Positions 1 to 64,000 of a stretch of DNA of 64,000 bases are shown piece after piece. The notes under the pieces were generated by a model that did not search any database, was not told the DNA's origin, and was given only the letters and a program-made list of their open reading frames with translations. A program made the translations under genes and the position numbers. Each line of letters opens with the position of its first letter. The stretch's first letter is position 1. Source of the DNA: Moritella sp. 5 (lineage in GTDB: Bacteria; Pseudomonadota; Gammaproteobacteria; Enterobacterales; Moritellaceae); NCBI RefSeq assembly GCF_018219455.1, contig NZ_CP056122.1, positions 4,806,001-4,870,000 on the forward strand. Direction: 5' to 3'.

Positions 1-13
1 GTACCCCTAAAGT

Positions 14-32
14 AATTCATTGTAAATGAATT
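14..32. promoter_or_regulatory. Small palindrome upstream of the lipid operon
   Basis: AATTCAT (14-20) and ATGAATT (26-32) form a perfect 7-bp inverted repeat with a 5-base spacer, about 120 bp before the first start codon of the lipid operon. It could be an operator. No regulator gene is visible beside it in the window, so this is only suggestive. Confidence 0.25.
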
Positions 33-149
33 TGAATTAACACATAGATAACATTACGGTAACAACGTTATATATCCACATTTTATACATGGATAAATAA
101 AAGAGCTACTATCTTGATAACCATAATTTATAAATAAGGAACCTAACAA

Positions 150-638
150 ATGTCTATTAACAATTTAAGTACCATTGTAAACAAGATATCTAAACAATCA
201 GAAGAAATAAGTTCATTACAGTTATCTTCAATGTTTGGTGAAAAAGTTAAATTTTTTGGGCAATCTGGTATTCAAGTTAAATCACTTAATTTTAACAATG
301 CAATTCTACATCTCGAAAACAACGAAACAGTACAAAATCATATTGGTGGCATTCATTCTGCGGCAACCGCATTATTGGGCGAATCAGCTACTGGTTTTTT
401 AGTTGGCATGCACGTTCCTGATGATCGTATTCCTTTACTCAAATCTATGAATATTAAATACGTCCACCGCGCTGATGGTAATTTGAAAGCAACAGCAAGT
501 TTAACCGAAACTCAAATATCAGATATCAAAAATTCAGATAGGGGGGAGGCATCAGTAAAAGTCGTTATTACAGATAGTAGTGATAATAACCCTGTTGATG
601 CTGAATTCATTTGGGCATGGAAAACCAAAAAGAAATAA
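150..638 (+). CDS. Hotdog-fold (DUF4442/PaaI-like) putative thioesterase
   Basis: A 162-residue protein that looks like a single hotdog domain. The segment from about residue 63 (NHIGGIHSAATALLGESATG) matches the central helix of PaaI/DUF4442 thioesterases, where an Asn/His and a downstream Glu or Asp usually bind the acyl thioester. It is the first gene of a tightly packed seven-gene lipid operon (150-4625), so a role in hydrolysing or handling an acyl-ACP or acyl-CoA is inferred. The ATG follows AAGGAACC at a good distance. The DNA is clearly more AT-rich than the housekeeping genes further right, which suggests acquisition by transfer. The exact substrate cannot be read from the sequence. 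Confidence 0.7.
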   Translation: MSINNLSTIVNKISKQSEEISSLQLSSMFGEKVKFFGQSGIQVKSLNFNNAILHLENNETVQNHIGGIHSAATALLGESATGFLVGMHVPDDRIPLLKSMNIKYVHRADGNLKATASLTETQISDIKNSDRGEASVKVVITDSSDNNPVDAEFIWAWKTKKK

Positions 639-656
639 TATTTATGTGGAAATAAC

Positions 657-827
657 ATGAAAACTTATATTTGTAAGATATGTGACTGGGTTTACGATGA
701 AAAAAATGGAGACCCAGATTCAGGAATATCACCGGGTACAAGATGGGATGATGTTGACGAATTTTGGGTTTGCCCTGATTGTGGAATGGGTAAAAACAGA
801 TTCGATATGGTCGAACTAACTACTTAA
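657..827 (+). CDS. Rubredoxin
   Basis: A short gene of 56 codons. The product has two CxxC iron-binding pairs: C6/C9 in YICKICDW and C39/C42 in WVCPDCGMGK. It also carries the typical aromatic Y/W core and the GDPDSGI-PGT loop of rubredoxins. Rubredoxins carry single electrons with one Fe(Cys)4 centre in the cytoplasm. It sits 18 bp behind the hotdog gene and 23 bp before the carrier-protein gene. Two genes on is a diiron acyl-ACP desaturase, which needs an external electron donor, so this rubredoxin is inferred to be that dedicated donor. Confidence 0.93.
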   Translation: MKTYICKICDWVYDEKNGDPDSGISPGTRWDDVDEFWVCPDCGMGKNRFDMVELTT

Positions 828-850
828 GTTAAAATAAAAAAGGGATTTTT

Positions 851-1144
851 ATGATTAAAAATGAATTTAAAGAATTAGTGTTAGATACCATATCAAAGCA
901 CTCAAATATATCGAAAACAATAATTTCGAAGTCACATTTCACTTTATCTGAATTAATTCATACATCACCAAAACTAATTAATAGCGTTGATTTAATGGAA
1001 GTGTTTGCATATACCGCAATTCAAATAAAGAAAAAATATCAAGTCGCTCCTAAATTACCAGCCTTGCCATTAAGTACAACAATGGATGAAGTGGTTGAAT
1101 ACTTATTTGAAACAACAAAATTAAAGTTAGAGGTAAGACAGTGA
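851..1144 (+). CDS. Acyl carrier protein-like protein
   Basis: A 97-residue protein, the size of an acyl carrier protein. The stretch KLINSVDLMEVFAY resembles helix II of ACPs, where the phosphopantetheine-bearing Ser lies in a D-S-L motif. Here the motif is N-S-V with the candidate serine at S45. A dedicated 4'-phosphopantetheinyl transferase gene lies two genes downstream, which supports the assignment. The protein is more basic than a typical ACP, so it is a divergent member. The gene is preceded by an AGGGA-type ribosome site and its stop codon overlaps the GTG start of the desaturase, which implies translational coupling. Confidence 0.65.
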   Translation: MIKNEFKELVLDTISKHSNISKTIISKSHFTLSELIHTSPKLINSVDLMEVFAYTAIQIKKKYQVAPKLPALPLSTTMDEVVEYLFETTKLKLEVRQ

Positions 1145-2097
1145 ATACTTTAGATATAAATAAAACTAAACTTCCTCTTTGCGGAAATAAACCAAATGTA
1201 GAACGTAATGTATGGGCAGCGATTACAACAAACGATAATGGCTTATTTAAAACGTTCTGGCAACAACATAGGTATCATGAAGCTAGGCGATGGAGTGTGA
1301 CTGACTTCATCAATGAAATTGATTTTCCTAATTTAACAATGCTAGAACGATCCTACATAAAAAATGCCGGATTTGCAGAGATCACAACAAAACCTGGGGC
1401 CGATAGACTGACTCGTCAAGCCGATAGCGAATGCCAAAAATGGTTAAATACAAACCCTCAATTATCAGCAGTAATGCAAGCATGTGGTACCTGGAGCCGC
1501 TATTGGAATGAAGAAGAAAGCCATCATGAAATGGCTTTCTTATATCTATCTTATGCTGCTAATGAAAACACAGACAGCCCTATTCTAAATGCAGTACCGT
1601 CTGATAAGGAAATTATAGATTTTAGAAGAATATATCCTGATGACAATATGCTAAGAACACTAACAATTTTAGCTATGTCTGAAGGCATAGCAACGCTTCA
1701 ATATAACGATTTTGCTGACGCAGCAACAGATCCCGCACTTATAGCATTGTTTAGAAAAATTAGTTTAGACGAGTCTCAACACATGCGTAATTTCGTATCA
1801 TTTGCTAAAGCGCTGGTTGATAGTGGTGAGTTTGACATACGTGATGTTTTAAGTATGGCGATAATGTTTATGCGTGAAGATGGGGAGATATATGGCAACT
1901 CGGAAAATAGAGTCAAAGAACGTGATACTCATGTAAATTGGTGGGATGCAATTGATGATAACTGTAAACGAGATCCTGCGAGTGAGGAAAAAGAAGTTAA
2001 GCAAATTATTTTTAAAGTTGTAGAAAATATAACAGGTATAAAAGTGAGTGATGTAGAAGAACTTGAAGAAATATGGATGGAGCTACTCGTAGCATGA
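1141..2097 (+). CDS. Diiron acyl-ACP desaturase family protein
   Basis: A 318-residue ferritin-like protein of the soluble stearoyl-ACP/DesA desaturase family. Two iron-binding motifs are visible: E126-S-H-H129 (in EEESHHEMAF) and D210-E211-S-Q-H214 (in DESQHMRNF). E181 in SEGIAT corresponds to the additional helix-III ligand, and W/R-rich helices surround the site. Such enzymes use O2 and two electrons to introduce a double bond, or sometimes another modification, into an acyl chain held on ACP. The neighbouring rubredoxin and carrier protein fit as electron donor and acyl holder. The GTG start overlaps the stop of the carrier gene and the stop overlaps the start of the next gene (ATGA), so this is the heart of a coupled operon. 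Product and regiospecificity are unknown. Confidence 0.85.
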   Translation: MNTLDINKTKLPLCGNKPNVERNVWAAITTNDNGLFKTFWQQHRYHEARRWSVTDFINEIDFPNLTMLERSYIKNAGFAEITTKPGADRLTRQADSECQKWLNTNPQLSAVMQACGTWSRYWNEEESHHEMAFLYLSYAANENTDSPILNAVPSDKEIIDFRRIYPDDNMLRTLTILAMSEGIATLQYNDFADAATDPALIALFRKISLDESQHMRNFVSFAKALVDSGEFDIRDVLSMAIMFMREDGEIYGNSENRVKERDTHVNWWDAIDDNCKRDPASEEKEVKQIIFKVVENITGIKVSDVEELEEIWMELLVA

Positions 2098-2453
2098 TCC
2101 TTGGGATAGGGACCGATATTCAAGTCGTCGATGAAATGAAATATATTTCATCGCTACTTTATCCAGACCTAATGTTCACCCAGAATGAAATTGGTTATAT
2201 ATGCAATGGAAAAAATAAAACTGAACGATTAGCCACTTTATTTAGTGTCAAAGAAGCCTTTTTTAAAGCACTTCCGTCTTCATTTCAATGGGCATGGATA
2301 GATATTGAACTTAAAAAAAATATTGATGGAAGTCCATATTTATCGATAGATAAAATAATAGCGGCATATCCACTTATAGCTAACTGGAACATTAACTTAT
2401 CCTTAAGTCATAGTGGAGGTTATGTTCAATCGTTTGTCATCATTGAAGCCTAA
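2094..2453 (+). CDS. acpS: Holo-ACP synthase-type 4'-phosphopantetheinyl transferase
   Basis: A 119-residue AcpS-type enzyme that transfers phosphopantetheine from CoA to a carrier-protein serine. The N-terminal MILGIGTDI holds the metal-binding Asp, FSVKEAFFKAL is the second conserved motif (canonical FaaKEA.aKAl), and SLSHSGGY is the C-terminal motif. The start was set at 2094 because the family begins MI.GIGTD and this ATG overlaps the desaturase stop as ATGA. An in-frame ATG at 2073 would add only seven non-conserved residues. Being inside the operon, it is probably dedicated to the carrier protein at 851 and is not the housekeeping copy normally next to pdxJ. Confidence 0.88.
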   Translation: MILGIGTDIQVVDEMKYISSLLYPDLMFTQNEIGYICNGKNKTERLATLFSVKEAFFKALPSSFQWAWIDIELKKNIDGSPYLSIDKIIAAYPLIANWNINLSLSHSGGYVQSFVIIEA

Positions 2454-2513
2454 ATTAAACTTAACTATTAGAAAAGGAGAAATACCAATCTTATTAGTTT
2501 GGTATTAAAAGCC

Positions 2514-2933
2514 ATGGATATCAATGTATGTAATTGCTCTGAAATATCAATAAGACCTGGGGATCTAGATGTCGTCGGGCATGTTAATAATGCAAGAGTA
2601 TTAGAATTATTAGAATATGGTCGAATGAAATGGCTAAACTCTCAAAGTTGGAAACCAAACACAAGTTCGGCGGCTGTGGTAACAAGAATTGAGATCGACT
2701 ATATAAAAGAAATCGGCTTCGGAAAACCATTTATAAACACTTTGTTTAACAATAATAAAAATATTGATTTCACACAGCAGGACGAACGAGAATGCTGCTA
2801 TTCAATAACACTGAATCAATCCATAAAATCACAACCTGATTCGGAAGATATCTATGTAAATGCAATCATAAAAATTTCTTTTATAGATATAGATAAACGA
2901 ATATTAATTAGTATTAATGACTATACCCAATAA
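2514..2933 (+). CDS. Hotdog acyl-thioesterase (4HBT/YbgC-like)
   Basis: A hotdog-fold protein of about 139 residues. Its N-terminal region carries RPGDLDVVGHVNNARVLEL, the D-x-D-x-x-G-H-x-N-N signature of 4-hydroxybenzoyl-CoA/YbgC and acyl-ACP thioesterases, with the catalytic Asp in the DxD position. It is the second putative thioesterase of the operon and may release the modified acid from the carrier protein. The start is uncertain. The ATG at 2514 has no close ribosome site, while a TTG at 2499 and an ATT at 2493 lie nearer to the strong GAAAAGGAGA at 2471-2480. The domain is complete with any of these starts. Confidence 0.78.
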   Translation: MDINVCNCSEISIRPGDLDVVGHVNNARVLELLEYGRMKWLNSQSWKPNTSSAAVVTRIEIDYIKEIGFGKPFINTLFNNNKNIDFTQQDERECCYSITLNQSIKSQPDSEDIYVNAIIKISFIDIDKRILISINDYTQ

Positions 2934-2963
2934 CGTCACCATCATATAAGGAATGGAATCTAC

Positions 2964-4625
2964 ATGATAAATGATGCATGTATAAGTAATATCATTGATA
3001 GCATGAAAGGTAATTATACCAAAGGGATCCATTTAATGGATTCTGATTTTGAAAATGAAGTATTTACCTCTTTCCATGATTTGGCTAACTTAATCCATGA
3101 AACCAAAAATAAATTAAAAAGTAACGGCGTTACTGAAGGCGAGCATATATTATTTCCTTTTGAAACAACAATTACACACATTGTAACATTTTTCGCTATC
3201 ATGACGATAAAAGCAATACCATTATCTATAACCGCGCTATCTGCAACTGAAAACAAAAAAGAATATATAAGTTATATAACTCGTATTAAAAATAAATTTA
3301 ATGCCACTAAAATTTTTATACCAGAAGACATCGGACTAAACTTACCTTCTGATATTAATTTACTAAAACTAGATGATATAAAAAGTAGTGAGTTTCTAAT
3401 TGAGTCCCCTCATCGTACTGAAACTTTAGATGATCTAGCTTTTGTACAATTCTCTTCAGGATCGACCTCATTTCCAAAAGGGGTTCCAATTACTCATCAA
3501 AAAGTATGGACCCATACAAATAGAGTTATAAATTTTGATAAGCGGACATGCGATGACAACTTTGCATCTTGGCTTCCACTTTATCATGACATGGGATTAA
3601 TTGGAGGCCTACTCTCATCTCTTGTAAAACAAAACAATTTATATCTATCTCCTCCTAAAGTATTTTTATTTGATCCATTAGGGTGGCTTAAACTGCTGTC
3701 AGATAAAAAAATAGCCATTTTCCCGACACCAAATTTTGCTATCGAATACATTATAAAATTATGTCCTGATCTAGATGAAATATCACATTTAGACTTATCT
3801 AATTTAACAAGTATTTACATCGGAAGTGAACCAATCAACCCAACATCGTTGAAACAATTTACATCACTTTTAGCTAATGTCGGATTAAATGAGAAGGCAA
3901 TTGTGGCATGTTACGGTATGGCTGAAGCAGTATTAATGGTAACGGGAAATCATCAAACTGGGTTTAATACATTCACTGATAGTTTAGGGGTTGAATATGT
4001 ATCTGTAGGTAAACCTCTTGAAGATATAAAAATAAAAATTAATAAGACTGACTTTTCAGATTCTCACCTTCCTGCAGGTGAAATACTAATAAAGTCAAAT
4101 GACTTAGCTCAAAGCTATTACGGTGTAGAAGATCTGTTAACTGATAAAAATGGTTATTATCATTCAGGTGACATTGGATTTGTTCATGAAAATGAACTTT
4201 ATGTTATAGGCCGAATTGGAGACCGTTTAAAAGTCAATGGTAAAAGTATTTTCGCTATTGATTTAGAAAGAATAATTGATGATTGTGCGGTATTCAAAAA
4301 AGGTAACTTTGCGGTTGTACAGGTTGGCAAAAATATACACGCAATTGGCGTACCAAATACATTAAAAATACTTAATGATAGTGACCAGTTTAAAAATAAA
4401 ATAAGTGACAGTATCAGCGCTATTTATAATATTTCAATTCCAGTAGGGCATATCCATTTTGTTCGAAAAAAATCGATTCTGAAAACCAGTAGCGGTAAGT
4501 TAAAACGCCACAATATATTAGATTTATTAGCTAACAACAAACTATCAAACATGAGCACAACCACCTACCAGGTTGATTTTATGAGATATTACCTAGCATT
4601 ACTTCGTCTTAAATTATTTTCATAA
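2964..4625 (+). CDS. Fatty acyl-AMP ligase / acyl-ACP synthetase (ANL superfamily)
   Basis: A 553-residue adenylate-forming enzyme. Visible motifs are the A3 P-loop SSGSTSFPKG (164-173), A5 YGMAEA, the A7/A8 hinge SGDIGF and GRIGDRLKVNGKSI, and the C-terminal catalytic lysine in SSGKLKR. The overall pattern, with short A8 and PLYHDMGLIGG, resembles fatty acyl-AMP ligases, which pass acyl-adenylate to an ACP rather than to CoA. In this operon it would charge the carrier protein at 851 with a free fatty acid. A ribosome site AAGGAATGG precedes the ATG. The last 30 residues after the A10 lysine form a short hydrophobic tail of unknown use. Confidence 0.85.
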   Translation: MINDACISNIIDSMKGNYTKGIHLMDSDFENEVFTSFHDLANLIHETKNKLKSNGVTEGEHILFPFETTITHIVTFFAIMTIKAIPLSITALSATENKKEYISYITRIKNKFNATKIFIPEDIGLNLPSDINLLKLDDIKSSEFLIESPHRTETLDDLAFVQFSSGSTSFPKGVPITHQKVWTHTNRVINFDKRTCDDNFASWLPLYHDMGLIGGLLSSLVKQNNLYLSPPKVFLFDPLGWLKLLSDKKIAIFPTPNFAIEYIIKLCPDLDEISHLDLSNLTSIYIGSEPINPTSLKQFTSLLANVGLNEKAIVACYGMAEAVLMVTGNHQTGFNTFTDSLGVEYVSVGKPLEDIKIKINKTDFSDSHLPAGEILIKSNDLAQSYYGVEDLLTDKNGYYHSGDIGFVHENELYVIGRIGDRLKVNGKSIFAIDLERIIDDCAVFKKGNFAVVQVGKNIHAIGVPNTLKILNDSDQFKNKISDSISAIYNISIPVGHIHFVRKKSILKTSSGKLKRHNILDLLANNKLSNMSTTTYQVDFMRYYLALLRLKLFS

Positions 4626-4705
4626 ACTCAGAACAATTATACTGAACATACACTTTATTCAAAAGTTAATTTCAAATAGATTTTATCTTATAAAAGGATT
4701 TTAAA

Positions 4706-5119
4706 ATGAATGCGATCAAAAATAGAATCACAAAAGCAGCTGTTGTGACAGGTATTATCGCGGGGTTGCTATATGGTAGCTGGGCGTTATATGCAAATTA
4801 CGCCGACGGAATTGTAATTGCGTCCCAAGCTGCTGCAGTGCAATTTATCTGTAGTGCTCTACTTGGGTTTTTCATGACATTTATTATGGACCAAATTTGT
4901 GCGAATAAACGAACACCCCGATTTATTATGATTCCGGCGTCAGTTATCACCCCATTATTACTCACCTTATTTGTCAGTTATTATTCACATTATTTAAATG
5001 CCACACCCAATATTATTATTACTATCTTACCCTCACAAATTTTAGGTCTCATCTGGACCAGCCTTTACACAGCTAAACTATTAAAAGTAACTGTCAATAC
5101 AACACCAACGGCTGTCTAA
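4706..5119 (+). CDS. Four-helix integral membrane protein, function unknown
   Basis: A 137-residue hydrophobic protein with four evident membrane segments (about residues 11-30, 43-63, 73-93 and 102-123). It has a short cytoplasmic-type charged loop (CANKRTPRF) between segments two and three. An AAAAGGA ribosome site precedes the ATG. It lies 80 bp after the acyl-AMP ligase gene in the same direction and just before a strong inverted repeat, so it probably ends the lipid operon. I do not recognise the family; a transport or membrane-anchoring role is only a guess. Confidence 0.6.
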   Translation: MNAIKNRITKAAVVTGIIAGLLYGSWALYANYADGIVIASQAAAVQFICSALLGFFMTFIMDQICANKRTPRFIMIPASVITPLLLTLFVSYYSHYLNATPNIIITILPSQILGLIWTSLYTAKLLKVTVNTTPTAV

Positions 5120-5134
5120 GCAATTCAATAAATA

Positions 5135-5182
5135 TAGCGATGCCTTAATCGAAAACTTTCTTTTCTTTATAAGGCATCGCTA
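5135..5182 (+). terminator. Strong hairpin closing the lipid operon
   Basis: A perfect 13-bp inverted repeat (5135-5147 with 5170-5182, arms TAGCGATGCCTTA and TAAGGCATCGCTA) around a pyrimidine-rich 22-base loop, just after the membrane protein gene. No T-run follows, so it may be a factor-dependent terminator or a messenger-stabilising hairpin. Confidence 0.5.
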
Positions 5183-5276
5183 AAGCAGAATCACGATAAA
5201 TCGTCCATACTACCTCTAAGTTCCTTTTAAATTTGTAGGCTTATTTGCAACACTATCGTCTGCAAAGGAGGTCAAA

Positions 5277-6368
5277 ATGGACCACGCATATGATTATACT
5301 AAACAGCAGCAGTTTAGTAATCCTGCGGGGACCGAAGGCTTCGAGTTTGTCGAATTCTCGTCTCCCGATCCAAAGCAGCTTGCCATGCTTTTCCAACAGT
5401 TGGGTTTTCATCCTTATGCCCAACATCAAACACGCCCGTTAACTTGGTTCAAACAAGGTCATATCCATTTTTTAGTCAGTACAGAAGGTCGCGGTTTCGC
5501 CTCTGAATTTGCGAAACAACATGGTCCTTCTGCCTGTGCGATGGGCTTTAAAGTAACGGATGCACACAAAGCGTATCAACACGCATTGAGCCGTGAAGCC
5601 AAACCTTGTAAGCGTAAAATTCTCGAGTTCGGTGTACCTGCGATTTATGGCATTGGCGAAAGTCTGCTGTATTTAGTCGATGATGATGTAAGAACACGGC
5701 TGTATCAGGAACAATTTGAATTAATAGGCAAAACTGAAGACGCATCTAACTCGGCGGGACTCACTTATATCGACCACCTGACCCATAATGTGCATTGTGG
5801 GCATATGGATCCGTGGGCTGAATTTTATGAGCGTATCTTTAACTTTCGAGAAATACGTTATTTTGATATTAAAGGCACGATGACAGGTTTACGCAGCCGT
5901 GCCATGACCAGCCCTTGCGGCAACCTCCGTATTCCCATCAATGAAAGCAGTGATGATAAGTCGCAGATTGAAGAGTTCTTGCAGGAATACCACGGCGAAG
6001 GGATCCAGCACATCGCCTTAGGCACAGATGATATTTATCAAACTGTCTCGACGTTAAGAGCGAATGGTATCGAGTTTATGGATATACCCGACACTTATTA
6101 CGACATGATTACAGAACGCTTACCCGGTCATCATGAAGCGATTGAGCAACTAAGAAAAAATCGTATTCTAATTGATGGTCATATCGAATCAGGAAAATTA
6201 GTCCTGCTACTGCAAATTTTCACTAAAACATTAATCGGCCCTATCTTCTTCGAAATTATTCAACGCAAAGGAGATGAAGGGTTTGGCGAAGGTAACTTTC
6301 AAGCCTTGTTCGAATCCATTGAAAGAGACCAGCTCGTACGAGGTGTACTTTCGACGAAAGATAAATAA
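5277..6368 (+). CDS. hpd: 4-hydroxyphenylpyruvate dioxygenase
   Basis: A 363-residue Fe(II) dioxygenase that converts 4-hydroxyphenylpyruvate to homogentisate, the first committed step of this tyrosine pathway. The two vicinal-oxygen-chelate halves are visible. The C-terminal half carries the 2-His-1-Glu iron site: His in YIDHLTHNV, His in GIQHIALGTDD and Glu in IFFEIIQRKG. The start has a textbook AAAGGAGGTCAAA ribosome site. It is followed at 23 bp by hmgA, then fahA and maiA, the same order as in Vibrio homogentisate operons. If downstream steps fail, homogentisate polymerises to the brown pigment pyomelanin. Confidence 0.96.
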   Translation: MDHAYDYTKQQQFSNPAGTEGFEFVEFSSPDPKQLAMLFQQLGFHPYAQHQTRPLTWFKQGHIHFLVSTEGRGFASEFAKQHGPSACAMGFKVTDAHKAYQHALSREAKPCKRKILEFGVPAIYGIGESLLYLVDDDVRTRLYQEQFELIGKTEDASNSAGLTYIDHLTHNVHCGHMDPWAEFYERIFNFREIRYFDIKGTMTGLRSRAMTSPCGNLRIPINESSDDKSQIEEFLQEYHGEGIQHIALGTDDIYQTVSTLRANGIEFMDIPDTYYDMITERLPGHHEAIEQLRKNRILIDGHIESGKLVLLLQIFTKTLIGPIFFEIIQRKGDEGFGEGNFQALFESIERDQLVRGVLSTKDK

Positions 6369-6391
6369 ACACAGTGCCTAGAGGAAAAGAT

Positions 6392-7516
6392 ATGATCCGT
6401 AGAATTAGCTTCCCACTACGCAAAGGCACCTACTCTCGGCAGGCGCATGCAGACCTGCCTGAACAAGGTATATTTGAGCGAGAAGTCAGTCGGGAAGGTT
6501 TCTATGGACCCGCAACACACCTACATCATAAACATCCACCGACTGGCTGGAGTGCATGGTCAGGTAATCACAGGCCAAGGGCATATAACCTATTAAAACT
6601 GTCCTACTCGCAAATATCGCCCTGGGATGCACCGCTACTGTTACACAATGCCCATTGTCAGATCCGCTTCTGGAAATGTAACGAAAACATGAAAACCTTA
6701 GTCAGAAACGCAGATGGTGATGATCTGTTATTTATCCACCAAGGCCACGGCGAATTGTTTTGTGATTACGGCCATTTAAGTGTCAAACAAGGCGACTACA
6801 TATTAATTCCACGCGCTTGCTTATGGCGTTTAGAGCCTGCCGAACCCATCACATTACTGATGATCGAAGCCACCAATGATTATTATGGTTTACCTGATAA
6901 AACTATCGTCGGCCAGCATGCGATATTTGATCAAACAGTACTGGATACCCCAGAAATAGATGCAGCCTATCTGCAACAACAAAATGAAGATCCGTGGCAA
7001 GTCGTGCTTAAACGTTTTAATGAACTGTCGATGATTGAGTACCCTTTCAACCCCCTTGATGTGGTGGGCTGGCACGGTAATGTATCTGTCGTCAGGATTA
7101 ATTGGCAAGATATTCGCCCGTTAATGAGCCATCGTTTTCACCTGCCACCGTCCGCGCATTCAACGTTTGTGACCAATCGATTTGTAGTCTGCACTTTCGT
7201 GCCCAGACCAATGGAAACTGATCAGGGGGCATTGAAAGTACCTTTTTACCACAGCAATGATGACTTTGATGAAGTTATCTTTTACCACCAGGGTGAATTC
7301 TTTAGCCGCGACAGTATAGAACCAGGCATGTTGACCTTTCACCCTTGCGGTTTTACCCACGGCCCTCAGCCCAAAGCCTATCGCGCAGGTTGTAAGTCAC
7401 AGCGAAAAGAAACAGATGAAGTAGCAGTAATGATTGATACTCGCGATGGCTTAGATATTGGGTCCCTGATGCAAGATGTGGAATGGCACGGTTATGTCGA
7501 TAGCTGGAAAGAATAA
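6392..7516 (+). CDS. hmgA: Homogentisate 1,2-dioxygenase
   Basis: A 374-residue ring-cleaving dioxygenase that opens homogentisate to maleylacetoacetate. Cupin-type strands and His/Glu-rich segments typical of the family are seen, such as GHGELFCDYGHLS, FYHSNDDFDEVIFYHQGEFF and HPCGFTHGPQP, which hold the presumed iron ligands. It is shorter than the roughly 430-residue human/Pseudomonas type but matches the length found in Vibrio/Shewanella operons. The ATG at 6392 was chosen because GAGGAAA lies just upstream. A GTG at 6374 would sit before this ribosome site. Confidence 0.93.
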   Translation: MIRRISFPLRKGTYSRQAHADLPEQGIFEREVSREGFYGPATHLHHKHPPTGWSAWSGNHRPRAYNLLKLSYSQISPWDAPLLLHNAHCQIRFWKCNENMKTLVRNADGDDLLFIHQGHGELFCDYGHLSVKQGDYILIPRACLWRLEPAEPITLLMIEATNDYYGLPDKTIVGQHAIFDQTVLDTPEIDAAYLQQQNEDPWQVVLKRFNELSMIEYPFNPLDVVGWHGNVSVVRINWQDIRPLMSHRFHLPPSAHSTFVTNRFVVCTFVPRPMETDQGALKVPFYHSNDDFDEVIFYHQGEFFSRDSIEPGMLTFHPCGFTHGPQPKAYRAGCKSQRKETDEVAVMIDTRDGLDIGSLMQDVEWHGYVDSWKE

Positions 7517-7574
7517 CGCTATAAAACCGATTGTAAAAATTAAAACTTAACGAACACATAGGTAAGAGGCTGGA

Positions 7575-8567
7575 ATGAAATTAGCAACATTAAAAAATGG
7601 ATCTAGAGATGGCAGCCTACACCTGGTAAGTAAGGACTTACAAACCGCAGTGTGTACTTCATCGATAGCGACAAGTTTACAATGGGCATTAGAAAACTGG
7701 CCAGCTGTCGAGTCCCAACTGCAAGCACAATATACACGATTAAATAACAGGGAATTAGACGATATTATTCAGTTCTCAAATTGCCAATTAGAATCACCAT
7801 TGCCCAGAGCATATCAATGGATTGACGGCAGCGCTTACGTCAATCATGTCGAGTTAGTGCGTAAAGCCAGAGGGGCTGAAATGCCGGCATCGTTTTGGTC
7901 TGATCCGTTAATGTACCAAGGCGGCAGCGACAGTTTTTTAGGCCCCAATGACAATATCCCACTGATAGACCCAGCTTGGGGATTGGATTTTGAAGGTGAG
8001 GTAGCGGTGATCACTAGCGATGTGGACATGGGCGTAAATACCTCCGCGGCCAGTAATACCATTTTATTAATTACTTTAGTCAACGATGTATCACTGCGTA
8101 ACTTGATCCCCAGTGAATTAGCTAAGGGGTTTGGATTTTTTCACAGCAAGCCCTCCACCGCATTTTCTCCCGTTGCAGTGACCCCAGATGAACTCGGCGA
8201 GGCATGGGACGGAGCCAAGTTACATTTACCTTTGTACAGTTATCTCAATGATGCATTATTCGGCTCGCCCGATGCAGGCACTGATATGACATTTGATTTC
8301 CCCCGTTTAATTGCCCACGCAGCCAAAACCAGAACTTTAACTGCGGGAACCATTATTGGTTCGGGCACAGTGTCTAATTGTGACCGAACGGTAGGCTCAT
8401 CCTGCCTAGCAGAAAAAAGAATGCTGGAAAAAATAACCACAGGTGAAATCACTACCCCCTTTCTACAGAATGGCGACCGAGTAAAAATTGAAATGCGTGA
8501 TCACGCGGGGCAATCCATTTTCGGCGCAATAGAACAAATGGTGGTGATGCAAGATGAAGCTTTATAG
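7575..8567 (+). CDS. fahA: Fumarylacetoacetate hydrolase family protein
   Basis: A 330-residue FAH-family enzyme that splits fumarylacetoacetate into fumarate and acetoacetate, ending the tyrosine pathway. Family features include the metal-binding acidic DFEGEVAVI, NDVSLRNLIPSE, GFFHSKPSTAFSP and the late GSGTVSNCD motif. It is shorter than eukaryotic FAH, as is usual for this bacterial subgroup. It overlaps maiA by 14 bp, so translation is likely coupled. Confidence 0.94.
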   Translation: MKLATLKNGSRDGSLHLVSKDLQTAVCTSSIATSLQWALENWPAVESQLQAQYTRLNNRELDDIIQFSNCQLESPLPRAYQWIDGSAYVNHVELVRKARGAEMPASFWSDPLMYQGGSDSFLGPNDNIPLIDPAWGLDFEGEVAVITSDVDMGVNTSAASNTILLITLVNDVSLRNLIPSELAKGFGFFHSKPSTAFSPVAVTPDELGEAWDGAKLHLPLYSYLNDALFGSPDAGTDMTFDFPRLIAHAAKTRTLTAGTIIGSGTVSNCDRTVGSSCLAEKRMLEKITTGEITTPFLQNGDRVKIEMRDHAGQSIFGAIEQMVVMQDEAL

Positions 8568-9210
8568 CTATTTCCGTTCATCGGCAGCTTACCGCGTTAG
8601 GATCGTCTTAAATTTAAAGAAAATTAGTTATACCACCGAGCCTATCCATTTAGTTCATAATGGTGGGGAGCAGCACTCAGCCGAATATCTTAATATTAAT
8701 CCACAAGGTCTGGTTCCAAGCCTTGATATCGCTGAGGCAGAACATAAACCACAAATAATCACCCAATCAGGGGCCATTATCGAATATCTGGAAGAGTCTT
8801 TTCCGCAACCAGCTTTATTACCAACAAACCTAATTGAACGTGCCTATGTACGCACATTGATGCAGATAATTACATGCGATATACACCCACTGAATAACTT
8901 GCGGGTATTACAGTATATCGAGGAAAACTTCGACTGTGACGGTACCGAAAAAATGGTCTGGTATCATCACTGGTTAGCAAAAGGATTCGCAGCCGTCGAA
9001 ACATTACTAACAAAAAAAGAGAGTACTCACTATTGCTACAACGACCAAATCACCTTGGCAGATGTCTATTTGATCCCCCAAGTTTACAATGCACAGCGTT
9101 TTAAACTTAATATGGCCCTCTATCCCGCAATCAACCGTATTTATCAGCACTGTATTCAATTGCCTGCATTTAACGACGCCGCGCCAGAACTACAGCCTGA
9201 TGCAGACTAA
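8554..9210 (+). CDS. maiA: Maleylacetoacetate isomerase (zeta-class GST)
   Basis: A 218-residue glutathione S-transferase of the zeta class that isomerises maleylacetoacetate to fumarylacetoacetate. The N-terminal thioredoxin-like domain has the diagnostic MKLYSYFRSSAAYRVRIVLN (SSxxYRVR active-site serines) and QGLVPSL. The all-helical C-terminal half has ITLADVYLIPQ. It starts inside fahA and is the last gene of the hpd-hmgA-fahA-maiA operon. A convergent gene begins 17 bp beyond its stop. Confidence 0.96.
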   Translation: MKLYSYFRSSAAYRVRIVLNLKKISYTTEPIHLVHNGGEQHSAEYLNINPQGLVPSLDIAEAEHKPQIITQSGAIIEYLEESFPQPALLPTNLIERAYVRTLMQIITCDIHPLNNLRVLQYIEENFDCDGTEKMVWYHHWLAKGFAAVETLLTKKESTHYCYNDQITLADVYLIPQVYNAQRFKLNMALYPAINRIYQHCIQLPAFNDAAPELQPDAD

Positions 9211-9227
9211 CATCCAAATTAAACGCC

Positions 9228-10139
9228 TTAATGAATGCGTTTTCTTTCTTCATCAAGCCCTTGCCAAAACGTATACACACCATCAAGCATTTCGTTACCA
9301 CTAACGATAAAATGGTCTTCATCAACGTCATTATTAAAATAATAAGCCTCGAGTTCCTCCTGAGTATGATTCGCATGGTTGGCTTCAAGTTTTGCATGCC
9401 AGGTAAAAAAGGTCAGCGGTAAACCTTTCAGGTTTCTCGTTTGGCGATAATGATTAAACCCAGAGACCAGCTCATCCCAAAACCCTGCTGCAGCCCAATT
9501 CTCTACAGCATAAGAAGCCGCCGTTGACGTGGCGTAACTTGGCGAACCGTAAAGTCGCACCAATTCATCACAAAAGAATAAAGTCTTGGCAGAACCAAAC
9601 TGGCGTCGTCCAATTTGATTAAATGCGATACCAAAATAATCGGCTAATTGATTTAACAGTTCAAAATGTGCGGCTTTAAAATGGAAAGCACCACCATCAA
9701 TACTGCCTTCTATATCACCAAAATCACGTTCATCCTGCGTTAATTGCCTAGCACGGTTTCGCTTTGGGTTCTTATACACAACCCCGATTTCATTAGCTAA
9801 AATTTCTTTCGAGGCACGCATTTCTTCAATGGTTTCGGCATTCAGCATTTTCTCCAGTTGTGCAACCAAAAACTGATTGGAAAAAACCGAGAATTGCACA
9901 ATTAGCTGTTTAATCTGTGCATCATTGAGTGACGCATCGCAAAACCACTGCGTATAGGGGTTAGCAGTAATGACCTTGTGATTCAGTAATTCGTTGTTGA
10001 TACGGGATTGAAAGACCAGAAAATATTGCGCTTTGTCTAAATCAAAATGCCCTGACTGAATCTCTTCAACCGTGTGATAAGTGAGTTTTTCCAGTCCATG
10101 GTCTTTACGATACGCTTCGATGGCAGAATTATCTCTCAT
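9228..10139 (-). CDS. Haem-oxygenase-like diiron (HDO-type) protein
   Basis: A 303-residue helical protein that fits the iron-containing redox enzyme/HDO group (relatives of UndA, BesC, SznF, CADD). The third core helix carries H248-x3-E252-x2-H255 in WHAKLEANHANH, close to the H-x3-D-x2-H metal motif of the group, with Glu for Asp. Upstream, ANEIGVV and FHFKAAHFELL correspond to the E...G and sHFel ligand helices. Such enzymes activate O2 for desaturation, decarboxylation or N-oxidation. It starts after a GGAGGGTTA ribosome site and is convergent with the tyrosine operon. The substrate cannot be deduced. Confidence 0.68.
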   Translation of the reverse strand: MRDNSAIEAYRKDHGLEKLTYHTVEEIQSGHFDLDKAQYFLVFQSRINNELLNHKVITANPYTQWFCDASLNDAQIKQLIVQFSVFSNQFLVAQLEKMLNAETIEEMRASKEILANEIGVVYKNPKRNRARQLTQDERDFGDIEGSIDGGAFHFKAAHFELLNQLADYFGIAFNQIGRRQFGSAKTLFFCDELVRLYGSPSYATSTAASYAVENWAAAGFWDELVSGFNHYRQTRNLKGLPLTFFTWHAKLEANHANHTQEELEAYYFNNDVDEDHFIVSGNEMLDGVYTFWQGLDEERKRIH

Positions 10140-10491
10140 ACTAACCCTCCTCCCAAATGCGTTGCATTAACACATACCAGGAACGGTAAATTGTGATCGT
10201 AATGGGTATATTTCTAATAGTTTAGTTGCTAATTTCTCTTGTGTCAGTCAGCAGACGCTAGCGAGTTGTAATGACAAGCATAATTGTCTGCGCCATTAAT
10301 ATAAAATAATGACGGCTGTATATATCAATAAAAGTATAAGAAAAAAGCCATTAGTTTCATTTGAAATAAGAGCCAATTATATTTGAAGTTGTCGCGTATT
10401 TATTATATTACTAGTTACGTGAATAACCATTACCAGACGATAATCGCTTCGTAATTGGAAACCAGCAAGACCAACAATATAGAGGTACGTT
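10140..10491. other. Divergent intergenic region, 352 bp
   Basis: AT-rich spacer between the diiron protein (minus) and a small plus-strand gene. It contains two short inverted repeats around 10250-10293 (GCAGAC...GTCTGC, and inside it GACAA...TTGTC) but no open frame with a ribosome site. It probably holds the two divergent promoters. Confidence 0.5.
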
Positions 10492-10674
10492 ATGAAAGTA
10501 GTAGTGGAATTTATGGAAACGGGTAGATACAAAGACAGAGTTTGGGAACCTTCATTCCACACAGGAAAAGGCAGCTTACGCTCAGTCTCACCTTCTTATG
10601 CCGCACAGTTAATAAGTCAGTGTAAAGCAAAACTGCATTTCAACGAAGATGGTTCGGCAGCGCTTGAACACTAA
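10492..10674 (+). CDS. Small conserved-looking protein, unknown function
   Basis: A 60-residue basic protein (MKVVVEFMETGRYKDRVWEPS...) preceded by AGAGGTACGTT, a reasonable ribosome site. No membrane segment or known motif is seen. Codon use looks coding, and no larger frame overlaps. The family is not recognised. Confidence 0.55.
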   Translation: MKVVVEFMETGRYKDRVWEPSFHTGKGSLRSVSPSYAAQLISQCKAKLHFNEDGSAALEH

Positions 10675-10769
10675 CAGACCTCAATAAGTTATATTTTATT
10701 ATTTTAATTCGAAGTAAATCTTCAATAAAGATGCGGGGCTAAACTGCACACACAGCCTAGCCCCTATCA

Positions 10770-11021
10770 TTACGTTGCTCTTTTCAATCGGCAAGCGCGG
10801 CGTAGATGACGCACTTGACGTTTAGCAGTTACATTACGTGGTTCCGAACTGCAAAGTGGACGACCATCGGCATTAAGTCCAATATCCTTTAACAGATAAG
10901 CATTACCCAATGGGATCTCGCTGGTAGCACGACGAACTTTTGCTAGCCACACGCGTTCTTCACGACGTATATCGGCTCGAACAAAAAAAACAGCAAGGTG
11001 TAAATAAAGTGAATGACGCAT
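10770..11021 (-). CDS. DUF1127-like small basic protein
   Basis: An 83-residue arginine-rich protein. The segment LGNAYLLKDIGLNADGRPL matches the core of DUF1127 (YjiS-like) proteins, in which LLxDIGL is the hallmark. Members of this family have been linked to RNA binding and stress or phosphate physiology in alphaproteobacteria; its function here is unknown. A small frame with a strong ribosome site lies upstream on the same strand (11162-11281), and an imperfect inverted repeat lies between them. Confidence 0.65.
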   Translation of the reverse strand: MRHSLYLHLAVFFVRADIRREERVWLAKVRRATSEIPLGNAYLLKDIGLNADGRPLCSSEPRNVTAKRQVRHLRRACRLKRAT

Positions 11022-11060
11022 AATAATTCTCCAGTATATAGTTTTGGTATATAAAATACT

Positions 11061-11137
11061 GGGAAAAATGGCGTGAATTAATTCGGCTATCTAGGAATAT
11101 TAATGAGGTTATTACCCTATCAAGCTGCCATTTTCCC
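11061..11137. repeat. Imperfect long-range inverted repeat upstream of DUF1127 gene
   Basis: GGGAAAAATGGC (11061-11072) and GCCATTTTCCC (11127-11137) are complementary except for one bulged A, around a 54-base interior. It lies in the leader of the DUF1127-like gene and could fold in its messenger. Confidence 0.4.
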
Positions 11138-11161
11138 GCAGCCTTTAAGGGTACGGATTAG

Positions 11162-11281
11162 TTAGTTATTGGTGCCAGGATTTCGATCGGAACAGATCAC
11201 GAAGGCGTGATGAACGGCCATAATGAGACTGGTATGATCAAAAGATACACAAACATATTGAACAAGATTTAAATTTTTCAT
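11162..11281 (-). CDS. Possible 39-residue peptide with strong ribosome site
   Basis: A 39-codon frame starting MKNLNLVQYVCVSFDHTS, with CCGGAGGTACAC directly before its ATG, one of the best Shine-Dalgarno sequences in the window. It precedes the DUF1127-like gene on the same strand by 140 bp. The peptide has a mildly hydrophobic middle and ends SDRNPGTNN. It may be a true small protein or a leader peptide. There is no recognisable family. Confidence 0.4.
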   Translation of the reverse strand: MKNLNLVQYVCVSFDHTSLIMAVHHAFVICSDRNPGTNN

Positions 11282-11620
11282 GTGTACCTCCGGTTAACTA
11301 ATTAATCCAAAATTAAATGTGATGTAAATGTTAAATCACATTGGAGAGTCTATGTGAAATTGAACATTCTGCAACCGTAAATTATCAGTTAATAATAAAA
11401 CAAAGTATTATGCTAATAATGCTTTTACACCAGCCTTTTCCCAGTATATTCAACTAGTTAATCTCCACCCCATATTACGATACCAATTCTGTAATAGTTT
11501 TAGCTCTGAATTTTATCAATCCCACTCTCTGTACTTCAACTTAGCTATTACTAATCAATAGCCCCATCCAGCTCTCTCATCATACAAAAACAATAATATT
11601 CACCATGCAATATAAAATAA
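11282..11620. other. AT-rich intergenic stretch without a gene
   Basis: About 340 bp of AT-rich, repeat-poor DNA between the small peptide frame and the truncated AraC gene. Multiple stops interrupt all frames. A promoter for the minus-strand small genes is probably here but none is convincing by eye. The missing front part of the AraC regulator should have been here. Confidence 0.4.
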
Positions 11621-11947
11621 ATATATTGCTACAGCCGCTATCCAACAACGATTAGTGAACTTTGTAGTATCGCCAATGTGAGCAGGCGTACGCTGCAATA
11701 CAGCTTTGAATCAATATTAGGTATTAGTCCCCAACGCTTTATTCGCCTTACCCGCTTAAACCAAATACGCCGAGAACTCAGTAAACCACATCAAACCAGA
11801 GCCATCGTGGATGTCGCCCTCGATTACGGTTTTTATCATCCGGGGGGATTTTCTCAGGACTATAAATTACTTTTTGGTGAAAACCCATCAACCACACGAC
11901 GGCTGCATACGATTAGCCCATCTCTTTCGCAACACTCTGACAAATAG
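11621..11947 (+). pseudogene. 5'-truncated AraC-family regulator remnant
   Basis: The frame encodes only the C-terminal double helix-turn-helix of an AraC/XylS regulator: TISELCSIANVSRRTLQYSF, GISPQRFIRLTRLNQIRREL and DVALDYGFYHPGGFSQDYK. Homology is readable upstream of the first possible start (GTG at 11678), through a stretch with no initiation codon, back to a stop at 11618. The ligand-binding N-terminal domain of roughly 200 residues is absent. The DNA upstream shows no trace of it, so this is a deletion remnant and not a simple frameshift. Its 3' end overlaps the LysR gene on the other strand by 35 bp. Confidence 0.75.
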
Positions 11948-12869
11948 TATCTCTGACCCACTTATGCCCCGGTTCATCATTATTACGTTCATGCCATAAC
12001 AATACATAGACCAATGAAGAAAAATCTATTGGCAAAGGCAATTCTACCAAGCCATATAACTTTTGTGCATGCGAAACAAAGCTCGACGGTAAAGTAAAAA
12101 TCAAATCACTGTGTGCACATACACTGGCGGCACCGTAAAAATCCGGTAAGGTTGCGCAAATATGACGGTGTAGTCCTGACTCAGCCAATTGATAATCCAA
12201 TAACCACCAATCATTGCCTTCGCAGCGAACCTGTACATGCGACATATTCAAATAAGCATCAACATCCCAATGTCCTGCATTAATACTTGCTAACATAGGG
12301 TGGTTTTCGCGTATTAAACACACCTGGTTATCGGTAAACAAACGCTGATGCGCAATCCCCTCAGGTAAATTATTGAGGCGAACATCGGCCGTGGGGTGCA
12401 ACTCCCTAGCCGTAATGCCAAAATCAATTTGTCCTTGCTGCAAGTCTAATAATGATTTTTCATTCCAATCATAAATACCTAAATTCAGCTTAGGTGCTTG
12501 CGATAATATTGGCCCAATGTAATGAGGTAGTAAAGTTTCATAGGCACTTTCAAGCATAGCAAACGAAAACTGGCGATGACTATTTTCGGGAATAAAACTC
12601 GGCGGTAAGCAGAGATGATACAAGCCCTGTAATATCGTCGGTAATTGCGCTTTTAATTGCAAAGCATGCGCCGTCGGCTTTAAACCATGGGCAGTACGTA
12701 AAAATAACGGATCACCCAAGGTATCACGTAGTCGGTTTAAACTTTTACTCAATGCCGACTGGCTTAAGTGCAAGCGATGCGCTGCGCGGGTGACACTCTC
12801 TTCTTCAAGTAAGATCTGTAAAATAGCCAAGAGATTTAGATCTATCTTGGCAAGATTATCTAAATTCAT
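11913..12869 (-). CDS. LysR-family transcriptional regulator
   Basis: A 318-residue LysR regulator. The N-terminal winged HTH (residues about 8-67) shows DLNLLAILQILLEEESVTRAAHRL and LSQSALSKSLNRLRDTLGDPLFLR, typical of the NodD/LeuO-like branch with D/LNLL at the start. The rest is the substrate-binding domain. It is divergent from the Bcr/CflA transporter 110 bp away and is likely to control it. The effector is unknown. Confidence 0.92.
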   Translation of the reverse strand: MNLDNLAKIDLNLLAILQILLEEESVTRAAHRLHLSQSALSKSLNRLRDTLGDPLFLRTAHGLKPTAHALQLKAQLPTILQGLYHLCLPPSFIPENSHRQFSFAMLESAYETLLPHYIGPILSQAPKLNLGIYDWNEKSLLDLQQGQIDFGITARELHPTADVRLNNLPEGIAHQRLFTDNQVCLIRENHPMLASINAGHWDVDAYLNMSHVQVRCEGNDWWLLDYQLAESGLHRHICATLPDFYGAASVCAHSDLIFTLPSSFVSHAQKLYGLVELPLPIDFSSLVYVLLWHERNNDEPGHKWVRDTICQSVAKEMG

Positions 12870-12978
12870 AAGATATTCCTAAATGGAAACTCAGTCCTGA
12901 AATTATACCACTTCCATTCATATCATGCTTTACGTAAACTGCTCCACATTAATCCATGCCTTTTATTCGAGAATAACA

Positions 12979-14181
12979 ATGCGCCGAAATATATTACCTA
13001 TTTTGATGGCTATGGTGGTGTTAAGCCCCCTCGCTATCGATATCTACCTGCCTTCAATGCCGACAATGGCAGCAGAATTTCAGGTGTCGTCTAGCGAAGT
13101 TCAATCTACATTAATTTTATTCTTATTTGCCATGGGCATCGGACAAATATTAATTGGGCCACTGGCAGACCGTTTTGGTCGTCGTCCAATCGCAATCGGT
13201 GGTGTTATGCTGTATTGCTTAAGCAGTATCCTTGCCGCAGGCGCGATTGAATTTCACTGGCTACAAATAGCACGAGTACTACAAGGTATCGCCGCGTGTG
13301 CAGTATCAATCGTAGTGTTTAGTGCAGTACGTGACAGCTTTGACTCTAAAAAAGGCGCGCATTATTACAGTTATTTAAATGGCGTTATTTGTGTTATACC
13401 TGCACTTGCACCGACGCTAGGTGGCTTATTGGCGCTGCAATTTGGTTGGCGCTCAACTTTTGTTTTTATGATGCTATACGGATTGATTATATTAACCATT
13501 ATTATCAACAAGTTACCAGAAACGCGTCCAGATAATACTGATACATCCGGTTCGCTGTATCACTGGTCTCGCTTTAAACCGGTATTATACGATGCGCACT
13601 TCATGTTTTACGCTATAGCTTGTATGGTGGGTATGGCATCAATCCTAACGTATGTGTCCTATGCACCAGACTGGTTAATCCGTCATTTAGGGGTCGAAGA
13701 ACTAGAGTTTAGTGCATTGTTTGGTCTAAATGCTATCGTCAATATCGCCGCTTGTTTTGCGGCGCCTACGGTAATCAAACGCTTCGGTAATCGTCCAACC
13801 GTTATCATTGCCTTTATCGCGTTATTATTATCCGCGGCACTGCAATTGGCCGTGCAACATTGGGGGCCGACAGCAGGTATGGCCGCCGCGTTTGCCTTTA
13901 TGTTACCTATGATGTTGCTCTGTATTGGCTTTGCATTATTGCTAGGTCCAGCAACCAGTATGGCGTTAGCCGCATTTGGCGAACGCGCTGGTACGGCAGC
14001 TGCGATGCTAGGTTGTATCCAAATGAGTGGCGCAGCACTACTCGCAGGATTGATTCAACAAACAGAACTGACCGCACCATATGCTGTAATTGTATTAATG
14101 GGTAGTTTATCGACAATATTCCTAGTGATAATGCTTACGCCACGTCTCGACCATTGGCATCAAGAACAAGTCCAACATTAG
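12979..14181 (+). CDS. Bcr/CflA-family multidrug MFS transporter
   Basis: A 400-residue twelve-helix major facilitator. MVVLSPLAIDIYLPSMPTM at the start and the loop 2-3 motif GPLADRFGRRPI place it in the Bcr/CflA drug exporter family (inner membrane, proton antiport). The start was set at the ATG of MRRNILPIL because family members begin there; an upstream frame from 12925 adds 18 residues of no homology. The length is normal. It faces a divergent LysR gene, and inverted ATGGAA/TTCCAT half-sites around 12882-12917 might be the LysR target. Confidence 0.9.
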   Translation: MRRNILPILMAMVVLSPLAIDIYLPSMPTMAAEFQVSSSEVQSTLILFLFAMGIGQILIGPLADRFGRRPIAIGGVMLYCLSSILAAGAIEFHWLQIARVLQGIAACAVSIVVFSAVRDSFDSKKGAHYYSYLNGVICVIPALAPTLGGLLALQFGWRSTFVFMMLYGLIILTIIINKLPETRPDNTDTSGSLYHWSRFKPVLYDAHFMFYAIACMVGMASILTYVSYAPDWLIRHLGVEELEFSALFGLNAIVNIAACFAAPTVIKRFGNRPTVIIAFIALLLSAALQLAVQHWGPTAGMAAAFAFMLPMMLLCIGFALLLGPATSMALAAFGERAGTAAAMLGCIQMSGAALLAGLIQQTELTAPYAVIVLMGSLSTIFLVIMLTPRLDHWHQEQVQH

Positions 14182-14191
14182 GTGCCGCAAT

Positions 14192-14224
14192 GAACGAGTT
14201 CGACTACACTGAAAGAACTCGTTC
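14192..14224 (+). repeat. 10-bp perfect hairpin between bcr-like gene and ydcH-like gene
   Basis: GAACGAGTTC (14192-14201) and GAACTCGTTC (14215-14224) form a perfect stem with a 13-base loop. It follows the transporter stop and ends 7 bases before the GAGG ribosome site of the next gene. No T-run follows, so it may be an attenuating or mRNA-processing structure. Confidence 0.5.
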
Positions 14225-14243
14225 ATCACTTGAGGCAATAATA

Positions 14244-14489
14244 ATGCAAAATGAAAAACACCCGTTAAACCATGAATTTCCTGAACACGCCATTGATATC
14301 GCCAAACTAAAAAGCGATGACCCCGAATTTGCCGCCCTAGCCAAAGAGTATCATAAACTCGACCATCATATTTACGGCCTTGAAGCCAGTGACATTCCCA
14401 CCACAGATAGCCATTTTATTGAATTAAAAAACCGTCGACTTGCCTTAAAAGACCAGATTTATCAAAAACTAATTAATGGTGATTTTTAA
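14244..14489 (+). CDS. YdcH family (DUF465) protein
   Basis: An 81-residue, mostly helical, charged protein. MQNEKHPLNHEFPEHAIDIA, DPEFAALAKEYHKLDHHIYG and ELKNRRLALKDQIY follow the DUF465/YdcH pattern of two antiparallel coiled helices. The start at 14244 is supported by TGAGG eight bases upstream; the longer frame from 14154 overlaps the previous gene and is not conserved in character. Function is unknown in the family. Confidence 0.8.
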   Translation: MQNEKHPLNHEFPEHAIDIAKLKSDDPEFAALAKEYHKLDHHIYGLEASDIPTTDSHFIELKNRRLALKDQIYQKLINGDF

Positions 14490-14561
14490 TTTCCCCACTT
14501 CCATTTAGTCATAAAAGCCTTACACTGAAGTTAATAGCACAAGGCATGAAAGGAATGCAGA

Positions 14562-15170
14562 ATGACGGAAGAACATAACCAAGATAAACATCAACAAAAA
14601 ATGCAAAAAATCCAAGATACAGTCGCCAAACGCGTCAATAAAGCCACAGAAGAACGTGGTATTTTGATCGTAATGACAGGTAATGGTAAAGGTAAAACCT
14701 GTGCAGGTTTTGGTAATGTCATTCGCTGTATAGGCCACGGTTTTAATGCGGGTGTTGTGCAATTTATTAAAGGTACATGGGAAGCGGGGGAAGTAAAATT
14801 CATCCAGCAAGTACGTCCTGACATGCCTTATCACGCAATGAAAACGGGCTTCACTTGGGATACGCAAGATAAAGCCGCAGATATCGCAGCTGCAGAAGCA
14901 GCATGGGTTCATGCTAAAGCCATGTTAGCTAATCCAGATCTTAAAATGGTGCTTTTAGACGAACTGACTTACATGCTCAGTTACCAATATTTAGATTTGG
15001 AAGAAGTACTCAGCGCTATCCGTAATCGCCCAGTTGATCAAACAGTTATCGTCACTGGCCGTAGTGCCCACAAAGATTTAGTCGCAATCGCCGACACAGT
15101 GAGTGAAGTAAGAGAAGAAAAACACGCTTTTCGCTCAGGTATTAAAGCTCAAATAGGGATCGACTGGTAA
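14562..15170 (+). CDS. btuR: Cob(I)yrinic acid a,c-diamide adenosyltransferase
   Basis: A 202-residue CobA/BtuR/CobO enzyme that attaches the 5'-deoxyadenosyl group of ATP to reduced corrinoids, making coenzyme B12. The P-loop MTGNGKGKTCAGFG (about residues 37-50), QFIKGTWEAGE, LLDELTYML and VTGRSAH are the family hallmarks. The gene stop and the ATG of yceH overlap (TAATG), so the pair is probably co-translated. No cobalamin riboswitch is seen upstream. Confidence 0.95.
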   Translation: MTEEHNQDKHQQKMQKIQDTVAKRVNKATEERGILIVMTGNGKGKTCAGFGNVIRCIGHGFNAGVVQFIKGTWEAGEVKFIQQVRPDMPYHAMKTGFTWDTQDKAADIAAAEAAWVHAKAMLANPDLKMVLLDELTYMLSYQYLDLEEVLSAIRNRPVDQTVIVTGRSAHKDLVAIADTVSEVREEKHAFRSGIKAQIGIDW

Positions 15171-15841
15171 TGGATGAACTCTCGCTACATGAAACCCGCG
15201 TATTAGGCGCGTTAATCGAAAAAGAACACACCACTCCAGATAATTACCCACTATCGTTAAACTCATTAACCTCGGCCTGTAATCAAAAAAGCAGCCGAGA
15301 GCCTGTACTTTCACTTAGCCAAGATGAAGTACAAAACATTGTTGATGATTTAGTGAAAAAACGTTTAGTCGTAAATGATGAACATGGCGGTAAACGCAGC
15401 GCTAAAATTCGCCATCGTTTTGGTAATACCGAGTTCAGTAAAATTCGTTTCAACCCGCAGCAATTAGCGATTCTTACCTTGCTATTTTTACGTGGGCCAC
15501 AAACCCCTGGCGAACTAAGAACCCGTTCAGCACGTCAATGTCCATTTAATGATGTACAAGAAGTTGAAGCGACACTGGAACAACTTGTCAATCATGAACA
15601 AGGTCCATTTATCGTTAAACTGGCAAGAGAGCCGGGACAAAGTGCTTGTCGTTATGCCCATTTATTCAGTGGTGAAGTAACCTCGGCAGCAATAGCAGAT
15701 AGTGCAGTACAAACGATGAATCAATGTTCTGATGAACATGGTGCATTATCAACGAGAGTAGGTGAACTTGAGCAAGAAGTCGCAACACTTAAAGCGCAGT
15801 TAGAATCGTTACAATCTACTGTAGTCGCACTCAAAAAATAG
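15170..15841 (+). CDS. yceH: YceH family (DUF480) protein
   Basis: A 223-residue DUF480/UPF0502 protein. The opening LSLHETRVLGALIEKEHTTPDNYPLSLNSL and later TLLFLRGPQTPGELRTRS are diagnostic; both are winged-helix-like repeats. The last 40 residues form a coiled coil (LEQEVATLKAQLESLQ). Its function is not established. It is translationally coupled to btuR. Confidence 0.93.
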   Translation: MDELSLHETRVLGALIEKEHTTPDNYPLSLNSLTSACNQKSSREPVLSLSQDEVQNIVDDLVKKRLVVNDEHGGKRSAKIRHRFGNTEFSKIRFNPQQLAILTLLFLRGPQTPGELRTRSARQCPFNDVQEVEATLEQLVNHEQGPFIVKLAREPGQSACRYAHLFSGEVTSAAIADSAVQTMNQCSDEHGALSTRVGELEQEVATLKAQLESLQSTVVALKK

Positions 15842-15866
15842 ATTTTTAGATCATAGTAATAACAAA

Positions 15867-15897
15867 GGGAGTTCTGAGTTCACAGATTCGAACTCCC
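15867..15897 (+). terminator. Hairpin after yceH
   Basis: GGGAGTTC (15867-15874) pairs with GAACTCCC (15890-15897). A T-run is lacking, so it is a weak intrinsic terminator at best. It follows the btuR-yceH unit. Confidence 0.45.
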
Positions 15898-15955
15898 AAA
15901 TTACTCTATTGAAAGACAGTGTAATTTGATCCTAACGAATACCATTGTCGAAACG

Positions 15956-16162
15956 TCACCTAACTTTTCTATTGAAGAGAATATACTTGGAATTTACGCG
16001 TGCCCGCCTGAACATTTTCAATGGATGATTCATACGATAACCGTTACGGACAGAAATATCGCTTACACCATCAAAATAAAACCCTTTAAGTTCAAAAGTT
16101 GATACAGTACTTACCATCAATGTCGACATCAGCACAGCCGTAAATATTATCGCAGCTTTCAT
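15956..16162 (-). CDS. Small secreted or periplasmic protein, unknown
   Basis: A 68-residue protein with a signal-peptide-like N-terminus (MKAAIIFTAVLMSTLMVSTVS) followed by a basic tail with R/K-rich ends (MFRRARVNSKYILFNRKVR). AAAGGTAAGT precedes the ATG. No family is recognised. The 280 bp beyond its start, up to 16442, hold no gene and are very AT-rich. Confidence 0.5.
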   Translation of the reverse strand: MKAAIIFTAVLMSTLMVSTVSTFELKGFYFDGVSDISVRNGYRMNHPLKMFRRARVNSKYILFNRKVR

Positions 16163-16442
16163 TACTTACCTTTAATCTAAGTTTCAATCTAAATCAGGCA
16201 TCATAATAAAGTTAAATTTAACTAAAAAATAAACAAGAATGAAATATGTTTATAATTTAATACACAACAACAAAAACTAGACGTAAGCAACTGTATAATA
16301 ACAATTAAAAACACTCAACCCAAACTAAAACACATGTAACTTTTCATTTTGGTTATATTTTTATTATAAAAACACAACGTTTAAAGACAATGCTTAGTGT
16401 GATATGAATTATTTTAGGCTGAAATAATCACATTTTAAAAGA

Positions 16443-17354
16443 CTAATGGATATTGATAGATCCATGACACAAATCGTCACCTGCAATTGATTCGACTATT
16501 GAACTGTAGAGTTCCTCCTCCACTAGTTTGTAATTAACAATATTCAAACTTTCGCTCTTATTGGTTATGATAAAAGCACTCATTGCGATGTTAGCGTTAT
16601 CGTATGGCGAGGAATAAACCCTAATATAGACCTTATTTATATCACATAAATTTAGGTTTGAACCATCCAGGTCTTTTCTAAATTCCTTCCCAACAAGTAA
16701 TGCATCAAGATCACTAATGTAGATATCAATATTATCCAGTTCATAACGTTCATAGTTTTTTGTATCCATAAAAGAAGCGCTACTCATATTATTCTTTGCT
16801 ATTAAAAAGATTAATGTCGATATAAACACTATATTAACAACAAGCCAGAGCCCTCTTCTGTAGTTCCCCTTAATTGATGGTAAGCTTATTCTTTTGCTAT
16901 CGTTTAACAACTCACGATTAGCGTTATTCTTTTTATCACTGTCATCAGAAGAATCATCTAACTCTTGTGCTTTACTTGACTCTTCAGCTCCATCTACAAT
17001 TGACCCATTAAGGCTATTTTCAGGTAATTCATTATTCAAAGTAATTACCAATGAGTAGCCTTTTTTACTAATGGTATTGAGTTTCAACTCATTAGACTCT
17101 AGTTTCTTTATCGTCTTTCTTATATAAGAAATCGTATTCGTTAATGATTGCTCAGAAACAACTGCGCCTTGCCAGCACACTTCGAACAGTTCATCTCTAG
17201 AAATGCATTTATCTTGATTTTTGAATAAATGCATTAACACTCTAAAAGGTAAAGGGCGCATGCTCACTGTAACGCCTGAAGTAAGACAAGTAATAACACG
17301 CATCTCTACATCTATGACTATAGTCTTTTGGGTTACTTGCTGCTTATGAATCAT
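16443..17354 (-). CDS. ToxR/CadC-like membrane-bound transcriptional regulator
   Basis: A 303-residue protein with an OmpR-type winged helix at residues about 12-106 (MRPLPFRVLMHLF, SRDELFEVCWQG, SLTNTISYIRKTI, ISKKGYSLV). An acidic and Asn/Ser-rich linker (110-165) follows, then one membrane helix (168-187) and a periplasmic domain of about 115 residues with one Cys pair. This is the ToxR/TcpP/CadC architecture, in which a periplasmic signal controls a membrane-tethered DNA-binding domain. It is divergent from a membrane-anchored small protein (17548), and a hexanucleotide repeat array lies in the shared intergenic region. It is distinct in sequence from true ToxR, so it is only called ToxR-like. 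Confidence 0.85.
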   Translation of the reverse strand: MIHKQQVTQKTIVIDVEMRVITCLTSGVTVSMRPLPFRVLMHLFKNQDKCISRDELFEVCWQGAVVSEQSLTNTISYIRKTIKKLESNELKLNTISKKGYSLVITLNNELPENSLNGSIVDGAEESSKAQELDDSSDDSDKKNNANRELLNDSKRISLPSIKGNYRRGLWLVVNIVFISTLIFLIAKNNMSSASFMDTKNYERYELDNIDIYISDLDALLVGKEFRKDLDGSNLNLCDINKVYIRVYSSPYDNANIAMSAFIITNKSESLNIVNYKLVEEELYSSIVESIAGDDLCHGSINIH

Positions 17355-17474
17355 TAAAGTCCTACAATTAAATTAGATACTTATAGAGCTTCACTTCGTA
17401 AACATAGCTACGAACAAGCAATAAAATTGTATATAATATATTATAACGCAAATTCTTAGTTCATATTATTAGCT

Positions 17475-17509
17475 ATTTATATTCATATTCATATTCATAT
17501 TCATATTCG
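17475..17509. repeat. TATTCA hexamer array between divergent genes
   Basis: Four perfect TATTCA units plus a partial one run from 17481 to 17509, with a degenerate unit (TATTTA) before them. The array lies 38 bp upstream of the 17548 gene and 121 bp from the ToxR-like gene. Repeat number could slip, changing promoter spacing or regulator binding. Confidence 0.8.
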
Positions 17510-17547
17510 ACAATGGTAAGAAAATTAAATAGTAGAGTGGTGAATAA

Positions 17548-18036
17548 ATGCAATCATATTTAGTCAAACTGATCATTATATATGCCATTTTATGTTTTAT
17601 TTTACTTGGTAAAAGTTTGATAACAGAAGATTTAGTTTTAGTCGGTAGTCAATGGAAATGTAATTTCCAAAAAATTAGATTCTCAACTAATGCATACTCA
17701 AAATACGAAATGATAAATGAGTCAATGCTTTATACTTTTAGCTCTAAGAGTAGTTTTTATATTAAAGACAGAATGTTGGTCAAGGATAAAAACGGCCTCA
17801 CAGAAACAGTAGAACTACTCTTTATTGGTGAATATATTCTGGACGGTAATAATTTGTCGATGGTTTTCAACGATGTAAATTTTAAAAAAAAGCATTCTGA
17901 TGATGTGATTAATAATGATCAATTATTATATAAAGGTTTTTCAATCGATTATAAGATTGAGCGTAAAGACAACTTCCTTTATCTTTACTCCGCCAATAAT
18001 AGTGAAGAATTTAATCACGTCTGCTCTATACCCTAG
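17548..18036 (+). CDS. Membrane-anchored extracytoplasmic protein, unknown
   Basis: A 162-residue protein with one N-terminal membrane helix (about residues 6-24) and a beta-rich outer domain with two cysteines (C38 in WKCNF and C159 in HVCSIP) placed to form a disulfide joining its ends. The arrangement beside a membrane-bound regulator recalls effector partners such as ToxS/TcpH, but no sequence similarity to them is evident. The gene is AT-rich and in divergent orientation to the ToxR-like gene, which probably controls it. Confidence 0.65.
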   Translation: MQSYLVKLIIIYAILCFILLGKSLITEDLVLVGSQWKCNFQKIRFSTNAYSKYEMINESMLYTFSSKSSFYIKDRMLVKDKNGLTETVELLFIGEYILDGNNLSMVFNDVNFKKKHSDDVINNDQLLYKGFSIDYKIERKDNFLYLYSANNSEEFNHVCSIP

Positions 18037-18054
18037 ACAATCACTTTCCGATTA

Positions 18055-18930
18055 CTAGTTTACTGCCAGTTCTTTCGCTAAATAGTCTACCAGCATCCGT
18101 ACTTTCGGCGATAAATGACGATTCTGTGGGTATAACGCCCATACCGCATCATCTGGTTCACGGTAGTTAGGTAGTAATTCAATGAGTTGACCTTGATTAA
18201 TGTATTCCTGCACATAATAATCCGGCAGTTGCACGATACCCACGCCTTTTAGCGCCGCATCCACTAATACCGGACCACTATTACAACTAAAATTACCTTT
18301 CACGCGAATATTACGCGCTTTGCCTTTTTCCTGAAAACGCCAATAATCCAGTGTCCCTGACAAACAATTATGACGGTCTAATTCAGATAAGCTATGCGGC
18401 GCACCAAATGCACTTAAATACTCAGGCGCAGCACAAACATATTGTTTTCGGGTCGCTAATCGTTTACCAATCATGGATGAATCGCCTAACTGACCCAAGC
18501 GGATCGCCAAATCAAAACCTTCATCGATTAAATCAATTTGCTGATTCGATAGTATCAACTGCACTTCTAATTCAGGGTATTGCGTCACAAAATCATTTAC
18601 TAACGGCGCGACACTACGTTCACCATAGGTAATCGGCGCAGTGATTTTTAACTTACCCTTTGGTGTGCTTTGTAAATTGGTGATCGCACGTTCTGCATCT
18701 GCTAACCCATCCATGACCTGACGGCAATGTTGATAGTAAATCCCCCCCACCTCTGTCACCGATACTTTGCGTGTAGTACGATAAAATAATTTTGCCGATA
18801 ACCGTTCTTCAAGGGCAGAAACTTGTCGACTGACCTGCGCTGTAGAGATCCCTAAACGCTTTGCCGCCGCAGTAAAACTTTCGGTTTCAGCAACCGCAAC
18901 AAATTCACTAACACCAGACCAATCACTCAT
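18055..18930 (-). CDS. LysR-family transcriptional regulator (probable adhC regulator)
   Basis: A 291-residue LysR regulator. The HTH covers residues about 3-62: VSEFVAVAETESFTAAAKRL, STAQVSRQVSALEERL and LFYRTTRKVSVTEVG. This subgroup is the CrgA/DmlR-like branch. Its own upstream region has the palindrome AGTAAA-N5-TTTGCT (19007-19023), and a near copy with the same flanks lies upstream of the glutathione-dependent formaldehyde dehydrogenase gene at 28607-28623. I therefore infer that it autoregulates and controls adhC. Its stop lies just beyond the 17548-18036 gene (convergent). Confidence 0.9.
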   Translation of the reverse strand: MSDWSGVSEFVAVAETESFTAAAKRLGISTAQVSRQVSALEERLSAKLFYRTTRKVSVTEVGGIYYQHCRQVMDGLADAERAITNLQSTPKGKLKITAPITYGERSVAPLVNDFVTQYPELEVQLILSNQQIDLIDEGFDLAIRLGQLGDSSMIGKRLATRKQYVCAAPEYLSAFGAPHSLSELDRHNCLSGTLDYWRFQEKGKARNIRVKGNFSCNSGPVLVDAALKGVGIVQLPDYYVQEYINQGQLIELLPNYREPDDAVWALYPQNRHLSPKVRMLVDYLAKELAVN

Positions 18931-18990
18931 CTATACACTCTCTTATTCTACAGTTAGGTAACAATTATAAGTTATTCCCTGCAATAAACC

Positions 18991-19023
18991 TACATTATTA
19001 CTAACCAGTAAAAGTGATTTGCT
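18991..19023. promoter_or_regulatory. Putative LysR operator, copy 1
   Basis: The core AGTAAAAGTGATTTGCT (19007-19023) is an inverted repeat AGTAAA/TTTGCT with 5-base spacing, preceded by ACATTATTA. The same core and same flank recur at 28607-28623 before adhC. It lies 77 bp upstream of the LysR start and 85 bp before the divergent symporter gene. Confidence 0.65.
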
Positions 19024-19107
19024 TATCAAGCTAATTATCATTGTCGAATAACTCCAATATAATCGCGCCTCATTTACTGATATCCAGTAACCCTAACGAG
19101 AAAGATT

Positions 19108-20352
19108 ATGTTATCCACGATCAAGCGTTCATTGCCGTTGCAATTACTGACTGCCGCTATTTTGGCTTGGTTTTTTGCCACTATCATGCCAACAGTCGCC
19201 AATATTACCGAGCAAACTTGGTATCAATTAATCTTGTTAGGAAAGACCACCTATATCGGTTTGCTAAAAATGCTCATCGGGTTGGTGGTGATGCTGTCTT
19301 TAATGCAAGGCATGACCAATATAGGCTCCACGCTAAAATTAAAAACCTTGGGTGTAAGTACGCTCATTTTTTATAGCCTGACTTCGATTATCGCTATTAG
19401 CTTAGGGCTTGGCGCAGTAATGCTAATGCCAGAATGGCAACCCTTAGTCGAGCCTGTCACGGTTGCAGATCACATCAGACTTATTGATCAGGAGTCTGTC
19501 ACAGGGTCAAGTATTGCCGCAAAACTACTCGCCATGGCACTGATAAATCCTTTCGCAGCCTTGGTTAGCGGCAATTTATTAGCCATTGTCTTATTCTCGC
19601 TGTTATTTTCAGTGTCGCTATTGCGGTCACTGCCACAACACCATGTGGTATTTGATGTTATTGCGGGCTTGAATAAAGGGTTAAATAAATTAGTCCAAAG
19701 CATAATTAGTCTCGCTCCGATTGCTGTGTTTGCTATTGTGTTTGAATTTACTGTTGCCGGGAATTCCGGTTTATTTGGTCAGTTAGCATTATTCGCTTTA
19801 CTGGTATTTGTACTGACGCTGATCCATGGCGTGATTATCTTACCTGTATTAGCAAAAATATTTACAGGCATTAAATTTACTACCTTATTTAAAGCCATAT
19901 CTGCACCACTAGCGATGGCATTTGCGACCTCATCAAGTACTGCAACGCTACCGTTATCAATGCAAGCAGCAGAAAAAGATCTGGGTGTATCACAAAGTAC
20001 CAGCAGTTTTGTATTACCCCTTGGCGCTGTCATGAACATGGATGGTACCGCTTTGTTTGAAGGTGTGGCCGCTATCTTCCTTGCGCAATTATTTGGTATT
20101 GATTTAAGTACAACTGGTATCGTGATGATTTTTATTATGGCAATGGTATCCTCAGTCGGTGCACCGGGTATGCCATCGGGTTCTATGTCTGGTATGCAGC
20201 TAGTGATGTTAGCTGTAGGTATTCCACTCGAAGGTATTGCGATCTTACTGATTATCGAACGTCCACTGGATACATTCAGAACTGCAGTGAATGTCGAAGG
20301 TGATCTGATTGCAGCGCTGGTTGTTGATAAATGGCAGCATAATAAGCGTTAA
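19108..20352 (+). CDS. Dicarboxylate/amino acid:cation symporter (DAACS family)
   Basis: A 414-residue sodium- or proton-coupled transporter of the GltP/SstT family. The C-terminal substrate-binding core is intact: AFATSSSTATLPLSM (serine-rich hairpin 1), VLPLGAVMNMDGTALFEG and SSVGAPGMPSGSMSGMQL (hairpin 2). These carriers import glutamate, aspartate, serine or C4-dicarboxylates. It is divergent from the LysR gene and followed by an intrinsic terminator. Confidence 0.93.
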   Translation: MLSTIKRSLPLQLLTAAILAWFFATIMPTVANITEQTWYQLILLGKTTYIGLLKMLIGLVVMLSLMQGMTNIGSTLKLKTLGVSTLIFYSLTSIIAISLGLGAVMLMPEWQPLVEPVTVADHIRLIDQESVTGSSIAAKLLAMALINPFAALVSGNLLAIVLFSLLFSVSLLRSLPQHHVVFDVIAGLNKGLNKLVQSIISLAPIAVFAIVFEFTVAGNSGLFGQLALFALLVFVLTLIHGVIILPVLAKIFTGIKFTTLFKAISAPLAMAFATSSSTATLPLSMQAAEKDLGVSQSTSSFVLPLGAVMNMDGTALFEGVAAIFLAQLFGIDLSTTGIVMIFIMAMVSSVGAPGMPSGSMSGMQLVMLAVGIPLEGIAILLIIERPLDTFRTAVNVEGDLIAALVVDKWQHNKR

Positions 20353-20360
20353 GATGAGTA

Positions 20361-20388
20361 AATAGGTGTCGTTCGTCCGACACCTATT
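20361..20388 (+). terminator. Terminator after the symporter gene
   Basis: AATAGGTGTCG (20361-20371) pairs perfectly with CGACACCTATT (20378-20388), loop TTCGTC, followed by CTTATTT. The symmetric A/T flanks make it usable from both convergent genes. Confidence 0.8.
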
Positions 20389-20403
20389 CTTATTTGTGGG
20401 ATA

Positions 20404-20862
20404 TTACTTGATTGATTTTTTGGTCACAGCCAAAATAGAAGTAACTAAAGCTGCAATAGCAAAAAATATTCTTTGCCAATGTAACGTTAGCCAAGTTGAT
20501 AGCTCATTACTTACGCGAGTAACATCAATTGTTTGCTCTGCAAATGAAGTATTTGTTGGCACATAGTAAATTGGATAATACAACATATTCGCCAGCATGA
20601 AAATAATAGTCAAGAACCATAATTTTCTATTTTCAGTGCTTAAACAACACGTTAAAACAGCCAAAATAAGAACGCCGGGTCCAAATGGTACCATTACGCT
20701 ACCGATGAGATGTCCATAAGTTGAAAACCAATCTAAGAATAATTGCGGTTCAGAAAGTTGCCAAAATGGCACTAAAACAATTGCAATTAAAATCATAGCA
20801 CCTATAAATGAGCCATTTAAGGCAATGACTAATACTTGCATTATTTTATTGATTTGTTTCAT
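20404..20862 (-). CDS. DUF1772-like four-helix membrane protein
   Basis: A 152-residue membrane protein with four helices (about 10-30, 51-73, 77-98 and 128-147). The pattern NGSFIGAMILIAIVLVPFW and later YYPIYY is reminiscent of the DUF1772/anthrone-oxygenase-like family. The start was set at 20862 because GGAG lies 5 bases upstream; the frame extends to 20895 without a ribosome site. It is convergent with the symporter gene. Confidence 0.65.
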   Translation of the reverse strand: MKQINKIMQVLVIALNGSFIGAMILIAIVLVPFWQLSEPQLFLDWFSTYGHLIGSVMVPFGPGVLILAVLTCCLSTENRKLWFLTIIFMLANMLYYPIYYVPTNTSFAEQTIDVTRVSNELSTWLTLHWQRIFFAIAALVTSILAVTKKSIK

Positions 20863-21138
20863 ACTTACTCCTGAATGAATGGAAAGTACATTCATACCTA
20901 CTTTTATATAGCATCAATATACGCGCTTAATTAACCACACCCACCATCCAGCCACAAGTATATCCCGATGAATTTACCAATAACTTACAGTCAATTTACA
21001 GCAACTTACAAAATAGCTAATGAGGTTGTTCATGAAAATGATCAATTCATACTTCCAAGCCTTCAGCCGATAGGAATTAGTTAGGCGGCGCAAAATAAAG
21101 AAATTATATTTACACTCGATCTTTAACGATTGCATTTC

Positions 21139-21154
21139 AAGACGATCGGTCATA
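21139..21154. promoter_or_regulatory. TetR (NemR-like) operator before the regulator gene
   Basis: AAGACGATCGGTCATA contains the palindromic core GAC-GATC-GGTC. The closely matching AAGACGACCGGTCTAA is found before the oxidoreductase gene (21832-21847). It lies about 10-25 bp upstream of the tetR start, so autorepression is likely. Confidence 0.75.
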
Positions 21155-21164
21155 GAATGACCAA

Positions 21165-21764
21165 ATGCCAAGACCTAAACAAAACGAACATACTCGCGAA
21201 GCCCTGATTGAAGTTGGTATCAAGCATATCTCTCAACACGGTTATCACGGCACTGGGATAAAACAGATCCTAGATGAGCTAAAAGTACCGAAAGGGTCCT
21301 TTTATAATTACTTTAATAGCAAAGAAGCTTTTGTTGCCGAGCTTATCGAAGCCGATATGCACGCCAATGCAAAAGAAATTCAACCGCTATTGGATAACAC
21401 GAACCTGAACCCAATTGAAAAATTGCGGGCGCTATTCGAAAAAGCTCGCCAAAAATACAGCGAGCAACAAGGCAAGCAAGGTTGCTTGGTCGCGAGTGTT
21501 GCCAACGACATTGGTGATTCAAGTGTATTATGCCAACAAGCAATGCAACGTTCGGTGAAGGCATTAAACCAATTATTATCAGGATTAATCAGCGATGCGC
21601 AAGCACAGCAATTGATCCGTACCGACCTACCCGAAAAACAGTTGGCGACATTAATGTGGACAGCATGGGAAGGCAGTTTAATCGAAATGAAGATCGCCGG
21701 TAATACCGATAATCTTACTCAGATCACTGATTTCATTTTTGATGACATTTTAAAAGCCGACTAG
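21165..21764 (+). CDS. TetR-family regulator (NemR/AcuR-like)
   Basis: A 199-residue TetR repressor. The HTH at residues about 9-55 reads TREALIEVGIKHISQHGYHG, IKQILDELKVPKGSFYNYF and SKEAFVAELI, typical of the AcuR/NemR branch. The rest is the ligand-binding helical domain, with Cys residues (C106, C122) that could sense electrophiles as NemR does. It lies upstream of an old-yellow-enzyme gene with matching operators in front of both, the arrangement of the NemRA system, in which electrophiles release repression. Confidence 0.9.
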   Translation: MPRPKQNEHTREALIEVGIKHISQHGYHGTGIKQILDELKVPKGSFYNYFNSKEAFVAELIEADMHANAKEIQPLLDNTNLNPIEKLRALFEKARQKYSEQQGKQGCLVASVANDIGDSSVLCQQAMQRSVKALNQLLSGLISDAQAQQLIRTDLPEKQLATLMWTAWEGSLIEMKIAGNTDNLTQITDFIFDDILKAD

Positions 21765-21781
21765 CTAACGAACACGCAAAC

Positions 21782-21818
21782 AGCGATATTATCAGTCGAA
21801 TTGTAATATCGCTTTTTT
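21782..21818 (+). terminator. Terminator after tetR
   Basis: AGCGATATTA (21782-21791) pairs with TAATATCGCT (21804-21813), followed by TTTTTT. It separates the regulator from the oxidoreductase, which then has its own operator and promoter. Confidence 0.85.
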
Positions 21819-21830
21819 AAGTCCCGAAGT

Positions 21831-21848
21831 TAAGACGACCGGTCTAAT
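21831..21848. promoter_or_regulatory. TetR (NemR-like) operator before the oxidoreductase gene
   Basis: TAAGACGACCGGTCTAAT is a nearly perfect palindrome (TTAGACC-GGTCTTA type) 20 bp before the ATG of the oxidoreductase, and matches the site at 21139. Confidence 0.8.
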
Positions 21849-21867
21849 TATTGAAACAGGATTGATA

Positions 21868-23100
21868 ATGACAACAGCAATTACATTACAACAAGGTTTT
21901 ACCTTAAAAAATGGCACGTTTATTAAAAACCGTTTATTTAAGTCAGCAATGAGTGAACAGCTTAGTGATGCCGAACATAACCCATTACCGGGACTTGCTA
22001 CGCTTTATCACACTTGGGCTCTCGGCGGTTTAGGATTATCAATGACCGGTAATCTCATGGTTGATCGCAATGCATTAGGCGAACCAAAGCAAGTCGTGTT
22101 AGATGAACAGAGTGATTTAACTGAGTTTAAACGCTGGGCTCAACAAGGCAGTGTTAACGATACCCAACTGTGGGCACAACTAAATCATCCCGGTAAACAA
22201 ACACCGAATTTTATTAATGCAGAGCCTGTTGCACCGTCGGCGATCGCACTGACAAACGGTTTAGAAAAAGGCTTTAATACTCCGCGCGCACTGACAGAAT
22301 CAGAGATCTTGAATATTATTGGTCAGTTCCAAACCAGTGCCAAATTAGCTAAGCAAGTCGGCTTTACAGGTGTACAAATTCACGGAGCACATGGTTACTT
22401 GGTTAATCAGTTCTTGTCTCCACGTCATAATCAACGTGACGACCAATGGGGTGGCAGCATTGAAAATCGCATGCGCTTTGTATTATCAATCTATCAAGCA
22501 ATACGTGCCGAAGTAGGTGACGCATTCCCAATTGGTATTAAACTGAATTCTGCCGATTTTATGCGCGGTGGTTTTACCGAAGAAGAATCCATGCAAGTCG
22601 TCAAAGCATTATCTGATGCAGGCATCGATCAAATTGAGATCAGTGGTGGTACTTATGAAAGCCCAACGATGACCGGTCACAAAGTGAAGAAGTCAACGTT
22701 AGCGCGTGAAGCTTACTTCCTTGCTTATGCTGAAAAGGTGCGTGCTATTACCGATACACCATTAGTTGTGACTGGTGGTTTTCGTTCAAGTAAAGCTATG
22801 CTTTCTGCACTACAAAGTAACGCAACAGATTTTATTGGACTAGCACGCCCAATGTCGTTAGATACCCAGTTGCCGAATAAACTGATGGCATCTGATGACC
22901 ACAAGATTAGTTTACCGAACTTAACCACAGGTGTTAAAGCCATTGATCGCATCGCGATGTTAAACATTACGTGGTACGAAGCCCAGCTTGCGCGTATTGC
23001 TAAACAGCAGCAGCCAAAAGCCAATTTAGGTACTTGGCCAGTATTTTTCAAAACTCTCTATGGCGCAGGTATCTACGCATTTAGAAAACGCCGTGCTTAA
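21868..23100 (+). CDS. NADH:flavin oxidoreductase (old yellow enzyme family, NemA-like)
   Basis: A 410-residue FMN-dependent TIM-barrel ene-reductase. Visible features are KNRLFKSAMSEQL at the FMN phosphate/isoalloxazine end, QLNHPGKQT, the catalytic pair and Tyr in GVQIHGAHGYLVNQFLSPRHN, NRMRFVL, and the C-terminal FIGLARPM. Members reduce activated alkenes, N-ethylmaleimide or nitro compounds. The start at 21868 has ACAGG upstream; the track-like alternative TTG at 21862 is less good. The TetR operator just upstream implies induction by electrophiles. Confidence 0.92.
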   Translation: MTTAITLQQGFTLKNGTFIKNRLFKSAMSEQLSDAEHNPLPGLATLYHTWALGGLGLSMTGNLMVDRNALGEPKQVVLDEQSDLTEFKRWAQQGSVNDTQLWAQLNHPGKQTPNFINAEPVAPSAIALTNGLEKGFNTPRALTESEILNIIGQFQTSAKLAKQVGFTGVQIHGAHGYLVNQFLSPRHNQRDDQWGGSIENRMRFVLSIYQAIRAEVGDAFPIGIKLNSADFMRGGFTEEESMQVVKALSDAGIDQIEISGGTYESPTMTGHKVKKSTLAREAYFLAYAEKVRAITDTPLVVTGGFRSSKAMLSALQSNATDFIGLARPMSLDTQLPNKLMASDDHKISLPNLTTGVKAIDRIAMLNITWYEAQLARIAKQQQPKANLGTWPVFFKTLYGAGIYAFRKRRA

Positions 23101-23121
23101 GCAGAAAGGACACAATATATA

Positions 23122-23142
23122 CGCCTAGAATATTTCTAGGCG
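23122..23142 (+). terminator. Hairpin after the oxidoreductase gene
   Basis: CGCCTAGAA (23122-23130) and TTCTAGGCG (23134-23142) form a perfect 9-bp stem with a TAT loop. No long T-run follows. Confidence 0.6.
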
Positions 23143-23231
23143 TAGGAAGATAACTTAATTAAAATGAAGCTCTGATAGCTTAATTCAGATCACTAATTTC
23201 ATGCTTCATGACATAAAAAAAATATAAATAT

Positions 23232-23275
23232 AGGAATGAGATTTATTTGCAGTTGGTAACTTGTTAGATTATATA
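23232..23275 (+). promoter_or_regulatory. Sigma-70 promoter overlapped by a Fur-box-like site
   Basis: A -35 TTGCAG (23247-23252) and a -10 TATATA (23270-23275) are separated by 17 bp. AGGAATGAGATTTATTTGC (23232-23250) matches 11 of 19 positions of the classic Fur box (GATAATGATAATCATTATC) and overlaps the -35. The same AATGAGA-type core is found in the three ryhB promoters of this window. This predicts iron repression of the downstream cluster. Confidence 0.55.
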
Positions 23276-23298
23276 AAAGTCAGCAAGTAGGCATAGCT

Positions 23299-23712
23299 AT
23301 GAGTGCAAAAAAAGCATTAAAGAAATTAAAAAAACAAAGCAAGAAGATTGAAAAAAAATCGCTAAAACAACTACATGAATTATCCAAAATCACGACTCAA
23401 GTCGCGGCTAATAACAGTGACTGGCACCACGAGATCAAGGATTTATCGCAAGACGTCATTGCCAGTATGATGTCAGAATTAAAAACACCGTTAGAACCTG
23501 TTATATCTTGGTTTAAAGAAGGTTCAGATAATGTTGAGTACAATAAAGAAGTTATTGCGAGTGGCCAAATACTAACGCTGGCTAAACATCAACAACGCAC
23601 AGCAACTCGATCCGTGCTTAATATTCCGTTGAAATCACCCGCTTGTAAAAAATGTCCAGCACGAGCAAATGGAATATGTAAATGTGCAGCTAAAAAATTT
23701 AAAAACTCATAA
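23299..23712 (+). CDS. Lysine-rich protein with C-terminal Cys cluster, possible ferrosome-cluster member
   Basis: A 137-residue protein. The first 40 residues are very basic and helical (MSAKKALKKLKKQSKKIEKK), the middle is amphipathic, and the C-terminus carries C-x2-C-x7-C-x-C (ACKKCPARANGICKCAAKK), likely to bind a metal or Fe-S centre. It follows a promoter with a Fur-like box and begins a group of metal-handling genes. The 3' end overlaps the next gene (minus strand) by 14 bp. I do not recognise the family; a role on the iron particle or membrane is conjecture. Confidence 0.65.
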   Translation: MSAKKALKKLKKQSKKIEKKSLKQLHELSKITTQVAANNSDWHHEIKDLSQDVIASMMSELKTPLEPVISWFKEGSDNVEYNKEVIASGQILTLAKHQQRTATRSVLNIPLKSPACKKCPARANGICKCAAKKFKNS

Positions 23713-24058
23713 TCATACGACTAACGGAGGGACCAACTAAACGTTTTAATGCTATTGTAGCTAAACCTTTGGTTAGCGTTTTTGCACCATTAACCACCGC
23801 GTTTTCAACAAATGAGGGGTTTTCATCACTTTTAGTCCACTCATGCGTCTCTAAAATCTCTAACAAACTGTCACAATCAAGCTCTTCACGATCAAAATGA
23901 ATTGCTACTGAACCTGCATGATATTTATGCTTAACATTCGAGATCGCATCTATTTGCTGCAATTGTTCAATCAATGCCATAACGGCCTTTGGATTATGGC
24001 GAATATAGTCGGATCTGACGCGTAATCGTTGGGATGTTTTGTGAATATACGTGTTCAT
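23699..24058 (-). CDS. HMA_2-like domain protein (no CxxC)
   Basis: A 119-residue protein with a ferredoxin-like HMA_2 fold: QRLRVRSDYIRHNP as first strand, VMALIEQLQQIDAISNVKHK helix and strand, and GSVAIHFDREELDCDSLLEIL. The canonical metal-binding CxxC is absent, as in the HMA_2 domains of the neighbouring genes at 24192 and 25897. The last 35 residues are hydrophobic (VNGAKTLTKGLATIALKRLV) and may associate with membrane. It is transcribed opposite to the rest of the cluster, sharing a 133-bp divergent region with 24192. Confidence 0.7.
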   Translation of the reverse strand: MNTYIHKTSQRLRVRSDYIRHNPKAVMALIEQLQQIDAISNVKHKYHAGSVAIHFDREELDCDSLLEILETHEWTKSDENPSFVENAVVNGAKTLTKGLATIALKRLVGPSVSRMIMSF

Positions 24059-24191
24059 AACTACTCAAATGCAAGCGATAATGATTATCAATAAGGTAAC
24101 ATCAAAGTTGACCCTGCGCAAAGAAAACTCAATCAAATTCAATTAACAATTGATCACTATTCGCATCCACCCTCTTCTTATATATAATTTT

Positions 24192-24530
24192 ATGATGAAA
24201 GATAAAATCAAAAAAGCTTTAAAAATAAGACGTTGGTTAACGCTAGCGCACCACATCCCAGGACGTATCCGACTTAAATACAAGATGGGTATTATGGCCC
24301 ATTTGGTGACGATAAAAGTCACTGACATTGAGCAAGCGTTAGCTGATATACCTGCGTTTAAAAATTATAAAATAAACAGCGATACAGGTAGCATTCTGAT
24401 TGAATACGATGCAGGCATCATCAAACCAGAATTTATCAACCAGTTGTTTTCAGAATCAGAGGTCGACGTGCAACAAGCTTATTTGAATATTGCTGCAAGT
24501 CTTAAGATGGATGGAGTAAATGATGAGTGA
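24192..24530 (+). CDS. HMA_2-like domain protein (no CxxC)
   Basis: About 112 residues. HHIPGRIRLKYKMGIM opens an HMA_2-type domain and is almost the same as HHLSGRIRFKVPALRQ at the N-terminus of the P-type ATPase two genes on. ILIEYDAGIIKPEFINQLF is the third strand/helix. There is no CxxC, so classical thiol metal binding is unlikely. The start was set at the first ATG (24192); the ribosome site is weak. It overlaps the next gene by 8 bp, so it is translationally coupled. It resembles the HMA-like small proteins of ferrosome clusters. Confidence 0.72.
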   Translation: MMKDKIKKALKIRRWLTLAHHIPGRIRLKYKMGIMAHLVTIKVTDIEQALADIPAFKNYKINSDTGSILIEYDAGIIKPEFINQLFSESEVDVQQAYLNIAASLKMDGVNDE

Positions 24531-25308
24531 TGGTCCTAAATACGGTTCACACGATATCCCTTATACACAGAACACCGAGCAGTCAGACCCTTATGCTACT
24601 AATGGTGGATATTCACCTTACATGATGCCTGTATACGGTTATAACCACCCAGGTATGCACCCAAGTATGCACCCAAGTATGCACCCAAGTATGCACCCAG
24701 GTATGCACCCAGGTATGCACCCAAGTATGCACCCAAGTATGCACCCAGGTATGCAACCAGGTATGCACCCAGGTATGCACCCAAGTATGCACCCAAGTAT
24801 GCACCCAGGTATGCAACCAGGTATGCACCCAGGTATGCATCCAGATTCACACGCTGGTATGCATCCAGGTTCGCACCCAGGTATGCATCCACAGCAAGAA
24901 CCCCCTGCTCAGCAACAAGAAGAAAACAATGCTTTCATTGAACAAGCCCAAGCTATGCTTGAAGGTGTGCTCGGCGAAGAAGTTGGAATGTTTAAAGACT
25001 TATTAGGAAACTTTGGTATGAATGATAAAGAATTTTGGAAAGGCGCTATGGTTGGCGCGGCAGCAGCCCTACTACTAAGCAACGAAAACGTACGTGGCAA
25101 ATTAGTCGATTTAGTTGCTGGTGCTGGTGATATGCTTAAATCAGGTGGCTCAAGTGTTAAAGATACTGCAACGCAAACAGCTGCATCAGTAAAAGATAAT
25201 GTATCAACAAGCGGCGAAATTTTCCGCGATACATATACCGCTGGCAAACAAGGTTTTCAAGAATCTGTTGAGCGTCATAACGTAGAACAACCTAAAACTG
25301 AAAGCTAA
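24523..25308 (+). CDS. Met/His-repeat membrane protein with YtxH-like tail
   Basis: A 261-residue protein. Residues about 42-125 are a tandem array of four-residue units [GS]MHP with a few QP variants, a likely multivalent metal-binding or scaffold region with alternating Met and His. After a Gln-rich linker comes FIEQAQAMLEGVLGEEVGMF, then a single hydrophobic segment GAMVGAAAALLLSNENVRGKL of the YtxH type and an amphipathic Ser/Thr/Lys tail like those of phasin- or apolipoprotein-like helices. ATG 24523 has GGAG six bases upstream. It sits between an HMA_2 gene and another YtxH-like gene. I infer a particle- or membrane-coating role in a metal organelle; no known family covers the repeat. 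Confidence 0.75.
   Translation: MSDGPKYGSHDIPYTQNTEQSDPYATNGGYSPYMMPVYGYNHPGMHPSMHPSMHPSMHPGMHPGMHPSMHPSMHPGMQPGMHPGMHPSMHPSMHPGMQPGMHPGMHPDSHAGMHPGSHPGMHPQQEPPAQQQEENNAFIEQAQAMLEGVLGEEVGMFKDLLGNFGMNDKEFWKGAMVGAAAALLLSNENVRGKLVDLVAGAGDMLKSGGSSVKDTATQTAASVKDNVSTSGEIFRDTYTAGKQGFQESVERHNVEQPKTES
24651..24840. repeat. 12-bp coding tandem repeats ([GS]MHP units)
   Basis: About sixteen 12-bp units of the type GGTATGCACCCA or AAGTATGCACCCA-phase variants, organised in a higher-order 60-bp block present twice (about 24721-24840). Near-identical DNA copies mean recent expansion and easy length change by slippage. Long open frames on the opposite strand here are only by-products of the repeat. Confidence 0.85.
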
Positions 25309-25311
25309 ATT

Positions 25312-25617
25312 ATGAGTAATTCATCAGACAAGTTAAGTGCAAGCCATCGAGCTATGCTCATTGGTGCAATGGCTGGCGGTGGAGCTTCATTAGCTGGCCA
25401 ATGGCGTGATCACCAAAATGGGACATTAGCAACCAATGATGTCGCGATGAATGCTGCAAAATCGGCAATTAAGGCGGGGGCTATCAGTGGAACATCTACC
25501 TATATAGCCGAAAATATGGCAGGTCGGCCAGCATTATCTTTATTCACAATATTAAGTGTAGGCGCAGCTGGCTTATACATGATAGATCAAATGTCGGAAA
25601 GGAAAAAACATGAATAA
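25312..25617 (+). CDS. Small Gly/Ala-rich membrane protein of the metal cluster
   Basis: A 101-residue protein with hydrophobic segments at about 14-27 (MLIGAMAGGGASLAG) and 76-92 (LFTILSVGAAGLYMI) and glycine-rich turns. It is 3 bp from the preceding stop and overlaps the next gene by 8 bp, so it is firmly part of the operon. No known domain is recognised. Confidence 0.65.
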   Translation: MSNSSDKLSASHRAMLIGAMAGGGASLAGQWRDHQNGTLATNDVAMNAAKSAIKAGAISGTSTYIAENMAGRPALSLFTILSVGAAGLYMIDQMSERKKHE

Positions 25618-25900
25618 TAAACCACCTTATTCACCTTATTACGGTTATCCGCAAGGTGAAGTGAAACAGGCTCCTAGTTACAAGCAACAAAACAATAAAA
25701 CCCACTTTGCCATGGGTCTTGCAGCTGGTGCTGCCGTTGCTTATTTATTATCTAATAAAAAATTCCAACAGGGTGTTAGCTCAACAGGCGAAAAGGCATG
25801 GTCAGCTGTGCGTGGTGAAGTCGAAGAGTTAAAAGAACGTCTAGAAGACACACAAGCAGAATTAGATTACTACCGTAACTTAAATAAAGGCGAAAAATGA
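25610..25900 (+). CDS. YtxH-like membrane protein with coiled coil
   Basis: A 96-residue protein. A Pro/Tyr-rich start (PPYSPYYGYPQGE) is followed by one YtxH-type membrane segment AMGLAAGAAVAYLLSNKKF and then an acidic coiled coil VEELKERLEDTQAELDYY. The segment is nearly the same as that of the repeat protein at 24523 (AALLLSNENV versus AYLLSNKKF), so the two are paralogues in this part. It overlaps the ATPase gene by 4 bp (ATGA). Confidence 0.72.
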   Translation: MNNKPPYSPYYGYPQGEVKQAPSYKQQNNKTHFAMGLAAGAAVAYLLSNKKFQQGVSSTGEKAWSAVRGEVEELKERLEDTQAELDYYRNLNKGEK

Positions 25901-27957
25901 TCGACTTGGTCGTTAAGCACCACTTGTCAGGACGTATCCGTTTTAAAGTACCAGCTCTGCGCCAACACTCTGATATTGAAGAGTGGATTAAGCAAAGTTT
26001 ACTCGCAATCCAAGGGATCAGTGATGTACGAATAAATCAAGCGGCTGCATCTATTATCGTGCATTATGATACGCAAATATTGCATGTAGATACTCTCGAA
26101 GCTCGTTTAGCACAACTTGATTTTACTCAAGCAGAACAAACTGAAACAGAGCATCAATATACGCGTGGCGACATTGCCATGAATGTTATTGGTACACTTT
26201 CAACCGCTTTATTACCAAATAAGTGGGGCGCACTAACAACCGCAACACTGGTGGCACCGACCCTCTTTGAAGGCATTAATGAGATCAAAGAGAAGCGTAT
26301 TTCTGTTGAGGTTTTAGATGCTATTGCTGTTGGCTTATCCATCTGGCGTGGGGACTATAAAACAGCGATGGTCACGCAAAGCTTAATCAGCTTAGGCGAG
26401 TATATGGAACAGAAAACCTGCCGAAACAGTGATCAACTACTGGCTGAACTCATGCATCCTCAACAATCTGTCGTGTGGCGTATTGACGAATCAGGAAAAA
26501 TCCAAGTTAACTCAGATGAACTTATTACTGGCGATATAATTGAGCTTGCTCCAGGTAATGCAATTCCCATCGACGGTACTGTAATATCAGGTGCTGCACT
26601 GATTAACCAATCAGCCCTTACTGGTGAAAATGTTCCTGTTAGACGTGAAGAGGATGCCATTGTTTATTCCGGCTCTAGTGTATACGAAGGTACGATTAAA
26701 GTACGTGTCGATAAAATCGGAAGCGAAGCAACCACAGCAAAAATTGCACAGTTAATTTACGATTCGCTAAGCGAAAAAAGTGAAACTCAGCAAGTCACTC
26801 AAGAGATGGCAGATCGCCGCGTTAAAATCACCTTAGGTATCGGGGCTGCAGTGTTTGCTCTAACTCAAGATATTAATCGCGTTGCTTCAGTTTTTCTTGT
26901 CGATTACTCCTGTGCTCTAAAACTAAGTACACCAGTTACATTTAAGTCGATAATGTATCGAGCTGCACAAAATGGTATTTTACTCAAAGGCGGCAGCGCG
27001 ATTGAAAAAATAGTCAAAGTTGATACTTGTGTATTTGATAAGACTGGCACCTTAACGTACGGTGATATGGAAGTGACAGATGTTGTGCCGTTTTGCCAAA
27101 ACAACGATGCCCGTGATTTATTGGCAATTGCAGCGTCTGTAGAAGAGCACAGTAATCACCCATTATCACAGTCCGTGGTCAATGCAGCAAAACACAATAA
27201 ACTCCCACATATTGAACACGGTGAAGTGGAATATGTTATTGCCCATGGCCTTAAAAGTACTCTCAATGGGCACTGTCTTGTTATGGGTAGCCGTCACTTC
27301 CTTGAAGCACATAAAAATGTAGACTTTATTCCATTTGAAGAGCACATTCGTAAACTTGAAGAAATGGGGCGTCATTTAGTTTTCATTTCCCATCAAGGTA
27401 AGCTTATTGGAATGATTGGGTTACGTGATCATTTGCGTGAAGACGTAAAAGATACACTAAATAAGCTACGCCACTTAGGGATTAAAGAGCTAATCATGAT
27501 CTCTGGTGATCGCGCTTATAAGGCACAAACACTTGCAGATGAACTCAAACTTGATCGCGTTTATGCCGAAGCTACACCTAAAAGCAAAGCCAGTATTATT
27601 GAGCAACTCAAACAAGCTGGTAAAACAGTGATGTTTATTGGTGATGGCGTCAATGATGCGCCCGCATTAACTGCTGCCGATGTTGGTATTGCTATGTCTA
27701 AAGGCACAGAACTAGCAAGGCAAGCCGCTGATGTAGTGTTATTAAAAGATACGCTTTATGGTGTCGCTGAAACACGCCAATTGGCACAAATTGCAATGTC
27801 GATGATCAACTCAAACATTAAAGCCGCTGAATATGTTAACAGCGGTATTATGTTAGCAGCAGCGCTCGGAATGCTAAGCCCCGCGATGAGTGCACTACTT
27901 CATAACGGTACCACCCTCGCGATCCTTGCTCGTTCCGCGGCATTAAAGAATGGCTAG
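25897..27957 (+). CDS. P1B-type metal ATPase with S-C-A motif (FezB-like)
   Basis: A 686-residue P-type ATPase. An N-terminal HMA_2 domain without CxxC (HHLSGRIRFK) comes first, then membrane helices, the actuator loop with TGENVP, the phosphorylated D381 in DKTGTLTYGD, the P1B-specific HP of SNHPLSQS and the hinge GDGVNDAPAL (D583, D587). The membrane metal site that reads CPC or SPC in copper, zinc and cobalt pumps is here DYSCALKLSTP (S338-C339-A340). This is unlike those classes and fits the unusual ATPases of ferrosome-forming clusters (FezB, class P1B-6), reported to load iron into vesicles. That assignment is inferred from gene company and motif, not from a search. Last gene of a coupled operon. 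Confidence 0.85.
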   Translation: MIDLVVKHHLSGRIRFKVPALRQHSDIEEWIKQSLLAIQGISDVRINQAAASIIVHYDTQILHVDTLEARLAQLDFTQAEQTETEHQYTRGDIAMNVIGTLSTALLPNKWGALTTATLVAPTLFEGINEIKEKRISVEVLDAIAVGLSIWRGDYKTAMVTQSLISLGEYMEQKTCRNSDQLLAELMHPQQSVVWRIDESGKIQVNSDELITGDIIELAPGNAIPIDGTVISGAALINQSALTGENVPVRREEDAIVYSGSSVYEGTIKVRVDKIGSEATTAKIAQLIYDSLSEKSETQQVTQEMADRRVKITLGIGAAVFALTQDINRVASVFLVDYSCALKLSTPVTFKSIMYRAAQNGILLKGGSAIEKIVKVDTCVFDKTGTLTYGDMEVTDVVPFCQNNDARDLLAIAASVEEHSNHPLSQSVVNAAKHNKLPHIEHGEVEYVIAHGLKSTLNGHCLVMGSRHFLEAHKNVDFIPFEEHIRKLEEMGRHLVFISHQGKLIGMIGLRDHLREDVKDTLNKLRHLGIKELIMISGDRAYKAQTLADELKLDRVYAEATPKSKASIIEQLKQAGKTVMFIGDGVNDAPALTAADVGIAMSKGTELARQAADVVLLKDTLYGVAETRQLAQIAMSMINSNIKAAEYVNSGIMLAAALGMLSPAMSALLHNGTTLAILARSAALKNG

Positions 27958-27976
27958 CACTTAATTACTATCAAAA

Positions 27977-28025
27977 AATAAATACCACATAAAATATATC
28001 CAATATTTATTATGTGGTATTTATT
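27977..28025. terminator. 16-bp perfect hairpin after the ATPase operon
   Basis: Arms 27977-27992 (AATAAATACCACATAA) and 28010-28025 (exact reverse complement) with a 17-base AT loop. It is AT-rich and lacks a clean T-run, so it may be an mRNA-end hairpin or an operator for the glutaredoxin gene that begins 57 bp later. Confidence 0.55.
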
Positions 28026-28082
28026 CGAACGAATATGCTAGCATTACACTCCATTATTAGCCCTCTTAACAGGACCATATTC

Positions 28083-28442
28083 ATGAAAGTTATTCGCTGG
28101 CTACTAGGCCGTCTAATTTTAACGCTTAATTTCATCTTCACGCCAAAAAGCATGAAACGCCCAGCTGATGCACAAGCAAAAGTTGATAGCGAGATCAATA
28201 ACATGTCACTTTACCAATTTGAAGCTTGCCCATTTTGTGTAAAAGTACGTCGTAGCATGAAGCGTTTAAACTTAGATATCACCGTACGCGATGCTAAAAA
28301 CGATGCGACATTTGGTAACGAGCTAGAGCAACAAGGCGGTCGCCGTAAAGTACCTTGCCTACGTATTGAAGAAAATGGTCAAGTGCAATGGATGTATGAA
28401 TCAAATGACATCATTGCGCATTTAGAAAAGAAATTTGCTTAA
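28083..28442 (+). CDS. Membrane-anchored glutaredoxin family protein
   Basis: A 119-residue protein. An N-terminal hydrophobic segment (VIRWLLGRLILTLNFIF) precedes a glutaredoxin domain with the active-site CPFC (in FEACPFCVKVRR), the cis-Pro in KVPCLRI and the C-terminal helix SNDIIAHLEK. Such proteins use glutathione to reduce disulfides or bind Fe-S clusters. The ATG at 28083 has AGGA upstream; a longer frame from 28014 runs through the hairpin and is rejected. An intrinsic terminator follows. Confidence 0.88.
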   Translation: MKVIRWLLGRLILTLNFIFTPKSMKRPADAQAKVDSEINNMSLYQFEACPFCVKVRRSMKRLNLDITVRDAKNDATFGNELEQQGGRRKVPCLRIEENGQVQWMYESNDIIAHLEKKFA

Positions 28443-28477
28443 TTAAATGGCGCCCATCCAAGTTAATTAATGTATGA

Positions 28478-28507
28478 AAAGCCTGATAACAATATCAGGC
28501 TTTTTTA
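28478..28507 (+). terminator. Intrinsic terminator after the glutaredoxin gene
   Basis: AAAGCCTGAT and ATCAGGCTTT arms with a short loop, followed by a run of T. Classic rho-independent form. Confidence 0.9.
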
Positions 28508-28587
28508 TGATAAATAAAATCATCTCGCCGTAATAACCCAACATACCAGCCATTCGATTTCAATTTTAACCTAATCACTACGAATAC

Positions 28588-28626
28588 CCTCACATTATTA
28601 CCATATAGTAAAAGTAATTTACTATA
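28588..28626. promoter_or_regulatory. Putative LysR operator, copy 2 (before adhC)
   Basis: TATAGTAAA (28604-28612) and TTTACTATA (28618-28626) form a perfect palindrome. The core AGTAAA-N5-TTTACT and the preceding ACATTATTA match the site upstream of the LysR gene at 19007, exactly 9600 bp away. It lies about 105 bp before the adhC start, a usual LysR activation distance. Confidence 0.65.
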
Positions 28627-28713
28627 TTATAGGATTATCAATATCTGAGAAATAACTATAATGGCTCCAACAAAACGAGGGACCTCAGTGTTACCTCCCG
28701 ACTGACAGTATAA

Positions 28714-29859
<1,146 letters not shown>

Positions 29860-29945
29860 TATCTTTGGTAAAAATAATATCGTTGGTGATCGAACCTTCG
29901 ATAAGTCATACATCTAGCCGTCATAAATTAACAACTTTATGGCGA

Positions 29946-29984
29946 CGCCTTCACACCTTATTAAACGTGTGAAGGCGGCTTTTA
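29946..29984 (+). terminator. Terminator after adhC
   Basis: CGCCTTCACAC (29946-29956) pairs perfectly with GTGTGAAGGCG (29967-29977), followed by GCTTTTAATT. Confidence 0.88.
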
Positions 29985-30025
29985 ATTGTCAAAATTTTTA
30001 TATTAAATCGTGAGCAGGTATCGTT

Positions 30026-30355
30026 ATGGGTTGGTTATTTCTTTTATTAGGCGTATTGGCAGAAGCCACATCACACGTAGCACTGAAAGCAACCAATGGA
30101 TTTAGCAACTTCTGGCCCAGTGTCATTGTTATCTTTGGCCACCTACTCGCCTTTTTATTTTTAGGGCAAGCCGTTAAAAATTTACCCGTGGGTATTGTGC
30201 ATGCATCATGGGCTGGATTAGCGATTATTTTGGTTACCTATATGTCGAGCTTAGTCTACAAACAACACCTCGATACTAAAGTTTGGATCGGCATGTTATT
30301 TATCGCAGTCGGCATTGCCTTAATCAATCTGTCATCGACCCCACACTCCCATTAA
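30026..30355 (+). CDS. Small multidrug resistance (SMR) family transporter
   Basis: A 109-residue four-helix SMR protein. The essential membrane glutamate is E13 in GVLAEATSHVALKAT, and helix 3 has the family pattern GIVHASWAGLAIILV (canonical avYa.WaG.G). Members act as dimers that exchange protons for cationic drugs, guanidinium or polyamines. The WAG-L sequence is slightly divergent, so substrate class (EmrE, SugE or SpeG type) is unclear. It is monocistronic after the adhC terminator. Confidence 0.88.
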   Translation: MGWLFLLLGVLAEATSHVALKATNGFSNFWPSVIVIFGHLLAFLFLGQAVKNLPVGIVHASWAGLAIILVTYMSSLVYKQHLDTKVWIGMLFIAVGIALINLSSTPHSH

Positions 30356-30424
30356 GCTGTTTTACTAACAGTTTCCAGCACTTTTTTGTGTGTTGTGACA
30401 GAGTAAAGTATGAAAGCAGTTTAA

Positions 30425-31108
<684 letters not shown>

Positions 31109-31167
31109 GCAAAAATAAAGTATAGTTTCTCGTCATTTTTTAGACTTAATTCACTGGGAGTTCCTGC

Positions 31168-31443
31168 ATGGCACGCGTAACCGTAGAAGATGCTGTACAA
31201 CAGGTTGGTAACCGTTTCGACCTAATATTAATGGCGGCACGTCGCGCTCGTCAATTACAGATTCATGGTAAAGAACCTCTAGTAGCACCGGAGAATGATA
31301 AACCGACTGTAATCGCCCTTCGTGAAATTGAAGCGGGTCTAATTAGCAACGAATTAATGGATGCTGGCGACCGTCAAGAGCAGCAAGAGCACGAAGCACA
31401 GCAAATTGCAGCAGTAGCAGCAATCGCTGAAGGCCGTGGCTAA
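31168..31443 (+). CDS. rpoZ: RNA polymerase omega subunit
   Basis: A 91-residue omega subunit: [30 protein letters not shown] is the nearly invariant N-terminus, [10 protein letters not shown] follows. CTGGGAG gives a ribosome site. It helps assemble RNA polymerase and shapes the ppGpp site made by the spoT product. A strong terminator follows, so here spoT is not simply read through. Confidence 0.98.
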
Positions 31444-31471
31444 TACCTAATCATCTTTTCGATGATTTTAT

Positions 31472-31498
31472 AAAAAAGGTGCAATATGCACCTTTTTT
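31472..31498 (+). terminator. Strong terminator between rpoZ and spoT
   Basis: AAAAAAGGTGCA-TA-TGCACCTTTTTT is a perfect palindromic intrinsic terminator. About 200 bp separate it from the spoT start, so spoT probably has a promoter of its own. Confidence 0.92.
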
Positions 31499-31699
31499 AA
31501 TGCCTATGATCCACCCAAAAATGGTCTTTATGGGTTTTTATATATGTTTAAACTAAAAATCCCGAAGCTGCTGATTCTAGATTGAGTTGGCATAAATATT
31601 AAGAAGATATAAATTTAAAGGTGCAATTAGCTCCACTTTTGATTATCTTGCTAATATTATCACCTTATTTATATCAACTTTTTAGTGACGAGGCAGTAC

Positions 31700-33820
31700 T
31701 TGCATATATTCGCAAATTTAAAAGCAACGACATCAACCTACCTATCGGTTGAACAAGTCGAACTCATTGAACATGCTTATTTAGTCGCGCGGGAAGCGCA
31801 TCTACCTCAAAAGAGAAGCACGGGTGAACCTTACATTATTCACCCAGTTGCCGTTGCTGAAATTCTTGCTGATATGCGCCTCGATCATAAAACCATTATG
31901 GCGGCACTGCTCCATGATGTGATTGAAGATACAGAAACAACCCAAGAAGACCTTGCGTCATTATTCGGTGATACCGTTGCTGAATTAGTGGAAGGTGTTT
32001 CTAAACTTGATAAGCTTAAATTCCGCGATCGCAAAGAAGCACAAGCGGAAAACTTCCGTAAAATGTTCATGGCGATGGTACAAGATATACGCGTTATCTT
32101 AATCAAACTGGCCGATCGTACCCATAACATGCGAACCCTTGGTGCCTTAAGACCAGACAAACGCCGTCGTATCGCCAGTGAAACCTTGGAAATTTTTGCG
32201 CCGATCGCTAACCGCCTTGGTATTCATAATATTAAAAATGAATTAGAGGAATTAGGGCTAGAGGCCATGTACCCAATGCGTTACCGAATCCTGACTGAAT
32301 CGGTAAAATCAGCACGTGGTAATCGCAAAGAAGTGATGTCTAACATCCGCCAAGAAATTGAAGGCCGTTTAGTTGAAGCAGGCGTCCCTGCGAAAACAGA
32401 TGGTCGTGAAAAACTCATCTTTAGTATCTACAACAAGATGAAAAAGAAACGCGTCCAGTTCCATGAAGTTGTTGATATTTACGCATTCAGGATCATCGTT
32501 GACGACCTTGATACTTGCTACCGTGTACTGGGTCAAATGCACAGTTTGTACAAACCAAAGATAAGGCGCTTTAAAGATTACATAGCCATTCCAAAAACCA
32601 ATGGCTATCAATCTTTACATACCTCATTAGTGGGTCCACACGGAGTGCCACTTGAGATCCAAATCCGCACTAAAGATATGGACCTTATGGCTGACCGTGG
32701 TGTTGCTGCACATTGGTCATACAAACAAGGCGCAGACAAAATTAATACCAATGCACAATTACGTGCACAGAAGTGGATGCAAAGCTTACTCGAATTACAG
32801 CAAAGTGCTGGTTCGTCATTTGAATTTATTGAAAGTGTGAAAACTGATCTGTTTCCAGATGAAATTTATGTTTTCACACCGAAAGGTAAGATCATCGAGC
32901 TACCACGTGGTGCGACACCCGTAGACGTCGCTTATTCAATCCATACCGATGTTGGTCATACTTGTGTTGGTGCCCGTGTTAATCGCCAGCCACATGCGCT
33001 AAGCCAACCATTGAAAAATGGTCAAACAGTTGAGATTATTACCGCGCCAGGTGCGCGACCAAATGCAGCATGGTTAAACTTTATTGTCACAGGAAGAGCC
33101 CGCGCTCGTGTCCGTCAGCAATTGAAAAACATGCGTACCGAAGATTCAATCATTCTAGGTCGTCGTTTATTAAATCACGCATTAAGCGGTGTTAAAGTCG
33201 ATGACATTGACATCGAAAACTTAAACCAAGTACTCGAAGATACCAAGTGTGAAAATTTAGATGCCCTGCTTATCGAGATCGGTCTCGGTAACATGATGAG
33301 CATCCTGATTGCCCGCCGCCTGCAAGGTCGTGTTGATGAACTGACCGACCTTTCACCACGCTCGGAAGAAGATAAAATGCCAATTAAGGGCGCTGAGGGC
33401 ATGCTAGTTAGTTTTGCGAACTGCTGTCATCCGATTCCAGGTGACCCAATTGTTGCCCACTTAAGTCCTGGCAAAGGTTTAGTTGTGCATATTGAAACCT
33501 GTCGTAATATTCACGGTTATCAAAATGAACCGGACCGCTATATCCCTGTGGAATGGGATGACAATATTGATCCAAGCCAAGAGTTTAAAACCGAGATCCG
33601 TATTCAAGTTGTTAATCACCAAGGTGTATTAGCAAAATTGACCAATACTGTAGCATCGACAGGCGCCAATATTCATAACATTGTTACCGATGAAAAGGAT
33701 GCTCGTGTTTATAACGTTGATATACTCATTACCGCAAAAAACCGTAAACATGTAGCAGATGTAATGAAGAAGATACGCACCCTGCAGGATGTACTAAAAA
33801 TATCACGCAGTTATAATTAA
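31700..33820 (+). CDS. spoT: Bifunctional (p)ppGpp synthetase/hydrolase SpoT
   Basis: A 706-residue RelA/SpoT protein with an HD hydrolase domain intact (AALLHDVIEDT, LIKLADRTHNMRTL), a synthetase domain (KTNGYQSLHTS), a TGS domain (IYVFTPKGKIIELPRGATPVD), a zinc-finger/CC region (SFANCCHPIPGDPIV) and a C-terminal ACT domain. It hydrolyses ppGpp and makes it under starvation. The TTG at 31700 is chosen because GAGG lies 7 bases upstream and the resulting start M-H-I-F-A-N-L aligns with the E. coli SpoT start M-Y-L-F-E-S-L, which also uses TTG. A GTG at 31685 would precede the ribosome site. Confidence 0.96.
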   Translation: MHIFANLKATTSTYLSVEQVELIEHAYLVAREAHLPQKRSTGEPYIIHPVAVAEILADMRLDHKTIMAALLHDVIEDTETTQEDLASLFGDTVAELVEGVSKLDKLKFRDRKEAQAENFRKMFMAMVQDIRVILIKLADRTHNMRTLGALRPDKRRRIASETLEIFAPIANRLGIHNIKNELEELGLEAMYPMRYRILTESVKSARGNRKEVMSNIRQEIEGRLVEAGVPAKTDGREKLIFSIYNKMKKKRVQFHEVVDIYAFRIIVDDLDTCYRVLGQMHSLYKPKIRRFKDYIAIPKTNGYQSLHTSLVGPHGVPLEIQIRTKDMDLMADRGVAAHWSYKQGADKINTNAQLRAQKWMQSLLELQQSAGSSFEFIESVKTDLFPDEIYVFTPKGKIIELPRGATPVDVAYSIHTDVGHTCVGARVNRQPHALSQPLKNGQTVEIITAPGARPNAAWLNFIVTGRARARVRQQLKNMRTEDSIILGRRLLNHALSGVKVDDIDIENLNQVLEDTKCENLDALLIEIGLGNMMSILIARRLQGRVDELTDLSPRSEEDKMPIKGAEGMLVSFANCCHPIPGDPIVAHLSPGKGLVVHIETCRNIHGYQNEPDRYIPVEWDDNIDPSQEFKTEIRIQVVNHQGVLAKLTNTVASTGANIHNIVTDEKDARVYNVDILITAKNRKHVADVMKKIRTLQDVLKISRSYN

Positions 33821-33870
33821 GCATTCAATGAACAATGTGAATGTATGTATAACAAAGTGCTAGTTTGCTG

Positions 33871-33904
33871 ATAACGAAGCCGTTGTAAAATACGGCTTCG
33901 TTAT
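33871..33904 (+). terminator. Hairpin after spoT
   Basis: ATAACGAAGCCG (33871-33882) and CGGCTTCGTTAT (33893-33904) form a perfect 12-bp stem. The tail is ATAAAC without a T-run. Confidence 0.6.
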
Positions 33905-34013
33905 ATAAACGCCATTCAACCGACCCAGACCCGCCTAAGCTAAGTTCAGATATTCGCATTAGCCCGTGATTTGGGTATAATACCTCGCCAATTAAATCTG
34001 ATAGAGTAAGACC

Positions 34014-34700
34014 ATGACCCCAGAACGTCTCGAACGCATCACTAAAATGCTCCAACACCGCCAACCAGATCTTACTGTTTGTATGGAATCTGTGCATAAA
34101 CCACATAACCTTGCAGCCGTAGTAAGAACTTGCGATGCAGTTGGTGTCAACAATGTTCACGCGGTATGGTCTGTACGTCCAACAAAGGTATCTGGAGGCA
34201 CTGCAACAGGTAGCCAAAACTGGGTAAAAGTACACTCTCACGATAACATTGCTGAAGCAATCAAAGAATTAAAAGCCCAAGGCATGCAAGTACTTGCAAC
34301 TAACCTGTCTGATACTGCTGTTGATTTCCGTGAAATTGACTACACCAAACCAACTGCGATCTTAATGGGTCAAGAAAAGACTGGTATCAGTGCAGAAGCA
34401 TTGGCACTTGCCGATCAAGATATCATCATCCCTATGGTTGGTATGGTGCAATCGTTAAATGTATCAGTAGCAACTGCGACGATCTTATATGAAGCACAGC
34501 GTCAACGTGACAATGCTGGCATGTACCAAGGCGAAAGCAAACTATCCGCTGAAGAACAGCACAAAATCTACTTTGAAGGTGGCCACCCTATCTATGCAAA
34601 AGCATGTAAACGTAAAGGTTTAGCTTACCCAGCATTAGATGAAGAAGGTCAAATTGTTGCTGACGAATCGTGGTGGGATGCACTGCGTAGTTCAAACTAG
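34014..34700 (+). CDS. trmH: tRNA (guanosine(18)-2'-O)-methyltransferase
   Basis: A 228-residue SPOUT methyltransferase that methylates G18 of the tRNA D-loop. MTPERLERITKMLQHRQPDL is the family opening. The knot motifs NLAAVVRTCDAVGV, AILMGQEKTGIS and IPMVGMVQSLNVSVATA are intact. It sits between spoT and recG as in related genomes. Confidence 0.96.
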   Translation: MTPERLERITKMLQHRQPDLTVCMESVHKPHNLAAVVRTCDAVGVNNVHAVWSVRPTKVSGGTATGSQNWVKVHSHDNIAEAIKELKAQGMQVLATNLSDTAVDFREIDYTKPTAILMGQEKTGISAEALALADQDIIIPMVGMVQSLNVSVATATILYEAQRQRDNAGMYQGESKLSAEEQHKIYFEGGHPIYAKACKRKGLAYPALDEEGQIVADESWWDALRSSN

Positions 34701-34715
34701 AGCGACTTAAATTAT

Positions 34716-34744
34716 GCTTTGCATTTAATGAAATAATGCAAAGC
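34716..34744 (+). terminator. Hairpin after trmH
   Basis: GCTTTGCATT (34716-34725) and AATGCAAAGC (34735-34744) form a perfect 10-bp stem with a 9-base loop. There is no T-run. Confidence 0.5.
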
Positions 34745-34826
34745 TAGCATGCTCCATATCGTAGTAGCTTGAGTATAAATCTTCTGATAATATATGTTTA
34801 TATGTACAGTAGATTCGAGAGTGATT

Positions 34827-36899
34827 ATGCGACTAGATAAGATCCCGGTTATCGAATTAAAAGGTGTTGGCGCCAAAATGGCCGAGAAATTAGCAAAGCT
34901 GAACTTAGTCACAGTTCAGGACCTGCTATTTCATCTGCCAAGCCGATATCAGGATCGTACGACCATCTATCCGATTCAAGAGCTTTTACCCGGTCTACAC
35001 GGTACTATCGAAGGTGAGATCGTCAGTTGCGATGTCACGTTTGGTAAACGTAAAATAATGTCTTGTAAAGTCAACGACGGCACAGGCATCATCACCTTAT
35101 TATTTTTCCATTTTAATGCCGGACAAAAAAACAGTTTCAGTGTCGGAAAAACAATTACCGCATTTGGCGAGTTTCGCCGAGGCCGCTTTGGTTATGAAAT
35201 TGTCCATCCGGAATATAAACTTGCGCATGCTACCAGCTCAGAAATGAGTGAAGAAACGCTAACACCTGTATATCCTTCAACAGATGGGTTAAAGCAGCTT
35301 ACCTTACGAAATCTAACAGACCAAGCACTGCAACACTTAACACAAACGACATTACAAGAGCTATTACCTGAAGGTTTATACACAGGACAAATCGAGTTAA
35401 ATCATGCAATCCAACTATTGCATCGACCAACACCCGATGTCTCACTTGAGCTGCTAGAACAAGGTCAACACCCTGCGCAGCAACGCCTTATAATTGAAGA
35501 GCTACTGGCGCAAAATATCAGCATGCTGCAATTACGCAAAAAAATGCAGCAGCATCCCGCAATCAAATTGCAGTCCAGCAAAACAATTACTGATAAATTT
35601 TTGGCACAATTACCTTTTACGCCAACCAATGCCCAACAACGTGTTGTTGCTGAAATCCAACAGGACCTCCAGAAAGCCTACCCTATGATGCGTTTGGTTC
35701 AAGGTGACGTTGGGTCAGGCAAAACCCTCGTTGCAGCCTTAGCGGCCCTTCAGGCTATCGGTAATGGCTATCAGGTGGCATTGATGGCTCCAACTGAAAT
35801 ATTAGCCGAACAACATGCACTTAATTTCAAAGGCTGGTTCAATCAGCTGGGTATCAAAGTCGGCTGGTTATCTGGTAAACAAAAAGGTAAAGCGCGAGAA
35901 GCGGAGCTAGAATCGATTGCTAGTGGCGAAACGCAAATGATTATCGGCACCCATGCTATTTTTCAAGATGCAGTAAAATTCTTAAATTTAACCTTAGTCA
36001 TTATTGATGAGCAACATCGCTTTGGTGTAGAGCAACGTCTTGCCCTACGTGAAAAAGGCGCGGTCAGTGGTTTATACCCGCACCAATTATTTATGACAGC
36101 AACCCCTATCCCACGCACCTTGGCCATGACCGCTTATGCAGATTTAAATACCTCGGTCATTGACGAATTACCACCAGGGCGAACCCCTATTACCACGGTG
36201 GTGATGCCCGATAGTAAACGCGGAAAGATCATCGAACGGGTTGAATTAGCCGTTAAAAATGAAGGCCGTCAAGTCTATTGGGTATGTACTCTTATTGAAG
36301 AATCAGAGGTGTTAGAGGCCCAAGCCGCTGAAGATACCGCTAATGATTTACAAAAAATGTTGCCCGATTTACGAATTGGTTTAGTACATGGCAGAATGAA
36401 AGCCATTGAAAAACAATACGTAATGGAAGCTTTTAAGAACAAGCAGTTGGATTTATTAGTCGCAACCACTGTTATTGAAGTCGGTGTTGATGTGCCAAAT
36501 GCAAGTTTGATGATTATCGAAAATCCAGAGCGTTTGGGTCTGGCACAATTACATCAGCTACGTGGTCGAGTCGGCCGTGGGAAAGTGGCCAGCCACTGCG
36601 TATTACTTTATCACGCACCACTTTCCGATACCGGCAGTAAGCGATTATCGGTATTACGGGAAACCACAGACGGATTCAAAATTGCACAGCGAGACCTCGA
36701 GATCCGTGGCCCCGGCGAGATGCTCGGCAGTAAACAAACCGGTATTGCAGACTTAAAAGTGGCAGACTTAGTCCGCGACCAACAACTTATTCCTCTAGTC
36801 CAAAATATTGCTCGCCACTTACTGCAACAGCATCCCGATAATGCCCATGCGATCACCCTACGTTGGATGGCAGACAAGGACATTTATTCCAACGCTTAA
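34827..36899 (+). CDS. recG: ATP-dependent DNA helicase RecG
   Basis: A 690-residue superfamily 2 helicase that regresses stalled forks and moves Holliday junctions. An N-terminal wedge/OB domain comes first (IPVIELKGVGAKMAEKLAKL), then helicase motifs GDVGSGKTLVAA (I), IDEQHRFGVEQR (II, DEQH), TATPIPRTLA (III), and VIEVGVDVPNAS and QLRGRVGRG (V, VI). The ATG at 34827 gives the normal start MRLDKIPV; an upstream frame from 34794 overlaps no ribosome site. Confidence 0.97.
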   Translation: MRLDKIPVIELKGVGAKMAEKLAKLNLVTVQDLLFHLPSRYQDRTTIYPIQELLPGLHGTIEGEIVSCDVTFGKRKIMSCKVNDGTGIITLLFFHFNAGQKNSFSVGKTITAFGEFRRGRFGYEIVHPEYKLAHATSSEMSEETLTPVYPSTDGLKQLTLRNLTDQALQHLTQTTLQELLPEGLYTGQIELNHAIQLLHRPTPDVSLELLEQGQHPAQQRLIIEELLAQNISMLQLRKKMQQHPAIKLQSSKTITDKFLAQLPFTPTNAQQRVVAEIQQDLQKAYPMMRLVQGDVGSGKTLVAALAALQAIGNGYQVALMAPTEILAEQHALNFKGWFNQLGIKVGWLSGKQKGKAREAELESIASGETQMIIGTHAIFQDAVKFLNLTLVIIDEQHRFGVEQRLALREKGAVSGLYPHQLFMTATPIPRTLAMTAYADLNTSVIDELPPGRTPITTVVMPDSKRGKIIERVELAVKNEGRQVYWVCTLIEESEVLEAQAAEDTANDLQKMLPDLRIGLVHGRMKAIEKQYVMEAFKNKQLDLLVATTVIEVGVDVPNASLMIIENPERLGLAQLHQLRGRVGRGKVASHCVLLYHAPLSDTGSKRLSVLRETTDGFKIAQRDLEIRGPGEMLGSKQTGIADLKVADLVRDQQLIPLVQNIARHLLQQHPDNAHAITLRWMADKDIYSNA

Positions 36900-36926
36900 C
36901 CTGTCATTTAATAAACGGCGCTAACG

Positions 36927-37826
36927 CTAGGCACCGACAGGTATAACAACGAAGGTCGCACTGAAAACCGCGGCCAATTTCGGGCCACTGTAAACGTCAA
37001 CGTCAATATCCAACTTGGCATTACGCCCTTCTAATAATTCCAGCAAACTGCCCTTCATCCGATATTTATGTGCCACAGCAAAGGGTTCCAAATTAATAGG
37101 GCGTTTATAATTAATAGAGCCTTTCGACAGTACGATATTCCCCAATAACCCCTGCTCTTTTAACATTAACCAAACTAATCCCCAGCCTGTTAGCGTCGCT
37201 TGGCTATAAATACTGCCAGCAAACATGGTATCGTGAACATTCACATTGGCATTTAATGGCGCCGCAGTTTCAAATCGCCAACCACTGTACTGACGAATAT
37301 TAATGCCCATGTGTTGGCTAATCGGGATCTTGGTTGCCCATTCTTGTTGTAGCTCAGCGCACCAATCTGGATGTCGTAAAATCTTATCCATGGCATTCAC
37401 TTCTTTAATCATCTGACGATGACGAACACCTTCACTAATTTGGCCACTTCCCACTAAAGAAAAACCGCATTTTTCATAAAACGGCACCGCTTCAACACGT
37501 GCATTCATGACAATGCGTTCACTACCTGCCTTGTAAGCTTCATCTTCTAAAGCCGAGATCAGTAAACTGCCTAAGCCCTGCTTACGGTGATTAGGATCAA
37601 CGGCCATATAGTGAATCTGAGATTCATCCGCACCCGCGGTATAAATCCGCCCACACGCGATGGGTGTGCCAGCATTATTCAAGATCATACGATGTTCGCT
37701 GTGCTCATCATAGATATCTTTTTCACTACCACGCGGACGTTGTAATGGTGCTCTTAATAGCGACCAGCGTAAATGATAATAATCTTCTAACTCTTGTTCC
37801 GTTTCAGGTATATGCACATGAAACAT
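36927..37826 (-). CDS. Bifunctional GNAT acetyltransferase / YiiD_C-type thioesterase
   Basis: A 299-residue two-domain protein. The N-terminal GNAT domain (about 1-145) contains the acetyl-CoA loop HRKQGLGSLLISALE and VPFYEKCGFSLVG. The C-terminal domain (about 165-299) is a hotdog fold of the YiiD_C family (NVNVHDTMFAGSIYSQATLTGWGLVW). The fusion is known in gammaproteobacteria as YiiD. The ATG at 37826 is chosen for its AAGGAGAG ribosome site. It is downstream of dtd on the same strand, an association also seen in enterics. Confidence 0.9.
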   Translation of the reverse strand: MFHVHIPETEQELEDYYHLRWSLLRAPLQRPRGSEKDIYDEHSEHRMILNNAGTPIACGRIYTAGADESQIHYMAVDPNHRKQGLGSLLISALEDEAYKAGSERIVMNARVEAVPFYEKCGFSLVGSGQISEGVRHRQMIKEVNAMDKILRHPDWCAELQQEWATKIPISQHMGINIRQYSGWRFETAAPLNANVNVHDTMFAGSIYSQATLTGWGLVWLMLKEQGLLGNIVLSKGSINYKRPINLEPFAVAHKYRMKGSLLELLEGRNAKLDIDVDVYSGPKLAAVFSATFVVIPVGA

Positions 37827-37862
37827 ATTCTCTCCTTGTCTATTATCACTCATGGTTGCAGT

Positions 37863-38300
37863 CTACACTTGCAGCCAAAAAGTAACCGGTCCATCATTGA
37901 CTAACGACACTTGCATATCTGCAGCAAAGCGCCCAGTCTCTGTCGTTATTTCTTTTTGATGACATTGACCAACAAAATATTCATATAAATGACTGGCATC
38001 AGCAGGAGCAGCAGCAGTCGAAAAGCTCGGCCTTGTACCAGAATTAGTGTCTGCCGCTAAAGTAAATTGCGATACCACTAACAGTTCGCCATTGACTTGT
38101 TGAACATTTAAATTCATTTTATCGTCTGTATCACTAAAAACGCGATACGCTAATAATTTTTCACATAAACGCTTGGCTTTCGCCTCGGTATCACCTTTCT
38201 CGATGCCTAATAACACCACTAAGCCTTGGCCTATTTTACCGATAACTTCGTCTTCAACGGTTACATCTGCTTTGCGCACACGCTGGATCAATGCGATCAT
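37863..38300 (-). CDS. dtd: D-aminoacyl-tRNA deacylase
   Basis: A 145-residue enzyme that removes D-amino acids (and glycine from tRNA-Ala) from mischarged t[18 protein letters not shown] is the standard start. [21 protein letters not shown] holds the SQxT motif and [11 protein letters not shown] the terminal Gly-cisPro-type motif (here D-G-P). GAGGA lies 5 bases before ATG 38300. It is followed by the GNAT/thioesterase gene at 36 bp. Confidence 0.96.
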
Positions 38301-38361
38301 GCCATTCCTCAATAATCATTATTAAAATTTAATGTTATTGATAATACCGAAACTCCTTAAA

Positions 38362-39336
38362 TTAATCACTGACAAACTCAAACGCAATAATCTCAGCCAT
38401 GAGTTCTGTTGCTTTTCGTAACGCATCTATCATGCCAGGTTCACAATCAAAATGACCCGCATGAGGCACAATAAACAGCTTAGCTAATGAGAGGTGCTGA
38501 CATAATTCGTACGCAGGCCCCAACGGATTAGAGATATCAAAGCGCCCATGCACCATGATTATCGGTAAATGTGATAATGAGTCTAGACACTTAAAAATAT
38601 AATTGTCAGAAATAAAACAATTTTTCGAAAAATAATGACATTGTAGCGTCGACATACTTAACGCCACATCCGCATCAATCAGATCAACTTTATTGCGGAA
38701 CTCAGGATGTGGATTACCAATTTGCGCTTGCCACTCTACCCAATCTTTTGCCGCTGCCATTTTTTCTATTTCATTATCACTGACTAACAACTGACTATAT
38801 GCAGAGAGTAAGGCACCATAATCCCTTCCATTAGCACGGCTAACTAGCTGCTTAAAATGATCAGGAAATAACTGTGCAGCACCACCCGATGCTGAAAATT
38901 GCCACGTTAAATCCTGATTACGCGCTAAAAATAAACTGTGTAGTATTAAGCCTTGTACCTTATCTTGATGGCTCAAGCTATACAGTAACGCTAACGTAGC
39001 CCCCCAACCTTCACCGAATAATACGCAACGACGAATATCTAACAGCGTTAAGATAGCACTAATATCCTGCAATAAATCTTGGGTAGTATTGTCTTCAATA
39101 CAGGCATACGGTTTAGAGCGCCCACAGCCACGTTGGTCAAACAAAATTATTCGGTATAGCTTAGGGTCGAATAAACGTCTATCATCTTCCAGAACCCCCT
39201 TACCGGGACCGTCATGCAGAAATAATAGCGGTATACCATCAGGATTACCCACTTCCTCAATATAAAGACTGTGCAAGGGACTTACAGATAAATGATGTTC
39301 AGCATAATGCTGAATGGCCGGGTACAGTCCAATCAT
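38362..39336 (-). CDS. Proline iminopeptidase-like alpha/beta hydrolase lacking the nucleophile
   Basis: A 324-residue homologue of prolyl aminopeptidase (Pip). LYPAIQHYAEHHLSVS, FDQRGCGRSKPYA and the closing AGHFDCEPG are family traits, and acid and base residues appear kept (VHGRFDISNP Asp, AGHF His). The nucleophile elbow, normally G-G-S-W-G, reads G-E-G110-W-G, so the catalytic Ser is Gly. The oxyanion-hole HGGPG is HDGPG (41-45). Read from the bases, no frameshift is involved. The protein probably cannot hydrolyse peptides and may bind a ligand or be decaying. It lies 61 bp upstream of dtd in the same direction. Confidence 0.85.
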   Translation of the reverse strand: MIGLYPAIQHYAEHHLSVSPLHSLYIEEVGNPDGIPLLFLHDGPGKGVLEDDRRLFDPKLYRIILFDQRGCGRSKPYACIEDNTTQDLLQDISAILTLLDIRRCVLFGEGWGATLALLYSLSHQDKVQGLILHSLFLARNQDLTWQFSASGGAAQLFPDHFKQLVSRANGRDYGALLSAYSQLLVSDNEIEKMAAAKDWVEWQAQIGNPHPEFRNKVDLIDADVALSMSTLQCHYFSKNCFISDNYIFKCLDSLSHLPIIMVHGRFDISNPLGPAYELCQHLSLAKLFIVPHAGHFDCEPGMIDALRKATELMAEIIAFEFVSD

Positions 39337-39441
39337 AGCAATATCAACCTCTTATCCACAACAAAAGACACTAGAGGTTGATAGCTAAACCTAACATTAG
39401 CGCAACAATGTTAACCCGCTTGCGTATTAACTTTGCCTTAC

Positions 39442-40398
39442 TTAGTTAGAGCTGTCATCCATAGATAGATGTTTTTGCTGTTGATTTTGTGACTGTTGTT
39501 TCAATTTTACCTGTGCTTTTTTATGCTCATCAAACTCTGTTAATGACGCGGTAATTTCAGCCCCGAGTAAGACAATCAACCAGCACAGGTAAATCCAAAC
39601 TAATAAGATAGGTATAGTTGCTAATGCGCCATAAATCACTTCATAAGAGGGAAATTGTACTAAATACCAAGTAAAGATCCGTTTGATACCTTCAAATAAC
39701 AAAGCACTAATCGAGGCGCCAATAAATGCATAAAGTAACGGTACGTGACGATGAGGAATAACCACATACATCACAAATAAACCCAATGTACCCAGCAAGG
39801 CAGGCACCAACTTTAACAGGCTAACAATCCCGGTCACTTCAGTCACATCAGAAACAAACGATAAGGATAATAAATAAGACGAAATACCTAAACTAATGGC
39901 AATAAATAATGGACCAAAAGTTAATATCAACCAATACACCGCAAATGATAAAAAGAAACTACGTTCAATTTTACAACGCCAAATATGATTAATGTGTTTA
40001 TCAATGGTATTAATTAACAGCAATGCCACCATAAACAGCGCGCCAGAGCCAATCGAGGTCATCTTGCCTGTATTGGCAACAAAATCCTGTAAATACTCTT
40101 GAATCGTACCCGTCGCATGTGGCACTAAATTGGTATATAAAAATGCTTCAACACTTTGCTGCCAACTTTCAAAAATAGGAAAAGCCGACATCACCGAAAA
40201 TACGACAGTGATTAATGGGACGAGAGAAAGTAACGTTGTATACGCTAACGCACTCGCGTTAACCGTGATCCGGTCATCACTCACGCGTTGACCTAAATAG
40301 CGCAAAAATGCAAAGCAATTTAACAAAAATAACCACAACACGATTTTAGTTTTTGCCAACCACAGCAGTAGCGGATATTGATAAGATGACTTAACCAC
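39442..40398 (-). CDS. yihY: YihY/BrkB family membrane protein
   Basis: A 318-residue UPF0761 inner membrane protein with six helices. Recognisable stretches are NASALAYTTLLSLVPLITVVFSVM, MVALLLINTIDKHINHIWR and YGALATIPILLVWIYLCWLIVLLGAEITA. The C-terminal tail is basic and Gln-rich. The GTG at 40398 was chosen: GGGAGGG lies six bases upstream, and the longer frame to 40452 would start inside the typA terminator. Long mis-named ribonuclease BN; its function is unknown. Confidence 0.9.
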   Translation of the reverse strand: MVKSSYQYPLLLWLAKTKIVLWLFLLNCFAFLRYLGQRVSDDRITVNASALAYTTLLSLVPLITVVFSVMSAFPIFESWQQSVEAFLYTNLVPHATGTIQEYLQDFVANTGKMTSIGSGALFMVALLLINTIDKHINHIWRCKIERSFFLSFAVYWLILTFGPLFIAISLGISSYLLSLSFVSDVTEVTGIVSLLKLVPALLGTLGLFVMYVVIPHRHVPLLYAFIGASISALLFEGIKRIFTWYLVQFPSYEVIYGALATIPILLVWIYLCWLIVLLGAEITASLTEFDEHKKAQVKLKQQSQNQQQKHLSMDDSSN

Positions 40399-40425
40399 AG
40401 GTTCCCTCCCTGGTAATTTTAAGGT

Positions 40426-40460
40426 AAAAAAAAGGTGATACCTAAGTATCACCTTTTTTT
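40426..40460 (-). terminator. Terminator of typA
   Basis: GGTGATAC/GTATCACC stem with A8 on one side and T7 on the other, so it can work in both directions; it lies between typA (minus) and yihY (minus). Confidence 0.92.
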
Positions 40461-40502
40461 ATAATAGCGCCAAGATTATTAAATAATAACCTTAATTAAC
40501 TA

Positions 40503-42320
40503 TTATTTAGCTGGACGGCTAGCACGTTTACGTTCGTTTTCTGAAAGAAGTTTCTTACGGATACGAATGCTTTTTGGTGTAACTTCTACTAATTCATCAA
40601 TATCGATGAATTCAAGCGCTTGCTCAAGAGTCAATACGATCGCAGGTGAAAGCGTTTGTGCTTCATCAGTACCAGAAGAACGTACGTTAGTAAGCTGTTT
40701 ACCACGAATACAGTTAACTGTTAAATCGTTAGCACGGTTATGAATACCAACAATTTGACCTTCGTATACTTCTGTAGCGTGACCTAAGAATAGACGACCA
40801 CGATCTTGTAAGAAGAATAAAGAGTAAGTAACAGCTTTACCAGTTTGGTTACAAATTAATACACCATTCTGACGTTGACCAATTGTACCGCCTTTATGTA
40901 GACCGTAATGATCGAAGCTATGGTATAGAAGACCAGAACCAGATGTCATTGTTAAGAATTCAGTTTGGAAACCGATTAAACCACGGCTTGGGATGATGAA
41001 GTCTAAACGAATACGACCTTTACCATCTGGAGTCATGTTAGTTAGTTCCGCTTTACGGATACCTAACTGTTCCATGATAGAACCTTGATGTTGCTCTTCA
41101 CAGTCAACAGTCAATGTTTCCATTGGCTCATGTAGCTTACCGTCAATCATACGTTCGATAACTTCAGGACGAGATACTGCTAGCTCGAAACCTTCACGAC
41201 GCATGTTTTCAATTAAGATACCTAAGTGTAATTCACCACGGCCTGATACTTTGAATTTATCTGGATCAGCAGTTTCTTCTACTTTAAGTGCAACGTTATG
41301 TACTAACTCTTTGTTCAGACGGTCAAGGATGTTACGTGATGTAACAAATTTACCTTCTTTACCACAGAATGGTGAGTTATTTACTTGGAACGTCATTGTT
41401 ACAGTTGGTTCATCAACTGATAACGGTGGAAGCGCTTCAACATTGTTCTGTGCACAGATAGTGTCAGAAATTTTAAGTTCGCCTAAACCAGTGATTGCAA
41501 TGATATCGCCCGCTTGTGCAAGTTCAACATCATGACGTTCAAGACCTAAGTAACCTAATACTTGGCCAACTTTACCTTTACGCTCTTTACCGTCAGCACC
41601 AACAATAGTAACTTGTTGATTTACTTTAACAGAACCACGCGTTATACGACCAACACCGATCACGCCAACATATGCGTTGTGATCAAGTTGTGAGATTTGC
41701 ATTTGGAAATCACCGTCACGATCGCCTTCTGGTGCAGCAACACCATCAACGATAGCTTGGAATAAAGGTTCCATGTTGTCTGTTGCTTCTTCTGATTCAG
41801 CGTTAGCCCAACCATTTAGAGCTGAAGCGTAAACAACTTTAAAGTCAAGCTGTTCATCAGTTGCGCCTAGGTTATCAAACAAATCGAAGATTTGATCCAT
41901 TACCCATTCAGGACGAGCACCAGGCTTATCGATTTTGTTGATAACAACAATTGGCTTAAGACCGTGTGCGAATGCTTTTTGTGTTACGAAACGCGTTTGT
42001 GGCATTGGGCCATCAACTGCGTCAACGATTAAACAAACACTGTCTACCATAGACATAATACGTTCAACTTCACCACCGAAATCGGCGTGTCCTGGAGTAT
42101 CTACGATGTTGATACGGTAATCTTTCCAAGTAATTGCAGTGTTTTTTGCAAGAATTGTAATACCACGTTCTTTTTCAAGATCGTTGGAATCCATTACACG
42201 TTCTTCATTACCACCACGTGTTTCTAACGTACCTGACTGTTCTAATAATTTGTCAACTAAAGTCGTTTTGCCGTGGTCAACGTGAGCGATAATCGCAATG
42301 TTGCGTAGTTTATCTAGCAC
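40503..42320 (-). CDS. typA: Ribosome-dependent GTPase TypA/BipA
   Basis: A 605-residue translational GTPase. The G domain shows [15 protein letters not shown] (G1), ERGITI (G2), [11 protein letters not shown] (G3) and NKIDKPGA (G4), followed by domains II, III, V and the BipA-specific C-terminal domain ([17 protein letters not shown]). It assists 50S subunit assembly, important at low temperature. It is divergent from glnA, as in enterics. Confidence 0.98.
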
Positions 42321-42644
42321 TGTGATGCCTCTATATATTTTATATGGGTAAAAATTAGGCGGTATTGTAACCGCCCCGCTGTGATCTACCTAACAAAATT
42401 TTAACGCAGAGTAAAATGATTGCAATTTATTTTATTTAAAAACCGAGCGATAGCCACTAAATGGGCTTTTAGCACACAAAATATAAATAAATATAGGCCG
42501 TATCACATCGTGATCAATTCGATTTACAGATGAGACGTTTTATCAACTATATTTGAATACGATTTTACTGGTAATCCCTGAAAATAAACCATAATATCGA
42601 ACTTAGTAATAGTAAATGTATGCGTTTTTTACCGCAATAATCGC

Positions 42645-42682
42645 TGCACCAAATAAGTGCATGGTACGCACGATGTTCGTGC
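42645..42682 (+). promoter_or_regulatory. Two NtrC enhancer sites upstream of glnA
   Basis: TGCACCAAATAAGTGCA (42645-42661) and GCACGATGTTCGTGC (42668-42682) are palindromic NtrC-type boxes (consensus GCACC-N5-GGTGC). Their centres are 22 bp apart, about two helical turns, so dimers lie on one face. They are about 90-120 bp upstream of the sigma-54 promoter, as for enteric glnA. The rest of the 519-bp typA-glnA space holds no gene. Confidence 0.8.
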
Positions 42683-42745
42683 AGCAATAGATTAAAGCAA
42701 GGGAGAATACGCACGCTAAATCAATAAAATCAACAACTTAAATAG

Positions 42746-42761
42746 TTGGCACATATATGGC
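42746..42761 (+). promoter_or_regulatory. Sigma-54 promoter of glnA
   Basis: TTGGCACATATATGGC has the invariant GG (42748-42749), N10 spacing and GC (42760-42761), with the strong TTGGCAC at -24. Transcription should start near 42772, giving a 68-base leader. Confidence 0.88.
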
Positions 42762-42839
42762 ATTATTTAAATCATGATTGTTTACAGTCAGCCACTTTAA
42801 ATTAAGCCATCATATTGATGACACCGGAGGTTATTTTTT

Positions 42840-44249
42840 ATGTCAGCAGAAAACGTATTAGCTCTAATTAAAGAACAAGACGTTAAATTTGTAGATTTAC
42901 GTTTTACAGATACTAAAGGTAAAGAGCAGCACGTATCTCTACCACATCATCAAGTTAATACCGGCTTTTTTGAAGAAGGTAAAATGTTTGATGGTTCATC
43001 AATTGAAGGTTGGAAAGGCATTAACGAATCTGACATGATTTTAATGCCAGATCCGGCAACAGCTGTACTTGACCCGTTCACAGAAGCAACAACTCTGAAC
43101 CTTCGTTGTGACGTACTAGAACCAGCAACAATGCAAGGTTATAGCCGTGACCCACGTTCAGTAGCAAAACGTGCACTTGCATACTTACGCTCAACAGGTA
43201 TCGCTGATGATGTATTCTTCGGTCCTGAACCAGAATTCTTCCTATTTGATGATGTTAAGTACAAAACTGACATGTCAGGTAGTATGTACAAAATTGACGC
43301 TGAAGAAGCTTCTTGGAACTCTGATAAAGAGTACGAAGGCGGCAACATGGGTCACCGTCCAGGTGTTAAAGGTGGTTATTTCCCAGTATCACCAGTTGAC
43401 TCTGCACAAGACATCCGTAGTGCAATGTGCCTAATAATGGAAGAAATGGGCTTAACAGTTGAAGCGCATCACCATGAAGTAGCTACAGCAGGTCAAAACG
43501 AGATCGCAGCACTATATAACTCAATCGTTGAAAAAGCGGATGAAGTTCAAATCACTAAATACGTTATCCATAATGTTGCACACGCTTACGGAAAAACAGC
43601 AACATTTATGCCTAAGCCACTTGTAGGCGATAACGGTTCAGGTATGCATTGTCACCAATCACTACAGAAAAATGGCGAAAATATTTTTTCTGGTGATCTG
43701 TATGGCGGTCTTTCTGAAACTGCACTTTATTACATTGGTGGAATCATCAAGCACGCAAAAGCAATTAACGCATTTGCTAACCCAGCAACTAACTCGTACA
43801 AACGTTTAGTCCCAGGTTTTGAAGCACCAGTAATGCTAGCTTACTCAGCGCGTAACCGTTCTGCATCAATCCGTATCCCAATCGTACCATCGCCAAAAGC
43901 GACACGTATTGAAGTTCGTTTTCCAGATCCAGCAGCAAACCCATACTTAGCATTCTCTGCAATGTTAATGGCAGGTATTGACGGTATTAAAAACCGTATT
44001 CACCCTGGTGATGCAATGGATAAAGATCTATACGACCTTCCAGCAGAAGAAGCAGCAGAAATTCCACAAGTTGCCTCTTCACTACAAGAAGCACTATCAG
44101 CACTAGATACTGACCGTGACTTCTTAACGGCTGGCGATGTAATGGCTGACGATACTATCGATGCTTACATTGCAATAAAAGAAGAAGAAGTTGAAAGACT
44201 GAACATGACAACTCACCCAGTTGAGTTTGAAATGTACTACAGCGTATAA
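42840..44249 (+). CDS. glnA: Glutamine synthetase type I
   Basis: A 469-residue GSI-beta enzyme: glutamate, ammonia and ATP to glutamine. Features are [31 protein letters not shown], the metal/ATP sites [16 protein letters not shown], and [15 protein letters not shown]. The adenylylation site is the Tyr in [10 protein letters not shown]-like context ([10 protein letters not shown]), so GlnE control is expected. GGAGG precedes the ATG. Expression is from the sigma-54/NtrC elements upstream. Confidence 0.99.
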
Positions 44250-44274
44250 TTTCTTATTAATAAAAATTAATATC

Positions 44275-44302
44275 AAAAAACCCGCTATTTAGCGGGTTTT
44301 TT
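44275..44302 (+). terminator. Terminator after glnA
   Basis: AAAAAACCCGCT-ATTT-AGCGGGTTTTTT, a classical intrinsic terminator that separates glnA from the DUF4124-ntrBC genes. Confidence 0.95.
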
Positions 44303-44371
44303 ATTTGTGAAACAAATGTAATTAGGTGAAAATAACCATATAAATCAAGTAATCAAAGACAGGATGTCGCC

Positions 44372-44893
44372 ATGAAACACGTAATGTTATTCATATTAAT
44401 AATCACAAGCTATACTAGTGTTGCCGCTATTTATCAATGGACTGATGAACAAGGTATTACCCACTTTTCGGATGATGAAAGTAAACCAGCATCAGCCAAA
44501 GAAATTGATGTGAAGCTAACGCCACCTTCTATTGACTCTCTTACTCAATCAATCCCTCCGAAAGCAAGTCATACAAAAACCACAATGAATGACAAATCAG
44601 TCACGCCAATTAGCATTCATATCAGCACACCACGCGATCAACAAACAATACGCAGTAATACTGGCGATATCACAGTGTCTGCCACTCTCAGTTCAACACT
44701 GCTGTACGGTTCAAGTATTCGTTTATTAATTGATGGCATTACTCATAGTGAGCAAATTGAGAAGCAGTTTGATGTCACGAACGTACCCATTGGTACGCAT
44801 AAATTACAGTTACAAATAATTAACAACTTAGGCAAGGTAATTGCATCATCAGAGCTCATTACTGTTTATTTACATCGATTTAAGGCCAACTAA
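44372..44893 (+). CDS. DUF4124 domain periplasmic protein
   Basis: A 173-residue exported protein: signal peptide MKHVMLFILIITSYTSVAA, then the DUF4124 motif IYQWTDEQGITHFSDD (YxWxDxxGxxHFSD), a Ser/Thr-rich linker, and a beta-sandwich-like C-terminal part. Such genes often sit between glnA and ntrB in marine gammaproteobacteria. Its function is unknown; a link to nitrogen status is contextual only. Confidence 0.88.
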   Translation: MKHVMLFILIITSYTSVAAIYQWTDEQGITHFSDDESKPASAKEIDVKLTPPSIDSLTQSIPPKASHTKTTMNDKSVTPISIHISTPRDQQTIRSNTGDITVSATLSSTLLYGSSIRLLIDGITHSEQIEKQFDVTNVPIGTHKLQLQIINNLGKVIASSELITVYLHRFKAN

Positions 44894-44942
44894 GCATTTC
44901 CGCTTTAATTTCACCACGCTGTACAGTAATATTTTAAAGTGA

Positions 44943-44957
44943 GCACCAAATTGGTGC
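44943..44957 (+). promoter_or_regulatory. Perfect NtrC box before ntrB
   Basis: GCACCAAATTGGTGC is an exact palindrome matching the NtrC consensus, 38 bp before the ntrB start. At enteric glnL the same kind of site mediates autorepression by NtrC, the likely role here. Confidence 0.88.
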
Positions 44958-44995
44958 GTTCAGTCACGGGATGTTTATCCTAATAAGGAAGTGCC

Positions 44996-46048
44996 ATGAT
45001 AATGCTCCCAGAACCTCAACAGTCATTAATGAATAGCTTAGTTTCTTCAGTTTTCGTTCTCAATCATGATCTGTATATAAAATATCTCAATCCAGCGGGT
45101 GAACAACTATTAAGATCCAGTGCCAGTCGTGTGCTTGATGTGAAGATCACGGATATCATCGAACATACAACACTCGACCTTTCATTATTAGCAAGCATAA
45201 TTAAAACAGGGCAAGGATTTACTGATAATGAAGTATCATTAGTCATTGATGATCGCCAACTATTAGTCGAAATTTCAGCAACATTAACGAACTTTAACTC
45301 GGAAGTCTGTGTTCTAATTGAAGCGAGACAAATAGACTTACAAAAGAAAATTAGCCAAGAACTTTATCAACACGTACAACAGCAAGCTGCACAAGAATTA
45401 GTTCGTGGCTTGGCCCATGAAATTAAAAACCCACTCGGGGGATTACGTGGCGCCGCACAATTGTTAGAGAAAGAATTACCAACACCGGAATTAAAAGAAT
45501 TTACAGGTATTATCATCGAACAAGCCGATCGATTACGGACGCTAGTTGACCGTTTATTGGGGCCACAAAAGCCTGGTCAGCAAACCATTTTAAATATTCA
45601 TTCCGTCATTGAAAAAGTAAAACAGTTAGTCGAATTTGATTTACCACCAAGTATTATTATCGAGCGAGATTATGATCCATCAATACCTGATTTTGAGATG
45701 GAACCAGACCTATTACAGCAAGCACTACTTAATATAATTAGTAATGCCATTCAAATACTAAAAGAACATGGCATCATTAAAATTATTACGCGTACAGCAC
45801 ATCAAGTGAATATCCAAGGACAGAAATATCGCTTATGTGCTGAAATAAAAATCATTGATAACGGACCCGGTATTCCAGAGCACATTAAAGATACCTTGTT
45901 CTACCCAATGGTTACTGCACGTGAAGGCGGCACCGGACTTGGACTTTCTATTGCTCAAAACCTGATTAAGCAACACAAGGGGAAAATTGAGTGCCATAGC
46001 TGGCCAGGTCATACCGAATTTGCCATTTATCTGCCACTAAGAAAATAA
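44996..46048 (+). CDS. glnL: Nitrogen regulation sensor histidine kinase NtrB
   Basis: A 350-residue cytoplasmic kinase: N-terminal PAS domain (about 8-110), phospho-accepting His in LVRGLAHEIKNPLGGLRGAA, N box NIISNAIQILKE, and G boxes DNGPGIP and GGTGLGLSIAQNLI. With PII it phosphorylates or dephosphorylates NtrC. AAGGAAG precedes the ATG, and the gap to ntrC is 11 bp. Confidence 0.97.
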   Translation: MIMLPEPQQSLMNSLVSSVFVLNHDLYIKYLNPAGEQLLRSSASRVLDVKITDIIEHTTLDLSLLASIIKTGQGFTDNEVSLVIDDRQLLVEISATLTNFNSEVCVLIEARQIDLQKKISQELYQHVQQQAAQELVRGLAHEIKNPLGGLRGAAQLLEKELPTPELKEFTGIIIEQADRLRTLVDRLLGPQKPGQQTILNIHSVIEKVKQLVEFDLPPSIIIERDYDPSIPDFEMEPDLLQQALLNIISNAIQILKEHGIIKIITRTAHQVNIQGQKYRLCAEIKIIDNGPGIPEHIKDTLFYPMVTAREGGTGLGLSIAQNLIKQHKGKIECHSWPGHTEFAIYLPLRK

Positions 46049-46059
46049 AGGATTAAACT

Positions 46060-47478
46060 ATGACAACAGCAACAGTTTGGATTGTCGATGACGATAGTTC
46101 TATCCGCTGGGTTCTCGACAAAGCATTAAAATCACAGAAATTTGAAACCTCTGCATTTAGTGGTGCGCATGCCTTATTAAATAAACTCGAATTCGAACAA
46201 CCAGATATCATTATTTCTGATATCCGCATGCCAGAAATGAGCGGGTTAGAGTTAATGAATAAAGTACATGCCATTCACCCTGACCTCCCGATCATCATAA
46301 TGACTGCCCATTCCGATCTCGACAGCGCAGTCAATGCGTATCAGGCTGGTGCATTTGAATACTTACCAAAACCGTTTGATATTGATGAAGCCGTATCCTT
46401 AGCGACTCGTGCCGTTACTCATGCCAGAGAGCAAAGCAAAAACCGCCGTAAGAATAATAAAGTCGCGCCAGTGACTGAAATTATTGGTGAAGCACCGGCC
46501 ATGCAGGAAGTTTTTCGCGCTATCGGTCGCTTATCACGTTCTTCGATCAGCGTATTAATTAATGGTGAATCTGGCACAGGTAAAGAATTAGTTGCACAAG
46601 CGCTACACAAACACAGCCCACGCGTAAATAACGAATTCATTGCCTTAAACATGGCTGCAATTCCCAAAGATTTGATTGAATCAGAACTTTTTGGTCATGA
46701 AAAAGGTGCTTTCACTGGCGCAGCAGGTGTGCGTAATGGTCGCTTTGAACAAGCTAATGGCGGTACCCTATTTTTAGATGAGATCGGGGATATGCCGATT
46801 GATATTCAAACGCGATTATTGCGGGTACTTTCTGATGGGCAATTTTACCGTGTAGGGGGCCATTCTCCGGTAAGTGTGGATGTACGAATCATCGCAGCAA
46901 CGCATCAAAACTTAGAAAAGAAAGTAGCTGATGGTAGTTTTCGTGAAGACTTATTCCATCGTTTGAACGTCATTCGTATTCATATTCCATCGTTAAATGA
47001 ACGTCGAGAAGATATTCCTAAACTCGCCAATCATTTTTTAATCAGAGCGGGTAAAGAACTGAGTGTCGAAACCAAAATTCTCAGTAAAGAAGCACAAACC
47101 TATTTAGCCAATCATCATTGGTCCGGTAACGTTCGCCAACTTGAAAATATTTGTCGTTGGTTAACCGTGATGGCCAGCGGCCAAGAAATATTCATTGCTG
47201 ATTTACCTTCTGAGATCACCGAAGAGCAATCGCCTTTAATAAGTCATGGTAGCGCGGCTCAAAGTGGCGACTGGCGCACACAATTAAAAACCTGGACGGC
47301 ACAGCAACTCGCATCAGGGCAGAGTGATATCCTTGCTGAAGCAATGCCCGATTTTGAACGTATCATGTTACAAACCGCACTCGAGTACACTCAAGGTCAT
47401 AAACAAGATGCAGCAAAACTACTGGGCTGGGGTCGTAATACCCTCACCCGTAAGTTGAAGGAACTCGATATTAATTAA
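46060..47478 (+). CDS. glnG: Nitrogen regulator NtrC (sigma-54 activator)
   Basis: A 472-residue response regulator. The receiver domain has WIVDDDSSIRW and phospho-acceptor Asp in IIISDIRMPEMSG. The AAA+ domain has Walker A GESGTGKELVAQ, the sigma-54 contacting loop GAFTGAAG and Walker B GTLFLDEIGDM. The C-terminal Fis-type HTH reads QDAAKLLGWGRNTLTRKLKEL. It should bind the boxes at 42645, 42668 and 44943. Confidence 0.98.
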   Translation: MTTATVWIVDDDSSIRWVLDKALKSQKFETSAFSGAHALLNKLEFEQPDIIISDIRMPEMSGLELMNKVHAIHPDLPIIIMTAHSDLDSAVNAYQAGAFEYLPKPFDIDEAVSLATRAVTHAREQSKNRRKNNKVAPVTEIIGEAPAMQEVFRAIGRLSRSSISVLINGESGTGKELVAQALHKHSPRVNNEFIALNMAAIPKDLIESELFGHEKGAFTGAAGVRNGRFEQANGGTLFLDEIGDMPIDIQTRLLRVLSDGQFYRVGGHSPVSVDVRIIAATHQNLEKKVADGSFREDLFHRLNVIRIHIPSLNERREDIPKLANHFLIRAGKELSVETKILSKEAQTYLANHHWSGNVRQLENICRWLTVMASGQEIFIADLPSEITEEQSPLISHGSAAQSGDWRTQLKTWTAQQLASGQSDILAEAMPDFERIMLQTALEYTQGHKQDAAKLLGWGRNTLTRKLKELDIN

Positions 47479-47486
47479 TTATGCTT

Positions 47487-47518
47487 AGGCAGTTAACCTA
47501 TTCTTTAAGTTAGCTGCC
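47487..47518. terminator. Hairpin between convergent ntrC and PilZ genes
   Basis: GGCAGTTAAC and GTTAGCTGCC arms around CTATTCTTTAA. It probably serves as a shared terminator between the convergent genes. Confidence 0.5.
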
Positions 47519-47524
47519 CTCTTA

Positions 47525-48142
47525 CTAATTCAGCGAATCATGTTTCTCAATAATATAATTATGGAGTATCAAAGCTAAGTCATTATCAATATCAAAATTC
47601 AGCGCCAGTCCTTTGCCATTATTATTTTCATTTTCAATCCGTACAACGTTAGCCTTAACTAAATGAAAACCACGTTGTGGGATCTTTAAATAAAAGTTCA
47701 CACGGTCCCCTTTTTGAAGGTTCAAATCGATAGACGAAAATTGCTGCGCACTGCATAACATAAACAAACCCGACGTCGATATATTCAGAACAGCGCCCAA
47801 TAAGACTTCACCTTGCGGATCAAATACCTTTAAGCCTTTGGGATCCGACAGGCGCCAATAACGCCCTTCTCCACCTTTATGATCAATGATATCGGGAGGA
47901 CCAAGCTCCTTTAGTTCATCGCTATAGCCATCACTTATAAGATAAAGCGGAAAACGAAATTCTTTTTGTTGGCTTTGCGTTACCAATACAATGTCATCAG
48001 ATTGCGCTAATACATTCAGCATTTTTTTTGAGATGTGCGAAATAAATACTTCACGGCTAACATCATCAGCATGACTTTCTATTACTTCCTGTAATAAATT
48101 AAGTTCATCTTGAGTTAAAATATCCGTCACTTTCTTTGGCAT
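47525..48142 (-). CDS. PilZ domain protein (cyclic-di-GMP binding candidate)
   Basis: A 205-residue protein. The C-terminal half has the PilZ motif N-I-S-T-S-G-L-F (D/NxSxxG) and beta strands such as KGDRVNFYLKIPQRGFHLVKANVVRI. The N-terminal part looks like a YcgR-type flagellar-brake domain. The upstream RxxxR is only loosely matched (GRYWRLSD), so c-di-GMP binding is likely but not certain. The start at 48142 is favoured by AAAGG upstream. Confidence 0.78.
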   Translation of the reverse strand: MPKKVTDILTQDELNLLQEVIESHADDVSREVFISHISKKMLNVLAQSDDIVLVTQSQQKEFRFPLYLISDGYSDELKELGPPDIIDHKGGEGRYWRLSDPKGLKVFDPQGEVLLGAVLNISTSGLFMLCSAQQFSSIDLNLQKGDRVNFYLKIPQRGFHLVKANVVRIENENNNGKGLALNFDIDNDLALILHNYIIEKHDSLN

Positions 48143-48352
48143 GAAAAAACCTTTATTGCTTTGTCGAGAAACATCCAGTTTGCGATACAAAGAGTGGGAG
48201 TAATTTAAATTACATTTTCATCTAGTTATACTAATCTTAGTAAACCAGAACAGGTTTAACCTTGCAAATATAAAAACTGTGAGCTTGATGCATTGTCATA
48301 AAAGTAAGTATTAACAAATAACGATTCCGATGTAACAACAATGGAGCCGAAC

Positions 48353-48547
48353 ATGGAAGTAAATCTAGATAATATAAATAATGAAGTCTGTCTAATAGAA
48401 ACGATAGAAGTAAAAGGCGAGTTTATTATGGAACAACGTCACCGCCATGAGCGGCGGCAACGTCAATCAAATCACAGTTCTCGTTACGAGCGTCGGTTAC
48501 ACAATCGACGTAATCCCCATAGAAACAAGATTGATATTACAATCTAA
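48353..48547 (+). CDS. Small Arg/His-rich hypothetical protein
   Basis: A 64-residue frame, acidic at first (MEVNLDNINNEVCLIETIEV) and strongly basic later (RHRHERRQRQ, SRYERRLHNRRNPHRNK). GGAG lies six bases before the ATG. The 3' end overlaps the zinc permease gene on the other strand by 4 bp. No family is recognised; RNA or membrane binding is possible. It might be spurious. Confidence 0.45.
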   Translation: MEVNLDNINNEVCLIETIEVKGEFIMEQRHRHERRQRQSNHSSRYERRLHNRRNPHRNKIDITI

Positions 48548-50628
48548 TGATGGTGATGATGATGCGGTTTGGCATTTCTAAAACTATGCGGTAATAATTC
48601 CAACATAAAGCTACGCGCACCGCGACGTAAAATACTTATCGAAAATAGAACCGTCACAATGACTAAACTTAAATAACGCCACCAATCATCTTGCCAATGT
48701 GGTGCTAGCGTTAACCATGGCTTAGGCAATTCAGGTACCCAATACATAATCCCCAGACCTAATAACAAGGCTACAGTGACAATCGCCATAACCACAGCGA
48801 TTGCAATGTGCTTACCTTGGTTATCTTTAATAAAGCGGTATAAATCTAAGTTAAGCGTTGGTCCCACTAAACTAAAGGCAACAACCGCACCAGGCGATAC
48901 GCCAGCAATAAGCATAATCGCTAATACAGGGGTAATACCCGTCGCACAAAAATGAAAGGGTAACGCAATCAAGATCGCCAGAACCACTTGTAACCAAGGT
49001 TCTTGCTGTAAAAACTGCCAACCAATCGTCGGGGTAAAGGTTGCTGCAGCAATTAAGCCAAACAATACCCAAGGTGCTGTATGATCAATTAAATGCGCAA
49101 AGCCATGTTCAAAAGCATGCTTCAAACGCGATGTAGATTGTTTTAGCTGTTCAGGTGTCGCATACGTTTCGGTATTTAAATCATGTTTCTTAAACAATAA
49201 CCCAATCAATAAACCCAATGTTACCGCTAAAATTATCGCCATCACTAAACGAATACCAACCCACTCAGCACCTAATAACGGTAGTGAAATAAGTAATGCA
49301 TCAAACCCTATCACAGGTGATGCCACCAAAAATGACACTGCTAATGCAGAACCGCAGCCCGCTTTAATCAATTGCTTATACATGCTTGATGCATCTGGAA
49401 TACATATCGGCAGAGGTAAACCAATCAGCGTGCCTTTTAATGCACCTGCGACTGAACCAGTACTGCGTAATTGGCCAACCTGATTGAATGCAGGTTTCAC
49501 AAAATTAATCAGCCATGTCAGGATATAAGCGAACAATAACGCCGGGGCCGCATGTAACGACAAGCTCACAAATCGTAATAAGGTTTCAGCTGTTCCATTA
49601 CCGTGCGCATGTCCCGCATGCTCATCACGTCCCGCATGGTCATCATGTCTCACATGGTCATCATGTCCCACATGGTCATCATGTCCCACATGGTCATTAT
49701 GTCCCACATGGTCATCATGTCCTGCATGGTCATCATGTCCTGCATGGTCATCATGTCCTGCATGGTCATCATGTCCTGCATGGTCATCGTGTCCTGCATG
49801 GTCATCGTGTCCCACGTGGTCTTCATGTTCCGCATGCTCATGTAATTCGATACTGGCCTGTAGCTCAGGGGATGCCGCCATTTTTGATACCAACACGGTT
49901 TCTTCCGAACCGTGATCATGCGACGCATAACCTAACCAATGCGGCAGTAATACCGCAAGTAAACAGATAGCACCAATTAAGCTACCCGTACCAGCAGCAA
50001 ATTTATCACGTTGAGTTTCTTTACCGTGTTCCTGTTTATAGGGCTGGTGAAATACAACATGTAAAATAGAACCCATCACTAATGCTTGGAACCAGATCAA
50101 CCAATTGCCACTATCATGTGCGATCAGTTCTCCACCCAGCCAAGTGCCTGCAACCGTTGCCACTGACATTGCCGTTAATACCGCTAACGGTAACGCTCTG
50201 CCATAATGCGGACGTAATAACCACCATACAGTCAAACCAACAGGAAAACGATGGAGTACCACACCGATTGCCAACAAATAAGCGGTCTGATCATCTTCAA
50301 TCGCAAGCGCACCACCATCGGTGAGAGCGTGTAATACTAGGCCTAACACGCCTAATATCAAGGTAACAGAATGGGTTTGTTTTGCGACTTTATGAAATAT
50401 TTTTTCCACAATGCCGGGGCCAAATAAGCCAACGAGCATCAGTCCAAGAACGGCAATACCCCCACTTTCCAATAATTCAGGCAAGATATGGAATAACACC
50501 AAACCGCCAATGGAAACAAAGATAAAACTATCAAAGAAAGCAAAGCGATCAGATTTAGAACCGACAAATTTACATAAGTAAGGGCCGAGAAAGAGTGTCG
50601 CGATGCTCAAAAATAAAAGTAAAGACAT
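48544..50628 (-). CDS. ZIP-like / permease fusion with His-Asp hexapeptide repeat
   Basis: A 694-residue membrane protein of two halves. The first (about 1-235) resembles ZIP metal transporters: VLFHILPELLE, LHALTDGGALA and LHRFPVGLTVWW stand where ZIP helices carry HNxxD and HExPE. Next comes an exposed loop of about 80 residues made of roughly twelve [A/V]GHDDH units, a strong zinc-binding candidate. The second half (about 345-670) follows the ArsP/DUF318 permease pattern twice (PLPICIPDASSMYKQLIKAG; FHFCATGITPVLAIML), but the usual CSC is CIP. The protein ends in six His. Two Zur boxes lie upstream, so zinc-repressed zinc handling is inferred. Direction of transport is unproved. Confidence 0.8.
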   Translation of the reverse strand: MSLLLFLSIATLFLGPYLCKFVGSKSDRFAFFDSFIFVSIGGLVLFHILPELLESGGIAVLGLMLVGLFGPGIVEKIFHKVAKQTHSVTLILGVLGLVLHALTDGGALAIEDDQTAYLLAIGVVLHRFPVGLTVWWLLRPHYGRALPLAVLTAMSVATVAGTWLGGELIAHDSGNWLIWFQALVMGSILHVVFHQPYKQEHGKETQRDKFAAGTGSLIGAICLLAVLLPHWLGYASHDHGSEETVLVSKMAASPELQASIELHEHAEHEDHVGHDDHAGHDDHAGHDDHAGHDDHAGHDDHAGHDDHVGHNDHVGHDDHVGHDDHVRHDDHAGRDEHAGHAHGNGTAETLLRFVSLSLHAAPALLFAYILTWLINFVKPAFNQVGQLRSTGSVAGALKGTLIGLPLPICIPDASSMYKQLIKAGCGSALAVSFLVASPVIGFDALLISLPLLGAEWVGIRLVMAIILAVTLGLLIGLLFKKHDLNTETYATPEQLKQSTSRLKHAFEHGFAHLIDHTAPWVLFGLIAAATFTPTIGWQFLQQEPWLQVVLAILIALPFHFCATGITPVLAIMLIAGVSPGAVVAFSLVGPTLNLDLYRFIKDNQGKHIAIAVVMAIVTVALLLGLGIMYWVPELPKPWLTLAPHWQDDWWRYLSLVIVTVLFSISILRRGARSFMLELLPHSFRNAKPHHHHHH
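49600..49850. repeat. 18-bp coding tandem repeat (GHDDH[A/V] units)
   Basis: About twelve 18-bp units of CATGTCCCACATGGTCAT type on the plus strand, which encode the His/Asp hexapeptides on the minus strand. Units are nearly identical in DNA, so copy number should vary among strains. Frames on the plus strand across it are by-products. Confidence 0.88.
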
Positions 50629-50656
50629 GGTATAAACACGAGGTCAGTAAAACAGG

Positions 50657-50671
50657 TGTTATATTATAACA
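50657..50671 (-). promoter_or_regulatory. Zur box 1 upstream of zinc permease
   Basis: TGTTATATTATAACA is a perfect palindrome matching the gammaproteobacterial Zur site (GTTATA-N-TATAAC). It lies 29 bp before the ATG, within the likely promoter. Outer half-sites CAGTAA (50645) and TTACTG (50681) are also symmetric around it. Confidence 0.85.
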
Positions 50672-50690
50672 TAACGGCCGTTACTGATGC

Positions 50691-50725
50691 CAGTCAGAAT
50701 TGTTATATTATAACAATTCTGACTG
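50691..50725 (-). promoter_or_regulatory. Zur box 2 inside a 35-bp perfect palindrome
   Basis: The core TTGTTATATTATAACAA (50700-50716) is a Zur site. The symmetry runs outward without a mismatch from 50691 (CAGTCAGAAT) to 50725 (ATTCTGACTG), 17 bp each side of a central T. The outer arms may also act as the terminator hairpin of the upstream deoR-type gene. Confidence 0.82.
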
Positions 50726-50765
50726 CCATTAATAAAACATAGATTAAATTAGTCGTAGAGGAGAA

Positions 50766-51503
50766 TTATTTTACGACTTTAATATTATGTTTTTCTAATA
50801 AATGTACATATTCTAACGACGCATCTTCGTCAGTAATCACCATATCAACCTGATCAAATTGATATAATGGCGTATTATGAACTTGACCGAATTTAGAAGA
50901 ATCCGTGATGACAATATTTTGTGCACCTTTCTCTAAGATAGCCACACCGACATCAGCACGCATCATATTACGGCTCGTAAAGCCCGTATTTGGATGCAAA
51001 CCATCAATACCTAAGAACGCCTTAGTGAAGTGAGTATGTTTGATGCAAAGACGCGTCAAGGTACCCACCATACTTTCACTTTCATGTTGGTAAAGACCAC
51101 CTAACACAATAATCTTCACATCGGTTTCTTTCATTAAATGGGCAATATAGCTGCTCGGCGTAATGATGGTTACATCACTACGTTTTCCCAGTTCTTTTGC
51201 CAGTAAAGCATTAGCACTACCCCCTTCGATCATGACAGTTTCGCCATGTTCAACAAGGCTTGCTGCACACATAGCCATTTTACGCTTGTGCTCATAATTG
51301 ACCGTAATACGATGAGACACATTATCAGTATTATGCGGAGTAGCTCCACCATGAACACGACGGATGAACCCTTCTTTTTCTAACTTGTTCAGGTCATGAC
51401 GGATCGTGACCTCTGAAACACCCAGCTTATTCGACATTTCGCCAACAGAAGCACGTCCCTTTTCATTTACAAGATTAATAATATCAGTATGTCGTTGCTG
51501 CAT
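50766..51503 (-). CDS. DeoR-family transcriptional regulator
   Basis: A 245-residue regulator: N-terminal DeoR HTH (RHTDIINLVNEKGRASVGEM, GVSEVTIRHDLNKLEKEGF, RRVHGGA) and the sugar-phosphate sensing domain (MIEGGSANALLAKEL, FLGIDGLHP, ITDSSKFG). It lies downstream of a HAD phosphatase on the same strand, suggesting control of a sugar-phosphate pathway. The inverted repeat at 51554-51569 before it could be its operator. Confidence 0.92.
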   Translation of the reverse strand: MQQRHTDIINLVNEKGRASVGEMSNKLGVSEVTIRHDLNKLEKEGFIRRVHGGATPHNTDNVSHRITVNYEHKRKMAMCAASLVEHGETVMIEGGSANALLAKELGKRSDVTIITPSSYIAHLMKETDVKIIVLGGLYQHESESMVGTLTRLCIKHTHFTKAFLGIDGLHPNTGFTSRNMMRADVGVAILEKGAQNIVITDSSKFGQVHNTPLYQFDQVDMVITDEDASLEYVHLLEKHNIKVVK

Positions 51504-51553
51504 GATTTCTCATATCCCACACAATTTAAGTTTCCTATAAAGTAGATAGTACC

Positions 51554-51569
51554 ACTTTCATCTGAAAGT
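51554..51569. promoter_or_regulatory. Candidate DeoR-type operator
   Basis: ACTTTCA-TC-TGAAAGT is a perfect 16-bp palindrome, 51 bp upstream of the DeoR-type gene start, framed by AGTAC (51548) and AGTACT (51575) elements. Confidence 0.5.
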
Positions 51570-51653
51570 CATAAGTACTAATTAGAGCTACAAATTGAAA
51601 AAACTCAGATACATCGTATAACTGAGAGCTTCATCGCTAATGCTAAGTTTAGC

Positions 51654-52259
51654 TTATTGTACCGACCATGTTTTTTCATGCCACGTTTGTATAATATATG
51701 AAATTTCATACCAGTCGTGTGCACTCGTTACTCTTTCTCTGAACGCTTTATTATGCGGTTGCTTTATCATAATGCAATTATCAACCCCAGCATTTTTCGC
51801 ATCCAGTAAATTATCATATTTATCATCTACAAAAGCATGGATCTCATGCGTCTGTTGAATCTTGTTTAAATAAGTCGCTTTTGACTCTCCAAACTCAACA
51901 AAAAATATATCTTGAAAAATATTACCGAAGCAATGATACATGTTTGCTCGACGTAACGCTTCCACCTTAGGATCACGACTACACGCGGTAATACAAAAAA
52001 TATCATAACCTTCTTGAATTAATTTAGTTAGAATTCGCGAAGCACCTGGCAGCGCATCTAATGCACCAAACTGCCAACTAGATGCAAACTCTTTTAATAT
52101 TTTAACATCTTGACCTTCTTTAACACCTAACCACTCGCATAAATCCCATGCTAAGGGCTTACCAGTCACTTGTTTATCATATTGGTGATTAACAAACTCA
52201 CGTAACCGAGAACCAAAATCTAATACCGTATCATCAATATCAATGACTATCGCTTTCAT
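51654..52259 (-). CDS. HAD-superfamily phosphatase
   Basis: A 201-residue HAD hydrolase: motif I VIDIDDTVLDF (catalytic DxDxT), motif II FCITACS, and motif IV HAFVDDKYDNLLDAKNAG. The helical cap of about 70 residues between motifs I and II is of the C1 type. It resembles 5'-nucleotidase C-like (NT5C) enzymes, but the substrate is unclear. ATG 52259 follows GGAAA; a longer frame to 52334 lacks conservation. Confidence 0.82.
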   Translation of the reverse strand: MKAIVIDIDDTVLDFGSRLREFVNHQYDKQVTGKPLAWDLCEWLGVKEGQDVKILKEFASSWQFGALDALPGASRILTKLIQEGYDIFCITACSRDPKVEALRRANMYHCFGNIFQDIFFVEFGESKATYLNKIQQTHEIHAFVDDKYDNLLDAKNAGVDNCIMIKQPHNKAFRERVTSAHDWYEISYIIQTWHEKTWSVQ

Positions 52260-52461
52260 AGGCTTATTTCCATTTTTGTGATTATGTCTATCATTAATAA
52301 CTTTGTAAAATAAGATAATGTTATCGAAGAACAATATTGCATAGATAACAAGTTATGTATATTTAACTTCTATGTGATCAGGCCACCAATACTAACGTAA
52401 TAGTCAGAAAATCTAGAGCACTATTTTCCTTAAAACAGCAATGGTTACATTCAAACAGGCA

Positions 52462-52485
52462 TTAAAAAGGCACCCTAAGGTGCCT
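52462..52485 (-). terminator. Terminator of hemN
   Basis: On the minus strand AGGCACC-TTAG-GGTGCCT followed by TTTTTAAT. It lies 27 bp past the hemN stop. Confidence 0.88.
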
Positions 52486-52511
52486 CACTATTATTTAATC
52501 CTCTGCGGAAA

Positions 52512-53885
52512 TTAAATCACGCGAGAAAACTGTTGCTGACGTGCACGTTGACGTAAATACACATCAAAACACATACAAATATTACGGATCAACAATTTTC
52601 CTTTCGGTGCGACCTGCAACATATTACCTTTAATAATGACCAGTTCATCGTTAATGAAGGTTTGTAATAATGCCATATCTTCAGCAAAGTAAGTGGCAAA
52701 ATCAAGTTCGAAAGTATCCGCAATCTTATCCATATCCAGCTCAAAATTACACATTAGCTGTTTAATCACCGCGCGACGAATCGAATCATCATCATTCAGA
52801 CCCACGCCACGCCATTGTGCGTGACCAAGTTCATCAACCTGTTGATAATAAGTTTTCAGCTCTTTTTGATTCTGTGAATAAGCATTACCAATTTGGCTAA
52901 TTGATGATACTCCTAACCCCAACAAATCCGTTTCACCTTGAGTGGTATAACCTTGGAAATTACGGTGTAGTATACCTTCGCGCTGAGCAATCGCTAATTC
53001 ATCATCCGGTTTTGCAAAATGATCCATACCAATAAATTGATAACCGTTATCGGTCAAAAATGCAATCGCATCTTCTAAAATAGCTAAGCGATCCGCAGGC
53101 GACGGCATATCTTCTTCTTTCATTTTACGCTGACCTGCAAACAAGCTTGGTAAATGCGCATAATTGAATACCGTTAAACGTGCAGGGTCTAAATCAAGCA
53201 CACGCTCTAGCGTTTTGTGAAAAGTTGCTTTGGTTTGATGTGGTAAGCCATAAATTAAATCAATATTGGTCGATTTGAACCCTAATTCATGAGCACGTTT
53301 GATAAGCGCAAAAATGAAGTCTTCATCTTGATCACGGTTAATTGCCGCTTGTACTTTTTTATCGAAATCTTGCACGCCTAGGCTCAAACGATTAAAGCCA
53401 ACTTTCGCTAATAAATCAATGGTACTTAGTTCAATTTCACGCGGGTCAACTTCAATTGAAATTTCAGCATCGTCGTCAAAATTAAAGCTGTTTTTTAACG
53501 CATCCATCAAACGTTGGATTTGTGGTTGAGTTAAAAATGTTGGAGTGCCACCGCCCCAATGTAATTGCGATACGTTACGGTTTTTGAAAAATACAGCTTG
53601 TTGCTTGATCTCAGCTTCAAGCACATCAAGGTACGGATCGGCTTTATGCTGATGGCGGGTAATGACCTTGTTACAACCACAGTAATAACAAAGCTTATGA
53701 CAGAAAGGAATATGCACATACAATGACAACGGCTTATCAGGTGTCTCATCACAAGCAAAGCGGAAGTCTTGATAACCGAAAGACTCATCAAATTCCAACG
53801 CAGTTGGATAAGATGTATATCTTGGACCACTGTAATTATATTTTTCGATCATAGCCTGATCCCAGACCAATTTTTGATTTAGCAT
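52512..53885 (-). CDS. hemN: Oxygen-independent coproporphyrinogen III dehydrogenase
   Basis: A 457-residue radical SAM enzyme of haem synthesis, used when O2 is low. The 4Fe-4S motif is in HIPFCHKLCYYCGC, the SAM site in HWGGGTPTFL, and NRLSLGVQDFDKKVQAAINR is family-specific. It has normal HemN length. The start was set at the second ATG of the MNML start because AGGGG is six bases upstream of it. Synteny with yihI, glnG and polA agrees with E. coli. Confidence 0.97.
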   Translation of the reverse strand: MLNQKLVWDQAMIEKYNYSGPRYTSYPTALEFDESFGYQDFRFACDETPDKPLSLYVHIPFCHKLCYYCGCNKVITRHQHKADPYLDVLEAEIKQQAVFFKNRNVSQLHWGGGTPTFLTQPQIQRLMDALKNSFNFDDDAEISIEVDPREIELSTIDLLAKVGFNRLSLGVQDFDKKVQAAINRDQDEDFIFALIKRAHELGFKSTNIDLIYGLPHQTKATFHKTLERVLDLDPARLTVFNYAHLPSLFAGQRKMKEEDMPSPADRLAILEDAIAFLTDNGYQFIGMDHFAKPDDELAIAQREGILHRNFQGYTTQGETDLLGLGVSSISQIGNAYSQNQKELKTYYQQVDELGHAQWRGVGLNDDDSIRRAVIKQLMCNFELDMDKIADTFELDFATYFAEDMALLQTFINDELVIIKGNMLQVAPKGKLLIRNICMCFDVYLRQRARQQQFSRVI

Positions 53886-53980
53886 ATTCATCCCCTAAGA
53901 CATATCACGGCAGTATGCCGAAAATAAACATCATGCCGTTTGTCTTACATCATAATATTAACGATTAACACCGTTATTTA

Positions 53981-54442
53981 TTAACATTCAAACGTAGTTA
54001 AGCGGGCTACGTCTTTTTGCACACGTTCTGCATATTCACCTTCAAAACGAAAACGATCTAAATCAAATTGCATACGGGCTTTTTTTGGTAATTCACTGCG
54101 AGCATCCATGATTGGCATATGTTTTATTTTGTCATAAAACGCATGTAAATCAGGATATTCTTGAGCCCAATCCACAGGTTCTACAGCTGGTATAGCAGCC
54201 AATAATTTACTGATACGAATCGCGCCTTCAGAAAGGTCACATTCTTCACTGCCCATTGCTTTAGCAATGATCTGTACACTTTCAGTAATACGGACTTTAC
54301 GTGCAGCAATAGCGTCGTTTTGTTGATTTGACTGCTGCACTTGTTGCGCTTTTATACGATACAGTAAACGTCCTGCATACACTGATAATGCCAGAATGAT
54401 CAGGCATCCGATGCCGATTAAAATCATCCAACTTGCTTGCAT
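53981..54442 (-). CDS. DUF2489 membrane-anchored protein
   Basis: A 153-residue protein with one N-terminal membrane helix (MILIGIGCLIILALSVYAGRL), then a cytoplasmic helical domain (ITESVQIIAKAM, EGAIRISKLLAAI, YPDLHAFYDKI) matching DUF2489. The gene is 2 bp after yihI on the same strand and ahead of hemN, its usual location. The function is unknown. Confidence 0.85.
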   Translation of the reverse strand: MQASWMILIGIGCLIILALSVYAGRLLYRIKAQQVQQSNQQNDAIAARKVRITESVQIIAKAMGSEECDLSEGAIRISKLLAAIPAVEPVDWAQEYPDLHAFYDKIKHMPIMDARSELPKKARMQFDLDRFRFEGEYAERVQKDVARLTTFEC

Positions 54443-54444
54443 TA

Positions 54445-55101
54445 TTAGTCCTCGTTATCGTTATTCTTTAATTTTTTTTCTGTTGCTAAGAAGCGTTCAT
54501 ACAACTCATCTTCCGATAATTTCTCATGATTAGTTTGTAGTGATTTAGCATCAAGTTCAGCCATCATCTCTTCATCCCACTCATCTTCGTCATAATCTTC
54601 TTCAAATTCTTCGTCATCAGCGTAACCAAGTTCTTCAAGTAAGAATGCATGACGATCAACACCTTCATCGACATATGCTTGGTCATCACTGTTTAGCACT
54701 TCATTGTTATCTAAACGTAGTAATAGACCACTTAAGCGTGCATCATTTTCTAGTTTGTCTAGCTCTTGCTCAAACGTTAATACAGGTGCAACAAGCTTAA
54801 CTTCAGCTTTAGGTTGTTTCACTTTAATAATCGCAGGTTGTGCAACTGGTGTCAGTGTCGTTAGCAATTGAATAGGTGCTTTACTGCCAACTCTTGGATC
54901 GCCCGACTTACGTGAACCACCTGTGCCTTTTTTACCTTTCACAGCTTCCGTGGTTTTATTACCTGATGTTAACCCTTTACGCTTTTTTAAACGTTTATGC
55001 TTACGCGCTTCTAACGCTTGGGTATTTGTTTCACGCTTTTTGCGATCTGATTTAGCAATAGCTAGCGGGCCGCCTGAGCGTTCTTTTCTTTTACGAGTCA
55101 T
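54445..55101 (-). CDS. yihI: Der GTPase-activating protein YihI
   Basis: A 218-residue protein. The basic start MTRKRKERSGGPLAIAKSDRKKRETN and PRVGSKAPIQLL are typical of YihI, as is the acidic C-terminal half (EELGYADDEEFEEDYDEDEW). YihI stimulates the GTPase Der and so tunes 50S ribosome assembly. ATG 55101 is used; the frame to 55143 adds a non-homologous extension. Confidence 0.93.
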   Translation of the reverse strand: MTRKRKERSGGPLAIAKSDRKKRETNTQALEARKHKRLKKRKGLTSGNKTTEAVKGKKGTGGSRKSGDPRVGSKAPIQLLTTLTPVAQPAIIKVKQPKAEVKLVAPVLTFEQELDKLENDARLSGLLLRLDNNEVLNSDDQAYVDEGVDRHAFLLEELGYADDEEFEEDYDEDEWDEEMMAELDAKSLQTNHEKLSEDELYERFLATEKKLKNNDNED

Positions 55102-55310
55102 AGTATTCTCTGTCTTTAATCTGTCTAATAACAAGGTCCACAATTATCTTGTTAACCATATTGTTTATTAGCGGGTATCGTATTGCGCCTTATTTAAAGA
55201 TAGTCAATTGACCCGTCTTTATTAAGGGCATAATGAGGCAATTCTTTAAGTGAGCGCAGACTATCAAAAAAGCGAGGAAGAAAAAAGATAATTCCGATCT
55301 GATGAAAATA

Positions 55311-55337
55311 AAAAACTCAGCCGAAGCTGAGTTTTTT
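55311..55337 (-). terminator. Terminator of cytochrome c4 gene
   Basis: AAAAACTCAGC-CGAA-GCTGAGTTTTTT; symmetric A and T tails allow use from both sides. It lies 35 bp past the cytochrome stop. Confidence 0.92.
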
Positions 55338-55371
55338 ACGATATAAAAATGAACTCACTAAACAAAAATGA

Positions 55372-55995
55372 TTAGTGAAGACCACCTAGATATTTAGAAA
55401 TAATTTCCATATCGGCAGGTTTCAATTTATAAGCAATGTCATGCATCATACCATTTTGGTCATTTGCACGTTCTTGGCTACTGAATTTCTCTAATTGCGC
55501 TTTAATATAATCAGCGTGTTGACCTGATATTTTCGGGAATTTAGCTGTTTCGCTACCATTACCACGTGGGCCATGACATGCAGCACAGCCAGCAATACCA
55601 CGTTCGATATCACCACCACGATATAATTGCTGACCTGCAGCGATAACATCTTCAGGTGTTTCTTCAGGTTTCATGGTTTTAGACGCAAAAAACGCCGCAA
55701 GATCCTGGATGTTTTGTTCAGTTAACATTGCAGACATCCCCATCATGGTTGGATCATTACGACCCTTTTCACCACCGGTTTTCATCGCCAGTTGAAAATC
55801 TTTCAACTGCTTAACAATGTACGACGCATTTTGCCCCGCTAACTTAGGATAGATACTTGCTGGACTATTACCATCAGCACCATGACACGCAGCACATGTA
55901 CCGGAAAGAGCTTCACCCGCTGCTGCATCCCCTGCAGCTTGAGCGGTACCCATTAATCCGATTAACATTGCAAAAGATAAGACAAGACTTTTCAT
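55372..55995 (-). CDS. Dihaem cytochrome c4
   Basis: A 207-residue periplasmic cytochrome: signal peptide MKSLVLSFAMLIGLMGTAQA, two c-type haem sites CAACH (one per half of the molecule) and axial Met residues in the MMGMSAML and NGMMHDIAYK segments. It donates electrons to terminal oxidases such as cbb3. ATG 55995 was chosen to give a proper signal peptide; the frame to 56046 adds 17 charged residues. It is divergent from engB, as in Pseudomonas and Vibrio. Confidence 0.95.
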   Translation of the reverse strand: MKSLVLSFAMLIGLMGTAQAAGDAAAGEALSGTCAACHGADGNSPASIYPKLAGQNASYIVKQLKDFQLAMKTGGEKGRNDPTMMGMSAMLTEQNIQDLAAFFASKTMKPEETPEDVIAAGQQLYRGGDIERGIAGCAACHGPRGNGSETAKFPKISGQHADYIKAQLEKFSSQERANDQNGMMHDIAYKLKPADMEIISKYLGGLH

Positions 55996-56119
55996 AGCAT
56001 TCCACTTGTTATTTTCAGCTTCCGATCCCATGTCACGGCGTGACATGTTACACTTATTATTATTCTATTTGACTATTTTACACATTTTCAAAAAAAAGTA
56101 ATCATTTAACACAATTTCA

Positions 56120-56815
56120 ATGAGAGATATTAGATTGGATAACAAAAAGATACACTTCGAAAACGCTGCATTTAGGATTAGTGCGCCAGACATTAGTCAC
56201 CTAACAGATGATTCGGGCATTGAAATTGCTTTCGCTGGGCGATCTAATGCTGGTAAATCAAGTGCATTGAACACATTGACACGTCAAAAAAGCTTAGCGA
56301 GAACCAGTAAAACCCCTGGCCGTACACAACTTATTAACGTATTTGAAATCGAAGAAGGCAAACGTCTCATCGATTTACCAGGTTATGGTTTTGCTAAAGT
56401 ACCTTTTGAAGTAAAGAAAAAATGGCAGAAAGCTTTAGGTGAATACCTACAAAAACGCGATTCATTAAAAGGTATCGTGGTATTAATGGATATTCGTCAC
56501 CCATTAAAAGATTTAGATAAACAATTAATTCTTTGGGCGATTGATTCTGATATTCCAGTGATGGCGCTATTAACGAAAGCTGATAAGTTAAAACAAGGCG
56601 TTCGTAGTAAAACTGTTAAAGAAGTAAAAGAAGCGGTAAAAGAATTTGGTGGTGACGTAACAGTCGCACCATTCTCATCATTGAAGCATACTGGCATTGA
56701 TGTACTTAAAAACAAACTATGCGAGTGGTATGATCTTGAGCCTGCGACGGGTATGCCAAGTGAAGACGACGAAGCATTTGACGATAGCGATTCTGAGTAC
56801 ATTAACGAAGACTAA
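56120..56815 (+). CDS. engB: Ribosome biogenesis GTPase EngB/YihA
   Basis: A 231-residue GTPase needed for 50S maturation: G1 [15 protein letters not shown]3 [12 protein letters not shown]4 LLTKADKLK, and [12 protein letters not shown] switch. The C-terminal tail is acidic ([18 protein letters not shown]), longer than in E. coli. The ATG at 56120 lacks a good ribosome site and a TTG at 56135 may be used instead. Convergent with Spot 42. Confidence 0.96.
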
Positions 56816-56836
56816 TTCAAACGCTAAATTTTAGGC

Positions 56837-56933
56837 AAAAAAAACGCCTCGTCAAAAAGTGACGTGGCGATGAATAATAAATTCAATTTGAAACAAAAGG
56901 TTTGAAATATAATTTCGAACCTCCATACCCTAC
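56837..56933 (-). ncRNA. spf: Spot 42 small RNA
   Basis: On the minus strand the transcript begins GTAGGGTATGGAGGT at 56933, matching the enterobacterial Spot 42 start GTAGGGTACAGAGGT. It keeps ATTTCA-ACCTTTT and TTCA further on, and ends in the terminator CGCCACGTCA-CTTTT-TGACGAGGCG with eight T (to 56837). It is about 97 nt, against 109 in E. coli, and the middle is diverged and AU-rich. Position between polA and engB is the classical one. Spot 42 is an Hfq-dependent regulator of carbon metabolism (galK, gltA and others), repressed by CRP-cAMP. Confidence 0.93.
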
Positions 56934-56939
56934 CCCGCT

Positions 56940-57012
56940 AATATACGCCAAACTTGTTTCAACCGAAAGTAAAATACGTTATTTAGTTACATTTTTTGTG
57001 ACAAAGCGCACT
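56940..57012 (-). promoter_or_regulatory. Spot 42 promoter and possible CRP site
   Basis: A -10 TATATT (56940-56945) lies six bases before the RNA start. The -35 is poor. TGTGA-CAAAGC-GCACT (56997-57012 read on plus) is a half-conserved CRP site centred near -71. CRP control is known for E. coli spf but the position here differs. Confidence 0.5.
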
Positions 57013-57041
57013 TTCATCGTTATTTTATGTATAAAAACAAC

Positions 57042-57065
57042 AAAACCAGTCCTGAGACTGGTTTT
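57042..57065 (-). terminator. Terminator of polA
   Basis: AAAACCAGTC-CTGA-GACTGGTTTT with T-rich sequence on both sides; it lies between the polA stop and the Spot 42 promoter. Confidence 0.9.
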
Positions 57066-57107
57066 ATTTTTAATTACAATATAATGAAATTAATGCTTAA
57101 TACAAGA

Positions 57108-59903
57108 TTAGTGCGCTTCATCCCAGTTATCACCCACACCAGCTTCCGCAAGTAGTGGTACATCCAATGACATTGCCGCCGCCATCAACGCTTTGATATT
57201 AACAACGTAGTCGTCCACATGTTCTTCTTTTATCTCGAATACCAATTCATCGTGAACTTGCATAAGCATACGAATAGAGTCAGCTTCTACAGTCTCAATC
57301 CAACCTGCAACATTAATCATAGCCTTCTTGATAATATCTGATGCTGTCCCTTGCATTGGCGCGTTAATCGCCGCACGTTCAGCCGCCATTTGACGCATTT
57401 TATTACGCGCATTAATTTCAGGTAGGTATAAACGACGCCCCGATAAGGTTTCAACATAGCCCTTATCTTTAGCCACTTTACGCGTTTCATCCATATACGT
57501 TAATACACCAGGGTAACGTTCAAAATAGCGCGCCATGTATTGCTTGGCTTCTTTTTGTGGAATATTTAACTGACGGCCTAAACCGAATGCACTCATCCCA
57601 TAAATAAGCCCGAAGTTAATCGCTTTAGCACTACGACGTTGATCACTCGTAACGTCGTCAAGTTCAACAGAAAATACTTCTGAAGCCGTCGCGCGGTGAA
57701 TATCTTTACCTTCCGAGAACGCTGTTAGCAGCCCTTTATCTTGTGATAAATGCGCCATAATACGTAATTCAATTTGGCTATAATCCACTGCCACATATTT
57801 ATAGCCCGCTTCTGGAATAAATGCCTGACGGATACGTCGACCTTCACCCGCACGTACTGGAATATTCTGTAGATTTGGATCGCTCGAAGACAAACGACCT
57901 GTGGCGGTAACAGCTTGATGATAAGACGTATGCACACGCCCGGTTTTTTCTTCAATCAAGGTTGGTAACTTATCCGTATACGTTGATTTTAACTTACTTA
58001 AACTACGGTATTCTAAAATCAATTTTGGTAATGGATAATTAAGTGCCAGTTCTTGTAACACTTCTTCAGCTGTCGACGGTGCGCCTTTTGGCGTTTTCTT
58101 AATGACTGGTAGTTCCATTTTTACAAATAGAATTTCTTGCAACTGTTTTGGCGAACTCAGGTTAAATGGTTGCTCAGCAATTTCGTGGGCTTTAGCTTCT
58201 AGCTCCAACATGCGAGTGCCAAGTTCAACACTTTGCGCATCAAGTTTTGATTTCTCAATCAATACACCTTGGCGCTCAACACCAGACAAAATGCTAACGA
58301 GTGGTAATTCAACCTCGTTAAATAAAGTAACTAACGATGGCTCAGCTTCAAGTTTCGCCCACAGTACATTATGTAAACGTAGCGTAACATCAGCATCTTC
58401 AGCTGCATATGGTGATGCTTGCTCTAATTCAATCTGGTTAAAGGTTAATTGCTTTTTACCTTTACCTGCGATCTCTTCAAAGCTAATGGTTTTATGATCT
58501 AAGTATTTATCCGCTAAACTGTCCATATCATGACGCGTCGCGATACTGTTATAAACGTACGATTCAATCATGGTGTCATAAGCAATACCTGCGAGGTTAA
58601 TGCCGTAGTTTGCTAACACTGATTTGTCGTATTTTAAATTTTGACCAACTTTTTTTGCATTACTGTCTTCGAGTAGTACTTTTAATGACGCTAATACATG
58701 ATCACGGTCTAACTGCTCCGGCGCATCTAAATAGTCATGCGCAACCGGCAAATAAGCGGCTTCGCCTTCTGCAACTGCAAATGACAGTCCCACTAACTCA
58801 GCTTGTATATAATTAAGACTCGTGGTTTCAGTATCGAATGCAAACAGATCGGCTTTTTGTAACTTCTCTAACCAGCGATCAAAATCTGTTTGCGTTAAAA
58901 TAGTTTCATAATTGCTGCGATCAATTGTACAAGGGGCTATAACGTCATTACTGTCAGACTCACTGGCCGCTGAACTCGATTTTGCTGCTTTACCCGCATA
59001 CACATGTTTAGTTGCATCAGCACCACCTACTAACGCCGCTAACCAACGTTTAAAGCCCATCTGCTGGTATAACTCAGCCAATGCATCGGTATCTGTTTCT
59101 GCAATAGCCAAATCATCAAGGCTTACACCAGTTTCAACATCCAATTTTATCGTCGCTAATGCATAAGAAATTTCAGCATTATCTTTATGCTCGATCATCT
59201 TTTTAGCGAGAGTTTTCGAACCACGGAAACCTAAAGGGGCAATAGCGTCTAAGTTATTGTAGATATCTTTAATGCTGCCTAATCCCTGCAGCAGACCTAA
59301 CGCTGTTTTCTCACCAACACCAGGCACACCCGGAATATTATCGGCAGCATCACCCATAAGCCCGAGCAGATCAATGATCAACTCTGGTGGTACACCAAAT
59401 TTATCTTTAACACCCTGTGGATCCAATACCGTATCCGTCATGGTGTTGATCAGCGTGACATTATTATCAACCAACTGTGCCATATCTTTATCACCAGTAC
59501 TGATCAATACAGCACGACCTTCTGCACTCGCTTGCTTGGCGATCGTACCGATCACGTCATCGGCTTCAACACCCGAAATACAGATCAAGGGTAAACCAAG
59601 TGCTTTAACAGCGTTATGTACAGGTTCGATCTGACAACGTAGATCATCCGGCATTGGTGGACGATGCGCTTTATAATCTGGGTACATTTCATTTCGAAAT
59701 GTAGGACCTTTGGCATCGAAAACAACCGCGATATGACTGGGACTAAACTGTGTTAATAAGCTCTTTAACATGTTAACGACACCATACACAGCACCCGTCG
59801 CCATACCTTCAGCATTGGTCAAATGCGGAGGTGAATGGTAAGCACGGAACAAATACGAAGAGCCATCGACAAGCACGAGGGGATTGCTGGGGATCGTAGA
59901 CAT
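57108..59903 (-). CDS. polA: DNA polymerase I
   Basis: A 931-residue enzyme with all three domains: 5'-3' exonuclease ([44 protein letters not shown]), 3'-5' exonuclease with intact Exo I ([12 protein letters not shown]) and AAEDADVT, and polymerase motifs [14 protein letters not shown] (A), [20 protein letters not shown] (B) and QVHDELVFE (C). The start is at 59903; the frame to 59945 has no homology. Upstream is a DnaA-box/GATC cluster; DnaA-responsive expression of polA has been reported in E. coli. Confidence 0.98.
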
Positions 59904-59994
59904 AAAATAAAACTCAGTGAAATAAATGATGAATAGGCTAAGCATGCCACAAGCCGTGAATTCTCGCTATGTTGATGATAAAAATATATCTTGC

Positions 59995-60185
59995 GATCAG
60001 ATCTTAACCACTCGATCATAGATCTTGATCTAACTGTGGATAACTCTGTTGACAATGACGATCAAAAAACTCAGTAAAAAATATGGATCGTTAACAGCAA
60101 CAACTAAAACAATTAAATAACAATAACTTAAATATTTAAACTGTAAGATCTAAAGTTATCTAACGCTTTTAGGTTATGTGGAAAA
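59995..60185. promoter_or_regulatory. DnaA-box and GATC cluster upstream of polA
   Basis: Eight GATC sites occur between 59995 and 60150 (59995, 60000, 60014, 60021, 60027, 60060, 60086, 60147). A perfect DnaA box TTATCCACA lies on the minus strand at 60035-60043, and a variant TTTTCCACA at 60177-60185. GATCTAACTGTGGATAACTC resembles the R4 end of E. coli oriC. AT-rich DNA (60105-60145) lies between the boxes. The whole 59904-60306 stretch has no gene. It may be DnaA/SeqA control of polA or an origin-like element. Confidence 0.6.
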
Positions 60186-60306
60186 GAATCTTAAACTGAA
60201 GAATATTATGTGCAAAAAGAAGGCATGATGATTAAAAATAATACATCATTGAATAAATAAAATGTTTGATTTGTGTTAATAAAAAAATGATTTTGTTGCA
60301 GAAAAT

Positions 60307-60479
60307 AAAAAGCCGGTATCAATCAAACTTCTCGATAATCGAGGGATAAGAAGTTTGATCTACCGGCCCGAAAAAAAAAATTCGGTTTACCCTGCAAGGA
60401 GTAATGGATTAAAATTAACCCGGAAGCAATGTGAGCAATGTCTTGTCCTACTGAAACAAATAATGATTTCCTGAAGAAC
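60307..60479 (-). ncRNA. ryhB: RyhB small RNA, copy C (polA-proximal)
   Basis: The transcript is predicted from G at 60479 (GTTCTTCAGG, compare GCGATCAGGAAG in E. coli). It contains the signature GACATTGCTCACATTGCTTCC (60422-60442), the pairing core of E. coli RyhB. It ends in a long hairpin (arms 60311-60332 and 60349-60367) followed by T5. About 173 nt, longer than the enteric 90 nt but like Vibrio RyhB. RyhB with Hfq silences iron-using proteins when iron is short. This copy differs most: longer A-run at 60371-60380, weak -10 and A-U instead of G-C at one stem pair. Confidence 0.93.
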
Positions 60480-60485
60480 AACTCA

Positions 60486-60514
60486 ATGGTAACGATTCTT
60501 ATTTGCGTTTGCAA
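60486..60514 (-). promoter_or_regulatory. Promoter and Fur box of ryhB copy C
   Basis: A -35 TTGCAA (60509-60514), a 17-base spacer and a -10 TACCAT (60486-60491). The Fur-type site GCAAATAAGAATCGTTACC (minus strand, 60488-60506) fills the spacer. The -10 is the weakest of the three copies. Confidence 0.85.
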
Positions 60515-60671
60515 GGGTTTATTTATATAAAACCAACATAGTGTCATTAATAGCAAAAAAAAATAAACGAATACAGAATACCTGACACCGTAAACCCAGC
60601 ATGCAATCGAGAACAATTTGGACGTGGTTCGATAATATAGAATAGTTGAAATGATAAAATCTGCAGAAAAT

Positions 60672-60840
60672 AAAAAGCCGGTATCAATCAGACTTCTCGA
60701 TAATCGAGGGATAAGAAGTCTGATCTACCGGCCCGAAAAAATTCGGTTTACCCTGCAAGGAGTAATGGATTAAAATTAACCCGGAAGCAATGTGAGCAAT
60801 GTCTTGTCCTACCGAAACAAATACGAATTTCCTGAAGAAC
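60672..60840 (-). ncRNA. ryhB: RyhB small RNA, copy B (middle)
   Basis: The start is predicted at 60840 (GTTCTTCAGGAAATTCG). The RyhB core GACATTGCTCACATTGCTTCC is at 60783-60803 on the minus strand. The terminator stem has G60691-C60720 where copy C has A60326-U60355, a compensatory change that proves selection for the hairpin. T5 ends the transcript near 60672. About 169 nt. Confidence 0.94.
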
Positions 60841-60846
60841 AAGTTA

Positions 60847-60875
60847 ACAATAACGATTCTCATTTGCGTTTGCAA
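60847..60875 (-). promoter_or_regulatory. Promoter and Fur box of ryhB copy B
   Basis: A -35 TTGCAA (60870-60875), 17 bases and a -10 TATTGT (60847-60852). The Fur-type site GCAAATGAGAATCGTTATT (minus strand, 60849-60867) lies in the spacer and -10. Confidence 0.88.
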
Positions 60876-61034
60876 GGGTTTATTTATATTAAATCAAAAT
60901 AATGTCATTAATAACAAAAATAATAATGTAACAAAGACAGAATACCTGACAGCGTAAACGGTGCAGAGAATCGAGAACAATTTGGACATGGTTCGGTAAT
61001 ATAGAATAATTGGAATGATAAAATCTGCAGAAAT

Positions 61035-61204
61035 AAAAAAGCCGGTATCAATCAGACTTCTCGATAATCGAGGGATAAGAAGTCTGATCTACCGGCCCGA
61101 AAAAATTCGGTTTACCCTGCAAGGAGTAATGGATTAAAATTAACCCGGAAGCAATGTGAGCAATGTCTTGTCCTACCGAAACAAATACTGATTTCCTGAA
61201 GAAC
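61035..61204 (-). ncRNA. ryhB: RyhB small RNA, copy A (promoter-distal from polA)
   Basis: The start is predicted at 61204 (GTTCTTCAGG). Core GACATTGCTCACATTGCTTCC at 61147-61167 on the minus strand. The terminator hairpin (G61055-C61084 pair as in copy B) is followed by T6 at 61035-61040. About 170 nt. It is very similar to copy B, showing that these two duplicated most recently or are kept alike by gene conversion. Confidence 0.94.
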
Positions 61205-61210
61205 AAGTTA

Positions 61211-61239
61211 ATAGTAACGATTCTCATTTGCGTTTGCAA
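61211..61239 (-). promoter_or_regulatory. Promoter and Fur box of ryhB copy A
   Basis: A -35 TTGCAA (61234-61239), 17 bases and a -10 TACTAT (61211-61216), with the Fur-type site GCAAATGAGAATCGTTACT (minus strand, 61213-61231). Confidence 0.9.
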
Positions 61240-61267
61240 GGGTTTTATATAAATAATAAAAATTCAA

Positions 61268-61295
61268 ATAAAAAGCCCAGCGAGGCTGGGCTTAA
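61268..61295 (-). terminator. Terminator of the acyltransferase gene
   Basis: On the minus strand AAGCCCAGC-CTC-GCTGGGCTT followed by TTTATTT, 22 bp past the stop. It insulates ryhB copy A. Confidence 0.9.
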
Positions 61296-61316
61296 AATAC
61301 AATTTAACTTTCAATA

Positions 61317-62465
61317 TTAATCTGCGATCGCTAACTGCTTCTCTACTGATTTTGCATACCCAGATAACACTACAGTATGTAGCTTAGTCGGTATCGCTTG
61401 TAAATGAGCAGTAAATTTAGCGCGTTGCTCAGCAGTGACTTTACTTGCAGCCTGCTTATACTCAGTACTGGTATGTAGTTGCTCTGCCGCTAATAAATTA
61501 GTCCCATGCAAGTAATAATTATTATCGATGGTCTGATCAATACGCTCGGCCAATTCAATCGCATCGGTAAGATCATCAGCAATGACATCACCAAAAGTCA
61601 CATTCACATGACCTTTAAAGCCAACAATACCTTGAACAATACTATCAATATCTTCAAATTCAGTTTTATTGTACTCACCCGCTGTCGCTAATTCTGAAAG
61701 TTCATTCGCCTTAGCTGCATCGTTTGGATCATATTCATAAGAGATAGTCACCGGCACGATATTTAATGATTTCATGTATTCAGGAAAACTAATTTTCTGA
61801 CCTTTGCCATGCATATACATCATTTTTAAAATTGCAGGGTCAGTCTGATCATTACCGTCTTTAGCACGGCCTTCTTTTTGCGCAATCCAAATCGACTGTT
61901 GCTCAGTTTGGATTGAATGGGCAATATAACCAGATAATGATTTAAATGCCGCGATCATCTCACGTACACCTTTCGCTGAACGTTTCACAATAAAACTTTT
62001 ATTCAAACGCATCAAATCGGATACAAATGGCTTTTTCAATAAATTATCACCAATTGCAATACGCACTGTATCATGACCATATTGATGTAATCCCCAGTTC
62101 ACAAATGCTGGGTCCATCGCGATATCGCGGTGATTCGAAATAAATAAATAATTTTTATTTTTATCCAACTTCTCTATACCGTCAAAGGTAACTTGAGTCG
62201 TTGTGGTCGCTATCATTTTTTCCATATAAGCGATCACTTCGTGCTGAATTTCACTCACACTCGTGATTTTTCGACATTTACGGCGTAACGCCATACGGAT
62301 CATTGGGAATATCACCCAACTAAAATGTTTAATCAAGCGCGGAAACTGAAAGTGCGCGATCGCAGTAATAAATTCGTTATCGTTAACTAAGCGTTCAACA
62401 ACACTTGCTATTTCGTTATCATTAAAAGGACGAATATCATCGTATAAACCCACGTCTGTTGCCAT
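61317..62465 (-). CDS. PlsC-like 1-acylglycerol-3-phosphate acyltransferase family protein
   Basis: A 382-residue protein. The acyltransferase core reads YLFISNHRDIAMDPAFVNWG (motif I: NHRD-x3-D, a variant of NHxxxxD), then RLNKSFIVKRS (motif II) and IWIAQKEGRAKDGNDQTDP (motif III), with IVPVTISYEYDP as motif IV. It is longer than PlsC (about 245 residues) because of N- and C-terminal helical additions. In E. coli the gene next to polA is also an acyltransferase (yihG), but the sequences differ. ATG 62465 follows GAGG. Probably acts in phospholipid or another acyl-glycerol synthesis. Confidence 0.8.
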   Translation of the reverse strand: MATDVGLYDDIRPFNDNEIASVVERLVNDNEFITAIAHFQFPRLIKHFSWVIFPMIRMALRRKCRKITSVSEIQHEVIAYMEKMIATTTTQVTFDGIEKLDKNKNYLFISNHRDIAMDPAFVNWGLHQYGHDTVRIAIGDNLLKKPFVSDLMRLNKSFIVKRSAKGVREMIAAFKSLSGYIAHSIQTEQQSIWIAQKEGRAKDGNDQTDPAILKMMYMHGKGQKISFPEYMKSLNIVPVTISYEYDPNDAAKANELSELATAGEYNKTEFEDIDSIVQGIVGFKGHVNVTFGDVIADDLTDAIELAERIDQTIDNNYYLHGTNLLAAEQLHTSTEYKQAASKVTAEQRAKFTAHLQAIPTKLHTVVLSGYAKSVEKQLAIAD

Positions 62466-62554
62466 TCGGCACCTCAATTGCGTGTAAATTAAAAGCATAA
62501 GATCTAGAACGGGCGATTATACCTTAACTACCGATACATTTACTGTAATAAAAC

Positions 62555-62602
62555 AAAAAAGGCACCAAACTTTTCACTGATAGTGAATAGTTTAGTGCCT
62601 TT
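62555..62602 (-). terminator. Terminator of yhhQ
   Basis: An extended hairpin AAGGCAC-AAAC...GTTT-GTGCCTT with an inner TTCACT/AGTGAA stem, followed on the minus strand by TTTTTTG. It lies 26 bp past the yhhQ stop. Confidence 0.88.
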
Positions 62603-62627
62603 CGCCCCCTTACAAAATTAAGTTACA

Positions 62628-63305
62628 TTAATTTAATTTTACAGAGGAGAGGTTATTGTTCGCATTTGTTTCAAATGTAATAACACCCGCTAGCTTAGTT
62701 AATAAAATACCATAAAGAGGTAAAAATATAACTAAACTAATGAGCAATTTAAACCCATAATCTACCGTGGCAATTTCAACCCAATTAGCCGCCATAAATG
62801 GATCAACACTTTGATAAAACGCGATAAAGAAGAAAATAACGGTATCGATTAAATTACCAAATACCGTTGATACTACTGGCGCAACCCACCATGTTTTCAA
62901 TTGTCTTAAACGATTAAAAACAACAATATCAAGAGCCTGACCGAATAAGTAAGCCGAAAAACTTGCGAGAGCAATACGCCCCACAAAACTATTAAACTCA
63001 CTTAGCCCTGCAACTCCTTGATAACTACCATCAAAAAATACGACAGACAGAACATATGAAATCAATAACGCGGGTAACATAACTTGCGCAATGATGCGCT
63101 TAGCCATACCAGCACCAAATACACGAATGGTTAGATCCGTCGCCAGAAAAATAAACGGAAACGTAAAAGCACCCCATGTAGTATGGAAGCCAAAAATATT
63201 GATAGGAAGTTGGACTAGATAGTTGCTCGCCGAGATCACCAAAATATGAAAACAAGAGAGACAGATCAACGCTTGACGCGTCTGCATTGCAGTTAATTCA
63301 CGCAT
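62628..63305 (-). CDS. yhhQ: Queuosine precursor transporter YhhQ
   Basis: A 225-residue membrane protein of the vitamin/queuosine precursor ECF-like family (YhhQ/QrtT). Typical segments are ISASNYLVQLPINIFGFHTTWGAF, FPFIFLATDLTIRVFG, QALDIVVFNRLRQLKTWWVAP and STVFGNLIDTVIFFFIAF. It imports preQ0 or preQ1 for tRNA queuosine. The ATG lies behind a preQ1-I riboswitch that contains its ribosome site, which confirms the function. Confidence 0.96.
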   Translation of the reverse strand: MRELTAMQTRQALICLSCFHILVISASNYLVQLPINIFGFHTTWGAFTFPFIFLATDLTIRVFGAGMAKRIIAQVMLPALLISYVLSVVFFDGSYQGVAGLSEFNSFVGRIALASFSAYLFGQALDIVVFNRLRQLKTWWVAPVVSTVFGNLIDTVIFFFIAFYQSVDPFMAANWVEIATVDYGFKLLISLVIFLPLYGILLTKLAGVITFETNANNNLSSVKLN

Positions 63306-63311
63306 AATAAA

Positions 63312-63348
63312 CCTTTTTAGTTAAATTCATGGGGTGAGGGAACCCATG
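63312..63348 (-). promoter_or_regulatory. preQ1-I riboswitch
   Basis: On the minus strand CATGGG (63348-63343) pairs with CCCATG (63333-63328). The loop UUCCCUCAC includes CCU, which can pair with AGG at 63314-63312, the yhhQ ribosome site; the A-rich tail AATTTAACTAAAA joins them. This is the compact H-type pseudoknot of class I preQ1 riboswitches, much like the Thermoanaerobacter example. Ligand binding would hide the AAAGG and stop yhhQ translation. Confidence 0.85.
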
Positions 63349-63423
63349 CAAATTGTGCCGCACTTAGGCGGACGAGCATTATACAAAAGCTGACTTTGAA
63401 TTCAATGAATTATATTTCAGACA

Positions 63424-63447
63424 TAAAAAAACCTCCAATTAGGAGGT
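63424..63447 (-). terminator. Terminator of the gene at the right edge
   Basis: On the minus strand ACCTCC-TAATT-GGAGGT followed by TTTTTTA, 73 bp after the stop of the gene at 63520. Confidence 0.88.
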
Positions 63448-63519
63448 CGACTTTAAACGAAAAACGAATTTATTCACCATTAAGGAATTGTTATTGGCGT
63501 GACCTTCGTTATTACAATA

Positions 63520-64000
63520 TTACGGGCTAGTAACTTTAGGCCTAGGATTTGTTAAGAAATCAAAATGTCTAAAAGACTCTAGCGCTTCACCTTGGCAATC
63601 TGATTCCCATTTATTTAACCAAATTCCTAGTTCCTTATCGTAATTAGGATTAGGAAAAGTGCGTCGGTTAGCCATAAATTCTTTTGCTGGAACTGGAGAA
63701 AACATTTGTTTAACAGAAAAAATCTTAGTTTCAGGAATGAGTATTGTTTGAAGTGACTGAGAAACAAATACTTGATATTGTCCAAGAGTTCCAATTGGCG
63801 TTACGCATTTTAAAGTATTTAAGCCTCTGTTATAGCTCACTTCATAAGGAATGTAGAGCTTGCTTTTCACTTCTTTTTTTAAATCGTATGAAGTTATTAA
63901 ATTAAATAAAAAGTTGATTATAACCAATATAAAAATAAGCATTGTTATCAGAGTTAAGACATTCCACAGCCTTGATTTTTCGGTTTTATTTTTAACAAGA
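63520..64000 (-). CDS. Membrane-anchored hypothetical protein, 5' end outside window
   Basis: The frame is open from 63520 to the window edge. The first internal ATG is at 63942, but in-frame codons upstream (TEKSRLWNVLTLIT) join smoothly to the hydrophobic segment MLIFILVIINFLFNLI, so the real start is probably beyond 64000. After one membrane helix comes a soluble domain with VSYNRGLNTLKCVTPIGTLGQYQVF and NPNYDKELGIWLNKWESDC. No family is recognised. Confidence 0.6.
   Translation of the reverse strand, partial: LVKNKTEKSRLWNVLTLITMLIFILVIINFLFNLITSYDLKKEVKSKLYIPYEVSYNRGLNTLKCVTPIGTLGQYQVFVSQSLQTILIPETKIFSVKQMFSPVPAKEFMANRRTFPNPNYDKELGIWLNKWESDCQGEALESFRHFDFLTNPRPKVTSP

Follow-up and report, generated by a model that had tools for sequence, protein, structure and literature searches.

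The window analysed here is a 64,000-nucleotide stretch of the Moritella sp. 5 genome, and it contains a cassette of seven genes, among which A, C, D, E, F and G lie on the plus strand and B on the minus strand (Table 1). All genes named in the first-pass annotation were located within 23299-27957, although its count of six did not agree with the seven that it listed. Gene B shares 14 bases with the 3' end of A and is transcribed divergently from C, for which an alternative TTG start at 24150 is possible. As proposed, B and C are small HMA_2 proteins without CxxC, and both match PF19991 (36.3 and 39.3 bits, respectively, with a cut-off of 30). Six of the eight Moritella genomes without the cassette were examined and its absence was clean in all six, which shows that gain or loss affects the cassette as a single unit.

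Table 1. Genes and other features of the Moritella sp. 5 cassette (positions in the window).
Feature	Position	Strand	Evidence or remark
Whole cassette	23122..28077	.	present in 3/11 Moritella genomes; empty site in the 6 examined genomes without it
Fur-box-like site, promoter of gene A	23234..23255 (about)	.	top site in the 64-kb window, both de novo motifs
Gene A, Lys-rich 137-aa protein, C-terminal C-x2-C-x7-C-x-C	23299..23712	+	ORF
Gene B, small HMA_2 protein without CxxC	23699..24058	-	PF19991, E-value 6.9e-9
Second Fur-box-like site, in the intergenic region of the divergent genes B and C	24073..24094	.	15.7 and 17.2 bits
Gene C, small HMA_2 protein without CxxC	24192..24530 (start ATG 24192)	+	PF19991, E-value 8.2e-10
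Gene D, Met/His/Pro-rich N-terminal repeat and conserved FWKGA membrane core, YtxH-like	24520..25308	+	
12-bp tandem repeat that encodes the [GS]MHP array of gene D	24646..24891	+	20.5 copies
Gene E, MamC-related small membrane protein	25312..25617	+	NCBIfam MamC, E-value 4.3e-8; hhalign, E-value 1.3e-16
Gene F, YtxH-like small membrane protein	25610..25900	+	PF12732, E-value 8.1e-4 (weak, under cut-off)
Gene G, P1B-type ATPase, N-terminal HMA_2, DYSCA in TM4, HNGTT in TM6, FezB-like	25897..27957	+	HMA_2, E-value 8.1e-16

The order D-E-F-G, with D upstream of E, is conserved in 79 of the 81 sources examined, and the gene F family is present in all 81. Variation of D between lineages is confined to its Met/His/Pro-rich head, and no profile recognition of D was obtained in Azospirillum or Arcobacter. 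The [GS]MHP repeat protein, which had been proposed as a new component of such clusters, is the lineage form of gene D; because D is conserved upstream of E, the repeat protein is ruled out as a new component.

The S-C-A motif that had been read in the ATPase is indeed present in TM4 of G as DYSCA, and S-C-A in TM4 is the signature of the P1B-6 FezB-type class. DYSCA together with HNG[TS]T was found in 80 of 82 ATPases compared; the Cereibacter ATPase departs from this pattern with DYACP. When the motifs of G were compared with those of the genome's own CopA, ZntA and CcoI and of the pMOL30 and pSymA ATPases, G had no CPC, SPC or TPCP in TM4 with MSxSS, D-x-G-A or H-E-G-x-T in TM6. G can be described as FezB-like by motif, architecture and class signature. 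The locus might also be read as an operon for copper or zinc efflux that includes accessory proteins, considering that G scores 360.6 on the NCBIfam model TIGR01512 of the cadmium family, over its cut-off of 313.5. However, G stays under the cut-off of the copper model (330.4 versus 397), lacks CPC as well as the TM6 Asp or MSxSS, and falls in the tree outside the clade of Cu, Zn, P1B-4 and P1B-5 pumps, so that the grouping with copper or zinc exporters which the first-pass annotation had set as its own refutation did not occur, by motif or by tree. In addition, CPC-type ATPases (L002-L004) are already encoded in the genome and the cassette carries a Fur motif, which leaves copper or zinc efflux very improbable.

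The closest known systems are fez operons. Grant et al. are said to have described, in 2022, a six-gene fez operon in Rhodopseudomonas palustris and Shewanella putrefaciens, and the same cluster as in Moritella is present in the Shewanella species of our comparison set. As far as the genes can be matched through Azospirillum, in which six genes of the kinds seen in the cassette all point in one direction, the Moritella locus would resemble this operon in the number and kinds of its genes, six of the seven being of expected fez kinds. It differs in that B is divergent, A is added and D has a Met/His/Pro-rich head. FezC, a DUF4405-like cytochrome of the Desulfovibrio-type fez, is found in some fez clusters and is, to our knowledge, not a requirement of the six-gene type; a Pfam scan gave no FezC/DUF4405 match among the nine proteins of the region. 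More distant relatives were also observed. The HMA-like small genes of a Fusobacterium cluster accompany a related motif (DYSCG/HNSTT), whereas the 31-row clade that holds G includes neither the Fusobacterium nor the Priestia ATPases, and no D, E or F was found beside them. The six fez genes of R. palustris CGA009 are RPA2333-2338, and ferrosomes are made from six fez genes in this species according to a published account (PMC12016538).

Iron control of the cassette was examined at its promoters. A simple tally of the letters that agree with a 19-letter Fur consensus was too weak for this purpose: at least 14 of 19 letters were matched in 20 of the 58 B/C and 16 of the 43 A regions, barely more than in shuffles (with 30 shuffles per region, at least one shuffle reached 14/19 in 18 B/C and 17 A regions), and the site at 23234, with 11 of 19 letters, was not picked up. 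De novo motif search was therefore used instead, and it gave a log-likelihood ratio (LLR) of 239 for 41 A promoters (69 and 71 in shuffles) and of 435 for 56 B/C intergenic regions (75 and 81 in shuffles). The resulting motifs, derived from fez promoters in other genera, are Fur boxes. Scanning of the window with the two motifs, which had been trained without Moritella, supported the Fur-like promoter proposed before gene A: the site there scored highest under both motifs (22.4 and 20.4 bits), the maxima in 20 mononucleotide-shuffled windows being 17.8 and 16.8. Of the two scores of the second site, which the first-pass annotation had overlooked, only that of 17.2 bits exceeds the shuffles. 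A sigma-70-like -35/-10 pair at 24054-24082 overlaps this second site, and such pairs are no commoner than in shuffles. Predicted Fur control of the cassette is thus supported by the promoter motifs. Elsewhere, the R. palustris fez genes move together with iron genes, and the Cereibacter cluster has iron genes as neighbours (FeoA and TonB receptors). The predicted Fur control and the FezB-type ATPase are shared with C. difficile fezAB, whose products FezA and FezB are under Fur repression (PMC12574912).

Gene A encodes a putative, previously unrecognised accessory protein that is linked to and co-occurs with the cassette. Its family is present in 43 of the 81 sources, its C-x2-C-x7-C-x-C tail is invariant in all 33 aligned A proteins, and its full-length form is restricted to the same five of 59 genomes as ATPase G. 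Pfam searches of the 33 members gave single scattered matches only, and nothing usable was obtained among solved structures (best match, E-value 1). This Lys/Cys protein is a better candidate for an added component than the MHP protein.

The relationship of gene E (the protein at 25312) to MamC had also been overlooked. Profile-profile alignment of E with MamC covered 81 columns, spanning both membrane segments and the intervening loop, with a probability of 98.8 (reversed control: 1.7, E-value 0.029), and on this alignment E is homologous to the magnetosome protein MamC. However, E scored 33.4 bits against the MamC model (NF038051), far under its curated cut-off of 100, and mostly lacks the acidic pair at the columns which we take to be Glu66 and Asp70 of AMB-1 MamC: the window's E has D and N there, and both residues are acidic in only three of 38 sequences. 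Full-length E was found in the same five of 59 genomes as G, none was detected in five more distant clusters (L131-L134 and L136), and solved structures gave nothing usable (best match, E-value 0.2). Although its MamC homology could suggest that E is a true MamC and the cassette what remains of a set of magnetosome genes, the low score and the rarity of both template acids argue against it, and apart from a weak PepSY_MTB match of E itself (E-value 0.27) there were no magnetosome-family matches in eight other and six other scanned proteins, which makes such a remnant hardly credible. In the open-licence literature searched, no paper on MamC relatives beyond magnetotactic bacteria was found and, among the papers listed, no tie between MamC and ferrosomes, which does not equal absence from print.

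Taken with the ATPase tree and motif and the predicted Fur site, which support the earlier proposal of a fez-type cluster under Fur control, these data identify the locus as a likely ferrosome (fez-type) cassette, composed of the HMA_2 proteins B and C, the membrane proteins D, E and F, the FezB-kind ATPase G and an added A. Under iron scarcity, Fur would dissociate from both sites, that before A and that in the B/C intergenic region, and the cassette would be expressed. The ATPase might be surrounded by a vesicle that the small membrane proteins, with their glycine/alanine-rich membrane segments, form or coat, and G would pump ferrous iron into it. The iron may be held or organised by D, through its Met/His/Pro-rich head, and by E, through its MamC-like loop. 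A would act as a cytoplasmic protein, and its four cysteines may make it a metal-responsive partner.

The same small membrane proteins might instead cluster an Fe(II)-exporting ATPase in the cytoplasmic membrane without any organelle, in the style of PacL-CtpC, where small membrane proteins likewise adjoin an HMA_2-type ATPase. PacL1 scaffolds CtpC foci (PMC9374683), and Rhodococcus has the same layout with a small glycine-rich membrane protein (DUF1490) beside an HMA_2-type ATPase. However, the Rhodococcus relative has a CPC-type motif, and the metal of PacL1-CtpC is zinc rather than iron. PacL1-CtpC is not known to have E or HMA_2 partners. Moreover, predicted Fur-driven expression at low iron has the wrong sign for detoxification, the layout is nearer to six-gene fez operons, and E is related to an organelle protein. 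We thus regard an iron efflux platform as improbable, and prefer a ferrosome cassette.

Ferrosomes were recognised as iron organelles only recently and few members of the class have been studied, and a complete, predicted Fur-controlled cassette is now placed in a psychrophilic marine genus. We give about an even chance to a wider reading, in which E and MamC would form one family of common descent and a membrane component common to ferrosomes and magnetosomes, so that both kinds of iron organelle would use part of the same toolkit, the magnetite-template acids of MamC would have been gained (or lost) depending on whether the organelle holds crystal or amorphous iron, and the marine gammaproteobacterial branch would have added the Fur-controlled, four-cysteine A that travels with the cassette. 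The link between a ferrosome component and a magnetosome protein makes a common origin of bacterial iron organelles directly testable.

The three ryhB copies reported by the first-pass annotation correspond to ryhB-like genes on the minus strand of the window, at 60372-60450, 60736-60811 and 61100-61175 (Rfam E-values 0.0034, 0.04 and 0.04, all three under the Rfam gathering score).

The candidate ferrosome (fez)-type cluster proposed in the first-pass annotation is retained as a cluster, although it comprises seven genes (A-G) between two flanking genes rather than six. The source Moritella genome is 5.0 Mb, and the nearest named locus is that of Moritella sp. DT_65 (94% ATPase identity). Neighbors in the series C-D-E-F-G overlap or almost abut, and genes C-G are read as a single operon.

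Layout of the fez-type cassette and its flanks in the window
Feature	Position	Strand	Remark
Upstream flank, old-yellow-enzyme-type gene	21862-23100		
Gene A, Lys-rich Cys-tailed protein	23299-23712	+	
Gene B, HMA_2 protein	23699-24058	-	divergent from C
Gene C, HMA_2 protein	24192-24530	+	
Gene D, Met/His/Pro-rich head and membrane core	24520-25308	+	
Gene E, MamC-related	25312-25617	+	
Gene F, YtxH-like	25610-25900	+	
Gene G, ATPase	25897-27957	+	
Downstream flank, glutaredoxin-like gene	28014-28442		

Conservation of the cluster was examined in 81 loci, namely the window and the best 80 of 112 relatives from one scan of named genome contigs. In profile searches, the HMA_2 genes, the D/F-type genes (labels that are partly positional because D and F are mutually related) and the ATPase were each detected in 81/81 loci, E in 80/81, and A in 43/81. 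The order D-E-F-G was kept in 79/81 loci, the exceptions being L083, where a contig end cuts the cluster, and L086, in which no D was found; the divergent HMA_2 genes were adjacent in 58/81. Genome G044 (L138) has E on the downstream side of the ATPase gene, not upstream. An Azospirillum plasmid carries six co-directional genes (HMA2, cation transporter, two hypothetical, YtxH, and ATPase), the third of which was unrecognized by the D profile, and E was matched there with an E-value of only 8.1e-5. The F-type protein of this plasmid (L094 6555-6962) starts with a KKALKKLKK stretch resembling the start of A. Six fez genes are described in R. palustris CGA009 (RPA2333-2338; PMC12016538), and their expression is reported to track iron genes (PMC6879726). 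Iron genes also neighbor the Cereibacter cluster (FeoA and TonB receptors) and flank that of one Arcobacter plasmid (ChaN and TonB receptors).

De novo motif searches that excluded Moritella, with mononucleotide shuffles (run with fewer random starts) as controls, yielded aAaTgAAAATnAtTCTCATTT upstream of A (41 sequences; LLR 239 vs 69 and 71 in two shuffles) and, in the B/C intergenic regions, AATGAgAATnATTtncATTta (56 sequences; LLR 435 vs 75 and 81), both of which we take to be the Fur box. The Fur-like promoter recognized earlier is supported, as 23234-23255 ranked first in the window under both motifs. Under the B/C motif it was followed, ahead of all else, by 61208, 60846, 24074, and 60485 (24074 being the B/C site and the others all three ryhB promoters), and under the A motif by 60845, 24073, and 61209, the third ryhB site reaching only 11.2 bits, inside background. 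The three ryhB copies reported earlier were likewise recovered as tandem ryhB-like genes (60372-61175, minus strand, ~364 bp spacing), each with a Fur-like site upstream. Other Rfam matches below the gathering score were Ysr141 (E 3.6e-22) and Spot_42 (E 8e-4), at 35638-35892 and 56838-56943, both on the minus strand.

C. difficile FezA and FezB are reported to be Fur-repressed and required for ferrosomes (PMC12574912), and mycobacterial PacL proteins are described as a scaffold for a related type of ATPase (PMC9374683). In the proposed mechanism, low iron would relieve Fur repression at both sites, the ATPase and its small membrane partners would build a predicted compartment, and this compartment would load iron once iron returns. 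F and D are tentatively modeled, by analogy, on the PacL scaffold proteins, and transport and vesicle formation by the cassette are proposed from its sequence.

FezB belongs to the P1B-6 class, of which S-C-A is a mark. TM4 DYSCA and TM6 HNGTT/HNGST were present in 80/82 full-length relatives (a count outside which the frameshift-split L068 ATPase lies), one of the two others having DYSCS and one HNGAT. For comparison, ATPases of the source genome have CPC, a pMOL30 ATPase SPC and HEGST, and a pSymA ATPase TPCP. In P1B-4 pumps, SPC and the HEGGT His are both reported to be required (PMC10800456), so the TM6 His of the cluster ATPases appears to resemble Co/Fe-type pumps and not Zn pumps, which have Asp there. 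A review table assigns Fe(II) to P1B-6 (PMC7558416). Grouping with copper or zinc exporters, the refuting outcome named in the first-pass annotation, is not what the ATPase tree gives. In this tree of 45 rows (27/83 cluster ATPases and 18 others, one non-P1B row being omitted), which is rooted for drawing only and has several long reference branches, one supported clade (100/97) unites the Cu, Zn, P1B-4, and P1B-5 references. The window ATPase lies outside it, in a clade of 31 rows (100/98) shared with the ATPases of Azospirillum, Arcobacter, Cereibacter, and the other clusters.

Gene E is related to the magnetosome protein MamC. The NCBIfam MamC model matched the window E at 4.3e-8 (33.4 bits; cut-off 100) and 44/46 E proteins (best 1.3e-10). 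MamC was above cut-off in 11/48 genomes of a class taken for Magnetococcia, and the E profile recovered all 11 MamCs, with E-values between 7.3e-18 and 6.5e-12 in this small search set. Profile-profile comparison of E with MamC gave a probability of 98.8 (E 1.3e-16, 81 columns), vs 1.7 (E 0.029) for the reversed MamC alignment as control. Asp70 and Glu66 of MamC are thought to be the magnetite template (PMC6584501). Both columns are acidic in 11/11 MamCs but in only 3/38 fez E proteins (first 17/38, second 10/38), so the scaffold is common and the crystal template mostly not; judged from these residues, E would fit an amorphous-iron store. E was undetected in five more distant clusters (L131-L134 and L136), which counts against a universal role of E; four of them, L131-L134, are FezB-type ATPase clusters from the class that also yielded true MamC. 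The two kinds of organelle may have a second connection: next to mamC, a magnetotactic-type genome encodes a DUF2202 protein (L142 164-1318; E 1.2e-85), and the Arcobacter cluster has a weak DUF2202/rubrerythrin match (L095 5336-6016; E 0.0024, below cut-off).

The MHP-repeat protein had been regarded as a new component; it is instead D, whose membrane core (FWKGA...) is conserved, and M[HQ]P repeats occur in 13 other loci, several of them Photobacterium. The FWKGA motif allowed the head to be separated in 74/81 D proteins, and among these it averaged 8.6% His and 11.1% Met on the Vibrio-Shewanella-enterobacterial side (n=54) and 3.7% and 5.1% on the Chromatiales side (n=20), with His+Met at least 12% in 52/54 vs 4/20. 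The Moritella MHP array is an expansion of this Met/His-rich head, and Moritella L012 has just five repeat copies.

At E 1e-120 or better, the ATPase was found in 5/59 relatives (counting the source genome) and 2/274 genomes of the class, and at E 1e-100 in 8/398 genomes of the phylum; 3/11 Moritella genomes have it. The stretch between the two flanking genes was read in 6/8 fez-less Moritella genomes, G003 and G004 being left out as their nearest copy of the downstream gene lies elsewhere. In 6/6, homology ends at 23099-23121 and restarts at 28078-28079, and A-G are therefore read as gained or lost in a single ~5 kb block. The G+C content is 0.416 for the cassette vs 0.397 for the window.

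No Pfam family was found for A, and its C-x2-C-x7-C-x-C tail is invariant (33/33). Full-length A occurs in exactly those 5/59 genomes with G, which are not independent because three belong to one genus, and in 3/398 genomes of the phylum, each with G. A is also encoded within the cassette, with a Fur site of its own, and we therefore regard it as a component added in the marine gammaproteobacterial branch, where its role is presumptive. Weaker matches (tail only, or E 1e-5), to proteins that are rich in Lys and end in cysteines spaced much as in A (L104, L105, and L106), come from two ATPase-less genomes (G049 and G032) and, as a second copy, from the G-bearing G038.
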